NCBI GenBank assembly: GCA_958510825.1
Contig: OY294054.1
Coordinates: forward strand, 10,308,019 to 10,372,018
Source of the DNA: Brachypterus glaber
Taxonomy: Eukaryota; Arthropoda; Insecta; Coleoptera; Kateretidae
DNA length: 64,000 nucleotides
Direction of reading: 5' to 3'
Shown here one piece after another: positions 1-64,000 of this stretch. The notes beneath the pieces were generated by a model. The model saw only the letters and a program-made list of their open reading frames with translations. It was not told the origin of the DNA and did no database searches. Each line of letters starts with the position of its first letter. Position 1 is the stretch's first letter. A program made the translations under genes and the position numbers.

Positions 1-248
1 AGTATCAAAATAAAATATTATAATTGGAATATTGCAGTTTTATACATATTAATTAAAGGCTGTAAACAAAAACTCAAATTTATTTTAGAACTACAAAATT
101 TTAAATATCTTTATATTAAAGTTAAAATATTAGTTACCTAATACTAATTTGTATCTATAAAATAATACCTAGTTACCTAGGTATACTTATCTAAAAGAAT
201 TATTATGCTTTTAGACTAATTTTGATGCGCAAGTTTTGCATACAATAA

Positions 249-746
249 ACCTGTGCCAATAATAGGAATTTAATATAATTTGGACACCTATTATGGACAC
301 CGTGATAAAAAATTAAATTCTAAAGAAAAATTAAGTTTATAGACAAAATTAAATATAAAATGTATATACGTATTGACGAAAAATTCTAAGTTTTTCAATA
401 AACGCTGCATTTATTTGAAATAGGTTTTTAGCTAAAACTGTATCTTTTGTATAATAGCCCCCCCTTTGAAATATGGTTTTGTTTTTGTCTTATATCAGAT
501 GCGGCAATATGTATGTAATATGTAATAACCGTACAAGTAATAAATCTATTCAATTTTATTTTATTTATTCCATTAATTTGGCTTTTTAACTGGTTCGCAA
601 TAATTTTAATAGGATTTTTAATAAAGAGGCTAATTATTGGCACCTGTGCCAATAATTAGAATTCAGTTTAATTTTGTATACCATTTGTTGGCACCGTCGA
701 AATTAAATAAAAATTTAAAGAAAAATAAAGTTTTTAAGGCTAATTA
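249..746. repeat. Direct repeat pair with GTGCCAATAAT motif
   Basis: Two diverged copies, about 249-358 and 639-746, share CCTGTGCCAATAAT, then a TTGG-CACC-like block, then an AAATTAAAG-rich tail. A third partial hit (GTGCCAATAATTTGCGG) lies near 1020-1037. No TIR or coding content was found, so this looks like an old duplicated repeat fragment. The 1-248 and 747-1510 flanks are AT-rich, with nothing else recognisable except the C-rich/G-rich run near 895-905. Confidence 0.45.
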
Positions 747-1514
747 ATAAGTAGAATGCATTTACTTACTAAAATTATCGAGAAAAAAAGTCCATCAATA
801 AACTAACCTTCTATTTAAATCACTTGCTTAGCACAAACCTTAAAAATTCACACTTACGTAGTTCACATCACGAAACTAGTAAGACTCTACTGCCCAGGGG
901 GGGGATATGTTTTTCGCATTTAAAGTTTAATATTTAGCAATATTGCCTTCATAAAAAAAAAAATAGTTATATTAAGGTACCAATGGAGATTTTTTCATAT
1001 AAACGAAAATATCACTCCAGTGCCAATAATTTGCGGAGTGCCAACGATTGGGGATTTTACCCTACATTAAAACTATGAAAAAAATGTATTCACAAAGGTC
1101 CACAAATCGCTTTTAAGGTGGCTATGCCCCCTCCCTAAAAGTGTCATCTTTTGAGAGGCCGTAATACTCTTGAAACTAAATTTCGGACTTGGGTGTATGG
1201 ATTTTTTTTAGTTGTTAATGAAGAATTGCACTGCAATATTAAAATTTTTATGGGCGTATTTGTTAGTTTCTATTTTTGATGCGCTGAACGTAAAATTATT
1301 CCTTTATCTGCAATTTTCTTAAAAACGGTTTATGTATATTTAACTAAGGTATCATATTTTATTACAAAAAAGTTTGGGGCAGAAATTTGACAACGTTCCC
1401 CATATTTGGCATGCCCTGATTATTTTTTTCAAATAAATTATTTTTAATTTTTTGATTTGCTTTTGTATCCTGGCCAGTACAATGGACGGTCTGTTTATTT
1501 TATATAAAATAAAG

Positions 1515-2472
1515 CCTTGCACGGTGCCCGGGAAGGAAGCTTTAGTTTGACTTTCGAATAACCTAAATTTTATTTTACAGCATTATTACATGGTGCTTGG
1601 GTATCAATTTTACCAAACTAAAAAAAAAATCTATCGGGCCGATCGTCTTTTATTTACGAAAAAAAACCCTGCATATAGGGTTGGGTTCTTAAAATTCAAA
1701 AATTTAAAATGGCCACCCCCTCATTTTATTATCCCTGTAAAAAAATGCTTCAGACCAAATTTTGCCCAAATTGAACAATTCCTAGAGCAAAAAAGCATTT
1801 TCTTGTAAAATTTTTTCAAAAATTATTGAGATACATATTATAAATGGATAAATTTGGATTTAAAATAATATAGGTTAGTTGCTTAATTAAAGTCATGGTC
1901 ATAGGTGACATGTGGGGTCACGTGGCCTACCTCCTAGAAATCGAAATATCAATTTAAAAAAAAAATAAAAAATTTCCACTTTCCTTGCAAGATTTCACTT
2001 ATAAATCCTACGTTGGTATTCCCCAAATATTTTTTTATTGCTCCCCACCTCTAGCTGAAATATTATAAAAATTTTATACTGACACAAATTTTTGACATTT
2101 ACAGCGCGAAGATTCGTTTAAAATGTGTTAAAATTTACCCCAATCCTAATTAACTTTTGAGCGCTTTTTTTTCTGGTAGTGATCTCTAGGTGTAGGTAGG
2201 TTCGCTTTTGGCAAAATTTTGTCTGAAGCATTTTTTTACAGGGAAGAATAAAATGAGGGGGTGGCCCGTTTACATTTCAAATTTTCGAATTTTAAGAAGC
2301 ACCCGACCCTATATGCGGGATTTTTTTTCGTAAATAAAAAACGATCGGCCCGATAGATTTTTTTTTAATTTGGTTATAGTAATACCCAAGCACCATGTAA
2401 CAATGCTATAAAATAAAATTTGGATTATTCGAAAGTCAAGCTAAATTTTGCTTCCCGGGCACCGTGCCTTGC
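1515..2472. mobile_element. Foldback (long palindromic) MITE
   Basis: The two halves are reverse complements over hundreds of bases, centred near 1990. The left arm starts with GCACGGTGCCCGGGAAG (1519-1535). The right arm ends with the complementary CTTCCCGGGCACCGTGC (2451-2467). Inside, both arms carry the GATCGGCC/GGCCGATC block and the 'CATTTTATT..CCC' block. No open reading frame of note and no clear TSD were found. It is a non-autonomous foldback element of unknown superfamily. Confidence 0.75.
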
Positions 2473-2784
2473 GCAACTGGAATTTCTCTTATTTAGAATT
2501 CAGAGCAGGAAGAAGTATTTTTTTAAGTAGTACATGAATAGCTTGAAGGCTAAAAATATTTGTCATACCTGACAAAAAGGATCCTAATTAATTTGATAAA
2601 ATTAACTTCTTAGGGGAGCAAATAAACTAAAAATAGTACCGTTTCACCGCACTTACTTTCTTGCGAAAAAGTTTTAAGATTTTGATTATTTTGTTATTTA
2701 CATATCAGTCCGCATTTATTTTCGGTGACCATTAAAGTCCACACTTTGCCAAAATTGCAAAAAAAAATAGTTATTTATAATACA
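2473..2784. other. AT-rich interval, nothing recognised
   Basis: No coding potential, RNA gene or clear repeat structure is visible here. Confidence 0.4.
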
Positions 2785-2905
2785 AGGGCGGAAAGTTAAG
2801 TTTTTCGATTGAGTAGGTTTTTAGAAGCCGAGGGCCGGCCGATAGGGTCGGCCCGAGGGTAATAAACCTACGAAATCGAAATTCAACTTTTTGCCCGTGT
2901 ATTAT
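2785..2905. repeat. Miniature hairpin element with GC-rich core
   Basis: The arms GGGCGGAAAGTTAAG..TTTTCGATT and AATCGAAATTCAAC..TTTTTGCCCG pair. AGTAGGTTT and AAACCTACG close further in. The loop itself holds a GC-rich inverted repeat (GGGCCGGCC / GGTCGGCCC near 2832-2854). The sharp GC contrast with the AT-rich surroundings, and a similar hairpin at 3451-3502, suggest a tiny non-autonomous repeat family. Confidence 0.6.
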
Positions 2906-3450
2906 ACAATATTTTTTATTCGATTGTTACTAATTATAATAAATTATTAAAATATACTTAATTTTAAATTGCAAAAAATATTTATTTTTCCTGTCTTATT
3001 ACTTATCTAGTTATCGATGACAAATTGCTATCCAATCAAATCGCTAAAAAAAACAATTAAGTCGTTTCTTTTGCGTGCGGTTTCATTTTCAAACTAAAAA
3101 AGCTATAGCTTGGTGATTAATTTCTGTTGAAATGTGTCTGTTATGAAAATAATAATACTTCCAAAACTATTCTATGAATATTATAAATATTGAAATTGAT
3201 TTTATAATTGAAATTTTGTGTTTTTAAGTTATTTTAGTGGATGAATACAGATTAATCAATTAACATATATTTTGAGGTTATGTTATAGAAGAAAATTTTA
3301 TTTTGTATGTAATGATTATAATAACTGTATCTGGTCATAAAGAACAGGTAGTTCAAGACTAAAAGTGACCAAAAGGTCATATTTCTTTATAAATATTAAA
3401 GGTAAAGCATCTTCTTTTAAAAAGCTTAAAAATAATAAGTTTTAGTAAGC

Positions 3451-3502
3451 GGGCGAATATAACTTTTTGTCCCTAGGGCCAAAAAGTTCAACTTTTCGCC
3501 CG
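3451..3502. repeat. Short hairpin, same termini as 2785-2905
   Basis: GGGCGAA at the left end and TTCGCCC at the right end flank AACTTTTTG...CAAAAAGTT, giving a nearly complete 52-nt hairpin. The termini match the larger hairpin at 2785-2905, so it is probably a deleted relative. Confidence 0.5.
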
Positions 3503-3559
3503 TAAAACATTAACAAAAAGTTCCGCTTTTAGAGTCAATCGAATGTTGGGGGGATTGCT

Positions 3560-3860
3560 TTCAAAATTGGTAGAATTGATTCTTATAATAAAAGTAATTT
3601 TTTTCTGAAAAAGTTACATTAATCGGAATTTTCTTTTTTCAGCTTTTTTGATTTTTTTAAAATTTAAACCCCCATAACTTTAATGTTTTTGAGGGGATTA
3701 CTTTCAAAAACAATTGGGATCTTGCTCTCGTAAAACTTGATTTTTCCTAAAAATTTCAACTCGATCAGATTATTCTTTCTTGAGTTATTGTGTTCACAAA
3801 ATCGTGACATCGGACGGACGGACGGACATTTGAAAAAAAAAAGTTGCCTATTTCTTTATA
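3560..3860. repeat. Dispersed repeat ending in a GGAC microsatellite
   Basis: The block reads 'CTTGATTTTTCCT...AAATTTC..TCGATC.GATTATTC.TTCTTGAGTTAT' and is followed by TGACATCGGACGGACGG. A related block occurs at 6190-6300 (inside the Transib-like element). A looser one at 58100-58245 ends in GGACAGACAGAC repeats. No ORF; dispersed non-coding repeat of unknown origin. Confidence 0.45.
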
Positions 3861-4396
3861 TCCAAGAATTTTTTGTCCAGGACGATTTTTGAAAATTTTT
3901 GAAAATTGGTATGTTATTCGAAACTACCGTATATTATTCTATCCTAACCCTAAAAATCGCTAATATCTCCTAAACTATGACAAACAACTGGGGACCTTTT
4001 CCCGAGAGAAGGCACGTTTATATTCGTGTTGTTCTGGAAACATCAGAAAATATTTTATGGAAGACCTACAATTCGAATCGAATAAAATTCATTTATTCAA
4101 ATTTATACAGAACGAAACAAAATCGTTGATACATTTTTCCAGCTTGAATGGCTGCACTTGACCAAATTGAATACTATTTTCACAACAATCTGTGACGATC
4201 ACGTTATTTTTTCTCCATGACAGTTATGCACGTTTTGTTAAATATTTTTTTTGTACGTTTTATTGAATATAATTTTTGTTGAATTTAGAATTTCAAAAAT
4301 AAGCTTTAAACAATATTTTCTGCAATTTAATTAATTTTTAATAGAAATTTTTAAGTTTTGCCGAAGTTTATACCGTAATTTTAAAATAATATTGTA

Positions 4397-4545
4397 AAGG
4401 AGATGCCACTATTTCAAGGTATTTTGGCCACCTTACCATTTTCCTGGAATTTTCGTATGTTTTTAATTCGGTAAAATTATACTTCTAAACAAAATTACAG
4501 CTTATGCAAGGATCTGGTTTTGCTAGAGTATCTTAAAATAGTATG
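4397..4545 (+). repeat. Left terminal inverted repeat of the outer transposon
   Basis: It starts AAGGAGATGCCACTATTTCA and continues through GGCCACCTTAC, CTGGAATTTTCGTATG and CTAAACAAAATTACAGCTTA. Each block is found in inverse order and strand at 12935-13077. Identity falls off past about 150 bp. Confidence 0.85.
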
Positions 4546-5050
4546 ATGAATTTGACATAAATTAAAAGAACATTCTGACATTAAAATCATACTATTATAT
4601 GATATATATTATATAATATGTCTTATTAGGACTAAGTTTATATTTGATATTTTTGTATCTTTAAGTGCTAATTATTATAGTATAAAATAAATACAACCGA
4701 GTACTTTTTAATTTAACTTTTTATTTAACGTACGTAAGTAACTTTAAATGGATCCTTCAAAACTAAATAATTCCTTGTTTATATAAATTATTTAATTTCT
4801 AAAGATAAAAAAATGTCCTAATATAATGAATATTTATGTAAATGTGATTCAAGCAGTTATTTTGAATGAATAGAACTTTAAACAGAATATAAAACATAGT
4901 AGCTACATACAGTATAAGAATATAGAATTAACCTAATAAACAAAAATTATACAAAAAAATTAATCATAAACCAACTATTAAATGTAACGTTAGAACATGA
5001 ACGTTAGGTATAAATAACAAAATTATAATTTTATTAACTTATTTTTATTT
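4546..5050. other. AT-rich 3' non-coding part of the outer transposon
   Basis: This lies between the left TIR and the transposase stop codon. It contains an AT-rich palindromic run near 4590-4625. No ORF. Confidence 0.4.
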
Positions 5051-8000
5051 CTAAATAATTTGAGGACCCTCATTACGGGCAGCAGCATCTCCCACAACTT
5101 GAAGTAAGGCATCTGATGGAAAATGTATATTTTGTCTTAGACGAGCATAGCCCAAAAACCAAATAACAATGGTAACATGGGCATATAAACCAATTCTCCT
5201 TGCCCCCACTTTGCAGGTGCAATAAGAGCCAGTGATAGGATCAATTTGTGCTTCTTCATTTTGTATATTGTAATTAGGAATATATAATATAAATAATGTA
5301 TGTAAATGGTGAAAATATTTTAGCTCTTATTAGATGTTCCTCATATTGTTGTAGTTGAAATATATACTCGTTTTGTCTCTGTCTAGCGGCTGTGTCCTGT
5401 ATATATCTAGGTGATAATTTTACTTGATAAGTTTTTCGGCGTAAGTATTCCAAGGAGACATGAGGAAAAAACATTAATGTTCTCTTTGTCCTCGATGTTT
5501 ATCCATGGTCCACCACCACGTAGTAAGAGCAGGTTACCTTCGTCGACCCTTTGCTTAAGAACGTTTATTTGATTTTGCTCTAATGCCAGCATTCTGTTTG
5601 CCATATCTATATCAGCATCTTGCATAAGAATGGTTTTAGTTATTTTTGTGCAAAATTGGCCTCCTCCACAGTAAACTGTATTTGATTCCTATTTAATAAA
5701 GGAGGCACACTATGGGACGAACCGGGCCGTAAGCCGGACATCATACTTTTCTTGAAAACGATAACTGGGATTTTGATAAAATTTGGTATGCAGCCATTTT
5801 TAGGTACGACAAAGCATTTTAACTAGGTTTCGTATTTGGGGAAAAATCTGAAAATCTGAAAAATCTGGAAAACTTAAAAAAAATAAATTTATTTTTCTTT
5901 TATATGGTTAATTACCATTTAGTGTACAAAAAAGATATTTCGCTATGTATTTAATCCGGTTTGGAAAAAATCTGCAAAATGTGTGTAACTTGTAAAATTA
6001 TAATTTTAGCTAATAAATTTGGCTTTTTCGAGAAAAAGTAAAACATTTAGCCAAGTATTGAGTATGAAAAAATTGTCGAAAAATTTCGAAAAAAAAAAAT
6101 TAAAAAAAAATTATTTTTTCAAAAAAAAACATTTTTTCGAAAAAAAAAAATTAAAAAAAAATCGGGGGGATTATTAAAAAAAAACAATAGGGATCATCCC
6201 CTGATAGAACTTGATTTTTCCTGAAAATTTTGAGTCGATCGGATTATTCGTTCTTGAGTTATATTGTCCACAAAAAAGTGACATGGCACGGACTGTAACA
6301 GAGTGGTCACCCTGTATATATTGAGTATTTATATTTTTATTTTTATGGTTATTGAACGTGACATAGCATTGTTCTTAACGGGCGGTTTGTTGTTTGTTTT
6401 TTCAGATGCTAATATTATTAGTATTTGGGAAGCTTACATTTTGTGTAATTGAGGCGTTTATATAAAAAGGGTGTACATTTTTATTAGACTAATTAATTGG
6501 TTAATTCGGTTTTCTTAATTAATAAATATGGGAATATCTTTAATGATGTTGTTTTAGATACTGGCAATAGTTAGGGATTGTTTGTAAAAATGGTTTTTTC
6601 TACTTCGAAGCAATGTCATGAAAATCAATATCAATCAATAAGTAGTTTTTTTTAATCATTTCTCTTAATTAAATTTAAATTCATTTTCAGTGATTTAAAG
6701 TAATTTTTCAATTAATATTATTTTTATAATAACATAACTTTTTGGCAGAAAACTCTTCAGATATTTTTCGTTAATAGTTTTATGACTGGTATATCGGCAT
6801 CTTTGGGAAAGGAAGTTTTGCCTGTGTTTAGTTATGGTTAAAAATGGGATTCGGAAATATGTAGTCGTCTAGTAAAGTTGGGTCTTAGGGAAGTTGTAGA
6901 ATTAACGTAATATGTGAAAATTTAAAGTAAAATTTACAGTCGCGCGTATAGATATCTGAAGGGTAAAGATGCTATTTATTCATAATTTTTTTTCATTTCA
7001 AATTAAAATATTTTGTTGTTTTTAATTTGTTTTTAACTTTTCATTTTTCTTTCATTAAATTCTTTTAATTGTTGTTTAATCCTTTTGTTTTATTGGCAAG
7101 ATATATTTTAATTAATTTAAAATATATTTGAAGTTTTTTTACCTTTCGCATATCTACAGTTTGTGTTATAAGAAGAAGTCTTCGCTGGAATAAGAAAGTC
7201 AGATAAGTATTAAGTAGTAATTAGATTCTTATATTAATTAACATTTGTAATCATATGATATATGATATTGTGGTAATATTATGTAATATTATTACTGGTG
7301 GCACGCTACCCAAATAGCAACTATACAGCTATTTGTATTTGATACGCCTCCAAATAATAGTGTGTTGTTTTAAATTAATGTCTTAGATAATTAATATTTT
7401 TGGCTTTAATTGGGACCAGCACCCTATTACAGGACAGACGGGCGGATGAACAGACGCTTACGGGCTGTGAATAGTATAATAACGTAATTTTCCAATAAAT
7501 TTATCCACCACAAAGAATATCTGTAAAAGTCTATGTAAAAAGTAATTTTTTTTTTAGTTGTTTTTAACACAAAAATTTAAATTAAAGGGGTTCTGGGGTC
7601 TTCTGGGGTCTGATCTCTACATCATTTTTTTCCTTACTTAGTCCACTATATTGTAGTAATAACAAATGTGCGGGACTTTGCGGGACTTTAACGGAAAATT
7701 AAAAAAAATTCGATAAAACAAAAAATAGGAGATGTACATAATATTTTATTTTTTTATATAATACACTTTAATGTTGTTATTATTACGCAATTAATAGGAA
7801 AAGATTGTATTGTATGATAAGAAAAAAAAAAGACTACAAATTTTCGTAGGCATAATTTAGACATCTATATAAGTGCTAATTTTTCTGGCTAACCTTAATT
7901 ATACATGAAAATTTTGCCTGCACTCTATGTATAATATGATTAAATATAATAAAACCAAATTTAAACCCCTATTTTTGAATTTTTGTTTTTTACCCGATGT

Positions 8001-9235
8001 CCAACCTATGACCCGGTTCGTTCCATAGTGAGGCATTTCGCAGTTAAGGTTGAGATCTTCTAAAAATTCTACAGCATCCTTGTAACCTCTATCAACGATA
8101 AAAATATCACCATCTTGTACCCACTGTCTAACGTTATTTTGCTCCTCATTAAGTTCATTAATCAGGATTGATGCATCATTATTTCGTACATCGGAAAAGT
8201 AGGGACCCTAAACGTCCACGATATAACCATCAGGAGCTACAATCAAATGAGCTTTAAACAATGTATATTTCTTACGAGGAGAAAATGATTGACGTTGAAT
8301 ACGAAAATGTGAGCTTTTTGGAGCTTTAATGTAGGTACAATCTGGATATAAAATTAATTTAGGCAAATCTGGTTCAGCGTTTTAAGTCTATTAGAAAACT
8401 CTGTAACATGTCTTCTGATAAAATCGTCTCTATTTTGTACTTCAGGGGCTCTGAAACCCAAATTATTCATAACGAAGTTCTCTGATATAGTTTGACGTGC
8501 AATATCAATGGCCATACTAACACTTTGATGACTGGAAAAATTCATAAAGCTTTTAAGAACCTATCAGAAATACCTTGACGAAGTTTCATAAACAAAGCAA
8601 TGACGAATTTTTTTATTAACATTTAGTACTTGATTATTAATAACAACTGGAGGACATGCATTAAACATAATATTAAACTGGTTTTTAGTTAACGATGTTA
8701 GAGTTTGAAAATCATCTTCCTCGAAGTTATTTTCATCGACATATTGGTCAGTCTTTGCTATTCGCTTAAGTTTCGTGAACCATAAGGCAAGTTCTTCTCC
8801 ACCCATAATAACGCGAGAAGGAATGGTAATATGGCCCTCCATAAATTCGGGTTTTATTAACCCTGAGGCCGTTAAATGTATATTACAGCAGCGGGTTCCA
8901 GAACTAACAAATATATTCTTTTTTGTATAAAAATCCACCCGCGCTTTTAAGCTAAGTCTATGATTAATTTCTTCACCGTGGCATATCACACAACCTCTTT
9001 GCGAAATAAGTACATTCATTGGAATGGATTGTGGATTATTTTCCATTTCTATAATATTATTTATTCGTCCACTGCAATTAATGCATACTTTCGTTTGGTC
9101 ATTAATATCCATTTCTATGATTCCGTGTACGTTTCGATGTTGCATTGTTGCAAGTTCAATTCGTCTTTCTTGCAAATTGGGTCGTCCAATAACAAATATA
9201 TTGGCGTAAACATTTCCGCAAACATAGCAGGGCAT
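5051..9235 (-). pseudogene. DDE transposase with SWIM zinc finger, broken by an insertion
   Basis: This was once a transposase that cut and pasted the 4397-13077 element. It reads on the minus strand from ATG at 9235. The N-terminal part has paired cysteines (CYVC, CINC, CVIC, CCNIH), a probable zinc-binding region. The DDE core follows: DCTYI, then GYIVDV-stop-GPYFSD, RNNDA, and GDIFIVDRGYKDA. It then jumps across the Transib-like element (CEMP|PLLNRN) to FTVEEAN. The C-terminus (5051-5270) has YCTCKVGAR...YAHV, a SWIM-type CxC...xH finger whose third cysteine is replaced by Tyr. Lesions are frameshifts near 8615, 8547 and 8385; a TAG at 8208-8210 inside the DDE core; the 2.3-kb insertion; loss of the expected 'RLVTK.RWVVE' region after EEAN near 5655; and further frame changes near 5490 and 5275. 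Similarity to invertebrate 'DDE Tnp4 domain' proteins is from memory. It is certainly non-functional. Confidence 0.8.
5708..8030. mobile_element. Transib-like non-autonomous element with 5-bp TSD
   Basis: The termini are inverted: the left end CACTATGGGACGAACCGGG matches the right end read in reverse, CACTATGGAACGAACCGGG. Similarity continues to GGACATC, about 36 bp. The element is flanked by AGGCA at 5703-5707 and AGGCA at 8031-8035. A CAC-heptamer-like terminus (CACTATG) plus a 5-bp target duplication is the hallmark of the Transib superfamily, relatives of RAG1. The interior has no long ORF, so it was mobilised in trans. It contains a dispersed repeat (6190-6300), long A/T runs near 6080-6180, and a GGACAGACGGGCGG microsatellite-like stretch near 7430. 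It interrupts the outer transposase between CEMP and PLLNRN. The duplicated AGGCA makes the junction exact. Confidence 0.8.
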
Positions 9236-9379
9236 GGTAATTTAAAGAACAAATAATAATTTTTAGGAAATATTAGACTAAATAAAGCTATTAATCAATC
9301 AAAACTTTATTATTATTATTATTATTACGAAAAAATATGAGTGAAGGTTTAAAACCTATAATACTCATTTGACCTAATT

Positions 9380-12150
9380 TTACAATACGAAATTATCATA
9401 TCTGATTTTAAAAATGTTGGAGTTACTGGCAGACACAACTTCTTCAGGAAGTGAGTTCCATTTGTGGAACACACGGACAGGCAGGGTGAATTCTTTGTAC
9501 GTGGTTCTAAAGGTAGGTCTCTTTAGATTCTTGGAGTGGCCACGAAGTCGATCATCCTCTGCTAGTTTGAACAGGTGGCTTAAAGAGGACTGAATATTAA
9601 TTGAGTTGAAGGTGCAGATCATATCGCCCCGCAAATAACGATCGTTTATTGATGGAAGCTTATAGAGTCTTAGGCGGTGTTCATACGAAGGGCGATTTTG
9701 TCCATATGAATATCGGGTGAATCTCCGCTGGACGTCTTCGAGCGCTGTCTTGTCACGCACTAACACAGGAAACCAAACTGAGTTCGCGAATTCTAAAATA
9801 GGGCGGACAAAAGTTTTAAACAGTCTTGACCGCACTCGTATGTCTTTATTTATAAACGTTTTATTTAAAAGAAATGAGGTAGAGTTCGCTTTTTTCACGA
9901 TCTTAGATATGTGTTCGGACCACGAGAGATTTGAGTTTATTGTGACACCAAGATCCTCTTGTGATTCAGTAACCATAAGTTGAGCATTGTTTATTGTATA
10001 GTTGTACCGGGGGTTATTCTTACCAATGTGAAGTACGCAACATTTGGATATATTTAAAGGAAGAAGCCACGATTTGCTCCACTCAAAGATGTTATTTAAG
10101 TCACGTTGGAGTTGATCATGATATATGTATGGATTGGCATAAAACTTCATGTCATCGGCGTGAGCTGGTTGACTCGACATGGCTTACAATGTCGGCTATA
10201 TATATATTAAGGAAAGAAGGGGTCCAAGCACGGATCCTTGGGGAACCCCGCTAAGTACGTCTTTGTAGTTGCTAAATACATCCCCAATAAGTACCCTGAA
10301 TTTTCTGGAAGACAAAAAGGCATTAACGAAGTCCAGAAGTTTACCACGGATCCCATTGTGTTTTATCTTGTAGTCTTTTTTTGGGTACTTTGTCGAAAGC
10401 CTTTTCGAAGTCCAGATATATGACATAAATGGGGTTGTTACTGTCCAATTCAGTTGTCCAGTCGCAGATACAATTTAGCAAATTGCTGACCACAGATTTC
10501 TTGGGAATAAAACCGTGCTGTTGGGTAGGAATAACGTTGTTTTCAATTAAAAACGGAAGCATTGCATCGACAACGATAGATTCCATAACTTTAGCTACTA
10601 ACGAGACCAGACTGATAGGGCGGTAGTTGATTGGGTTTAATTTATCGCCTTTTTTATATATGGGTTTGACCGTTGCTGATTTCCACTGATCAGGAAGTAC
10701 ACCAGAATCAAAAGATTGGCTCATTAATTTGGAGATAGGCTTGCATATTGAAGAGGCACATTCTTTTAATAATACTGCAGATATTTTGTCTTCGCCAGGA
10801 GAGGTTGAGGATTTTAGAGATTTTAATTTTTGCGTAATTTTCTCTTCGGAGAATACTACAATTTCCAGCGAGTTTTCAACGCGAGGGGTGTTAATATGTG
10901 GCATAGGACCATCAGTCTCTCTGGTGTACACATTGGAAAAGACGCAGGAAAATGCTTGAGAGATTTCTTCCTTATTGTTGCTTATAGTTTGGTCAGGCAG
11001 ACGAACTTGGGGAACAGATACCTTGCATTTTAGATTATTTCGGATGTACTTATAGAACTGTTTGGTGTTTCCATCGTTAGCTATGCGAGACTCATACACC
11101 CTTCGGGCATTTTTGATGTTTTCAGATAATTGATTCGAAAAGTTTCTGTGAGCTATGTAGTCTCTGGGGTTTCTTGAGCGGTAAAATTTTTGCCATAGCG
11201 ATTTTTTTCTTTTTACATCGCGCAAAATTTGGTCAGAAATCCAGGGCTTAGTTGGAACAGAGGATACATTTTTGTGGCTAGAGCACTTATTAACAAGTTG
11301 TTGTAATTGTTTCACAAAAGCTGACCAGTTTTCGTTGATGTTATTCGAAGAAAGCAAAGAGTCCCAGTCAGTCTCTGATATGCAGTTGGAGAGATCTTGA
11401 TAATTTACTTTAGTTATACGCTTAACTAATTTTCGTTGCGAGGCGTCACAGATTATCTGCATGTCAGAGAGTAGGCAAATGTGATCTGATTTGCCAATAG
11501 GGCTCTGGTATTTTAGGTTGGTCATGAGGTCAGCACTTGAGGTTAGAATTAGATCTAAAGTTGAAGGAAGTTCGCCAGTCCGAAAGCGAGTGTGTTTATG
11601 AACAATTTGTGAAATATGTGTCGTGTTGAGTAGATCCAGTAAAAGTTTAGAAGAATTTGATACTGTCTGGTCGGGGTGATTATCCACTGGCCATTTTATA
11701 TCAGGCATATTAAAATCCCCAAAGATAACAAGGTTTGGGTGATTTTCAACTAGAGTACCAATATAATTAAATAGTAATTGATCGTTAACGAAAGAATTTC
11801 GAGGTGGTCTGTATACACATCCAACTACAATTTCGACATAGCTATTAGATAGCTTCAAAAACAGGCCATCAACTGTTGCATTGGTAAAGGTGATCGGAGT
11901 AATGACAAACGGACGAAAAATTTCATTATGGAGGTAGATACAAACACCACCCCCGCGAGCATTTAGCCGATCGGATCGGTAGATAGTATATTCGGGGATA
12001 TCCACTGATGGATTAGGTAAGTGAGGTTTTAGCCATGTTTCGGAAATCAGTATACATGCAGGTTTCAAGTCATTAATAACTGGCGTAAGGTCATCAAATT
12101 TTGCAGGCAGAGAGTCTAGATTTGTGTAGAGGAACGGCCAGCTCGAGATG
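9380..12150 (-). pseudogene. LINE ORF2: AP endonuclease and reverse transcriptase
   Basis: The product nicked target DNA and reverse-transcribed the LINE RNA. The AP-endonuclease domain is first: FLYTNLDSL (conserved Asn), ISETWL (catalytic Glu), GDFNMPDIKW, and KSDH near 11480. Reverse transcriptase follows: YKKGDKLNPINYRPISLVS, TQQHGFIPKKS, YLDFEKAFDKV (first catalytic Asp), SGVPQGSVLGPLL, and AHADDMK, the degenerate FADD box. The C-terminal thumb-like region has EDLGVTINSNLSW, ILEFANSVWFP and DVQRRF, then a stop at 9380. Two frame breaks disable it: one at the A-run near 10375-10385 just after FDKVPKK, one near 10170-10190 just before the ADD box. The upstream limit is approximate; the frame is open past the first Met at 12068, and the conserved Asn lies upstream of that Met, so the true start is further 5'. 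Confidence 0.88.
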
Positions 12151-12840
12151 TTTCCTGGTTTTTTAATTGCTTCATTATAGTAGGTATGCCCTTGATATAT
12201 TTAATGGTAAGGTCTGATTCTCCGCTGTCAATTCTAGTTTGCAGTTCAGATCTCAGTTTTTCCAAGTACTCGATTTGCTTTGGCGTTTTATCGTCTTTAA
12301 TAACAACGTTTTTGTAGTTTGTAGAAGATAGGCGACCTTTCTTCTTAAGCACTTGTTTAGCAATGTCGATGTCGGGTAAAACAATCTTTAGCATCCTCGG
12401 TTTCGTGGGATCAGAGGGGGTATTCTTACCCAATCGAGTGATCTTAATAGGCATGATGTCTTGTTGATCCAAGACAGCCTTAAGAATGTTTTTCGCTGTA
12501 GCGGTGTCCTGAACAATACGATTTTCAAGGTTACCAGGTGGCTCGGGGACTTTAGCAACAAGTATGTTACGGGATCTATTAATACGTTCCGTTGCCTCCA
12601 CCACGATTTCCTCGTAATTGCAGGATGAAGAAGATCTATTAATAGATGAAATAGATTCGGTTAGCTTGTCTAACTTTCATTGAAGTCAACAGTAAGTTTG
12701 TCGATTAGCGATTTCATTTCCTTGAGTTGATATAAGTTGCTTAAACAAAGATTGCAAATAATACATGCATTTCTTGATTTGCTCCGAGTTAATCGAATGT
12801 CATCTGCGGAGAGTCCAACACAAGTTAGGTGAATACGCAT
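12116..12840 (-). pseudogene. LINE ORF1 (RNA-binding protein), frameshifted
   Basis: ORF1 proteins coat LINE RNA. The reading begins with ATG at 12838-12840, giving MRIHLTCVGLSADDIRLTRS, then a Cys pair region (CIICNLC). A coiled-coil-like stretch ends at a frame break near 12675. The second part, 12116-12604, has RLGKNTPSDPTKPRMLKIV and DKTPKQIEYLEKLRSELQTR. The latter matches the 'DLTP.Q...E..LR.EL' segment common in CR1/Jockey-like ORF1 C-termini (family knowledge from memory). It ends at 12116, overlapping the ORF2 reading frame. Confidence 0.65.
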
Positions 12841-12934
12841 TCGGCAGCAATCACACTACGTCAAAGTCATATTAATTGAGTTAATTAAGTTAAAAAGTTG
12901 ACATTTTTTAATAATTTGTGTCATTTTCAGTATT

Positions 12935-13077
12935 CTGTTTTGATACTGTAGGAAAACCATCTCCTTGTATAAGCTGTAATTTTGTTTAGAAGCATAATTT
13001 TACCGAAATAAAAACATACGAAAATTCCAGGCAAATCGTAAGGTGGCCAAAATATCTTGAAATAGTGGCATCTCCTT
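12935..13077 (-). repeat. Right terminal inverted repeat of the outer transposon
   Basis: Reverse complement of the left TIR. It ends in GGCATCTCC followed by TTTAA. The match includes GCTGTAATTTTGTTTAGA and CATACGAAAATTCCAGG. Confidence 0.85.
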
Positions 13078-13105
13078 TAAAGGGTAAATTTAAAAATTTA
13101 GTTAA

Positions 13106-13696
13106 GAGGTCTTTCTACCTTAGAAATTATAAAAATAATCTTTTTTTAAACATTTTCTTTATATAGAAAGAAAAAAGATAAAATTATAAAATTTTCTAGG
13201 TATGTTTATTCATATTCAAAGAATACAAATAAAATTTCTGCCATTTTCTGGCCATAATTTTTTTTGAAATAAACATCAAAAAACGGTGGTCGCCAAAGTC
13301 CAAACGGGATATTTTTCAGTATTAAAGTCGCTATAGCCCTATCTAGAAGAAAAAAAATTGGCCAAAAAATAACACAATGGTGGACGTTTTTGTTTGAAAA
13401 CCGTCCGCCATTTGTCATTTTTTGGCCAAAAAAAAATTCTTCTAGATAAGGCTATAGCGACTTCAGTACTGAATAATACTCCGTTTTGTTTTTTTTTCAG
13501 TCGATCCAAACGGCCGGAATCATGGCTACCACCGTTTTTTGATGTTTAAAAAAAAAATTATGGCTACAAAATGGCCCTTTAAAAATGAATGAATAAACAT
13601 ACCTACAAAACTTCACAATGATATATTTTTTCTTTCTATATAAAAAATATGTTTAAAAAAAGATTATTTTTAAAATTTCTAAGGTAGAAAGACCCC
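13106..13696. mobile_element. Foldback MITE with TTAA target duplication
   Basis: A nearly perfect palindrome is centred near 13400. The left end GAGGTCTTTCTACCTTAGAA matches the right end reversed (GGGGTCTTTCTACCTTAGAA). TTAA flanks both sides (13102-13105 and 13697-13700). Internal matching blocks include TTCTTCTAGAT..GGCTATAGCGACTT and GGTGGTNGCC. TTAA duplication is typical of piggyBac and Kolobok. It has no coding content. It lies only 25 bp outside the right TIR of the large transposon. Confidence 0.8.
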
Positions 13697-13700
13697 TTAA

Positions 13701-14240
13701 ATTTTCTATAAAACAGTAAAACAATCGGTTTAAATCGTATGAATGTTATAATTTAATCTTAATGTTACCCCATATTTAACAGTGTAGTACAGACCTACAA
13801 AGATAATTGTATATTACATACCGCGGTCTGATAATTCCCGAATGAAAAAATGAAATGTTCCGCGGAGGTTTGTATACTATTTTATTCACAATTATACCTA
13901 TTTTTTTCACAATTGTGTATTTAATTTTACACAACAAAACTAACACCATCTTTAAATTTATAAACATTGGTGAAGTTAGTTACACATTTTTGCTTTATAA
14001 ATGCATGTATAGATGGCGATCTCCACGAAAATAAAATAACAAATAACTTTTATTTAATATTAACAATTTTAAAACATAAAAATATAATAAATATATTGAA
14101 TATAAATATTCATTCGACATAAATAATAATATTTTTTCTAAAAAAGTATACAATAACGTTGTATATTAACTTCGTAAATTACCGGCAGAGGCAGCACTTA
14201 TTAGTGATATTTTAGTAATGACAGCTAAATTGATTGTAAA
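13701..14240. other. AT-rich interval, nothing recognised
   Basis: No supported gene or RNA. Short inverted pieces (ATTCACAATTAT / TTCACAATTGTG, 13884-13915) do not define an element. Confidence 0.35.
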
Positions 14241-14886
14241 TTTAATATATTTTAGAAATACGAAGATATTGTTATTTAAATGTGTATCTGACGTTATTTT
14301 TTAAAAATAACTTAAAACTATTTTGTCTATAACATTTTAATACATTTATGTTTTTGACAAATCTATGTGAAGTTAGTCACAAGATAGTTACTGACCAAGG
14401 GATGAAAATGTGGTGTTTCAAACTTTTTAGGTAGCAAAAGTTTGATTTTCCAACGTATGTATGTAATTAGCTGATTTTTAAATAATTGTGAATAAAATGG
14501 TTTGAACTATTTCTTATGGTTTTTGCTATGCTGGTTCCGAAAAATAATTTAATTTTTTAAGGTATTAAGGTGAATCTGACTGCAGATTATTTGTTTTAAA
14601 GTATGCTCAGAAATTTAAAAAAGGTAATTTTTTTTACTATTTTCTGTTTTGTACGCTAATCAATATTTCATTAATATTTAGATTGTTTTATGAAAGGACA
14701 TGTTAACTTTTTCCTTAATACGGTTTTCCCAAAACACTTAAAATTAAGCATTTGCTTTATTTGACCATTTCAGCGACGGCCATATTTAAAAGTTCACAAT
14801 ATTTTTACGAGATGATACTATTGACAGGTAAAATACATGGTTTAACCAATCCCAATCTTAAAAGACATGGTTTAACCAATGCTTAA

Positions 14887-15033
14887 CCCTATAAGGGTAA
14901 CATCGGTCTCTCACACCGACGACTTCGTAATTTTTAAAATACCGTCCCTAAATTAAGTGGTGGATTGTGGTCGTTCTATGTACCTTTCAGTAACAAGTGA
15001 ATACACCTTCGGTCTCACACACCGATGGTACCC
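14887..15033. mobile_element. Candidate TTAA-flanked miniature element (copy 1)
   Basis: TTAA at 14883-14886 and 15034-15037 brackets 147 bp. The ends read CCCTATAAGGGTAACATCGG and, reversed, GGGTACCATCGGTG. An inner pseudo-palindrome CGGTCTCTCACACCG is echoed by CGGTCTCACACACCG. The inverted repeats are offset by 8 bp, so the piggyBac-like assignment is tentative. The second copy is in the tandem duplicate (about 15827-16031). Confidence 0.45.
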
Positions 15034-16047
15034 TTAATGTAACTATTTGAGCAAATGTCTTTATTTATATTTGTTAACTTATTTTGAAAGCGAGTGCAGG
15101 GATTTTGACAAAATTCACTTTCTAAGAATTTTTGTGCATGGGAAATCGATTTAGCTAGGTCTCCTATTTAATATATTTTAAAAATACGAAAATATTATAA
15201 TTTAAATGTTATTAAATTAAAAATAAGTACTTAAAACTATTTTGTCCATAACATTTTAATACATTTATGTTTTTGACACATCTATTGAAGTTAGTCACAA
15301 GATAGTTTCTGACCAAGGGATGCAAATGTGGTGTTTCAAACTTTTTAGGTAGCAAAAGTTTGATTTTCCAACGTATGTATGTAATTAGCTGACTTCTAAA
15401 TAATTGTAAATAAAATGGTCTGAACTAATTCTTATGGTTTTTGCTATGCTGGTTTAAGGTATCAAGGTGAATCTGACTGCAGATTATTTGTTTTAAAGTA
15501 TGCCCAGAAATTTAAAAAAGGTAATTTTTTTACTACTGTCTGTTTTGTACGCTAATCAATATTTCATTAATATTTGGATTGTTTTATGAAAGGACATGTT
15601 AATCCACATTGTAAGATAACAGTAAGTTTTTGAACTTTTTCCTTAATATATATTTTAAAAACGGTTTTCCCAAAACACTTAAAATTAAGCATTTGCTTTA
15701 TTTGACCATTTCAGCGACAGCCATATTTAAAAGTTCACAATATTTTTACGAGATGATACTATTGACAGGTAAAATACATGGTTTAACCAATCCCAATCTT
15801 AAAAGACATGGTTTAACCAATGCTTAACCCTATAAGGGTAACATCCGTCTCTCACACCGACGACTTCGTAATTTTTGAAATACCGTCCTTAAATTTAGTG
15901 GTGGATTATGGTCGTTCTATGTACCTTTCAGTAACAAGTGAATACACCTTATTATACACTTAAACTGATAAAAGTGCCATTTTGCAGTTTTTGCTGGCAA
16001 GTTTCGGTCTCACACACCGATGGTACCCTTAATATAACTATTTGAGC

Positions 16048-16232
16048 GACTTTGAGACGTTCCTGGTCTGATTTGCTTATGTTACCACATTAGTTGATCT
16101 TTCTCTAATAAGCTGTTACTATTTTAATTTATTATTACCTACTAATGTATTACTCTATATATTTAAATTCTGTATTATTTAATTATGGCATTCTTATGCC
16201 GGAATAAAGTCATTATTGTTATTATTATTATT
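16048..16232 (+). mobile_element. LINE 3' end fragment with (TTA)n tail
   Basis: Comparison with the paired copy (TTTGAGC|AAATGTCT) shows an insertion here. It ends TATGGCATTCTTATGCCGG, AATAAAGTCATTATTG and then (TTATTA)n. The palindromic GGCATTCTTATGCC and AATAAAG before a trinucleotide tail resemble CR1/Jockey-type LINE 3' ends. It is 5'-truncated and non-coding. Confidence 0.65.
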
Positions 16233-16343
16233 AAAAGTCTATATTTATATTTGTTAACTTATTTTGAAAATAACTGCAGGGATTTTGACAAAATTCACTT
16301 CCTAAGAATTTTTGTGTATGGAAAATCGATTTAGCTAGGTCTT

Positions 16344-17462
16344 GTTACATTGGAAAATTGATTCAATGTAACTAAAATTTAAATAATAAAAATCTGGCTT
16401 ACCTTTAACTTGTGTGAAGTCTTTTGGATCCTGGTACCGTTTAAATATTCTTTGGTTTTAGCCCAATTTATCTGGTTATACATAACCTCAAAAGGTAACA
16501 CTTATTTTCAGGTTATCAGAAATCCACAGGCATTTCATATATTGATTCTAGGGCTAGCACATCAGATTTTGGTTATTATACTTCTATCTAGGGTCAATTA
16601 GTTTAATTAGTTTTATAATTAAACAGAAATTCATTTGTTTACAAGGCGGTAATTTTGGTTGGATAATATAAGAATTTTTAAATATATACTTACGGGGAAG
16701 CAGAAGCTGTGGAAACTTTATTATATAAACAGCATGAGGCACATTTTAGTGATATTTCCTGGGTAATCTTCTAGAATCTGGCATAGTAAATAATCAAATC
16801 TAAATTTGTCGTTTCGATAGTTGTCTGTCATTTCTGTCAAATGAAAACGTTCTTTCTGCGCAAGTGCTAGTTACATTTATGATTGGCTCCTAGATGGCAG
16901 CATATTTTATAAATGGAGAATTTTGAATTTGAATTGGTATTTTCTTTTAATTTGATAATATATTAAAAGATGATTAAATTTGCTGTTTCGGAATATCCTG
17001 ACGTTATCCTTTATATCCTGTCATATCCTATGTCTTTAAGTATAATTGTTCTGGTTTCGCGTGTGTTGGAAAAATTTTAATTTGGCCTTTTGGCATAAAA
17101 ATTATGTCCTGGAAAAATCCGTGTCGCGCATGACTTAATTAAAATTTTGTATCTGGTTCCGGGGGGGTGTCGCGCATAATCCAATTTTTGGGGTCTTGAT
17201 GGTAAATCGCAAATTAAAACTCTTTCATTTAAGATTCATCGATTTTACAGTTAGCAAGTATTTTAGTGTTTTTTTTTTACTGAAGTTCAGGATTTTAAAA
17301 TACTTGCAGTTTTATAGTAATTATTTAAATTTCTTTTTATGTTTAATTACTTTTATCGGTTTTCCGGATTTATTTGTAATAATTGATAATTTTATATATT
17401 GGTAAATGGGAATTCTCTCGGAACAGATCGCTGGACATACTTCTAGGCCAAATAATAACAAA
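16344..17462. other. Repeat-poor interval, nothing recognised
   Basis: Small ORFs (16410-16601, 17196-17405) show no recognisable domain and look like chance frames. A G-run (GGGGGGGTGTCGCGC) occurs near 17160. Confidence 0.35.
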
Positions 17463-17570
17463 GGCCTATTTTGGATATTTTGCTATTTTGGATATTTTGC
17501 TATTTTGGATATTTCCCTATTTTGGATATTTTGCTATTTTGGATATTTCCCTATTTTGGATATATTGGTA
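17463..17570. repeat. Short tandem repeat, ~19-bp unit
   Basis: About five copies of CTATTTTGGATATTTTG or CTATTTTGGATATTTCC occur in succession. The overlapping ORFs there translate the repeat (ILLFWIF..) and are not genes. Confidence 0.8.
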
Positions 17571-19756
17571 TTTTGGTACCTATTTTTGTGCTTTGGTACC
17601 ACCCATACTTAAAAACGAGAGACCTTCATTGTTGTGAATCGTTCCCGTCTGAATAACATAGCCGCTGCTAGATTTTCGTTATTTGGCGAAGGCGCCGACC
17701 ACATGTAAAGGTATATTTTTATATTTTGTATCTCACCAATTTGTGGAGTTATAAATCCACAGATTGTGCCATTTTGTATATTTTATAACTGCAGTTATAG
17801 TCAACTTTTAATCTTTAATAATATTTATAGGTATATTTTTATATTTCTTTATATTTTGTATCTCGCCAATCTGTAGTTATAAACCCAACAGATTGTGCTA
17901 TTTTTATATATATGCAAATTATAACCGCAGTTATCAATAATTCATCTTTTTATAGTAATTTATATAGTATTTTATTTAATTTAAAATATACGAACTCTTA
18001 TAAATAAACACAAATTTTTCTTTTTTATCCCTATTCCTAAACTGGTAACCCATGCCTAGCCTGGGTATATAAATTTTATTTGTTGCTCTGAGAGTACTCT
18101 GGGATAGAATATAATATTATATATATTATTTTATTATTACAGAGTATTTTTTTTACGTGACAGTCTCCTCTTTGGGAAAATTCCGACATTTAAAAAACGC
18201 AGCATTCGGGTAAAAATGGGACAAATAAGTTTACCAGGTTGGCACACGCAGTTTAAAATTTTCGGGTAAAAAAGGTTAACTTACATGGTTTGACTTTGGG
18301 AAAATTTGGAAAAACTCGGAAAACTTAATAATGTAGCTTGAAGGGAATTTTAATTTACGGCTATAGGGATTTGGACAAAATCCAACCTTTTAAAATATAT
18401 GGGAATTGTAAAATGATTAGGAAAAGTCGGAAAAATCCGGATAGTTCAAAAAACGGGACAAAATGATGCTAATTTCAAAATTTACCAGGGTAGTGTACCA
18501 CTATTTTTGAGTACAGGAAATCGATATAACTTAGGTCTTTACTTTGGAAAAATTATAAAAAGTTAGGAAAATCAATCATCAATGTGGAAAATAATTGAGT
18601 GGGATAAAATTACAAACTAATGTTATTTGTTCACCTCAAAAAGCTAAAACCAACACATTTCTGCACTTAATACGAAAAATTCCTTTGTTTGACGTACGAA
18701 AATTGCTCCAAAAACAATTACTAAAATATATTTTTTTGTTTTAAACTTTTATTGTACCTTTTAAAATAACTTAAAATATATACTTAATTAATTTTTATTT
18801 TGCTATGAGTATTTTTATTTTTTTTTTAGTTTTTATGTTAAAAAGTAGCATTGATACCCTACTTTTCATATAATTTTTTAAGAAATTAAAATTTTATCTA
18901 TGCCTTAAGATTTAAAAAAAACGCTACCGGAAAATCTAACTTTTCTTAGTGTTTTTTAGTTTTATCCTTTAATGTTTGCAATGTCAAACTATTTGCATAT
19001 TTCTTAACACTCTTGACAAAAACACAAAAGTTAATTTCCATGTTTACTAAAAAGCCAAATTTGTCAAGCTTATATATGCATAAAATATGACTTTATTACG
19101 TTCTTCATTATATTTAATTAAAAGGGGTTGTTCCGAAAAACAAAGTGAAGTTAAAAAAAAATCTATTTAGGAAATTTAAAGTTACAGTCAACAATAACTC
19201 GAGTTTTCCCAATTAAATAATACGTGTATTTTTAATATCTTTTTAAAAATATTTCCTATAAATCTGTTGCACCGACGTTGCCAGCGCGAAAAAAGCAATT
19301 GATTGTACCCAAGGTTATGTCAAAATATAAAATTTTAGGTTAGAGTGGCTTATATGCTACAATTATTTAGGGTTATATTACTTTTTATAGATATTAGCCA
19401 AGGCTATGTTATTTATCTTTCTAAAATTATCAAAAATTTTATCTCAAAACGACAAAAGCAATTTTGAAATCATTCATTCGGTATACATCTTTTAGAAAAA
19501 AATACATTTAATTAATGGATGTTATGTCACTGTATGTAAAGAAATTATCTTTATTAAACAAAATTAGCTCCTTGATAATGTAAAGGCCTTCTAAAAACAT
19601 TGTGTGAGATATGGCCGAACTATATCTATGGCAACGAGTATTTGCAAGACTTGTCCAGCAAAGTAGATTTTTCCTAATTTGGCACACAAATTACAATCTT
19701 TCAAAGCTGCCTTTCTACTCTCTTATGTGAAAAAAAATTAGTATATTCTTTTTAAA
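17571..19756. other. AT-rich interval with diverged short repeats
   Basis: 17700-17945 holds two diverged copies of 'GGTATATTTTTATATTT..TGTATCTC.CCAAT.TGT'. 18175-18490 holds loosely repeated 'GGGAAAA..CGGAAAA' and 'TTACCAGGTTGG' blocks. No gene or RNA is supported. Confidence 0.4.
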
Positions 19757-19903
19757 GATGTGATCCTGCACAAAGAAACCCACTTAGTGTGTCAAATTTA
19801 CGTATTTCTTTTTTTGTCGGATTCTTGTGTAGAAATATTTTTCATAAGAATCCGTTTTTTTTTAATTTTACACACTAACTGGGTTTCTTTGTGCCGGATT
19901 ATA
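19757..19903. mobile_element. Short foldback MITE
   Basis: The arms GCACAAAGAAACCCACTTAG and, reversed from the right, GCACAAAGAAACCCAGTTAG pair. TCGGATTCTTGTG and CATAAGAATCCG close the inner part. The ORF at 19760-19987 simply translates it. Confidence 0.7.
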
Positions 19904-19976
19904 TATATAGACTTAGATTATAACCGGTGTAAGCTTTTTCGCTGTGTAGGTACTTCTAGAAAGAGGCGCTTATTAA

Positions 19977-21232
19977 GCCTTCGTTAGGCGCGCGGTCTAC
20001 GATCGTAGACCATGCTTTTTTTTAGCTGGGTAACTTTTTACACAGAGTGTTTACGCTTGCTCCCCTTCGAGTAGCTGTGCATTATGCATCAATCTATTAG
20101 ATCAGTAATAATTCACACTGTGAATGGGTATAATATTGTTTTTATTCATATTGAAACCTGCCTGGTCTACAATTGTAGACCGCGCGACTAACCACGTTAC
20201 CTTTTTTATTTTTGCATTTTTTTATTTTGTGTAAGTTTTTATGGTTTCTTTTTGTGAATATTGTTTTTCAAAGTTAGTTTATCGTAGATCGTAGACCATG
20301 CTTTTTTTTAGCTGGGTAACTTTTTACACAGTGTTTACGCTTGCGCCGCTTCGAGTAGCTGTGCATTATGCATCAATCTATTAGATCAGTAATAATTCAC
20401 ACTGTGAATGGGTATAATATTGTTTTTATTCATATTGAAACCTGCCTGGTCTACAATTGTAGACCGCGCGACTAACCACGTTACCTTTTTTATTTTTGCA
20501 TCTTTTTATTTTGTGTAAGTTTTTATGGTTTATTTTTGTAAATATTGTTTTTCAAAGTTAGTTTATTAGTTTAAAGATAAATTAAAGATACAATATCTCT
20601 TTACCACCAAAAAAAATAGCGGTTTATAGGAAGACACTGGCACGAGTCTTTTTGGGCATAAAAGAGCTCATACGTAATGTTTTTCATAAATAAGGTAATT
20701 TTCTGCTCTATAAAACTAAAAATTACTTTGGACACTAAATGTGCCTAAGAAGGGAAAATAAATCGAAAAAAAAATGCTCAAAATATCATAACTACGATTG
20801 CAAAGAGCACATGTACAAGGCGCATGAGTTACTAAAATATTGCATGATTTCGAGTCAAATTTTATAATATTTTTTTATTTTAATTTAGGTGTTTTTTATT
20901 TTTTTATAATCGTACATGTAAAAAAAACAAATGTTTTAGTTTCAGAAAGTTTGTTAAGGTATTTTTATTTTTTTTTACAAATTACCGTACAGATGTAAAA
21001 TATATGTATGTTAGAATTGTATATCATTTTTCTTTTACCCTTAACACTTACTAAAACAATAATAATTTGAAAAAAATATGTAAATAACTTTTAAATACAA
21101 CCAAATAAATAAATAAGATATTTGGTTTTTAAAAATATAAATGTGTTTTTTTTTAAACAAAAAATAAAATGGTCTACAAGTGCAGACCACGCGACTAATC
21201 TCGTAACTAAAACAAGCGCGCCTAACGAAGGG
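19977..21232. mobile_element. piggyBac-like MITE with TTAA target duplication
   Basis: TTAA at 19973-19976 and 21233-21236 brackets 1256 bp. The left end is GCCTTCGTTAGGCGCGC and the right end reversed is CCCTTCGTTAGGCGCGC (16 of 17 identical). TTAA plus a CCC terminus is the piggyBac pattern. The interior has no ORF but holds a 286-bp tandem duplication. It also has repeated 18-bp palindromes, GGTCTACGATCGTAGACC and GGTCTACAATTGTAGACC, and a diverged form GGTCTACAAGTGCAGACC near the right end. These subterminal palindromes may be transposase-binding sites (inference). Confidence 0.8.
20001..20575 (+). repeat. 286-bp tandem duplication inside the piggyBac-like MITE
   Basis: Copies start at 20001 and 20287. 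Both run GATCGTAGACCATGC ... CTGTGCATTATGCATC ... GGTCTACAATTGTAGACC ... CCACGTTACC. They differ by only a few bases, so the duplication is young relative to other repeats here. Confidence 0.9.
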
Positions 21233-21236
21233 TTAA

Positions 21237-21780
21237 TACTTAAATAAAATCACATTTTTTTTAAATTATTTTGCCATAGTATGTTTGATTTGAGAGATGA
21301 TTATTTACCTTAGGCATATATAATTAGTAATTATTAATTACCGATATAAAATACCTTCTAACCATAATTTAGTCCCGCATTTCGAATGCATTTTCATCTA
21401 GGTTTCTTATTATATCCACGTTTCAAAGTAGATACTCTATACTTAAATTTAAAAAGTCTGCTTTTATAAAGAAAAGAAAAATCAAATCAACTATTGAAAA
21501 AGTTTCTCTGTTTGATAAAGTTTTTAAAAACTGTGCTTGTATATTAGACGCATGTATAAAATGTCAAAATATTTGTACCTCTTAACAAAACCAAAAGAGT
21601 GCATTTTCATGTTTACTAAAAAGTCAAATTTGTCAAGCTTAAACATACATATGATGGAAAATAGTCTAAAAGATTTGCTTTATTGCTTTTTGTTATTTGA
21701 AGTATACACACTAAAAAGGTATAAGAAAATAAGTGAAGAAAAGTTACACGACAAGGTTATGGATACCGGATGAGTTTCAG
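21237..21780. other. AT-rich interval, nothing recognised
   Basis: The ORF at 21537-21773 has no recognisable motif. No RNA or repeat is supported. Confidence 0.35.
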
Positions 21781-21782
21781 TA

Positions 21783-22699
21783 GGGGTGACCGGAGCTAGT
21801 TGTCGCAGGGGTAAGTTGTCGAAGTGCTTATATCTTAAAAAGTAAAATATTTTTCTGCGCCAAACCAAGATTAACCGCTGCGTTACAACAGTGCCATTTA
21901 TCATTTGTAAACTTAAATGCAATAAATTAAAAGAACATCCAGATAAACCTAAAAATGTAAAAATTAAAGAGCCCAGTAATTTTTTTGCGGTAAATATTTT
22001 TTCTTATTGTTACTGATTTAAAGCATTAAGATAAGAGAATTTTATGTATAATAATAGTTTAAGGTGTATATTATTTGTTGATATTGTCATTTAGGAGTGT
22101 TTATTCGTCAATTAGAAAGTACTTGATACATAACGTAAAATTGACCACTTTGGTGGTTGTCGCATTTGGTTTGGGGCTAGTTGTCGCATGATCTGGAGAT
22201 ATGTTCATGGTATAACATTTCCTTTTTGACATTTTTTTATTCAAAACTGTCTAAAAAAAGTGAAACTTTGTCGAATAGCAAATAAATTCGTTTATTAAAT
22301 TATATTAAATTAAAAAAAAAATCAAAAAAATATTATTTAATTATAAAGTTGGAAATTTTGGCACAAAAGTAAAAAGTTAGATAACAATCAGCTTGTGGGG
22401 AGGCACATGTCTTATTAGTTATTTATAATTTTTATAAATGCCTTTATATTTCTTCAAAAAAATATACTCGAAGTGCCGCGACAACGTGCCCCGTGATGGG
22501 GCACGTTGTCGCAATTTTCAAGACTTCACAAAAAAAAACATAACTCTAATACCCTACAAATTTTTCCATGTTTTTTCTTTAAATAATGTTACTGAAACAT
22601 GCAGCTAAAACTACCATTCGGTCAATTAAAAAAAAATAGAAAAATGAAGGAAAAAACTGATTTTGAATGAAAAGTGCGACAATTAGCCCCGGTTACCCC
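21783..22699. mobile_element. TA-flanked MITE with GC-rich hairpin
   Basis: The ends are inverted: GGGGTGACCGGAGCTAGTTG at left and, reversed, GGGGTAACCGGGGCTAATTG at right; both go on to TCGCA. TA lies directly outside each end (21781-21782, 22700-22701), compatible with a TA duplication. GTTGTCGCA recurs internally (near 22157 and 22187). GCGACAACGTGCCCC (22478-22492) pairs perfectly with GGGGCACGTTGTCGC (22498-22512) around a 5-nt loop. A rearranged second copy lies at 37834-38555. Confidence 0.75.
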
Positions 22700-22701
22700 T
22701 A

Positions 22702-24011
22702 CATGGACACCCCCTAACATGGAATTGTTTTCAATCCGATAAAAGCAATTTTTTTGTAGCTTATATTTTTTAACAAGGGCTACAAAATGGCGTAAAAGAT
22801 ATTTTTTTCGCACTTCCGGTTTCGCCGGAAAATAAACCATTTTGTTAATGAGAACTCCTGTATATTTTTGCATTTTTAAATTCAGAAAAAAAATTACATC
22901 TAAAAAAAATCATTTAATTATTTTTTTTATTTTTATAAAGAACCTAATTGACTTTATTTTCGGCAAAAGCGGAATTAAAAGCAAGAAAACGCAATTTTGT
23001 AGTCCTTACCTGTAGTGCAACAAAAAGTTAAGAGCATCCAAGAGGGTTGTCACCATTTGAAAAAATTAATTTATAGAGGAAAAACCGTTTAAAAAAATTA
23101 AAGTACAAAAAAAAAATAACAAATTTTGGTTTTTACATGAAGGATATCGTTTTAAATGGGAGTTTTGGGCTAGATGAGGAAAACATGTTTTTGTTTAAAA
23201 AAGTGCAAAATGATGAAATGATGATAAAAAAATGTGTACAAAGTTAATTTGTTAATAAAGGATAAAATGAAAAAAAAAATACAAACTCGTCAGGAATTAT
23301 TTGTTATCGTAAACCCGACAACACCGCATTATTTTTGCGCTAAATGTGACTATCATACTGAAAAAAAAGTAATATTTTTTGTTTATCTGAAAACCAATAT
23401 AATAATATTTAGGTAGAATGTATAATAAATACAATGCTTTCCGAAATTTTGAAAATTTTCAAAATGGGAAAGCAAAATACTGTACAATATTAATAAGGTA
23501 AAAGTCTATGTCTAACTTTTTCATAATCTAGTTTTAAATCATACCATGGAAATAAACTTATTTGACACGTTGAAAGCCACATTAAATTACTTGTCTGGGG
23601 GAATTGCCTGCTTTGAGTTATTGTTGAAGCTGCTGGTTTGCTTACAATATTATTATAGTGTAAATACCTCAAAAATAACTCCATAAACCTACTGAAACTT
23701 AAAAAACTGGTCACAACAGTCCAGCCTAATTAAACATTGAGTTACAGCATGTCAAATTCGTAAAAACCAATAAAACACAACAAAATATTTTAATTTTATA
23801 GTCAAGAGCAGTGAACACATGCCTTTCCTTTGACCCCACTGTAGTAGTCAATTTGCAAAATTATTTTTATTTGAAAACCTGACAAGTAAATAACCTCAAT
23901 TTTAAATTTTGATTATAAATGACCTGAGTTGCAAATTTCTTTATTTCAAAGCCTACAATGTTAAAATATCTGGTCATCATATATGATACACAAGCAGGGG
24001 GTTTTTGTCAT
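22702..24011. other. AT-rich interval with a diverged dispersed repeat
   Basis: 22790-22890 contains CACTTCCGGTTTCGCCGGAA and 'TATTTTTGCATTTTTAAATTCAGA', related to 39265-39350. 23435-23476 is a hairpin (GCTTTCCGAAATTTTG .. CAAAATGGGAAAGC), similar to the start of the repeats at 27427 and 53350. No gene is supported. Confidence 0.45.
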
Positions 24012-24221
24012 GGGGGGATGTGTAAAGGTAAAATTTGCCGACTATCAATGAAAAAAGCTTTAATCCATGCTGAAAATTTTGAAGACTAAAAAAAAGCGCC
24101 TCGCCTCTAAAAAAAAGGGGGGATGTGTAAAGGTAAAATTTGCCGACTATCAATGAAAAAAGCTTTAATCCATGCTGAAAATTTTGAAGACTAAAAAAAA
24201 GCGCCTCGCCTCTAAAAAAAA
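24012..24221. repeat. 105-bp tandem duplication
   Basis: GGGGGGATGTGTAAAGGTAA starts copies at 24012 and 24117. They are essentially identical through CGCCTCGCCTCTAAAAAAAA. Because 105 is divisible by 3, an ORF on the minus strand (23977-24288) repeats a 35-residue peptide. There is no evidence it is a gene. A related GAGG.GAGG.CTTTTTTTTAG block occurs at 46331-46522. Confidence 0.9.
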
Positions 24222-24460
24222 GATTTATCCCTAGTAGAATTTTGATGACCCCCACACACCCCTCGAAATGACCCTGTACACACGGCATTTAAAGTGCATT
24301 TTGTTTAAAAAAATAATAACTTTCGGAGCAATTATTTTTTTATGAGCGCAGTAGTTTTTTATTTATTTATTTGACAATGGGAAAACCCCAATACATAAGA
24401 AGTACAAAATATGGTATAATTATAAATGCATAAGTATATAAAATTTTGATACCAATACTA

Positions 24461-25470
24461 TCAAAAATTAAGGTTATTTAAAGAAGTTTTAAAAGAATTT
24501 AAAGACAAATAAAAAAAAATTAAATAATTGTTATTGTTATTAGCCAACAGCATAGCTCTATCCAAAGGTGGACGAGATCCGTAGTTAGTTCTATGAAAGG
24601 GTATATTAAATGTTGGAGAACTTTGTCTAAGATTTCTTGTAGGGATATAAAACCGAATTTTATACAACATTTCTGGACAATTAAGTAAATTATTAATAAG
24701 TTTAAACAACATACATAAATCTGATTTAAGTCTTCCATGACAAAGCAATTCAACATTCAATGCTTCATACACATGAGAGTAATTATGATCATAAATTGGA
24801 ATATTTAGTTTCTTAGCACAAAATAGTAATAGTTTACGTTGAACAGACTCAATCTCATCTATAGCAATATTGTACTGAGGAGACCAAATTTTTTTTTTTT
24901 TATTTTTGTTTTTAACCTCGTACTATTCTACTTAATTAAGCATCCCCTAAGTCCAGGACTTGTGTGGGCTAGTAGTAGAGGGAACCACCGGCTTTAATTG
25001 ACTTTCGAACCAATATATCTAGGGAGTACGCCTTCGCCAAATTTCAATTATTAATTAACTGAAAAAGGCAATCGGCGCCAGTGAGGTTTGAACTCACGAT
25101 CATTAGATCAGTGTCAGGCTATATCGATGGCATTGACCGCTGAGCTAAATCTCCCAATTACAGAGGCAAATTCAAGATGGATGAGATCTAACAAGGAAAT
25201 TGTAGACTTAACAGAAAAATCTTTACAATTTCTTTTTACAAAGCCTAACATTTTGTTAGCCTTTTGAACAATAGATGTAATATGACAGTTAAAATCCAGT
25301 TTACGATCTAATAAAATACCCAGATCTCTAACAGTATCAACCCAATCTAAAATAGTGTTACCAATAGAATAAGAGCTGTTAACCTTTGTTCTACCCATAA
25401 AAAATGACATTTTATGACACTTTTTTACATTTAAAAATAAATTATTTCTGTTAGTAGTATTTATCTTTAT
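24461..25470 (-). pseudogene. LINE reverse transcriptase C-terminus, interrupted
   Basis: This remnant is the thumb and C-terminal region of a Jockey/CR1-like RT. The first block reads LNVKKCHKMSFFMGRTKVNS, VRDLGILLDRKLDFNCHI and KANKMLGFVKRNCKDF, ending LEFASVI at the SINE. After the SINE it resumes in frame order with WSPQYNIAIDEIESVQRK, CHGRLKSDLCMLFKLINNLL and RNYGSRPPLDRA-like sequence (FHRTNYGSRPP near 24575). Joining LEFASVI and WSPQ restores the expected 'LE(Y/F)(A/C)S.(V/I)W.P' motif, which shows the SINE inserted exactly there. The catalytic YADD region is missing, so the copy was inactive before the SINE arrived. Confidence 0.8.
24889..25156 (-). mobile_element. tRNA-derived SINE, copy A
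   Basis: On the minus strand it starts GGGAGATTTAGCTCAGCGGT. A box A-like TAGCTCAGCGG lies at 25137-25147 and a box B-like GTTCAAACC at 25085-25093, the pol III promoter of a tRNA head. The body follows (TTGCC..TTTTTCAGTTAATTAA, CGAAAGTCAATTAAAG, CTTAGGGGATGC, TAGTACGAGGTTAA) and then an A-rich tail. It is inserted in the LINE at 24353-25470. Other copies are at 39655, 52985 and 60625. Confidence 0.85.
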
Positions 25471-25706
25471 TTTTTTACTAAATCTTAGTACAGGCTAAGG
25501 GGTGAAACAATAAAAAATATTTGTACACGGACTTCCGAGATTTTTGTATGATTTTCGACTAAAAAATTATGAGTTTATAGCTTTTTGGTTAGATTTCTAA
25601 AAAAAATTGAAATCTTTCGAAAATTACCGAGATTTTCGACATCTTTGCCAAGATTCTTTGATTGAAGTTTTTTAAAGGCTTTTATAGAAAAAGCGGGTAG
25701 GGGTCT

Positions 25707-26537
25707 TAACCTCGAAAAAATTTACCTCGCAAGCAATTACCTCGAAAATTTTTACCTCGAAAAAAATTACCACGAACACCGTTACCTCGAAAAATTTTAC
25801 CTCGAAAGCCCATTACCTCGCACGAAAATTACCTCGAAAGGACATTACCTCGAAAGAAAATACCTCGAACGGCATTACCTCGCAAAAAAAATACCTCTAA
25901 AGTACATAATTTTTTAAAATTATAAAAAAACTAAAACAAACAATTTTTTTTTTAGAAAAAGAAGGAAAATTTGACAGCAATAAATTTATTATTATTTATT
26001 AGTTATTTAAGCAATAATATTGATATATTATACAAAAAGAAAGTATTTGAAATCACAAATAATCAAAAAGCTCTAAATAAATATACAGCAACATTTTTTA
26101 TTAAAAAAAAGTCCAAATAAATGTTATTCCTTTGCATGCAATTTCACCATATTCCGTTCCAAAAAAACCTGTCTTTATACACACGATCTTTATAATACAC
26201 CGCTAATTTATCTTTCGCGAACTCTCGATATAGGTTAATCGATTAATTTTGAATTATTTACTAAAACTAAAAGCTAATAAATGCCCGTAAATTAAAATTT
26301 AATCAATAAATAATAAAATATGAACAAAAAAACTACAATATACAATAATCGCAAAGAAACAGATAAAAAAGCCCTTTTCGAGGTAAAAGCCGTTTGAGGT
26401 AAAATATTTGAGGTAATGTAATTTCGAGGTAACGACTTTTCGAGGTAATGTCCTTTCGAGGTTATTTTTTTTCGAGGTAACGACTTTTCGAGGTAATGTC
26501 CTTTCGAGGTAAATTTTTTCGAGGTATTTTTTTCGAA
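25707..26537. mobile_element. Foldback element with tandem-repeat arms
   Basis: The left arm (25707-25910) is about 13 degenerate units of ~15 bp built on TTACCTCGAAA. The right arm (26376-26537) is about 10 units of the reverse complement, TTTCGAGGTAA. The ~465-bp AT-rich centre has no ORF. Arms made of short tandem repeats in inverted orientation are the structure of Drosophila Foldback (FB) elements; kinship is structural only. Overlapping minus-strand ORFs in the right arm translate the repeats. Confidence 0.75.
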
Positions 26538-27115
26538 GAAAAAGCAACTAAGAAAGTTTTCCTGAAATATCAAATTCCGGCGAAAATAAAATATTTGCAT
26601 TTGCCGACATAAACCCTACTAATAAGTCCTGCATTATTGCAATTTAAGCACCGCAAGCTTAATTAAGGATTAGTTCATAAACCTGAGAATATTAGCCATT
26701 TAATTTACTAATTTATAATCCGTATTGTCAGCATAATAGGATGTTTTCTGACAAATTGACTGCAAAAACTATTATATTGTCGTGTTACCTTAACTTCCTC
26801 GTATCTCCAAATTCACAGGTTTTCAGGGGACACAAAAAAACGGTTAACTTTAAAATTCTTATTTTTTTTATTGTAATATAGACAAACATAAGTGTAGTTA
26901 TTTCTTGTGGACCCTTCAAGGATAAAAGATTGCAAAATTATTAGTTACGTGAGTCAAAAATTAGAATTATGGAGATACGAGTTAGTTACAGTAACTATTA
27001 TTTCCAAGTCGTAACCCTGTACTGGAGATACGAGGTTGCTCAATTAAAAACTGTGAAATATTTAAGGCATGTAATTTTTAAATATTTACAATATTTTAGT
27101 ATAAAATAGTATATT

Positions 27116-27420
27116 GGGGTTTTTCAGGTTGCTTTAACTGAATCTGATGATAATTTTTTTTCTTCTAACTTCTCCCGTGGGGGTGATTATTTTAAAATGT
27201 TTAAAATATTTTTGTAAAAGTTGGTATATAGGGGTTTTTGAGGTAGCTAAAACTGAATCTCATAATAAAAAATTTCCAACTCTACCCCCGAGGGGGGGTA
27301 AATTGTACCAAACCCTCTCCCTGGAGGCGGGGGTAATTTTCGTGAATAAAGGGGTTATTGAGGTTGCTAAAAGTGAATCTGATAATTAAATTTTTCTAAC
27401 TCCACCCTAAGGGGGAGGGG
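27116..27420 (+). repeat. ~100-bp minisatellite, three diverged units
   Basis: Units of TTGGGGTTTTT, AGGT(T/A)GCT, GTGAATCTGATAAT, CTAACTCCACCC and a G-run repeat about three times. The same unit forms a longer array at 53690-54130 and a partial minus-strand one near 48200-48260. Confidence 0.75.
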
Positions 27421-27426
27421 GTGATT

Positions 27427-27720
27427 ATTGCTTTCCGATTTTGAAAATTTTCAAAAGTTGGGGAAGCCTTGTATTGGTGCAAAAATTTTCAAAATTGTTT
27501 TTTTGCGTCTTTTTGAGTTTTATGACGTTTTATATCAATATAAATGAATTTCGAGCAAAAAAAATTGTCAGTCGATCGGTCGGTCTGTCCGGGAAATCTT
27601 GTAAGCACGATAACTTAAGTACGCTTTAAGCTAGAGACTTGAAATTTGGGATACATGTATTTTACCAAAAGTTCTTGCTCGGGATTGTTTTTGGTTTGGA
27701 CTTTTTATAAAATTTAGCTT
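27427..27720 (+). repeat. Dispersed repeat with TCGGTCGGTCTGTCC core
   Basis: It begins with a hairpin-like CTTTCCGATTTTGAAAATTT, then AAGCCTTGTATT. It continues through TCGATCGGTCGGTCTGTCC and GCTTTAAGCTAGAGACTT to CTCGGGATTGTTTTTGG. The closest relative is 53350-53640; a partial one is at 48300-48400 on the minus strand. Confidence 0.8.
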
Positions 27721-28623
27721 AAGCCACCTTAGAAGCCCCTAGATATAAATTTTATAAACATTTTAAGAAAAAAAAAACGATATAAGGTATATTTTTCACC
27801 ACTGGGGGTGAGATGGAGGGGTGGTAGATCTTTTTTTACTTCACCAATATATTTTCCGCATCCAAATACATAAGTATGCAAAGTTTTATCTTCTTAGATA
27901 TTTTTACCTACGGGAAATTTCCTATTTGCTAGGCCTAATATTGGAGATACGAGTTAGTTACAGTTATTTATTTTAAGTAGTAAAGGAGATACGAGGTAAT
28001 TAGTTCCACATAACTTATAAACCAATTGGAATTTTAAATTTTTAAATTAGGACTTTGTTTAGGTCATTACTAATCATGTACAGAATTGATTAGTGCAAAA
28101 AAAAAAAACGAAAATCGAATTTTTGGAGATACGAGGTAGTTAAGGTAACACGATGATATGTAATATTTCTTCATCTTAGCCTTCCTCTTTTAACCATGTA
28201 TCAAATATGATACAAACCAAACTTGTTATAAAATGTCGTACATAGTTTTCTCAATCTTTATCGACGATTCTGCACGTGTGTTAAGTCCCTTTGGTGGAAA
28301 TCGGAAAATAACAGCAACGCTATAAGCCGTTATTTTATATGCACTGTCGATGTTTCATAAATATTATATTGAAAATCGTACTAAGAAAAAAAAATTACGT
28401 TAATATTAACGAATTGCAATGTTTATCCTTTGGTCAAAGGAGCAAAGTAGGAATAGAAAAAATCGGGTAGAGCTAAAATTAAATCTTTGTAAATATTTTA
28501 TTTATTTCGTTATTGCAAACGAAATGGAATTTTCCAAGTTCACTCTCTGGAAAGCGCGTGTCGGTATAAATGTACATTTGTACACAAAAAAATATATAAA
28601 GAACTTTCACTTTTGGGTATAGG

Positions 28624-28721
28624 CCGTGTTAATCGATTTTCACTATCCGACGTTTCGTCTCTTACTGCTAGAGACATCTTCAGGGATTAATCCTCCGGAA
28701 TTGAAAAATCCATTTACACGG
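28624..28721 (-). ncRNA. Hammerhead ribozyme-like motif, type I, minimal stem III
   Basis: Read on the minus strand. The core CTGAAGA (28677-28683) is followed by stem II GTCTCT/AGAGAC around AGCAGTA, with one extra U between core and stem. GAAAC then runs into GTC (28649-28656), giving the GUC cleavage triplet. Stem I pairs ATCC (28684-28687) with GGAT (28645-28648). After an asymmetric internal loop, an outer helix pairs 28702-28721 with 28624-28642 (CCGTGT..GGATTTTTCA with TGAAAATC..ACACGG). Stem III would be only the self-complementary ACGU, known to work in dimeric hammerheads. The fit to the CUGANGA...GAAA consensus is clear. Activity is uncertain. Confidence 0.6.
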
Positions 28722-29648
28722 TCTAAACCCGAAAGTGAAAGTTCTTTGCATCTTAGTGGCCGTAAAAGCTTAAAATCTAAAAAAATATATAGTTTTTTCA
28801 ACCAACCATTTAACAGTATTTTTGAATACATATTTGTTATTATAGCGAGAATAACCTACTAACTGAAAATATTTTATAGTATTTTTTTTCACTTGCCAAT
28901 ACAGTCGGCCACGGCTTCGGACGCGTCTATTTTGCCAAACTCAAAATTAAAATAAATTAATTTTATTGTTTTGCGCTTTTATTGCTTACAAAAAATTAAC
29001 AAACTAATAAGACTATTTCACAAACAATATATAGGCCAATCAAAACCTTGCATTTTTAGTTTCTTGACCAATCAGATCAAAATGAATCTGATAATTTTTG
29101 CACATATTCAATTATGACTTGGTAACTATGGAAACAAGAAACTGACATCTTAATAAATGTTATATTTTTGCAAAATGTTATATTTTTGCAAAATGTGTTT
29201 TTAATTTGTGAAGCTTACCTTGATTTATTTTTATTGATAAGCAGTATAAATTGTTTTTTTACGGGTGGAAACAACCGTTATTTTATTTCTTTTCAGTTGA
29301 AAACTAAACTTTTTAAAGAAAAATAGCAATGATTTTTATATAAATGCTAAAATATATGATAAAAACTATTTTATTGGAATAATCTCAAGCTTAAATATCC
29401 CTCAAGCAGTTTAGACTTGTCAACATTCGTGGTTTTTAAAAGCGCGGCAAATTTGAGATTAAAATTTTTAATTATAGTTGTAAAGTAATATTGTTGTTTA
29501 GTTCTTAAATTTTTAATTTAAATATGAAACAACATTAAACATGGTAAAATTATATACTTCCTTATTTTGTTTGTGAAATAGTCTTTCAAAATACCATTCG
29601 TGCATGTTGAACTGTTGAACTGTATATAAAAAATCATTTTGCTTAAGG
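28722..29648. other. AT-rich interval, nothing firmly recognised
   Basis: A GC-richer patch (CAGTCGGCCACGGCTTCGGACGC, in pieces) lies near 28903-28927. A short direct repeat GCAAAATGTTATATTTTTGC is near 29168-29193. No gene is supported. Confidence 0.35.
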
Positions 29649-29732
29649 AAATTGTTTGAGTGCATTTTTCGTCAAAATTCCTCGACCTGCGGTCTAGGAA
29701 TTTTGTAACACGAAAAATGCACTCAAACAATT
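29649..29732. repeat. Short hairpin element
   Basis: AATTGTTTGAGTGCATTTTT (from 29649) is the reverse complement of the segment ending at 29732. Inside, AAAATTCCTCGACC pairs with GGTCTAGGAATTTT around TGC. This is an almost complete 84-nt hairpin, resembling the other GC-cored hairpins in the window. Confidence 0.8.
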
Positions 29733-29864
29733 GCCAAGCAAAATATTTTTTTAATAAAGTAAAAAAATTATCGATAATTCAATATGAACTTATGATATTA
29801 CTACTGAAAATATTGTGGCACAGTAACAATTTCAGCTGTTTTTAGGTACTTAAATAACAGTTTG

Positions 29865-30390
29865 TCGTTTTTAGTAAGACCCACGCACTTTTTTGTACGT
29901 ATCGATTACAATTTTATTATCGGCCTGACGATTCTCTTCGCATAACAAGCAGAACCAAAGTTCATAACTCTATCATTTCTTCGTTACTTTCTTTTCTTGT
30001 TGTTTTTTGTTTTTGTAATTTTTTTGTTGTCAACTACTTTGCATGGCAATATTAGGAATACAGTTACTTCGACAACAATCTCAAAAAATTACTTTTTTGC
30101 TTCTTTATTAAGTGAAACACAATATGGTCCGAGAAAGTGCATGCTTGTGCCTACTTTATTACGTTCTTGCCCTGCAATAATCGATGCTACCCAGCTTGCG
30201 AAGGTCAGCACAATTTTACAAGTTTTTATAGTGGAAGACCATGAAACACGAACTGCGTTGTTCATCATATTTACAGGCATTTTTTCGATATAACAGATAT
30301 ACTGACAGTGGCATTGGCATGACACAGAGGACGACCTAACAAGTTTAAGAGGGGGTGGCAATATTAGAAACATGGCAATATTTGTCTTAC
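29865..30390 (+). repeat. Dispersed ~0.5-kb repeat, copy 1
   Basis: Shared blocks with 42317-42840, same orientation: CGTTTTTAGTAAG, CCCACG, TACGTAT.GATTACAAT, TATCGGCCTG, GTGCATG.TTGTGCCTAC, ATGCTACCCAGCTTGCGA and AACAAGTTTAAGAGG. ORFs on both strands (29997-30293 and 30089-30373) are not conserved in frame between copies. It looks like a non-coding repeat. Confidence 0.75.
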
Positions 30391-30775
30391 CTAGCTTATG
30401 ATTTCTTTGAGCTTGGCTTGGCGTATTTTTTTAAATTTGATAAAAGTATTTTTTCTTCTGAAAACAACGTTTATCGCACGTTTCCTTCTATTTTTTTAAA
30501 AGTTTAGCCATTTTAACTTTTTTGTTTGTAAAGGGATTTTTTTTAAATTTGATACGATTGATCTTTTTATTTAAAGTATTTTTTCCTAAAAAAAAATAAG
30601 TTGATAGAAAATTTTCTTTCACTATTTTTGATTTTTTAAATTGTTTTCTTGTTTTTAGGCAGATTCTTTTCAATCTCAATAGGCTTCGTGCACTTACCAC
30701 GATTGATTTTTCTTGAAAGTCGATCGGAATATTTCTTTTGCATCATCGTACACAGACGCACATTTTGTAGAATTG
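30391..30775. other. AT-rich interval, nothing recognised
   Basis: The basic-residue-rich small ORF at 30488-30700 (minus) reflects A/T runs. No motif was recognised. Confidence 0.3.
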
Positions 30776-31493
30776 TGTGTCCCACCAGGTTCTTGACAAG
30801 CTATATCTTCGTTATTTGAAAGAATTCTTTGCAAAAAAAAAGCGTTAAATGGGAGCCATTGAAGTTTTTATTCATGTATCCAAAACTACCCCTTGCTTAC
30901 CCATCCCCTTGAAACCATCCCCATATTATTATCTTATTTCTTAAAGGGGCTTCAAATAACAACTACTATTTATTAATAATACTGCCCCACCAGGTTTTAG
31001 ACGGGCTATATCTCCGTTGTTTAAAAAGATAAAAAAAAAATAGAAAAAAACAAAATTAAATTCGAGTCAAAGCAGAACTTACTGACTTATGCAAAACTAC
31101 CCCTTACTTACCCACCCTCCTGGAACCCCCAAACTTTTGTTTTTTAAATGGCACCCCCTATTTTTACTAAAGAATATAAAAGCACATTTTATTCTAAATT
31201 CAACCATTTATTATAAGTAATATTTTATTTTTTTAAGGATCTCCGAAGTACAACCCCATCAGATCACAAGAAATATTTTTCATCAAAAAACATTCCAAAA
31301 ACTCACGTTAGATTATATGTAAAAGAGAACTGATTAATGTATCTAAAAACCACCCTTAATAATCCACTCTCCTGGAAACACCTGCGACTTTGTTCTAAAA
31401 ACTTCAATTGCACCCATTTAACGCTGTTTTTTACAAAAACTTATATCTTACCAAATAACGGAGATATAGCTTGTCAAGAGCCTGGTGGGACAC
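30776..31493. mobile_element. TIR MITE, TGTCCCACCAGG termini
   Basis: The left end TGTCCCACCAGGTTCTTGAC and the right end reversed TGTCCCACCAGGCTCTTGAC are followed in both by AAGCTATATC.(T/C)CGTTATTTG, about 40 bp of TIR. A third, internal copy of the terminal sequence (CCCCACCAGGTTTTAGACGG) is at 30983. No transposase ORF. Confidence 0.75.
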
Positions 31494-32233
31494 CCGGTAT
31501 AACGCACTTTGGTAGAAACATTTTTGATTTTGTTCTAAATTTTTCTTTTTTCTGAAGTAAACGTATAATTCTCCTCTGCCGTAAATCTGCAAGAAGAATA
31601 ATAATTGAAATTTGATACTAAGAGCTCTCCTTACTACGACGTTTTATTGAAAATCCCACTCAGAAAAAATTACCCTAATAACAAATTATTTTTTGATCAT
31701 TTGCAAAGAAGGAATAGATAAAAATAAATAAGGCTAAAATTATTCCTTTGTGAAAAAATTGTTTGTACATTGATTGAAAATGAAATGGAAATTTCCAAGT
31801 TTACCTTTTCTGGGACGCAACAAAGAACTGTAATAATTTTACAATAAATATGTTTTTGCAATTAACAATAGTTTATTTTGTTTAAGGCTAGAAAAAAACG
31901 TATTTACTGACCTAGCCTGGTCCCATAATGTAGGCTCACAAATGGAGGGGACAGTTATGGGCTTCTCTAGGCCTTTGGCCGCCCTGGAAATATCTTTGCC
32001 CCCCTATAGTACTAAAAAAAATCAAACCGAAATTGGCCGCTTCTATAGTATTAATAATTATTAATTAATTAATTAATTATTAATAATTATTATTAATATA
32101 ATAATACATTATAATGTATTGATGCTTCTGACACGATATAAATAAATAGTATGGCTTAGATGCCGATATTTTGATGACTAAAAAAAGTTCCTTAACTCTA
32201 TAAAAACTATCAGAGATTTTAATGAATAAAAAA
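31494..32233. other. Interval without recognised genes
   Basis: 31900-32030 is a GC-richer stretch (CTAGGCCTTTGGCCGCCCTGG, split) with no recognised similarity. 32050-32100 is an AT-only palindromic run of TTAATTAA units. Confidence 0.35.
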
Positions 32234-33212
32234 ATAGGTCATAACCTTTTAATGGTTGCAACAAAAATACGTCGTAACCTTTTAAAAAAGTAGATCGTAA
32301 CCTTTTAATGGTTGTGGCAAAAATACGTCGTAACCTTTTAAAAAATAGGTCGTAACCTTTTAATGGTTGTGGCAAAAATACGTCGTAACCTTTTAAAAAA
32401 TAGGTCGTAACCTTTTAATGGTTGCAACAAAAATACGTCGTAACCTTTTAAAAAAGTAGATCGTAACATTTTAATGGTTGTGGCAAAAATACGTCGTAAC
32501 CTTTTAAAAAATAGGTCGTAACCTTTTAATGGTTGTGGCAAAAATACGTCGTAATCTTTTAAAAAATAGGTCGTAACCTTTTAATGGTTGCAACAAAAAT
32601 ACGTCGTAACCTTTTAAAAAAGTAGATCGTAACCTTTTAATGATTGTGGCAAAAATACGTCGTAACCTTTTAAAAAATAGGTCGTAACCTTTTAATGGTT
32701 GTGGCAAAAATACGTCGTAACCTTTTAAAAAATAGGTCGTAACCTTTTAATGGTTGCAACAAAAATACGTCGTAACCTTTTAAAAAAGTAGATCGTAACC
32801 TTTTAATGGTTGTGGCAAAAATACGTCGTAACCTTTTAAAAAATAGGTCGTAACCTTTTAATGGTTGTGGCAAAAATACGTCGTAACCTTTTAAAAAATA
32901 GGTCGTAACCTTTTAATGGTTGCAACAAAAATACGTCGTAACCTTTTAAAAAAGTAGATCGTAACCTTTTAATGGTTGTGGCAAAAATACGTCGTAACCT
33001 TTTAAAAAATAGGTCGTAACCTTTTAATGGTTGTGGCAAAAATACGTCGTAACCTTTTAAAAAATAGGTCGTAACCTTTTAATGGTTGCAACGAAAATAC
33101 GTCGTAACTTTTTAAAAAAGTAGATCGTAACCTTTTAATGGTTGTGGCAAAAATACGTCGTAACCTTTTAAAAAATAGGTCGTAACCTTTTAATGGTTGT
33201 GACAAAAATACG
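32234..33212. repeat. Minisatellite with 166-bp higher-order unit
   Basis: The array is built from CGTAACCTTTTAATGGTTG(TGGC or CAAC)AAAAATACGT followed by CGTAACCTTTTAAAAAATAG or the AAAAAAGTAG variant. Basic units are 55, 55 and 56 bp. Three make a 166-bp higher-order unit repeated about six times with very few differences. Each basic unit contains two CGTAACCTTTT boxes. Minus-strand 67-residue ORFs recur every 166 bp purely because of the repeat. Confidence 0.93.
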
Positions 33213-33224
33213 TACAACTACTTA

Positions 33225-33342
33225 ACGAATTTCCAAGTAAATACTTTCAAAATAACTACAAGTACTTTCAGGTATTTCCAAGTACTTCTAGTATTTACAC
33301 TCGAAGTACTTGGAAATACTCGAAGTACTTGGAAATACGGTT
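33225..33342. repeat. Inverted AAGTACTTGGAAATAC repeats
   Basis: Next to the minisatellite, ATTTCCAAGTA and GTATTTCCAAGTACTT face AAGTACTTGGAAATACTCG and a second AAGTACTTGGAAATAC. Together they form a small imperfect palindrome. Confidence 0.6.
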
Positions 33343-33879
33343 ATAACCATCTAAAAAAATTATTATTATTTTTTTGTTTAAAATTAACCCATATACGGGG
33401 CTTTTTGCGTGAACGCATCACCTTCACATATTTTTTTACACAGTTTAAGTAAAATAAAAAATAGAAAATAAAATGTACGCAATAAATAATGTTTTGTAAT
33501 ATAATATAATATAATATTATTATCATAATATAATTGGCTATTGGTACGTTTGTGAATCCTACTGTTTTTCAAAAATTAACAATTTATGTTGAAGGCATTA
33601 TTTGAGTTAAAGAAAAATAAATAATATCTTTTTTTACCACTTTTTTCATATCTTGGCCGTATATGGATTAACTATCTTAGAAACGTTACCTTTTTATTTA
33701 GAACCAACATTTGAACAATTCTGTTTTTTTATAATGTATTTATATTTAAAATGGTAATTATGGTAATTAAAAAGTCGTTTTTGAAAACGAACATAAACTG
33801 ATTTGAAGAGATATTTGAAGATGTGATCAGAAATCCTGACAGAATTTTTTTGTGATTATTTGTTGTCAAAATTAATGGA
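33343..33879. other. AT-rich interval, nothing recognised
   Basis: Overlapping minus-strand ORFs (33341-33572) are low complexity. No motif is supported. Confidence 0.3.
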
Positions 33880-33967
33880 GATCCCCTAGCACAAGCATAA
33901 AGCTTATTTGGGGCTATCCATGACTATGTGTAACTTTTCTAAAATAAATAAATAATAAATAAATAAA
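33880..33967 (+). mobile_element. LINE 3' end relic with (AAAT)n tail
   Basis: GATCCCCTAGCACAAG..CTTATTTGGGGCTATCCATG and TGTGTAA lead into AATAAATAAATAATAAATAAATAA. A second copy is at 62185-62285 (GAGCCCCTAGAACAAG..CTTATTTGGGGCTCTTGATG). Both look like dead-on-arrival LINE 3' ends with no coding sequence left. Confidence 0.6.
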
Positions 33968-35040
33968 ATTTATTTTTCACTACTAGCTTTAGAACATACC
34001 ATTATTTATCATGTTTACAGACTGTGAAATCAATTTTTTTCACCTATAGCAATAATAATTTATTCTCAGGAGTAAATTTTTTAAACAATTGATTTCTGTC
34101 ACTTTAGATGTTTCAGTTGTTTGTGCAATTTTTACTAATTAAACCCAAGAAAATAGCTTTAAATAACTTTCTATTTATTAAATATAATTAATTATAATTA
34201 TTACCAATTAATACAATCAATAATTAGCTAAACATTATGAAAAAAAGAAATTTAAAAAACAAAATTTTTAAACGTCAATTCAAAGTATTTATTTGAGCAA
34301 ATGTCATTGATCAAGGCTACTTGATTTTTTATGAAAATTTCAAGAAATATTATTTCTGTTAATAATTTATTCTATTATTTGAATAAAAATAGTTAAATAG
34401 TGCTAGTAGTGAAAAAACTAATATATAAACTACGGTAGAGAAGACTATTATAGACTCTCACTTGGTATGTAATTACTATTAATCTTTGTACATTTAAAGG
34501 TTGTACCTATAAAATGTTTACCCCGCTTGGGGTAAACCAAATTATTATATTGTCAAATAGTGTTCACATAAAACGTTTGAAATCACATTTCTTTTTTTCT
34601 TTCTTAAATAAAATTATATGGATTTAAGCAGGGTGTGTGAACCGAAAAATTCATGCTGATATAAATGTAAAAAATTAAAAAACATATATTTTTTTTACTT
34701 TGATCTTTGCTAAAAGGACTTTTATCTTTTATAAAGTATAATAATTTTCTTATTGGTAGTAAATTTATTTACCTTTCTCTTTTGAATTAAATAAGAGACA
34801 TTGATAAATTAGATTAATCAAATTAATCAATATCTAATTTTTTATACACCGCAGGGCATTTTTTAAGGCAATGTGGTAAGAGTCCCAGTTAAGGTTACTT
34901 TTTGTTAAAAAGTCCGCTAATTAAAATTTCTTTTACGTAAATTTACGTATATACATATAATAAACGTTTAATAAACAGATATTTTAACAAAAAAATAGAC
35001 CTTTATGTTTACTGTTATTATAAAATTAATAATATCACTC
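33968..35040. other. AT-rich interval, nothing recognised
   Basis: No ORF of note, repeat or RNA structure is supported. Confidence 0.3.
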
Positions 35041-35345
35041 TTAATCGACCACAGTAAAAGACCTTGGCTTTACCTTTGACAAAAGGTTTTCTTTCGATAA
35101 GCATATAGACAATATCGTATCTAGTGCACACAGGTCACTTGGTTTTATCATAAGAAGTTCCAAAAGCTTTTAAAATATCGATACTGTAAAGCTCTTGCAC
35201 ATGTCGTATGTAAATGAAAGCTGGAATATTACTCGCTAGTATGGTACCCTCACCTTAATGTAAATATTAAAGATATTGGAAATGTACAAAGAAAAGTATT
35301 TAGATACACCCCCGTAACTTTTGAACCAAGTGAGATATAAACTTT
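35041..35345 (+). pseudogene. LINE reverse transcriptase C-terminal fragment
   Basis: The plus-strand translation across two frames gives VKDLGFTFDKRFSFDKHIDN, AHRSLGFIIRSSKSF (then a stop), and in another frame LEYYSLVWYPHLNVNIKDIG followed by NVQRKVFRYTPVTFEPSEI. This is the thumb region of Jockey/CR1-like LINE RTs ('DLG...D....F..HI', 'LEY.S.VW.P', 'VQRK'). Stops and a frame shift show it is dead. The surrounding sequence shows no more of the element. Confidence 0.75.
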
Positions 35346-37399
35346 AAATTTGGAATCACTCAACAAAAACTATTATTTGAAATGTTATTCAATTTTTCAT
35401 TAGGTAAGTCGGCGCCAGGGCGGCAGTGGGGCAGTTGCAAGTCCACATGTGGGCCACACATCTCGATAGAATTCTGCAAGAAATTATAAAACACAACAAA
35501 AAGCTCTGGTTTTTTTTTTGAAAATGTGTAGGAATTCAAACCTCTGAACAAGCGCTGTTCAAACAAAAAGGAAACCACAAACATACATGTGTTGTTACGG
35601 TTTAAACAAGTTGTTTAAATTGTTTTTATTTTGTTTTAAATGGAAAAGCGATCGGATTTGACAAACTTTGACCTTTCGAGCTTTAACACTGTTAGAGTCT
35701 AACAGACCGTAGCCAAAGTTTGGCATTTGTTGGGCAAATAATGTTCCACTAAACTTCCCCTTATTATTCATGATCATAACAGACAACTAAGTTTTCATAA
35801 CACAATAACTTAATAGTTAAAAATTGAATATAGGAATATAGCAGGAGCTGCATTTTTCAAAAATTTTGATTAATATGAGTAAAATTTGATAAAAAGCACC
35901 GGTACTTAACCTAGTATCCCGATTTGATATTTACCGAGAATATAATAACATTTGAGTTTTTTTAACATTTAATTAAAAGTTACACTAGGCAACACGGTTT
36001 CTTGCCCTGATTGAAGTAATATGTTTTTTAACTAATTTTGGGTCGCTGAGATCGAATCTGGCTTCAGATGGTTTCTATTACCTCAAGTTTCTGAGAAAAA
36101 TGGGATAAAAGTGGTAAAATATCATTTAGCCCTCAGTTGTTTTAAAACCATGGGATATAAAAATATTTTGATGGCAAATTTGGATTGGCCGACTTTTAGT
36201 TAAAAAATACCCAACCTAGAATTTAAAAACTTTAAATTCATAGGTAAAAAAAATAAGGATACTAGGGATTTTTTTTAAATGGATCCTGTGACACAACTAA
36301 ATAGAGGTAGGGGATCATCCCTCTAAGGCAACAAGCTAAGCGCCACGTACTCATGCTAAAAAAATTCAAAAGAATCACTGGGGGGTCAAAAATAAACTAG
36401 ATATAAGTTACGTAATACGGTCCTTATGTAATCAAGTAACATTTTTATGATGTAGAACCATTAAAAAAAAAGACAAAACTACGCAATATATTTTTTTATA
36501 AATTATTTTTTAATAAACATAATAGCCTGTCGAAAAATTTAAAAAATAACACATGCAGGATTTTTTTTAAGGTCAAATTCGAATTCTGGGCCTATAAATT
36601 GATGTAAAATGTAATTTTTGCGTTTGGGAAAAAAGTTTACACTGTGTGCTTTAATTTATTTTTTTTTTATTTATTTACTTTTTATGAACAAATTAAGCCA
36701 AATAAAAAAATATTTGGATATATATTTTTATAGAGAATTTTATAAGCAACAAATTAAGTTCTATGAAATTTTTACACAAACTTGACAGTTTGGCCACAAA
36801 TGAGCAATTAAGTAAACTGTGCACTTTAATTTTAAGTTTATATTTTTGTTTTCGCATACTTACTGTAACAGTAGGTCCTTCGCATATAGATTTTTAAATT
36901 CCTCGTATTTTATTTAATATACCCTAAAATTTTCAAAATCCTACTATTTTTTTAAAGATTTTGAAAAAATCCGTCATTATTTCCTAAATTTATATATTTT
37001 AAAACGTAAGGAATTTTTTTAAGAACAGATTCGGATTCTACGCTCTTAAATTAGTAAGAAAGATTTACTTTCAGGCAAAAAAAGAGTTTCGATTTGTTGC
37101 CTAGTGTTATTTTTGTATTAAAATATAAATAGATGCCGTGTTTAGGTTAGCTTTAGGTTAGCTAAGTCAAAAACTAAAAAAATTATTTATGTTTAGTTAG
37201 TGCAAAAATACCTATTTAAATCTAAAATTCTAGATTAGCAAAAAAGGGGTAAAAACCATCGTAATGTTTGGTTAGTACAGCACTAGTAACGTGCAGACGT
37301 TAATTTAACGCTCCTCAGCCTTTTAGTTAAAACTAAGGAAAAGTGATATATATAAAACTGTAGATAAATTAAATTAAAATCTAATAAAACTATAATAGC
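35346..37399. other. Interval without recognised genes
   Basis: Small minus-strand ORFs at 35360-35584 and 35595-35786 have no recognised domain. 35395-35470 is locally GC-richer (GGCGCCAGGGCGGCAGTGGG). Otherwise AT-rich. Confidence 0.3.
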
Positions 37400-37790
37400 A
37401 ACAAAAAACACAAATTGAAGCGCTCGAGACAACAAATAAATTATTGTGTACTAAGGTAAACAATCTTGAAATAATAGTAAATCGGTTAGAAATGGAGAAT
37501 CGATTTCTTAAATAATGCCAAGAAGTTGAAGGTGCTCTAATTAGGCCATATCCAAGCATTATACATCAAAAACTCTAGAAACAAGAAAATTATTGAAACC
37601 GTTGTTTATTAACGCAAAAGAGGAGGGCAAAGTAGCTTTTTTGAAATTTGATAAAATTTGTATTGATAAAAAAAAATATAAACTTAACCCGGATAATAAC
37701 AAACTCCTAGAAATCCAGTCAAGAAAGCAACATGAAGAAGAAACTGAAAATCAAAATCTAGAAAACAAAAAGAAGACTTTAAGACACTAG
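37400..37790 (+). pseudogene. Possible LINE ORF1 remnant (coiled coil plus C-terminal domain)
   Basis: One frame gives a coiled-coil-like EALETTNKLLCTKVNNLEII, then VNRLEMENRFLK and a stop. A second frame, 37593-37790, gives GKVAFLKFDKICIDKKKYKL ending in a Lys/Glu-rich tail. A coiled coil followed by a '(A)(Y/F)LK(Y/F)DK(L/I).(I/V)(D)...Y' segment resembles ORF1 proteins of some insect LINEs (from memory). Two or more frame breaks are needed, so it is a relic if correct. It could instead be a chance low-complexity frame. Confidence 0.35.
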
Positions 37791-37833
37791 ACAAAAAAAA
37801 AACTAGTAACTGCTCTGTTAATTAATTGTTTTA

Positions 37834-38555
37834 AGTTTACAAATGATAAATGTCACTTTTGTAACGCAGCGGTTAATCTCGGTTTGGTGTAGAAAACTGT
37901 GTTACTTTTTGAGATATAAGCATATTGTCATTTGGGATTGATTATTCGTTAATTAGAAAGTACTTGAAACATAATGTAAAATTGACCACTGGGTCTAATT
38001 GTCGCATTTGGTTTGAGGCTAGTTGTCGCATGATCTGGAGATATATTCATGGTATAACATTTTTTTTATGAAGAACCGTGTTAAAAAGTGAAACTTTGTT
38101 GGATAACAAATAAAATCGTTTATTAAATGAAATTAAATTAAAAAAAATCGAAAAAATGTAATTTAATTATAGTTAATTATAATATAAGTTGATAATTTTG
38201 ACACAAGAGTGAAAAGTTAGATAACAATCGGCTTGTGGGGAGGCATATGTCTTATTAGCTATTTATAATTTTTATAAATGCCTTTATATTTTTTGAAAAA
38301 AATATACTCTAAGTGCCGCGAAAACGTGCCCCGTGACAGGGCACGTTGTCGCATGTGTCAAGACTTCACAAAAAAAATCATAACTCTAATACCCTATAAA
38401 CTTTTTCATGTTTTTTCTTTAAATAATATAACTGAAACATGCAGCTAAAATTACCATTTGGTGAATTTTTAAAAAATACAGAAATTAAGGAAAAAACTGA
38501 ATAAAAAGTGCGAAAATTATCGGGGCAAATTATAATTAGCCCCGGTCAACCCTAT
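37834..38555. mobile_element. Rearranged second copy of the 21783-22699 MITE
   Basis: 38316-38555 matches 22470-22699, including the GC-rich hairpin (here GCGAAAACGTGCCCC / GGGCACGTTGTCGC) and the right terminus CCCCGGTCAACCCTA. 37926-38310 matches 22087-22470. But 37834-37920 (TTTACAAATGATAAATGTCA .. GAGATATAAGCA) is the reverse complement of 21822-21915 in the first copy. So one subterminal segment is inverted and the left TIR is missing. Confidence 0.7.
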
Positions 38556-39140
38556 ATGTAGTATTTTTAGGCGTTTTAATGTTTGGTCAATAATTAGAAA
38601 ATTATTTTCTAAATCCACTTTGCCTGTAAGTACTACCGCGTTTTTATTTCGGACAACAGTGTAAAAATAAATTACGTGTGTATCCCATAATTTTTTAACG
38701 TGCGCTGTTAAACTTAATTATTCATTTTACACGTTATAATTATTGGGAAATTTTACAATTATTGCTCAATTAAAAATTCATTGTTTTAAAATAAATTTTT
38801 ACAATTATTGCTTGATTAAATTTTCATATGCGTTTTATTTACGGTCAGACACGAGCTACCTATAAACAAGTTAATCGCCTTACAGTATTGAAATTGTTAC
38901 TGGTATTTTTATGTTACTCTTTACAGCTATCGAGCTACAAAGGTATGATGTTTTAAAATAAAATATTAGTATATATTATAGTACTAATTTCATAACACCC
39001 CTTTTTAGCGCACAAGTACAAGTTTAGAAAACGAGCCGCTTGCGGCGAGTACTTTTTTATTCGTATTTTTTTTTGTAAATATAAATTATGGGAAAAAATA
39101 TTGTTATGATGGTGGAATCCATTTTATATATATTTATATA
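38556..39140. other. Interval with one small GC-rich hairpin
   Basis: A GC-cored inverted piece (GAGCCGCTTGCGGCGAG, 39034-39050) sits in AT-rich DNA, similar in style to other hairpins here. No gene is supported. Confidence 0.35.
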
Positions 39141-39350
39141 CAGGGTTCCACAAAATATACCTATACACCTATAACTTTTTTGTTTATTAACTTATCAAAA
39201 TGAAATTTAGAGAAACTAAATATATAAAAAAATGAATTTTTATGACATTTAAAAACAAATTGTTTCACTTCCGGTTTGGCCGGAAATGACCTCTATTTTT
39301 GATTTTTAAACCTATATATTTTTATATATTTAAATTCAGAATTAAATTCT
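39141..39350. repeat. Dispersed repeat with CACTTCCGGTTTGGCCGG
   Basis: It starts after TATACAGGGTTCCACAAAAT. It includes CACTTCCGGTTTGGCCGGAA and a TATATTTAAATTCAGA block, both also found near 22795-22890. Probably a MITE fragment; the other terminus was not found. Confidence 0.45.
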
Positions 39351-39654
39351 GAGTACAACCATGTATCATTTGACCATCGTTGACAGAACATGTAATTTTA
39401 TAATTGCTGGTACATATACGTACCATTAGTCTAAAAAGGGTTAAAGAAAAAGCATTCTGTTATGATATTGATAGCAAATGATTCATACCCAATAGTAACG
39501 AATAGCCTAGACCTTCTTCTATCATTTACTAATCCTAAAGCGCCTACTGTTACACATACTGTTACGCAAACAGTGGCTAATGCAGGCTTAACAAGTTTGG
39601 TTGAAAATAACGAAAAAGGTAGAGATTTTAGGCAAAAAAACAATTGCTTGGGAT
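39351..39654. other. Interval upstream of SINE copy B
   Basis: The ORF at 39462-39767 runs into the SINE head and so is not a gene. Imperfect ACTGTTACACATACTGTTACG repeats occur near 39547-39572. Confidence 0.35.
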
Positions 39655-39919
39655 GGGAGAATTGGCTCAGCGGTCTAAGGCATCGATATAGCATTGAAAC
39701 GGAGCCAATGATCGTGAGTTCAAACCTCACTGGCGCCGATTGCCTTTTTCAGTTAATTAATAATTGAAATTTGGCGATGGCGTACTCCCTAGATATATTG
39801 GTTCGAAAGTCAATTAAAGCCGGTCCCTCTACCACTAGCCCACACAAATCCTGGACTTAGGGGATGCTTAATTAAGTAGAATAGTACGAGGTTAAAAACA
39901 AAACAAACAAAACAAAACC
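39655..39919 (+). mobile_element. tRNA-derived SINE, copy B
   Basis: The head GGGAGAATTGGCTCAGCGG has box A TGGCTCAGCGG (39663-39673) and box B GTTCAAACC (39718-39726). The shared body follows (GGCGCCGATTGCC, TTTTTCAGTTAATTAATAAT, ACTCCCTAGATATATTGG, CTTAGGGGATGCTTAATTAA, TAGTACGAGGTTAA) and then an (AAAAC)n tail. It is the copy closest to copy A in both head and body. Confidence 0.88.
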
Positions 39920-40062
39920 TGAGCACCAAAAGCGGCGAAAAATTATAGACATATTTTAGCTATTGTATTGTGACATTGTAAAAAGTTCTATCAAATCCTG
40001 GAGGGCCTAATTCACACTGAGAGTTTGTTAACGTATTAAGTACTGAACAATTTTGTATATAC

Positions 40063-41280
40063 AGGGTGATTCAGAATTGGTGAATCAAATGAAAATAGTA
40101 GATAACCCATGCGAAAATAAGACAAAAAGTTCCTAAAGGTTGGTCCGGAAATGAGCCCTAAGCGAGCTAGGAGGGTCCTAAGGGTATATGTGAAAAGTAG
40201 TTTTTATTTAATATCTCTGGAACCCCATGAACTACAGCAATAATTTTTTGCACATACCTTAACATTGATAAAGGCTATTTTCTTGTGTAATTTTTATTGC
40301 GTAATATTAACCAGGGGCGTGAAAAATGGGGGAGAGATGTCACTTTTTTGTCCCAAACTTTATTATCTGTAGATTTTTTGACATTTTCTCAATAAACTAT
40401 AATTTTTAATTAAAAATACATAAAAAAAATAATCTTTATGTAACACCATAGGGCCAACCGTTTTCGAGAAAATTTGAGTTAAAGGGAATGGTGGCCAATT
40501 ATCTTAGGAAAACGCCAATAACACAAATTGGAATTGGAATTAAAGTTAAGATTTTACTTTCCGAGCATTCAAAATGGGAACTAAAAATACACCAATAAAA
40601 ATTTCAATACTGCAGGGTTATTTTCTACATTAAAAACTGTAAAGAAAGCTTGTTTACATCTAGGTTCGAAAATCAGTTTTAAGTGTACTGCATCCTCTTA
40701 AAAAATAAAGAATAACACTTTTTAAGGGATCGTAGCTCCCTTAAAATCGATTTGTGGATATTTGTGTACGGGAACTTTTTATAATTTCTAATGTAGTATT
40801 AAAAATATAATTGGCACATGTTTTAGTTCCTATTTTTGATACTTACAACCTGAAATTTTTCTTTTTAACTCAGTTTTTCTCGAGAACGGTTGGCCCTACG
40901 GTGTTACACAAAGCGTATCTTTTTTTATGTATTTTTAATTAAAGAATTACATTTTATTGAGAAAATATCAAAAGGTCTACAGATAAAAAAGTTTTGGGCA
41001 AAAAAGTAATATCATCCCACATTTTGCACGCCCATGTTTAAAATTACAAAATTAAAAATAACTTAAATAATAGCCTTTATCAATATTAAGGTATGTGCAA
41101 CAAATCGTTACTGTAGTCATGGGGAGATATTAGATAAAAACTACTTTTCAGATGCACACTTAGGAGGGTCGTAGCTCCCTTAGGGCTCATTTCCGCACCA
41201 ACCTTTATAGAAACTTTTTGTTTTATTTTGGCACGGGGAATCTACCGTTTTCGTTTGGTTCACCTATTCTGAATCACCCT
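40063..41280. mobile_element. Foldback MITE, AGGGTGATTCAGAAT termini
   Basis: The arms are reverse complements over most of their length, centred near 40670. Termini: AGGGTGATTCAGAATTGGTG and, reversed, AGGGTGATTCAGAATAGGTG. Further in, CGGAAATGAGCCCTA, TGTAACACC.TAGGGCCAACCG and GATTTTTTGACATTTTCTCA all have inverted partners. No ORF. Similar CAGGGTGATT ends appear at 54538, 60463 and, reversed, 63226. Confidence 0.85.
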
Positions 41281-42316
41281 CAATAAAGCCCCAAGCAACT
41301 TCATTTATTTAATACAATTTGCTACAGTAAAACATCACGTTGTTTCGTTATTGCTACTGTAACAACTTGACTTCAATAACTAAAGTTCCTATACAAAACC
41401 GCTTAGTATTAAGGGTAACAAATTTTTATTGTAGATCTGCGAAAATTTGAAATCCCAGTACCAAGCTCATTTCGAAGATATTCAAATGCAAAACTAATTC
41501 AGTTAAAATTTATATCAGTGTATTAATTTTAAATCAGTTATCCAGTATACTAGTCTATTAATTATAAACTAGTTATAAATAACTTTAACGAGGATATTAC
41601 CTAATAGACTCTCGTTACTGTAAATATCCATCCTTTTTGTAATACTTCCCCTTCGTCATTTAGTTACTCTACTTTTAATATAATCGGGATAAAATTAATT
41701 GGTGCAATTTAGTGTTCGTCAAAGTTTTAAAGACATAAAATTCGTTTAGTTTGCGTATAATCATTATAATGCTCACGAGTTAAGATAAATTAAATTGAAT
41801 TTGGAAAATCAAGAATTAATAATTAAAACTTTTTAGTTTCTTTATTTTCTTTATTATGCTCCTCGCAGCTTCACAGCAGAGGAGTATTACACGTTTCTTT
41901 CGGACCACGAAAAAAGAAAATGTAGCCTGGTGAGTTTATGATGACTGGTACAGAAATAACTTTGATAGCTTTAATAATAACGCGACAAATTAAGTGATTT
42001 GTCTTAGGTAAATCACGTTGTTTATAAAAGGACCACCCCCGACTTTTGTTAGTGATTGTATTGTGATTGCCAAAACAGTTTTCCTTATAAGGTGGGTAAG
42101 CCAATTATTGCCATGTTAAAACATTTTAGTTTTTACTGCATTCAAATTTATTTGTAATCACCTGAAACTCTAATGGGTAAAAAATAAACAAACTGCAGGA
42201 GCTTTAAAAGAAATATTATTGCTTTTTAAAAAAGATTAATTACTTACAATATTAGTTATCCACGTCTCAAATATTGCCAGAGTAATGCCAATAATAGAAG
42301 AGAACAAACTTAACAA
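41281..42316. other. AT-rich interval, nothing recognised
   Basis: The minus-strand ORF at 41871-42104 has no recognised motif. No repeat is supported. Confidence 0.3.
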
Positions 42317-42840
42317 ACAATTAGTCGTTTTTAGTAAGCCCCACGAACTCTTTATGTACGTATAGATTACAATCTCATATCGGCCTGGCGATTATCTTTT
42401 ATAAAAAGCAGAACTTTCTGATTTCTTTGTTAGTTTCCTTTTTGTTGTTTTTTGTTTTGTCATTTTTTGTTTTCAACTATTTCGCAAGGCAGTATCATCT
42501 AAATCTACTTAGAAACCAGTCTCAAAAAATTACCTTTTCGCTTCTTTCTTAGGTGGAACATAATATGGATCAAGAAAGTGCATGTTTGTGCCTACGTTAT
42601 TACGTATTTGCCCTTCAATAATTAATGCTACCCAGCTTGCGACAGTCAATTTTACAAGTTTTTATAGTGAAAAAGCACAAAACACAACTGCGATTTTGTG
42701 TACGCCATTGCCAACTGGATACAGATACATTATATTTATAGGCATGTTTTCAATATAACTACATCTATGACACAAAGGACGAACTAACAAGTTTAAGAGG
42801 GGTGGAAATATTAGGAACATAGCAATAATTGGCCCACCCA
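42317..42840 (+). repeat. Dispersed ~0.5-kb repeat, copy 2
   Basis: Collinear with 29865-30390, with many small indels and substitutions and no shared open frame. Confidence 0.75.
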
Positions 42841-43209
42841 CCTTATATAGATAAACTCTTTAATAGCACCACATATGTATGGCATTATATCCACTTTAAG
42901 CCACTAATATTATCTCAAAAGCAATAAAATATTTCTGTGACTCCAAACTAAATTACAACTTTAAGCATTATAATAGATAACTATCTAAATAGTATTGCCG
43001 CTTAACCCATTAGCTCCCAGCGTCCTATTTACAAAAAATTTTCGCCATTTTTGTGCAACTTGACGAATATAGCGTATCGCCACTTAAACGTACATAGAAA
43101 ACAGTTTGTTAGAATGACATTAGTTTTAAAGATTTGACTTGTCACGCATCAACAACAACTGCGTAATTATAACGCTTTTTTTACTTTAGTGCTGTTTGAT
43201 AGAACTTTA
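42841..43209. other. Interval without recognised genes
   Basis: Nothing is supported. TTAACCCATTAGCTCCCAGCG near 43002 resembles ends of TTAA elements elsewhere, but no partner end was found. Confidence 0.3.
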
Positions 43210-43948
43210 GGAGCTGTCCATATATTACGTAACGTGCCTAGGGGGGGAGGGTCAGAGAAATTGTTACAGTTTGTGACAGGGGGGAGGGGGGGTCTAGGTA
43301 AACGTTACGTAACGGAATTTAATAAATTTAATGTTTATTTCTAAGCTTGGCAGATGTATTTTTATTTCAACATAAATAACTATTTAGTGGCCCATAATTC
43401 CCTTTTTCACACAAAAATTGACGAAACGCATATTTAAATAATATTGTAATCAGTAAAAAAACTGGTGACATTGATATTAAAAAAAAATCTTACGACCCTG
43501 TTCTTGCGTGATCTTGCCAATGAATCATCGGCGATGATACATTTTCGCGCGGAATGTGTACTCACAGAACACCAATGTGTGTACTATTTGGTGTACCTGT
43601 GCATAAACAATATACGTGTTATATGTGACACTCAGTGTAAAAAGAGGTACCTAGTATTTTTTCCCTGTGTGATATTGATTGTGAATATTTTTTTAAAGTT
43701 TGAGTGATTTTTTCGTGTAAATTTTTTGTAAGGTTATGTTATACTATATTTTAGGTTCATGTTTGTTTTGTCGAAAAAAACGAATCAATAGTGAGAATAC
43801 AGTTAAATTTATTGCGAAACAAAAATTTTATATTGTTACGCGTTACAAAGGGGGGGGGGGGGTGTTGGTAAATGTGACAGTTTGTTACACAGGGGGAGGG
43901 GGGGTCAATTTTTTGAAAAATTGCTTTACGTAATATATGGACAGCCCC
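43210..43948. mobile_element. PIF/Harbinger-like MITE with TTA target duplication
   Basis: The ends GGAGCTGTCCATATATTACG and, reversed from the right, GGGGCTGTCCATATATTACG match through GTAA. TTA flanks both sides (43207-43209, 43949-43951). A 3-bp TWA duplication with a GG-starting TIR points to PIF/Harbinger. Inside, two G-rich tracts (43240-43297 and 43850-43907) share GACAGTTTGT-like and GGGGGGAGGGGGGG blocks in direct rather than inverted orientation. The ORFs at 43465-43707 and 43736-43933 have no recognised domain. Confidence 0.75.
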
Positions 43949-43951
43949 TTA

Positions 43952-45444
43952 TGAGTTTTGAAAAACTTAAACCAGGTAGGTACTTTTTACTTGTTATTTT
44001 GACAAGCTAATAAATTATGTTAATTATAAATAATTTGATATTGGTTTAGATTTCATTTAATTTTTGTACATAACACTGTGAATCTATGTGTCCTATAATA
44101 ACATTTTAAATATAAGTATGTATTACTCAGATTTGTTAATAAATTGGTAAGAATGAGTTATCGGAGTAAGGAAACATTTGGAACCTTAGAGGAAGCATGG
44201 GAATATTTTAACTCACAAGAAATTGAGGCGGTTGACATGTCATTTTACTAATAGTTGATTTTATCAAAAAATTAAATCTATGAGCATAATTACAATTATA
44301 TAAAGTTAAAAATAATATTTATTGCCTGATAAGATATATACAAGAGTTTTACATGTATGGATGAGCAATAAATATGCTCAAAACACAGAAATGTAATATA
44401 CATTTGAGCGTGCTTGAAAATACAACAAAATATGCATATATAAAAAAATACAAAAATACACATATATAAATAAATATTTCGAAAAAATTTGCAACATAAC
44501 AACATAATCAGCATAAAAAGAGCTTTAAAATGGGCTATTACACGTCCTACATTACTTTTTTCTAAATGTAAATTTTTGCAAAATTACAAATTTTAAAAAA
44601 TTCACCTATTAGTACCCCATTATCTCGAAATTCAGTAAACCGATTTTTCATTGCCAATCACCATTATATTCGGCCTAAAAAAAAAACCTTTAAAATGACA
44701 TGTAACTTGTCCTATTTTCTTCAATCCTTAACAACTCCAGCATAGATATTCCAAATTTATACGTTAAAAACGTACAAAAAATCAAATTAAAAAAAAGTGC
44801 CAGATAGATTTTTTTAATTTTGAACCAAAATGTTCCTAGGGCCATGCCTATTCGATTCATAAAAAAAATTTTGTTTTGTCAAAAAAAAAAAAATTAAAAC
44901 GCTAAAAACCTATAATGTTAGGTGTGATTCTTACTCCGTCCTGGTTTTAAAGTTCAATTAGTTTTTCATTTAATTATGTATTGATTTAGTTGGAATAATT
45001 TTTGTTGGGATTTGTTTGCCAAGAACTACATTTTCTGTTAATTAGAATATTTTATTTGATCCAAAATTTACCCAATCTTTCGAGATTAAGACGCACCTGA
45101 AACGGGGTTGTTCAAACCTAACCTCAACATCTTGACAAGTTCAAAAAGTCAAACAATGCTTTTAGTTACAAAATTGGATTAATAATTATAATCTATAGAC
45201 ATGCGATAAGAAGTGTAACAACAGAAATGTGAAAAGCTATACTCATAGTTAAAATTCACTAAAAGAAATATAAAACAAACTTTTTCGATATCCATCGTAA
45301 GTTATTATATTTACTAATAACCTATTAAAACCCCCACTTAAACCTATAGGTCTTAAATAGGTCTAAAATAGCTTTTTAAGACCTATTTAAGACCTATAAA
45401 AACCTGTTTAGCCCCTAGCCCTAATTTTAGCCCGTGACACATTT
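43952..45444. other. AT-rich interval with diverged repeats
   Basis: 44610-44890 shares TACCCCATTAT.TCGA, GTAAACCGATTTT and CAGATAGATTTTTTTAAT with the foldback at 58437-59118. 45345-45410 has small inverted repeats of TAGGTCTTAAATAGG. No gene is supported; the ORF at 44296-44514 is low complexity. Confidence 0.4.
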
Positions 45445-45612
45445 AGAGTACAAAATTTACACCCAGGAAATCATGTTCACCGTTATTTTATGGTAAACTT
45501 TGGGTGTGAATTACGAGTGTAAATATAATTCGCACGAGTGTAAAAATTAACACTCGTTTTTTTTACCACTTATGAAATGTTTTTTACCACCCTGCACTGT
45601 AAAAAGTGATAG
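45445..45612 (+). mobile_element. MITE with ACACTCGT repeats, copy 1
   Basis: TTACACCCAGGAAATCATGT, TTATTTTATGGTA, GAGTGTAAATAT, CACGAGTGTAAAAAT and AACACTCGTTTT follow in order, ending near CACTGTAAAAAGTG. A second copy in opposite orientation lies at 52446-52628. Confidence 0.65.
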
Positions 45613-46270
45613 TAAATTTAAAGCAGTTATCCTTGTAAGAAAATACTGAATTATAGTATCTCATATAAACAAATTTACAAAAACTGTAATAATGCTTAAT
45701 TTTTCATGTTATTTGTAAATTTTAAGTTAAACCGCAAGTTAGGTTGTAATATCCCCTGAAAAATACAGGAAGTGCTTGTAACAATAGGTCGAATTCACAG
45801 TAACATTAAAATTACAGCAAGGATTGTAGTAGTTTGACTGCAATATTTATTAAAGTTAACAGTCGCTACTTAAAAATACAGTTAGGCTTTAAATTTACTA
45901 CAATAATTGCTGGCAATAAATCGCCTACAATAATTGCTTGAACTGTTTTTACAGTGTGCCATTTTTTACTGTTTATTTAAAGGAGCGAATACCGCCTTTT
46001 ATTATGTCAATATCGCCTCGGACCACCTCAATTTTAAATTGTATCTACATCAGTTTGCGAGGACGAAGATCGCCTATTCGGCTGTTTTTTAAACATGAGC
46101 TAATACATTTTTTAAATTTTAGTTTTGACCCTAACAAAATCAAGTTGTAAAACAAAAAATTGCTCAGCACCCCCTGGCATGATTTTGAGCACCCCCTGCC
46201 TAAATACCCCACAGGGGGTGCTTAAGTTAAAACAGAAGCCACCCTACATTAAAAAATATTAAAAATGTAA
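45613..46270. other. Interval without recognised genes
   Basis: 45600-45960 has scattered CAGTAA/TTACAGT motifs. 46155-46230 repeats AGCACCCCCTG and its complement AGGGGGTGCTTAAG. Nothing coding is supported. Confidence 0.3.
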
Positions 46271-46330
46271 TGTAAATTGAGGGGTAAAGGGAAACTGGTC
46301 AGTAAATTGTTTACTTGGGAAAAATGGAAA

Positions 46331-46522
46331 GGTTGGGAATTTTTCAGAGGTAAGGACCTTTTTTTTAGTCCTCAAAATTTAACGGTCAGGATTAGTCAAC
46401 GAACTAATAACTCTCTAGAGAGAAGGGTTATTAGTTCGTTGGGATTAGTAAAGCTTTTTTTGAGTTGGGAATTTTTCAGAGGTGAGGACCTTTTTTTTAG
46501 TCAGCAAAATTTCATGGTCAGG
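46331..46522 (+). repeat. Direct repeat of GGGAATTTTTCAGAGG block with hairpin between
   Basis: GTTGGGAATTTTTCAGAGGT..GGACCTTTTTTTTAGTC..CAAAATTT..GGTCAGG occurs at 46333-46390 and 46464-46522. Between them 46398-46441 is a hairpin (CAACGAACTAATAA / TTATTAGTTCGTTG) with CTCTCTAGAGAG in the loop. The 149-residue ORF at 46277-46726 is a translation of these repeats. Confidence 0.75.
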
Positions 46523-46726
46523 GGTAAAAAGTTGTTTTTTTTTGATATGGAAAATTTATCAATTTTTAAGTTTTTAGTTAGAGAAATATTTGCTCTGCCC
46601 CCCGCCCAAATAAAAATGCTTCGGAGCACCACTGAAAATATAAAAATATTCTCTCAGTACCCCGATTTTTTTTCCAGTTACGAGCCTGTATATCACAAAG
46701 TCGAAAAACAACTTGCACTATTTTAA

Positions 46727-47541
46727 ACTGTATGTATGTGCTAAATTGGCACTAAGAATATACTAAAAATTAAAAAAAAAATAATAATATTAAACAAGCT
46801 CGTTATAAAAACATCTATTTCTGTAGATACATATTTTATCCATTACAAAAGCTAAAATTCCTCGAAAACTAATAAAACATAAATAAAATAACCTAATAAA
46901 TTTTCTTATGCAGAGTGCAGTTTAGAAAATGAATAACCGTTTTAATTCTGAAATGGCTTTTTACTTTCTTAGGCAGGTAAATTTGAAGTTTTCAATGCAA
47001 ATTTTCTTGAAAACAAAAAAAAAACGATAAAATTTCTATTTTAAAAATCATCAAATATTATATTTCAGTAAAAGTCTGCGTCACCCCATCTATTTTAAAT
47101 TGAGTAAGTGGGTTATGTGATATCTCGTTTTTAAAGTTAAAATACACTGCAAAAATAAAAAGACCTTATAGTCTAAAAGAAATTATAACCTTTCGGAAAA
47201 CACCGTTAAAATTAAAATTACCTTTCAAATAAGGTATTACTTTACATATTACATATTACAAAAGTCCCATTTAAACCTTTAAAGTTGGTACTTCACTCAT
47301 GGCCTATTCCACGTGAATTCAGGCAACGGTGACTGCACTATGGTCATGGATTTTGGTGAATTATGTTTTATGATTACCTTGTGACATCAGAAATGGATCC
47401 CTAATTGGATTTTTTCGAAAGACGCATATTTTTTAAAATATGGATTTTTTTAGTTTTTTCCTAAAATAAAAGATTATTATAAAAATTGACTTTGCCGTAT
47501 AATAACTTTAAAATTATTAGAGATATCCAAAAACGGTTTTC
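46727..47541. other. AT-rich interval, nothing recognised
   Basis: No gene, RNA or clear repeat is supported. Confidence 0.3.
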
Positions 47542-48189
47542 AATACTAGAAACAACGTTAATTTCATTACAAAATGCAGTTTTTTATATCGATAGTGTTT
47601 TTTTTATATTAGCTAAAAACTTTAAACTTAAATATCTCAAAAACACACCCTTAATATTTTTTTAAATTTTAGGATATATTTTTGACTATGTCTGCTTTCA
47701 ATAAACTAAATTACTGAAATGCACATTTTTGTTATTTTTTTAATTTTTAATAGAATGTCAAAAATTCCAAAATTCTTGTCTTTTTTTCTAATTCCTTAAA
47801 TTTCTCCCGGGGGGTAAGTAATATAGGGGTAAGTAATTTTTTTAACAAAAACTATATATATATATATCTTTTTTATTATAAAAAAAAAGAAATTATAACT
47901 TTTATCAGGCCTACTTATATTCAAGAAATTGGAAAAAAAAGTCAAGAATTTTGGAATTTTTGACATTCTATTGAAAATAAAAAAGAAATAACAAAAATGT
48001 GCATTTTAGTAATTTAGTTTATCAAAAGCAGACATAGTCAAAAATATATCCTAAAATTTTGAAAAATATTAAGGGTGGGTTTTTTTAGATATTTAAGTTT
48101 AAAGTTTTTAGCAAATATCTAAAAAAAAACAAAACACTATCGATATAAAAAAATGCATTTTGTCAAGAAATTAACGTTGTTTCTATTAT
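47542..48189. mobile_element. Foldback MITE upstream of the mGluR exon
   Basis: The arms mirror each other around ~47860. AAACAACGTTAATTTC, ATATCGATAGTGTTTT, TTTGACTATGTCTGCTTT and TGCACATTTTTGTTATTT in the left arm all have reverse complements in the right arm. No ORF. It lies about 250 bp before the exon, entirely in intron. Confidence 0.8.
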
Positions 48190-48194
48190 TACAT

Positions 48195-48623
<429 letters not shown>

Positions 48624-49407
48624 TGACTAAAACCCCTATGATGATGATGATCCCAGCCGATACAATAATATTACATATACATTTATACTAAGCTTAAACT
48701 AAATCGCAGCTCTTTTTGAGCTTGAGACTATTACAGACAAGTTTGTTGTTGAAGAAATGCTAATAATAGATACTTATTTTCATAGGTCATACTACGACCT
48801 AGTCGTTTTTTCTTAATATCTCTATTGGCAACAGTATTCTTTTTTCAAACTTATTTAAACTCCACCTTCATCAATTGGTACTTCGTCCGATTTCCTCCTA
48901 TCAAAGAAGGTTAATAATTGACATATTTGTGTCTTTATTAAATACGCCTCTGTGCCAAGTACTTTTATTTATTTTAATTGGATTTTATGTAATTCCTCTC
49001 CTCTAGCCGGTTCCTGCCCCTTTTTTTAATATCTTCCACTGATTTTCTTCTTAGTATCCTATCTTTTATTCTCTGCTGCTAAGTTTTATTCAGCTTTCCT
49101 CGCTTCCTTTTATTATTCTTTTTATCTTTTTCTACATTGTTATCTTCTTTTACATTTTTAACCAACGTATTTATACCGATGAACTTTTTTCTTGTTACCT
49201 TTTTTAATTGTTATTGTATCATACAAAATAACAAAAATGCTAAATCAGTTTTTTTTTAATAAACCTAAAACTTTTTGAATTTAAAACTGATTTTTTTAAC
49301 TAACCATAAAGTAAGGAAAATTTAGACAAAAGTACGTTTGCATTAGTTCTTTTACAACTGTGAGTTACAGTCTGGCTTGATGTAACTACATAGTTAGTTT
49401 AAACGCA
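48624..49407. other. Intron sequence, nothing recognised
   Basis: It has a (GAT)n-like ATGATGATGATG near 48639-48651 and pyrimidine-rich stretches 48860-49200. No exon for the next receptor segment is visible. Confidence 0.4.
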
Positions 49408-49669
49408 CTGCCAGATACTGATCATATTGACCCTGGAGTTTTAAGCTACAGCTTGCCTGTTTTTTTTTCATTGGGAATTTTAATTTTCGAACGATTTCTG
49501 TTACCATTCTTCTTTTTATTGACACTAATTTTACATACCTAACTCTTGATTTATATCTGCCAGATGCTGATCATGTAAACGCTGGAAAGTTTCAAAGTAC
49601 AGCTTGCCTGTTTTTTTTTCATTGGGAATTTTAATTTTCAAACAATTTCTTATACCACCCTTCTTTTTA
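49408..49669 (+). repeat. ~150-bp tandem duplication (target of the ribozyme element)
   Basis: CTGCCAGAT(A/G)CTGATCAT..., CAGCTTGCCTGTTTTTTTTT, CATTGGGAATTTTAATTTTC and CTTCTTTTTA occur at about 49408-49518 and 49558-49669. Copy 1 continues uninterrupted into ACACTAATTTTACATACC. Copy 2 is cut at CTTCTTTTTA and that continuation reappears at 49934. Confidence 0.8.
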
Positions 49670-49923
49670 AGGACAGAAATTTTTAATTTTAAACAAAATT
49701 TTAAAAATATTAATTTCTTTAATCAATCTATTTTCTAATCGTCTAGCAATAGATGGCGCACAAGTCTACATCAATCTAATAGCTATATTCCTTTTGCGAG
49801 TAAAGTCTAATCAGTGTGCAGAGTTGACTCTTGGTACTGAAGAGGGCCAGCAGCCCGAAACTGTCAGTCTACCAATATCACTCTGTACGATGATTAGAAA
49901 ACAGATTGATTAAATAATAAAAT
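49670..49923 (+). mobile_element. Small retroelement carrying a hammerhead ribozyme
   Basis: The insertion is defined by an 11-bp duplication CCTTCTTTTTA at 49659-49669 and 49924-49934. The uninterrupted paralogous copy at 49509-49547 independently shows the empty site. The ~254-bp insert contains AGATGGCGC, the ribozyme at 49806-49898, and ends GATTGATTAAATAATAAAAT. An outer inverted pair, AATCAATCTATTTTCTAATC (49720s) and GATTAGAAAACAGATTGATT (49890s), encloses the ribozyme. Variable-length TSD and an embedded type I hammerhead point to a truncated Penelope-like element or a hammerhead-bearing SINE-like retroelement (inference). Confidence 0.65.
49806..49898 (+). ncRNA. Type I hammerhead ribozyme
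   Basis: A small self-cleaving RNA. All conserved parts are present in order. Stem I TTGGTA (49831-49836) pairs with TACCAA (49870-49875). The core is CTGAAGA (49837-49843), fitting CUGANGA. Stem II is GGGC/GCCC around CAGCA (49844-49856), then GAAA (49857-49860). Stem III is ACT/AGT around GTC (49860-49868). The cleavage residue C is 49869, giving a GUC^U site. Stem I is extended by CAGAGT/ACTCTG (49819-49824, 49880-49885) and TCTAATCA/TGATTAGA (49806-49813, 49891-49898), separated by internal loops as expected for loop-loop contacts. Helices over three segments plus an intact core are very unlikely by chance. Confidence 0.85.
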
Positions 49924-49973
49924 CCTTCTTTTTATTTACACTAATTTTACATACCCAACTCTATTTGAGACGC

Positions 49974-51888
49974 ATAGTGCAAGAGTGGCCCATATGTTTT
50001 TTTGAGATTTGAGTTTTTTTTTTATAAATGTAATAAGGACATTCACTTTCATTACATACCACCCTCATAACACAGGGTTTTAATTTTGGCACGATACAAG
50101 CATTTAAAGCACTATTGCATTATTAAAATTATCGCTTTTATTAGTGCAAGAGTGGCCCACAGGTATAGGCTACCAGTCAAACATATCAGTCATAAAAACG
50201 TCCAAACGTAGCGAAACGTTTTAAACAAATTCGCCCTCCCCTCTAGAGCGTTACGTGATACTTGAATGTTCCCTAATGGGTTGATAGTGATGTTCGGTGG
50301 GTTATATTATTGGGGATGTTGAAAAAGCCAACTACATCATTAAAAATGTCAATTTTATTCTTAAAAAAGCTAACAAGGCAAGTTTTACCAAGGATTTATA
50401 AAGATATTTTTAGAAAGATTCATAAAAAAGCCAAAATTTGTTTTATCGAGAAAGTTATTTGTTCGTCCCAAAACAAATTATTTTCTGCACAAATGCAGAA
50501 GCGTTATGTTACCAATTTTGTACATTTTGCTTTAGGAACTGAAATCCATTTAGGTACTTAAACAATGTTTACGCATTAGTTATTCTTCATTTTTAAAGGT
50601 AATTACTCCAAGAATAGTAAAAAAACGTTTATTTAACTATTCCAGAGCATAATTATTGGTATTTTGACTATTCTGTTATTAAATAACGAACATTTCTTTC
50701 ACATGTAAAAATAATTAAAATTTCAAAGTAAAATGTGAGGTTAGATCTACTAAAAAAAAAACGTGTTATTGAAGGTCAGATTTTATTCTTAAAAAAGCTA
50801 ACAAGGCAAGTTTTACCAAGGATTTATAAAGATATTTTTAGAAAGATTCATAAAAAAGCCAAAATTTGTTTTATCGAGAAAGTTATTTGTTCGTCCCAAA
50901 ACAAATTATTTTCTGCACAAATGCAGAAGCGTTATGTTACCAATTTTGTACATTTTGCTTTAGGAACTGAAATCCATTTAGGTACTTAAACAATGTTTAC
51001 GCATTAGTTATTCTTCATTTTTAAAGGTAATTACTCCAAGAATAGTAAAAAAACGTTTATTTAACTATTCCAGAGCATAATTATTGGTATTTTGACTATT
51101 CTGTTATTAAATAACGAACATTTCTTTCACATGTAAAAATAATTAAAATTTCAAAGTAAAATGTGAGGTTAGATCTACTAAAAAAAAAAACGTGTTATTG
51201 AAGGTCAGATTTTATTCTTAAAAAAGCTAACAAGGCAAGTTTTACCAAGGATTTATAAAGATATTTTTAGAAAGATTCATAAAAAAGCCAAAATTTGTTT
51301 TATCGAGAAAGTTATTTGTTCGTCCCAAAACAAATTATTTTCTGCACAAATGCAGAAGCGTTATGTTACCAATTTTGTACATTTTGCTTTAGGAACTGAA
51401 ATCCATTTAGGTACTTAAACAATGTTTACGCATTAGTTATTCTTCATTTTTAAAGGTAATTACTCCAAGAATAGTAAAAAAACGTTTATTTAACTATTCC
51501 AGAGCATAATTATTGGTATTTTGACTATTCTGTTATTAAATAACGAACATTTCTTTCACATGTAAAAATAATTAAAATTTCAAAGTAAAATGTGAGGTTA
51601 GATCTACTAAAAAAAAAACGTGTTATTGAAGGTCAGATCTCGTTCGTAATGCAATAGTGGCCCAAAATGAACACAATGTATAGTGCAATAGTGACCCACC
51701 AAGAAAGTAAAGAAAGTAAAATAATTTTTTTTGTCGTACATTACCTTAATGTTGGTTGAGTAAAAACCCTAACAGAAAATTTTTAAATAAAATAATGCGT
51801 GCTAGATCAAAGATTATAAAATCGGAGAAATTTAAATAGCCATTATCTCGATATTTCCATAAAGTGAGAGGGGCCACTCTTGCACTAT
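49974..51888. mobile_element. TIR element with GTGCAAGAGTGGCCC termini
   Basis: The left ATAGTGCAAGAGTGGCCC and, reversed from the right, the same 18 bases bound 1.9 kb. The terminal motif recurs inside: TAGTGCAAGAGTGGCCCAC at 50144, TGCAATAGTGGCCCA near 51649 and TAGTGCAATAGTGACCCACC near 51680. The interior holds three near-identical 428-bp units (50353-51638). No known transposase was recognised. The TSD is not clear. Confidence 0.7.
50353..51638 (+). repeat. Triplicated 428-bp unit with a conserved 69-residue frame
   Basis: Units start at 50353, 50781 and 51210 with TTTTATTCTTAAAAAAGCTA and end ...TGTTATTGAAGGTCAGAT. They differ by essentially one base in an A-run. Each contains an open frame ILFLKKLTRQVLPRIYKDIF ... 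SSQNKLFSAQMQKRYVTNF ... ending GTEIHLGT-stop. It is Lys/Arg-rich with no recognised domain. Only the first two copies gain an upstream Met. It could be a fragment of the element's own protein or fortuitous. An exact triplication could also be an assembly effect. Confidence 0.85.
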
Positions 51889-52445
51889 ACACCGCATTTA
51901 TATCCTATTACAATACAAATACAACCTTTTATTTATATCCTAGTATAATACAAATACATTCTTGATTTTATCTACGAAAGGTTAAACCCTGTATTTTCAT
52001 ACTGAGAAAACCTTATCTACAATATCGATTTCTCATTAATAACATATATTGATTAAAATATACAAAGCCGTTGAAATCTCGTATTTGATTAATTTCGCTG
52101 TTACTGGTTTTTTGAAGTGTATGCGCTTTTTATCCTTGAAATTAAATTAACTTTCAAACTTAACAATATTTGACATTAAATGTTTTATTCGCCGAAACAC
52201 TTAACCTTTTACGAATGATTTTGTCATATAAGTACGTTAGTTTGCAACATTTCAAAAAAGGCTTTAGTTTTAAAGTCAAAGGCTTATTGCTAGTTGGGAA
52301 ATTTTAAAGGTCAATGTCGAGAGTAATAATTAACAAGCTTTGAAAATGAGTGATGCTTCTCAATCCATAGTATATGTACGGTTATTATATTTTAGGGAAA
52401 TGAAAGATATGTGATGGGGTGGAGTAGAAAGTTGATTCAAACAAG
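51889..52445. other. AT-rich interval, nothing recognised
   Basis: Two near-copies of TTTATATCCTA.TA.AATACAAATACA occur at 51897-51950. Otherwise no signal. Confidence 0.35.
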
Positions 52446-52628
52446 CCTTACACAGTAAAAAATGGCATGGTGGTGAAAACCTTTTAAGAGTGATAAGAAA
52501 ACCGAGTTTTCATTTTTACACTCGTGTGAATGATATTTACACTCGTTTGGACTTTTTCGTTTGGACTTTTCACAATACCATAAAATAATGGTAAAAATCA
52601 TTTCCTGGGTGTAAATTTTGCACTCTGT
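52446..52628 (-). mobile_element. MITE with ACACTCGT repeats, copy 2
   Basis: Opposite orientation to 45445-45612. Shared blocks are CATTTCCTGGGTGTAAATTT, CATAAAATAATGGTA, ATTTACACTCG and TTTTTACACTCGTGTGAATG. It contains a short internal duplication (TTTGGACTTTTCGTTTGGAC). The 110-residue minus-strand ORF (52437-52769) overlaps it and is not a gene. Confidence 0.65.
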
Positions 52629-52984
52629 GTTCAAGCAAAAGCTTCCTTTAGTTTTCTCCGTCCACCGCATTGCGGAGAGACGTAATCCCCGCAAAAGGTT
52701 TAACATCAGTTTCACAATACAAGTGCTTTGATATATAGGGCGCAGGAGCGTCGTTTCTCGTTGGAGCAAACCCTGCTTTCAACAGTTGTCAAATATAACC
52801 AATATTAATTAAATAGTTTTTTTAAATATTACAGTTTACTAATTAATCTAAAACCAGTTCATTAAAATGTATTATTAGCACAGATTTAGTACCCAACACT
52901 CGGAAACTCAGAGTCTAAAACTCGTTAAAACGATTTGAATGCATGATAAGCTACCACTTTTTTTTTAACCAGCATGATTACATA
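52629..52984. other. Interval without recognised genes
   Basis: 52650-52700 is GC-richer (CCGTCCACCGCATTGCGGAG) with a small inverted repeat. No identity was recognised. Confidence 0.3.
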
Positions 52985-53252
52985 AAATTACATTACATGT
53001 TTGTTTAACCTCGTACTATTCTACTTAATTAAGCATCCCCTAAGTTCAGGACTTGTGTGGGCTAGTAGTAGAGGGAACCACCGGCTTATACTGACTTTCG
53101 AACCAGTTTCTAGGGAGTGTCCGTTTCAATTATCGCCTTCGGAAAACTTAAATTATTAATTAACTGAAAAAGGCAAATTTACGCCAGTGAAAATCGAACT
53201 CACGCTAGTAGGCTTGCTATACATACGCGCTAGCCACTACGCTATGTCTCCC
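52985..53252 (-). mobile_element. tRNA-derived SINE, copy C
   Basis: On the minus strand the head GGGAGACATAGCGTAGTGGC has box A TAGCGTAGTGG (53234-53244) and box B GTTCGATTT (53191-53199). The body matches copies A, B and D (GCCTTTTTCAGTTAATTAAT, CTTAGGGGATGCTTAATTAA, TAGTACGAGGTTAA). The tail is AACAAACATGTAATGTAAT, shared with copy D. The head differs clearly from copies A and B. Confidence 0.85.
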
Positions 53253-53349
53253 ATTATGATACTTACACTCTTGTGAGTGTGATAACACTTTTGTGAGTGT
53301 GATAAATACGTACCCGTTTAAGTGTAAAGCAAGTGTAAAACGTTAAATT

Positions 53350-53640
53350 TATTGCTTCCCTATTTTGAAAATTTTCAAAATTTCGGAAAGCCTTGTATTC
53401 GCGCAAAAATTTTCATTTTTTTTGCGTATTTTTGCGTTTTATGAGGTTTTATGTCGAGATAAATCAATTTCATGCAAAAAAATTCGCTCGGTCGGTCGGT
53501 CGATCGGTCGGTCGGTCTGTCCTGGAAATCTTGTAGGCATGTTAACTTAAGAATGCTTTAAGCTAGAGACTTAAAATTTGGGATACAGGTATTTTACCAA
53601 AAGTTCTCGCTCGGGATTGTTTTTGGTGAACATTGGGGTG
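53350..53640 (+). repeat. Dispersed repeat with (TCGG)n core, copy 2
   Basis: It starts GCTTCCCTATTTTGAAAATT. The core is CGGTCGGTCGGTCGATCGG and the end is TTCTCGCTCGGGATTGTTTT. Collinear with 27427-27720 and, reversed, with part of 48300-48400. Confidence 0.85.
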
Positions 53641-53689
53641 CGGCAAGGGGGGCAAATGGGGAAAAATACATTTTTTTTAGAAAAATTTG

Positions 53690-54130
53690 AAAATTGCTAT
53701 ATAGGGGTTTTTGGGGTTGCTGAAATTGAATCTGATTATAACAAAATTCTAATTTCTAACACCCCCGAAGGGGGTGAAGTTTGTTCGTAAAAATTGGTAT
53801 ATTGGGGTTTTTCAGGTTGCTGAAAGTGAATCTGAAAATAAAAAAATTCTTACTCCACCCCATAAGGGGAAGGGGGTAGTTTTCTTGAAAATCGATATAC
53901 TGATGTCGCTAAAACTGAATCTTATACTAATTTTTTTTAAATTTCACCCCCTGAGGGGTGGGGGGTAGTTTTTGTGAAAATTGGTATGTTGGGTTTTTAA
54001 GGTTTCTGAAAGAGAATCTGATAATAAAAAAAGTTCTAACTTCACCCCCTAAGAGGCGGGGGTAGTTTTCGTGAAAATTGGTATATTTTTAAGGTTGCTA
54101 AAAGTAAATATAATAATAAAAAATCCATTT
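53690..54130 (+). repeat. ~100-bp minisatellite, about four to five units
   Basis: Each unit: (TA)TTGGGGTTTTT, (A/G)GGTTGCTGAAA, TGAATCTGATAAT, CTAACTTCACCCCCTAAG with G-run, GTAGTTTTCGTGAAAATTGG. Same family as 27116-27420. The C-run/G-run pair in each unit is self-complementary and may form hairpins. Confidence 0.85.
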
Positions 54131-54748
54131 CACGCGCGGAGGTGTAAAATGGGAAAGCTTTTTTACTGAGCAGTATATTTTTTTAGTGTGTAACTACAAA
54201 CACACAGAGACATTTTTTTTTTCGCGTATATTCTTATTTGCATATAAAACGTCAAGAAGTGTATAAAATAGCAGTGAAATTTTTCAAAAATTGTGACCGA
54301 GACTTGGTAATCAATCTGTATACTACAAATGAGCGAAGAGTGAAACAGGAGATCAATTGAAATTGTGTAGTGATATAACTCCAATCAACTGTTTATCAAA
54401 GAAAAATTATTCATGATAAATATGGCGACAATATTGTATCGCTATACTTTATGCAAATGGTTGGTTATTCTGACAATATTCCGGGATAATTACTTTTCCT
54501 TTTTTATTAAAACAGAAATCATTTGAAAAAGAGTATACAGGGTGATTTAGAAACGGGTTTTAAAATTTTAAAGAGTACCTTATACCTATATGTCAAATAT
54601 ATTCAAGGAACATAGAGAGGGCGCCGCAATTTTATAATCCACAAAGATATTTTTTATGTAATCTTTCTTTAACACTAGTTCTAGCGATCTTTTTACATTT
54701 TATTATTTATGCCACTCAACATTTTTATTTTTAAACTAAATTAAATTG
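54131..54748. other. Interval without recognised genes
   Basis: A TACAGGGTGATTTAGAAACG terminus-like sequence is at 54537; its partner end was not found. No gene is supported. Confidence 0.35.
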
Positions 54749-55450
54749 TTTGATATTTACAATTTTAAAAAATCTATATAAAATATTGTACTATTCCTTA
54801 AAACTACTTTTGTTTGATTAACGCAGTCGTCCCTCCGAAGTGACTGATCGATTTCAGCTGTTTTTACTATTCCTTACAACAATTTTTAAACTCCATATAG
54901 ATATATATGGAAAGGATTAGATTTTTGTAGTTGTCCTTACTACCGATATGTGGCTCTGAACAGTGCTAAAAAGCACGAAACCGATCAGCCACTTCGGAGG
55001 GACGACTGCGTTAATCAAACAAAGGTAAGAATAAGAAGAATAAGAATAATTTATTGTTTAAAAGAATATGACAATTCTATAACGATGGCTGCTTTAAATA
55101 TACAATAATAATACAATATAAAATATAGTTCAACATAAGTAATACAAAAATGAAAAGTATTATAAAAAATTATAAATAGGTACATACCATATGCTACAAT
55201 AAAATAATATACACATATACAAATAAATATAAATATAGAGAGATACCCGCTAAAAAAGTAGTAATTAATAATATACTTAGGCTAACATTAGCGTATGCGT
55301 ATAAGTATAAGGGTATATAAGACTAAAACAAAATACAATAATTGTATCTACAATTACATAAACTCACAATTAATATTGGCTAATCAAACAAACGTAGTTT
55401 TAAGGATTAGTAAAATATTTTATATAGATTTTTATTTTTGTATATAGATC
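54749..55450. mobile_element. Foldback MITE split by a retroelement
   Basis: The outer arms (about 54768-54830 and 55383-55440) pair: AATCTATATAAAATATT, CCTTAAAACTAC and TTTGTTTGATTA. The inner palindrome has ACGCAGTCGTCCCTCCGAAG facing its complement at 54990-55010, then TGATCG. The right side is interrupted by 55024-55380, which arrived later. Confidence 0.7.
55024..55380 (-). mobile_element. Retroelement insertion with 12-bp TSD
   Basis: TAATCAAACAAA at 55012-55023 is repeated at 55381-55392, bracketing 357 bp. On the minus strand the 3' end reads AACAATAAATTATTCTTATT followed by CTTCTTATTCTTA. This is an AATAAA-plus-simple-repeat tail as in truncated LINEs. No coding sequence remains. 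Confidence 0.75.
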
Positions 55451-56175
55451 CCGAATGGCCAAATATTGCGTATTTGCGGACAAATTCAAAATTCATTAGA
55501 ATTAAAATACTTTTTAAATGAGGCATGTATCCCTTGGCTAATGGCCCTTGGCTAATGGTCCTATTTAAACTTTTAAAGATGGCATTTCTTGACGGTAAAA
55601 GGTTATAACGTCACACATGTGAGTAAAATCAAAAGATGTCGCTTACAATAAAAATCGACCTGTCCGAGGAGTTTTTCGAAAAAATATCATTTTCAGAGTT
55701 GTCGAATTTAAAATTGCAGAATCTGGCGTTACGTAAATAAGTATAAAATTTTACAAATAAGGTAGTTTACTGTATTCATAAAATACAAAATACATTTTTC
55801 TTGGCCATAAAAAATTTAAAAATGTGTTGAATAAAGAATTAAAAACTATATCTAAATATGTAAACATATACGGGGTTCTATTTAAATTTTTAAGGTTGTG
55901 GGTGGTTAAATTGGGGGTAGTTTTTTTAGAAATGTATTAAAGAGATTTAAAAATTATATAAACATTTTTTTCTGACTTGATTAGCTCAATCCGTCTATAA
56001 GATATAGCCTGAATGAATAAGTCTGGGCCACCCTGTAGATGCACTTAAAAACCCGACTCGTGCCATATATGGGACGGTATGCGGTAAGCGGTTAATATCG
56101 AAATATTAAATAGCAAAAACTTTGTTTAACTGTGGTATCTTAAGATTTCTGCGTATTAATATTTATTGTACCTAC
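55451..56175. other. AT-rich interval, nothing recognised
   Basis: A CCACCCTGTAGATGC terminus-like end lies near 56029 (reverse of ACAGGGTGG). No gene is supported. Confidence 0.3.
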
Positions 56176-56375
56176 NNNNNNNNNNNNNNNNNNNNNNNNN
56201 NNNNNNNNNNNNNNNNNNNNNNNNNNNNNNNNNNNNNNNNNNNNNNNNNNNNNNNNNNNNNNNNNNNNNNNNNNNNNNNNNNNNNNNNNNNNNNNNNNNN
56301 NNNNNNNNNNNNNNNNNNNNNNNNNNNNNNNNNNNNNNNNNNNNNNNNNNNNNNNNNNNNNNNNNNNNNNNNNNN
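56176..56375. other. Assembly gap (200 N)
   Basis: Exactly 200 N, probably a placeholder of unknown true size. ORFs drawn across it are meaningless. Confidence 0.99.
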
Positions 56376-56690
56376 ACCTGCGTCAAATTGCGGGATAAGC
56401 GCGTTAGCGCGAAGCCCGCAAGACGCGGTCTAAAATGTTAAATCTTCACTCACGTGGAAAATATAGTATTTTTTTCACTACCAGTACAATTAATTAGCTA
56501 TTTATTTATTTGGACTTTTATTTATTTTACTAAAATTTAATGAAAAAGCTTATAAATTTAAAATATCACGCTGGCCGTTCGCGGCCATTAAAAAACAAAT
56601 GAATAACTTGACATTTCTGGCAGAATTTTTCTGGTGATCTGCTGAAATTATTAAGTGTTTCCGTGTTAAGTGTAATAAAATATATAAAAA
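56376..56690. other. Interval upstream of a short truncated reading frame
   Basis: A GC-rich hairpin (GCGGGATAAGCGCG ... CGCGAAGCCCGC) sits at 56391-56420 next to the gap. The rest resembles an AT-rich 5' leader with no other recognised feature. Confidence 0.35.
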
Positions 56691-56810
56691 TGGAAAGTGA
56701 AATGCAAAGTGATGATTCTGGTACTCCCCCAGAAATAAGGGGACAGGCGAAAACTGTGAGGGAGAATCTATTGCCTCAAAAATCAATAATATGGGGGTTG
56801 TACCTCTAGT
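56691..56810 (+). pseudogene. N-terminal stub of a possible Crypton-like protein
   Basis: ATG at 56691 opens MESEMQSDDSGTPPEIRGQA, then KTVRENLLPQKS, after which the frame departs and stops at about 56806. The 'EI...AKTVRENLLP.KS' wording is familiar from N-termini of repeat-encoded insect proteins with tyrosine-recombinase domains (Crypton-like). This is recollection, not a search result. Only about 32 residues are left, so it is at most a leader of a deleted element. Confidence 0.3.
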
Positions 56811-57204
56811 AATCTATGATGGTAATATATGGGTTGTATAATCTATGGTTGAATATGATGGACCAATGATTTTCACTTTTCAAATTGTTTTTTTGTAAAA
56901 CATGTTTTATAGGTACTAATTTAGTTAATATTTTTGATTTATCATGCAATAAATAAATTTGGTGCCTAAAGACACTTGTAAATAGTAATGTGATTTAATA
57001 ATTAAGTGAAACGTCAGATGCCAAAACAGCTAAATAAAAATTCATTATTAACCATGGTGCAATTTCATTATTTTTAGAACCTCTGACGTCATAGGTAGAG
57101 AAATAATATTTCTACAAATGAAAAGAACAGTAATAAAGATGTGCTTTTAGGCTGGTGGTGAAAAAACATTGTTTTTAACCTTGTCTGCAGTTTAAAGCCA
57201 TACA
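56811..57204. other. AT-rich interval, nothing recognised
   Basis: No ORF or RNA structure is supported. Confidence 0.3.
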
Positions 57205-57335
57205 GTGTTTCATATGTGCAGTCGAAGAAAAAGTATAGTCTACAACACGTATGGAATAGTCATTCCGCGCTCGCGGGACCGTCATACTCGCCTGCCGGCT
57301 CGTATTCCATACTAGTTATAGAATACTCTATTCTT
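57205..57335. repeat. Hairpin with GC-rich core
   Basis: TATGGAATA (57250-57258) faces TATTCCATA (57302-57310). The ~45-nt centre is GC-rich (CCGCGCTCGCGGGACCG and CCTGCCGGCTCG), in sharp contrast to the flanks. Same style as 2785-2905 and 62455-62540. Confidence 0.5.
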
Positions 57336-58436
57336 TTAATTTAATATTTCTATCTAGACGATATCCAAGGCACACTATGGCACAATTGGAAATTAAAATA
57401 GTTTTTCAACATATTATTAAATTTTAACAAAACGAATTAAAAATTAAACTTAAAATAGTGGTCGTGCAAAAAATTGTGTATACACCTATGGACTAAATTA
57501 GCTCTTTTTGTCCCTTGCATTTCTATTTCCTTCGCTCGCTACACTTTTTTATAGGTTTCTAAAACTCAAAAAAAATATTTTTTTCCATTTTTTGATGAAA
57601 ATGTTAAATAAATACTAAAGATAAGGTTCTAATTTGTATAAACAATACTAACACATACAGTTAGTAAAAATAAAAAAATTACCCGTATGAAGCATGAATA
57701 CAGTGCTTTGGAACCTTGTATGGCGAACCAATAAAAATTATCATGGTCGATAGCTAATTTACGTTGTTCTAGAAAGCATGTTTTTCTGAAAATATATCGA
57801 CTATTTCCATTGTTGTTGGCAGTAATTGTCAGAAAATTTGTAATTCATCTCTATTTCGGTATTGAACATAATCAATTTACACTTGAATTAATTAGTATAG
57901 AAGTTTAACAAGCCGTGAAGATATTTAAGCTTGGCATTCTATATTATAATCTCTCGAGCTTGTCCAACTTTTCCTTTTATTTTGTTGACGTATAAGTTTT
58001 ATGTTTTTGATTTCCTTTTGTTTAATGCTGGTTTTCTGAAAATTTAAATTTTTTATATAATTTTTTAAAAACTATTTTTTAAGTTTTTTTTTTTAAATAA
58101 CAAGATTGATCTTCAAATCGATCAGACATTCTATTGTTGAGTTATTACGCGCACAGACAGATGCATTTTTTTAGCTGTTCAGAATCGATAAAAAGCACGT
58201 GACATCGGACGGACAGACAGACAGACAGACGGACAGACAGACATTATCAAAGTTTATTATTTTTTTATGAAACCAATTTATTTCCAAGAATTTTTTGTCT
58301 AAGACGTTTTTTGGCGATTTTTGGAAATTCTAAACTACCGTATTATACTTTTCTAGAATTTACGCGCTGTGAATAGTATAAAAATTATAAAAGATTTAAT
58401 ATTTTAACATTAAAGCTTAATATAACCAGTAGCAGG
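57336..58436. other. AT-rich interval with GGACAGAC microsatellite
   Basis: CATCGGACGGACAGACAGAC and further GACA/GACG units occur at 58205-58242, within a repeat related to 3560-3860. No gene is supported. Confidence 0.4.
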
Positions 58437-59118
58437 GGTATTTCCACTTATAGTCCAGTCTTCAGGTCAATAAAAGAGCCTTTACCTGGAAATAATTGAG
58501 GGAGTTTTGATTTTCGGTTTATTGGGTAAGGTAAAGCAAATTAAAAACCAATTTTCCGACGTTGAACTCGATTTGGAACTCATTTTTTTAACGTGTTTTT
58601 CACAAAAAACAGATTTTTAAAATATCTCTTAAACGTTACACTATACTTTTTTTCGAAAAAACAAAATTGTTCTTTATCGTCGGTTAGGCATGCCCCTGAG
58701 AACATTTTGGGTGAAAATTAAAAAAATCTATCTGGCACTTTCTTTTTAATTTACGCAAAATTATTTTTTTTTTTAATAATTTACACATTTGTGCCCCATT
58801 ATTTCGAGTAAACCGATTTTCGATTGAATCACCATTGTATTAAGCATAAAAAAAAACTTCCTAACCGAGTCATAAAGAAAAGTGTATCAAAAGTTGTTGT
58901 TCTAGGATGAACCGATCTTGAGATATTTTAAAAATTCTGTTTTTTGTAAAAAATAAGTTAAAAAAATGACAGTTCCAAATCGAATTCAATGTCGCAAAAT
59001 TATTAATTTGCGGCCCTAAACCCTACCTAATAAACCAAAAATCTAAACTCCCTGAATTGTTTCCAGGTAAAGCCTCTTTTATTAACTTGAAGACTGGACT
59101 GTAACTGGAAATACGCCG
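58437..59118. mobile_element. Foldback MITE
   Basis: The left TATTTCCACTTATAGTCCAG and, reversed from the right, TATTTCCAGTTACAGTCCAG begin arms that mirror through CAATAAAAGAG, TTTACCTGGAAA, GATTTGGAACT and AAACAGA.TTTTTAAAATAT to a centre near 58775. No coding content. Partly related sequence is at 44610-44890. Confidence 0.8.
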
Positions 59119-59185
59119 GGTACTGAATATAACATACGAATATTTTATTTGACATCCAATTTATATTTTTTTTGTCTATTATTTG

Positions 59186-60275
59186 AAGGGATTGCAATCC
59201 GGAAAATCGGATCCGGTAATCCGGGGGATCCGGCATCATTAAACGTCTACCGGATCCGGTATAAGTTTGCCGGATCCGATCACCGGATCCGTTAAATTAA
59301 AATATTAAATATTAAAAATAATAATAAGTTTTCTAGTTTCTCTTTAAAACATATTTTTGCAAAAAATTGCAAAAAGGGATATATATTAACAATTTCATGG
59401 GCCAAATATTAACAAATATTTGCATGCAAGTTATACAAAGAAGAGTATTTTATGAATTTTAATAAAGTTTTGTTTGTTTTATTCGAAATTTATTTATTCT
59501 TCCCTTAATATAAGGTATTTAATTTTTTTTAAGAATAATATTCAGCTTTTTATGTGTTTTTAAAATGTTAACTTAATCGTTTTTTTTTTAATTTTTTTCT
59601 TAAAGTAAATTTTTAAACGTTTTTTCTGTTCTACTTGATAAACATTATTATATTATTTAGAGTTTTTTTTTTATTTTAATTGTTTTCACATAAAGAATAT
59701 TAAATAACTCATTTTTCAATATAAAAAGAAATTAAAAAAAAAATATTAATATTTTAATACCCTTATTTAAATTTTAATAAATCGGGTTTATCGCCCATTT
59801 CAATACATATACGGACAGCTTACATTCATCGTCATTAAAAAATGATTTGACATTACAAGAAGAATTACCAATGCAAATCCAGCAAGAAGCAAAAACCTAT
59901 AGCATAAATGCCAAAAAAGAAAAAGATTTTGAGAAAATATTAAAAAAGGAAATGATTGTATATGAAAGTGCAAATGCAAAAACCACTTTTTGCATATTTT
60001 GTCTAAATATAATTGACCCATGAACAGTTTTCGCCAGTTTTAGGATTTTTATTTTTTTTTTGGGATAACGCTGCACAAGTTTTATGCTAATATCTCAAAA
60101 TTGAATAACATTTATCGGTTTTTGCCTGTTTGCTCCATACTTGTCTTTTATTTATGAGTATATGTTGACAATAAAACTAATAAGTGTAGAAGTTGAAAGG
60201 GCCGGATCCGAACGGATCGACAGAAATTCGGCCGAATCCGACCGGATTGAAATTGGTGCCGGACTGCAATCCCTA
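59186..60275. mobile_element. hAT-like MITE with 8-bp TSD
   Basis: The ends AAGGGATTGCAATCCGG and, reversed, TAGGGATTGCAGTCCGG are bracketed by ATTATTTG at 59178-59185 and 60276-60283. An 8-bp duplication with an AGGG-type terminus fits the hAT superfamily. The subterminal regions are crowded with CGGATCCGG-type palindromes: six or more GGATCCG copies in 59206-59295, fewer at 60200-60250. These are likely transposase-binding repeats. The 1.1-kb interior is AT-rich with no transposase; the ORF at 59800-60021 has no recognised motif. Confidence 0.85.
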
Positions 60276-60283
60276 ATTATTTG

Positions 60284-60597
60284 ATACCGTCTTATTCCCA
60301 GTAATTATGGGTGAATACGGGTTTTAGCATATTTTTTCACAAGGGCTTTATTCAAATATATTTCGATCGATTATATTCTTCGCAGCTTTAAAGCTCAAAG
60401 AGTATATACAGGGAAAAAATATTATAATGCAAACAACTTATATATCTCAGGTTTATTAACAGGGTGATTCTTAAATTGGGACTTCTGCGAGGTCGTTTTA
60501 GTTTATGTAAAAAGTTCATGGCACATAAACGTTGTTGTTTGGTTACCACGTGACTTGTAAATAATTTAATATAAAAAAAGTTGTTTTTTGCAAAAAA
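60284..60597. other. Interval with ACAGGGTGATTC terminus-like sequence
   Basis: ACAGGGTGATTCTTAAATTG at 60462 faces GAATCACCCTGTATAC at 63225-63240. They could be the ends of a ~2.8-kb element enclosing the stack below. Only ~13 bp match. Confidence 0.3.
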
Positions 60598-60624
60598 CAC
60601 TGAGAGCTCCTTACCGTAGTAAAT

Positions 60625-60863
60625 TACATTACATTACATGTTTGTTTAACCTCGTACTATTCTACTTAATAAGGCATCCCCTAAGTCCAGGACTTGTGTG
60701 AGCTAGTAGTAGAGGGAGTGTCCGCTTCACTTACGCCTTCGCCAAATTTCAATTATTAATTAACTGAAAAAGGCAAATCGGTGCCAGTGAGAATCGAACT
60801 CACGCTAGTTGGCTAGTAGACTTGTCATGTACAGACGCGGTAGACCACTACACCAATCCTCCC
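60625..60863 (-). mobile_element. tRNA-derived SINE, copy D
   Basis: On the minus strand the head GGGAGGATTGGTGTAGTGGT has box A TGGTGTAGTGG (60845-60855) and box B GTTCGATTC (60791-60799). The body matches copies A-C but lacks about 30 bp in the middle (the CCGGC..TTTCGAACC part). The tail is AACAAACATGTAATGTAATG. It lies in the left arm of the 60598-61872 foldback. Confidence 0.85.
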
Positions 60864-61001
60864 ATCAAATACTAAACGTTTTTGCTTATATGGAACCCCA
60901 CGAAAGTTTACTTAACATTCACTGGTTTGGACTTTTTGGAGTTTTGAACCAGCAGAACTGTAACAACATTAAATATTACTGTAACATCCAGTAAATGTTA
61001 A

Positions 61002-61799
61002 CCTTTTCGCTCCGGGACTGGTCCATGTATGGACCAACAAGAAAAGCGAACGTAATAGATGTTCATAAGGTCAACTTAATGCACTAAATTTAGGAAAAGT
61101 ATTGAAAAAAATCCTGGTTACTTCTTTGACCTTCAAAATTAACTTTGAAGGTCAAACAATGAAAATGCGTATTTGTGATTGAAAATTGGTATACCTACGT
61201 TTTATGAGACGCTGAATACGATAAAATTAGTAAAAAAATTCTAGTGACTTCGTTGACCTTGAACTTTGAAGGTCTAAGTATGAAAATGCGTATTTGCGCT
61301 TAAAAACTTGAAAATTGGTGTACCTAGATTGTATCTGCTATAGTAAATAAGAATATTAGTAAATAAGTCTATCTCACCGACTTTGAAGCGCTAATACCCA
61401 ATTTCATGCTTTGACCTTGAAAGTTCAAGGTCAAAGAGGTGACAAGAACTTTTTTACTATTTTTATCGTATTTAGCGGTTCATAAAACATAGGTATACCA
61501 ATTTTCAAGCTCAAATACGTATTTTCATTATTTGACCTTCAAAGTTCAAGGTCGAATATGAATCTGACATTTTTTTCACTATTTTTATTGTAATCAGCAC
61601 ATCAAAAAACATTGAAAAGCCCTCTTAAACCTTCACTTACAATTTTTTACATTAGCCTTAACTTTCTCTCCGGGAGTGGTCCATATATGGACCAGCACTC
61701 CGAGTGGCGACTTGTCATAAGAAGTTCATTCATTTAAGTCATGAAATTCAGCTAAAATGCGAGGTCAATTTTAAAGGAAAAATCCCCGGAGCGAAAAGG
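61002..61799. mobile_element. piggyBac-like MITE with TTAA target duplication
   Basis: TTAA at 60998-61001 and 61800-61803. The left end CCTTTTCGCTCCGGGACTGG and the right end reversed CCTTTTCGCTCCGGGGATTT share 15 bases. TGGTCCATGTATGGACCA (61019-61036) is palindromic and recurs near the other side as TGGTCCATATATGGACCA (61677-61694). The interior is partly palindromic around repeated TTTGACCTT and AAGTTCAAGGTC blocks. No ORF. Confidence 0.8.
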
Positions 61800-61872
61800 T
61801 TAACTAAACTTTCGTAGAGTTCCATTTAAGCAAAAACGTTTAGTACTTACTACGGCAACGAGCTCTCAGTAA

Positions 61873-62184
61873 ATTAGATAATTAGCTACATAATAATATA
61901 ATAAGGTACTGTCACTCCAAGTTTGAAGGGATTATTTTGTTTGTTAAAAAGTTATAGCAAATAAACGTGGACACGCAAAACTACTAGTTCAGGGCATTAT
62001 ATTAGCTAATTCTAAATTCAAAATTTTCTGTAAATACTGCTAAAAATTTGGAAAGGAGATTGTGGGAATGGTATTTGAAGAACAAGGAACCTGTAAAAAT
62101 GGAGGAAAGGCGAAGATGGAAGATTGAAATTATTTGTTACGTTTGGTTGTCAACTTAGTAAATATTGGGACTTTTTTTTCCTCA
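61873..62184. other. AT-rich interval, nothing recognised
   Basis: No supported feature. A loose similarity to 60470-60540 is visible (AAAAAGTT..ATAAACGT). Confidence 0.3.
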
Positions 62185-62285
62185 AAATTAGTGGAGAGCC
62201 CCTAGAACAAGTTTTGTAACTTATTTGGGGCTCTTGATGATTCTGTGTAAATATTCTAATAAATAAATAAATATAAATAAATAAA
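62185..62285 (+). mobile_element. LINE 3' end relic with (AAAT)n tail, copy 2
   Basis: GAGAGCCCCTAGAACAAG, CTTATTTGGGGCTCTTGATG and TGTGTAAATATTC lead into AATAAATAAATAAATATAAA. Parallel to 33880-33967. Confidence 0.6.
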
Positions 62286-62454
62286 TTATCCGCAAATTTT
62301 TTTTAAATAGTTTACAAGATATGTAGTTTTTGACACTCTTAGTACTTTTAAAAATCGCCCTTTTAATACGCACAAAAATTGATCCAGCTTTGAGGAGCAG
62401 AACAGAAAAAAACATAAATGTAAAAAAATAGTATATTGTTTTACTAAGATGAAA

Positions 62455-62540
62455 AGTGAAGCTTTTTTTACTAGTCTGTAGAATTTACGGACGACGCGAA
62501 GCGGAGTCTGGAAACTATAGACGAGTAAAAAAAGCACATT
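62455..62540. repeat. Hairpin with GC-rich core
   Basis: GCTTTTTTTACT..GTCTGTAG at left pairs with CTATAGACGAGTAAAAAAAG at right. The centre, ACGGACGACGCGAAGCGGAG, is GC-rich. Same style as 2785-2905 and 57205-57335. Confidence 0.6.
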
Positions 62541-63627
62541 TCCTCTGAGTGACACATACTATTTTTTCTTCAAGCACCCTATATATTTTTTTTAAATATT
62601 AATTTTTGAATTTAATTTATTCAGTAATAAAGTATGTTTTTTTTATTAAAATAGGCCAATAAACCCCTTTCGAAATAAACTTAAACCTTCCTTAGCTAAT
62701 TTTAATTTTTTTTCGTAGAATAAATCGTACACTTTTCGCGATTTCGATGGTAACTTGTCTAATGTAGCATTTGCAATTTCGGAGAGATTTGTAGGTGTAT
62801 AAACCATATATTCTTCTTCAATTATTTTTAATCAATTTCACACAAGATTTTTGCACAGAATCTCGAGTCAACCACCTGTTTACACAATAAACAAACAAGT
62901 TTGGTGTATGGCTGTCATCAAAGTCAAAGAGTGCTGCCGCCAGTGGTGGTTTTGCTAACTTTTTTTTACGGCGTACAACAATGAACTCATTTTTTTACTG
63001 TAAAAAAATAGATCACTTCTAACTAGTGTGTTTAGTTATAAAATATGAACATTTTAGTACGCTTGAAGAAAAAAAGATTTTTAAAATTACTTCCACCGTT
63101 ACTGAGATATTAGCTTTGCATATATATTAACACTATTATTTAATAAATCAGGTAAAATCGGGTAAATTTTACAAAATTTACAAATGTAATGAATGCATTT
63201 ATTACCCTATTATTGAATCACCCTGTATACATTCATAATTCTACTGACATTGAAAATATTCACAGTGCCAATGCAAATAATATTTAATATCTTACTTTTA
63301 TGCCAAAAACATAATAAGATATACTATATTCTAGTACTTAACTTTTAAGAAAGAGTTATTTGCTTTAAACATAAAAAGAAAACGCTTTAGAATTACGTAA
63401 TAACTTTTTTAGACTACTCTTTTTAGCAGTGCCGGGCTTTGTATAAATTAAGTGGCGTTTTAATTTAGTTATCCTCCAAATTTTTTGCCAGGTGTAAAGT
63501 TAGTTCTTTTTTATAGGTGAGTCGTAAAATTTTGTATGATACAAACTTTTTTTCATAGGGGGCGCGAAACCTCAAGCTTGTAGCTTGCTTGCAGGGCGCT
63601 GAATTGCTAAGGCCAGTCCTGCTTCTT
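62541..63627. other. Interval without recognised genes
   Basis: 62890-62960 is GC-richer but shows no known motif. The minus-strand ORF at 63465-63758 overlaps the palindrome at 63628 and has no recognised domain. Confidence 0.3.
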
Positions 63628-63660
63628 AGTGGATATAATATATAATATATTATATCCACT
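63628..63660. repeat. Perfect 15-bp-arm AT palindrome
   Basis: AGTGGATATAATATA, TAA, TATATTATATCCACT: a perfect inverted repeat with a 3-nt loop. Confidence 0.85.
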
Positions 63661-64000
63661 ATTATATAACTACAATGAGAATTTGTTACTGTATTAAATA
63701 CTGAACGAGTTTGTATACAGGGAGGCCTAACAAAAACTAAACAGAGCCAATATATCAAGCAAATATATAAAATATAAAAAAATATGGGTGTTAACCCGTT
63801 CCCTCATGATTTTTTCTTTTTGAATGAAAAAAATCATTAGCATACATATTAACGTTCTTATATCAGGAAAAATAATTTAAAAAAACAAACTTTTTTTTTA
63901 TATATATATTTTTTTGCAAAAAATCGTGTGTGCCATATGTGGAACACTATGCAGTAAGAAAACTTAAGTATTGTATTGTATTGCTTTATTGTATATAATA
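63661..64000. other. AT-rich end of window
   Basis: TTAACCCGTTCCCTCATG at 63793 resembles the outer end of a TTAA element. A TGCCATATGTGGAACACTAT block at 63930 resembles 56060-56080 (TGCCATATATGGGACGGTAT). The element, if present, runs off the window. Confidence 0.35.

Follow-up and report, generated by a model that had tools for sequence, protein, structure and literature searches.

The window analysed here is a stretch of 64,000 nucleotides from the beetle Brachypterus glaber, in which an mGluR exon lies 1.19 kb upstream of a type I hammerhead ribozyme (HHR) motif on the same strand. The motif sits in a 255-bp insert flanked by a short target duplication. Positions are counted from the first base of the window, and the features of the locus are as follows.

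48435 to 48617, plus strand: exon of the mGluR ligand-binding domain (PDB match to mGluR7, E 9.7e-25), with the donor GTAAGT from 48618
49408 to 49556, plus strand: intact neighbouring copy of a ~150-bp repeat, the repeat type that the retrozyme entered, used as a proxy for the empty site
49659 to 49668: left copy of the target duplication, CCTTCTTTTT, the 11th nucleotide (A) being common with the element
49669 to 49923: retrozyme insert of 255 bp, two cDNA pieces head to head, delimited by homology to a 354-bp unit on both strands and by the bounds of the target duplication
49669 to 49743, minus strand: inverted piece, unit positions 239 down to 162, with its outer end at site B (…TTTCTGTCCTT)
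49742 to 49923, plus strand: forward piece, unit positions 1-194, with its outer end at site A (…AATAATAAA)
49806 to 49898, plus strand: type I HHR motif with extended stem I, from sequence reading and a strict descriptor
49837 to 49843, plus strand: HHR core CTGAAGA (C3 to A9), from sequence reading
49844 to 49856, plus strand: HHR stem II and loop, GGGC-CAGCA-GCCC (stem GGGC/GCCC at 49844-47/49853-56, loop of 5 nt)
49857 to 49869, plus strand: HHR GAAA, short stem III (ACU-GUC-AGU) and C17, from sequence reading
49924 to 49933: right copy of the target duplication, from flank comparison

The exon and its donor place the HHR-bearing retroelement in an mGluR intron on the gene's strand, as the preliminary description of this DNA had it; no further mGluR exon was found in the window with an mGluR query sequence. 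When the insert is removed, its flanks match the repeat copy at 49408-49556 at 123 of 141 positions, with 2 gap positions, none of them at the insertion site. The insert is 5'-truncated on both sides and covers about half of the 354-bp unit, with site B on the left and site A on the right, and the forward piece lacks about 14 nt near unit positions 70-83. Its inverted arms (49715-49743 and 49889-49917; 29 bp, 90% complementary) are two partial copies of one element and not transposon termini, because both pieces align to one unit and are flanked by the target duplication. A reading of the direct repeats at 49506 and 49922 as a 416-bp tandem was dropped; these are the halves of the interrupted local repeat.

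Several other features were observed in the window. A LINE-like open frame of 619 aa (10341-12200, minus strand) shows 44% identity to its best relatives among the matches listed, which have PF00078, PF14529 and PF03372 and of which the named ones are largely from beetles. About three near-identical tandem copies of a ~428-bp unit (50350-51640) adjoin the retrozyme, and a short repeat, TAGTGCAAGAGTGGCCCA, occurs in direct and inverted copies around this array (49975, 50142, ~51650 and ~51862). A 166-bp repeat array (32181-33217, minus strand) contains a frame that reads KGYDLFFKRLRRIFATTIKRLR repeatedly, and a 225-aa open frame at 8564-9241 (minus strand) is rich in Cys/His pairs.

The motif at 49806-49898 has the CUGANGA…GAAA…UH arrangement of a type I HHR, with three helices and an open stem I. 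Stem I consists of three blocks, in order TTGGTA/TACCAA, CAGAGT/ACTCTG and TCTAATCA/TGATTAGA, and from their sequence position the internal loops between them are placed suitably for a putative loop-loop tertiary contact between stems I and II. The GAAA occupies 49857-60, and stem III (ACU/AGU, 49860-62/49866-68) has 3 bp and a loop of 3 nt. As C17 is at 49869, cleavage is predicted at 49869|49870. The strict descriptor has this stretch as its sole match on both strands of the window. Among 20,224 Markov-1 random sequences as long as the window, each scanned on one strand, 25 gave a match, corresponding to 0.0025 expected per window. A looser core pattern, with 0.25 expected, gives an additional match at 28653-28683 on the minus strand; the exact HHR pattern was absent from the viral contigs searched. 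These counts confirm the motif as real and far rarer than chance at the level of sequence, and the core, stems I-III and cleavage site are all where the preliminary description had read them. Its word "complete" holds for the motif but not for the element, which is truncated.

Covariance models and folding give a less favourable picture. No Rfam family reached its gathering cut-off across the window, and no hammerhead family appeared at E<=10 in the 501 bases at 49600-50100. On the 106 bases at 49800-49905, the best hit was the RAGATH-1 hammerhead (RF03152), at 19.1 bits against a cut-off of 56.3 (E 0.24), so the model search proposed in the preliminary description ended below threshold. The RAGATH-1 alignment puts the same core, stem II and cleavage side on the window HHR, which nevertheless lies so far below the cut-off that it is a non-member. 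The HHR region folds much more stably than its shuffles (z -5.57). For the 90-nt HHR, the minimum free energy (MFE) structure from RNAfold has -33.0 kcal/mol vs -17.5 kcal/mol for the hammerhead fold; it pairs the core ACUG with the stem III CAGU and omits stem III, the probability of which is 0. A fold without the three-way junction had been named beforehand as counting against the ribozyme, and taken literally this is what was obtained, by a yardstick that disregards tertiary contacts and Mg2+. The three blocks proposed for stem I are present, but in the fold of the whole element the outermost, TGATTAGA, prefers the left arm (49735-49897, P 1.0) and pairs with 49806-49813 at a P of only 0.003.

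The insert belongs to a multicopy family. A search of the 648-Mb assembly (842 contigs) with the 197 bases at 49718-49914 gave 255 first-look candidates, with 86-100% identity among the 40 scored. The unit half without the HHR gave 530 candidates as a query, and 35 of the 41 rows listed had the same score at 96% identity; this shared score among the rows listed suggests recent spread. Locus L017 is a tandem array of 3.9 units of 354 bp, from which the reference unit (L017:966-1319, 354 bp) was taken; other multi-unit loci were found, and the window copy itself is not tandem. The unit has a GC content of 35.6% and a longest stop-to-stop frame of 65 aa (read on the tripled unit), and none of 100 shuffles folds as well as the unit itself (z -4.13). 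With no long frame, it encodes no reverse transcriptase (RT) or GIY-YIG endonuclease. A search of the unit for Pol III boxes found one weak A-box-like match and no B box, so a SINE-type promoter is not claimed. The family combines the properties by which retrozymes are recognized, namely a type I HHR in tandem 354-bp units, low GC, and no LTR or coding capacity, and the window insert is a broken copy of a multicopy metazoan non-LTR retrozyme.

Across 39 loci, 64 HHR copies with 39 distinct sequences were collected. All 12 core positions are intact in 36 of the 39 distinct sequences, and there are 0.25 variants per core column vs 0.885 elsewhere; as the loci were chosen by likeness to the window copy, this overstates conservation. 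Covariation says little here, with 1 double change in 23 pairs, the family being too young for such a signal.

The ends of the inserts were examined in two samples. Sample 1 comprises 38 fetched loci and the window, from which 6 of 39 loci cut by the region end were left out. Sample 2 was picked with the unit half lacking the HHR, and covers 17 of the 29 loci listed (5 extracted automatically and 12 chosen within a limit on total sequence length, multi-hit arrays and the final loci of the list being left out), with 1 of the 17 cut and dropped. Outer ends fall at two sites, A at about unit 191-194 and B at unit 239, which bound a tail of ~48 nt; the site windows (A, unit 188-215; B, unit 234-255) were set after the ends were seen. 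Of the 33 loci of sample 1 at which both ends are visible, 9 are single-orientation; the other 24 are head to head, so arranged that a 3' end of the element faces outward on either side. Among the 24, 21 have one A and one B end (A+B), none is A+A or B+B, and 3 have one other end. Target duplications of at least 7 nt flank 23 of the 24 (median 12), vs 8.2% of 1056 flank-swapped control pairs, and each head-to-head pair is therefore taken as a single insertion event.

Sample 2 behaves alike. Of its 16 uncut loci, 2 are single-orientation and 14 are head-to-head pairs whose two ends can be seen; 9 of these are A+B, none is homotypic, and 5 have an atypical end. A duplication of 7 nt or more accompanies 8 of the 9 A+B loci and none of the 5 atypical ones. 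Both samples together give 38 head-to-head loci (30 A+B, 0 A+A, 0 B+B and 8 atypical), and if 30 A and 30 B ends were paired at random, an outcome of mixed pairs alone would have P = 9e-9. By eye, most of the atypical ends look truncated or rearranged. Two loci, L030 and L038, have clean inserts flanked by duplications, with cDNA starts at unit 168 and 174, neither A nor B. The odd end of L018, counted as atypical, carries the B terminal word after a deletion. Junctions between the two pieces often show 1-8 nt of microhomology; overlaps entered by hand for 37 loci have a median of 2 nt and reach at least 2 nt in 25. The retrozyme therefore shows the combination by which PLE-type insertion was defined here, that of Penelope-like elements (PLEs): head-to-head pieces, a tail at one end and a short duplication.

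A PLE fragment with a minimal HHR is present in the same window.

28586 to 28598: target duplication of the second insert, AAAAAAATATATA, 13 bp, with its right copy at 28779-28791
28599 to 28778: second HHR-bearing insert, a solo head-to-head Penelope-like fragment, without tail at its left end and with tail at its right (ends judged by eye)
28653 to 28683, minus strand: PLE-type minimal HHR core CTGAAGATG…GAGACGAAA, then CGTC, without a stem III loop

The Rfam models gave no hammerhead match for this core. The insert is multicopy (810 candidates, 40 scored), and one of the 18 fetched PLE loci, L083, carries an 848-aa open frame with RVT_1. L083 is 47% identical to P0134 over 627 positions, and its C-terminus (GVYKIPCSCGTVYIGET) aligns to that of P0134, in which Pfam GIY-YIG passes its cut-off at 26.3 bits; Pfam did not call GIY-YIG in L083 itself, and L083 does not figure in a genome listing of 31 GIY-YIG places. 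A 638-aa leucine-rich-repeat frame (L074:4287-6200, plus strand) adjoins another PLE insert.

The PLE follows the same end rule. From a sample of 31 loci, 6 without two detected ends were dropped; the remaining 25 carry 26 head-to-head inserts, every one of them A+B, 18 with one order of ends and 8 with the opposite order. The site windows (A 160-178, B 188-206) were again set after the ends were seen; as the PLE query lies near A, only the end opposite A tests the rule freely. Target duplications of at least 7 nt flank 22 of the 26, vs 28.7% of 648 control pairs in this AT-rich set. At nominal end positions, the HHR cut of the PLE is 56 nt from A and 88 nt from B, that of the retrozyme 49 nt from A and 97 nt from B, and the tail is ~32 nt vs ~48 nt. 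No sequence homology of the retrozyme unit to L083 was found (best match 14 nt, E 0.044). The retrozyme behaves like a PLE insert but is not one. That both elements of one genome follow the same end rule suggests Penelope enzymes as movers of the retrozyme. The preliminary description, whose interpretation is partly supported, had overlooked this second HHR insert at 28.6 kb and the Penelope link, as well as the target duplication and the inverted left arm of the first insert.

Variants within loci bear on the template of the two cDNAs. At 16 family polymorphisms, the cells with a difference number 27 of 224 between the inverted halves of one locus, 42 of 361 between tandem units and 10,616 of 34,477 between units of different loci; in 2000 permutations of the inverted pairs, no value as low as 27/224 arose. 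In L037, a 1-nt HHR deletion is common to all three units, in both orientations. Of 57 cDNA pieces, 23 are longer than one unit and 48 cross the HHR cut (a query-biased figure); 5' ends are spread over the unit, with 2 lying within 3 nt of the cut. These data fit a template that is a circle or multimer, and one RNA source for both halves. Unlike units in some arrays (the last unit of L017 at 11/248, L046 at 16/342 and L010 at 12/129) argue against one circle as the sole template, and gene conversion between arms is a possible mimic of a shared template.

We consider it probable (roughly 0.8) that the family is a non-autonomous, non-coding retrozyme, with a 354-nt unit and a type I HHR, which is copied in by the resident PLE machinery. 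In such a scheme, tandem transcripts would be cut by the HHR and ligated into circles, a step taken from the literature. At an AT-rich target, the PLE reverse transcriptase/endonuclease would make staggered cuts in the two strands, separated by a few bases. From each of the strand ends so formed, synthesis would be primed inside the RNA, beginning at A (~49 nt beyond the HHR cut) for one strand and at B (~97 nt beyond the cut) for the other. The cDNAs, which would vary in length and in some cases exceed one unit, would then be joined head to head, often via microhomology, leaving a target duplication of 7-14 bp. The window copy would be one such insert, which landed in a repeat inside the mGluR intron. 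Observed directly are the insert and its duplication, the tandem unit, the head-to-head form, the A+B rule, and the same rule with similar spacing in the PLE; the circular template, the use of one RNA for both ends, the PLE protein as the enzyme and the ribozyme activity are what we infer.

A further, tentative reading, to which we would give less than even odds, is that the HHR with A and B forms a portable reverse transcription cassette of PLEs and retrozymes, by which a single (circular) RNA is copied simultaneously from both cut strands, at A and at B. If true, it would explain why the two ends are never identical, why private variants such as that of L037 are common to both halves, and why the spacing from an upstream HHR to the starts is similar in PLEs and retrozymes.

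The HHR might instead be a dead relic with no catalytic role, DNA-level spread of the repeat alone being what matters. The Anolis PLE inserted RNA in vitro without needing HHR cleavage (PMC11167929), and the score below the Rfam cut-off, the MFE structure without stem III and the lack of covariation agree with such a relic, whereas comparable HHRs from other animals self-cleave (PMC7229834). A core that is intact in 36 of the 39 distinct copies and varies less than other positions, albeit in a biased sample, and the like HHR-A-B layout of retrozyme and PLE make a relic rather improbable.

Movement of the retrozyme by a LINE, with the inverted arm arising by L1-like twin priming, seems distinctly unlikely. 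Twin priming puts the 3' start of an element at one end only, whereas the retrozyme has a 3' start at either outer end, at two fixed sites. There are LINE reverse transcriptases (10341-12200, minus strand), and 5' truncation with 7-15 bp duplications would also suit target-primed reverse transcription; however, the retrozyme ends inspected have no poly(A) or microsatellite tail, and the same end rule holds in a PLE of this genome.

Very unlikely is a DNA transposon (MITE) with the 29-bp arms as its ends and the HHR arising by chance in its terminal inverted repeats. The 90% complementarity of the arms and the short flanking duplications would suit it, but the arms are internal unit sequence in an inverted copy, tandem 354-bp arrays exist, and the outer ends are two different sequences and not one repeat. 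Arm length, junction and unit number also vary from one related copy to the next, and the reading was rejected for the absence of fixed terminal repeats across copies. A domesticated role for the HHR in regulating the mGluR intron, as its intronic position on the gene's strand might suggest, is scarcely credible and was rejected, since it is one of many near-identical dispersed copies, 4 of them with a 90-nt HHR identical to that of the window, as expected of a recent chance insertion.

For PLE-borne copying of the retrozyme, the wider interest is that insert-end structure offers a direct, sequence-only test of the mover, repeatable in any animal genome. The A+B rule, with 26 of 26 PLE inserts, constrains how two RT starts are shared between two target strands, and hints at what the HHR may be for in PLEs. 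The consequence at the window locus is modest, this being a truncated single-HHR copy in an mGluR intron. A release of small RNAs had been suggested for this copy, but with a single HHR neither a unit-length monomer nor a defined small RNA can be released; the HHR might at most cut the mGluR intron once.

LINEs or PLEs were named in 2020 as movers of retrozymes, with PLEs as a strong or likely candidate on the basis of co-occurrence and shared HHRs (PMC7229834, PMC7761336). The retrozyme ends are, on our reading of one genome, specific and direct insertion evidence for PLE-moved retrozymes, and no prior report of head-to-head, tail-bearing retrozyme inserts was found in the searches made of open-licence papers. 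In the Anolis PLE (PAc), the protein cuts and extends both target strands, and reverse transcription starts at two adjacent internal sites that bound a genomic 'tail' of 30-40 bp; counted within the frame, its HHR cut is at 26 nt and its distal RT start at 111-118 nt, about 85-92 nt apart (PMC11167929). In vitro, no difference in RT start site was seen between the strands (PMC11167929), a finding compatible with the A+B rule but not implying it. In the rotifer Adineta, PLEs carry inverted pLTRs arranged head to head, one of which bears a tail, and show duplications of 8-10 bp (PMC3846280).

Set beside these tailed PLEs (PMC11167929, PMC3846280), the retrozyme is alike in its head-to-head repeats, one-ended tail and short duplications and, for Anolis PAc (PMC11167929), in having two RT starts downstream of the HHR. 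Unlike them, it lacks an open frame, its HHR is of a different, canonical kind, its tail is longer, and no homology to L083 was detected. Plant LTR retrozymes are likewise HHR-bearing non-autonomous retroelements, but theirs is a type III HHR, in elements with LTRs and PBS/PPT that are thought to be moved by Gypsy. There is a close likeness to the metazoan non-LTR retrozymes of Cervera and de la Pena 2020 (PMC7229834). These, too, have a type I HHR whose stem III is short, units in tandem (150-450 bp, against 354 bp here), a low GC content, no coding capacity seen, and PLEs with minimal HHRs in the same genome. Abundant linear and circular RNA of unit length marks that system, and a circle is predicted here; paired head-to-head insertion, starts at A and B, and a one-ended tail are not described in the portions of that account consulted, and distinguish the family reported here.
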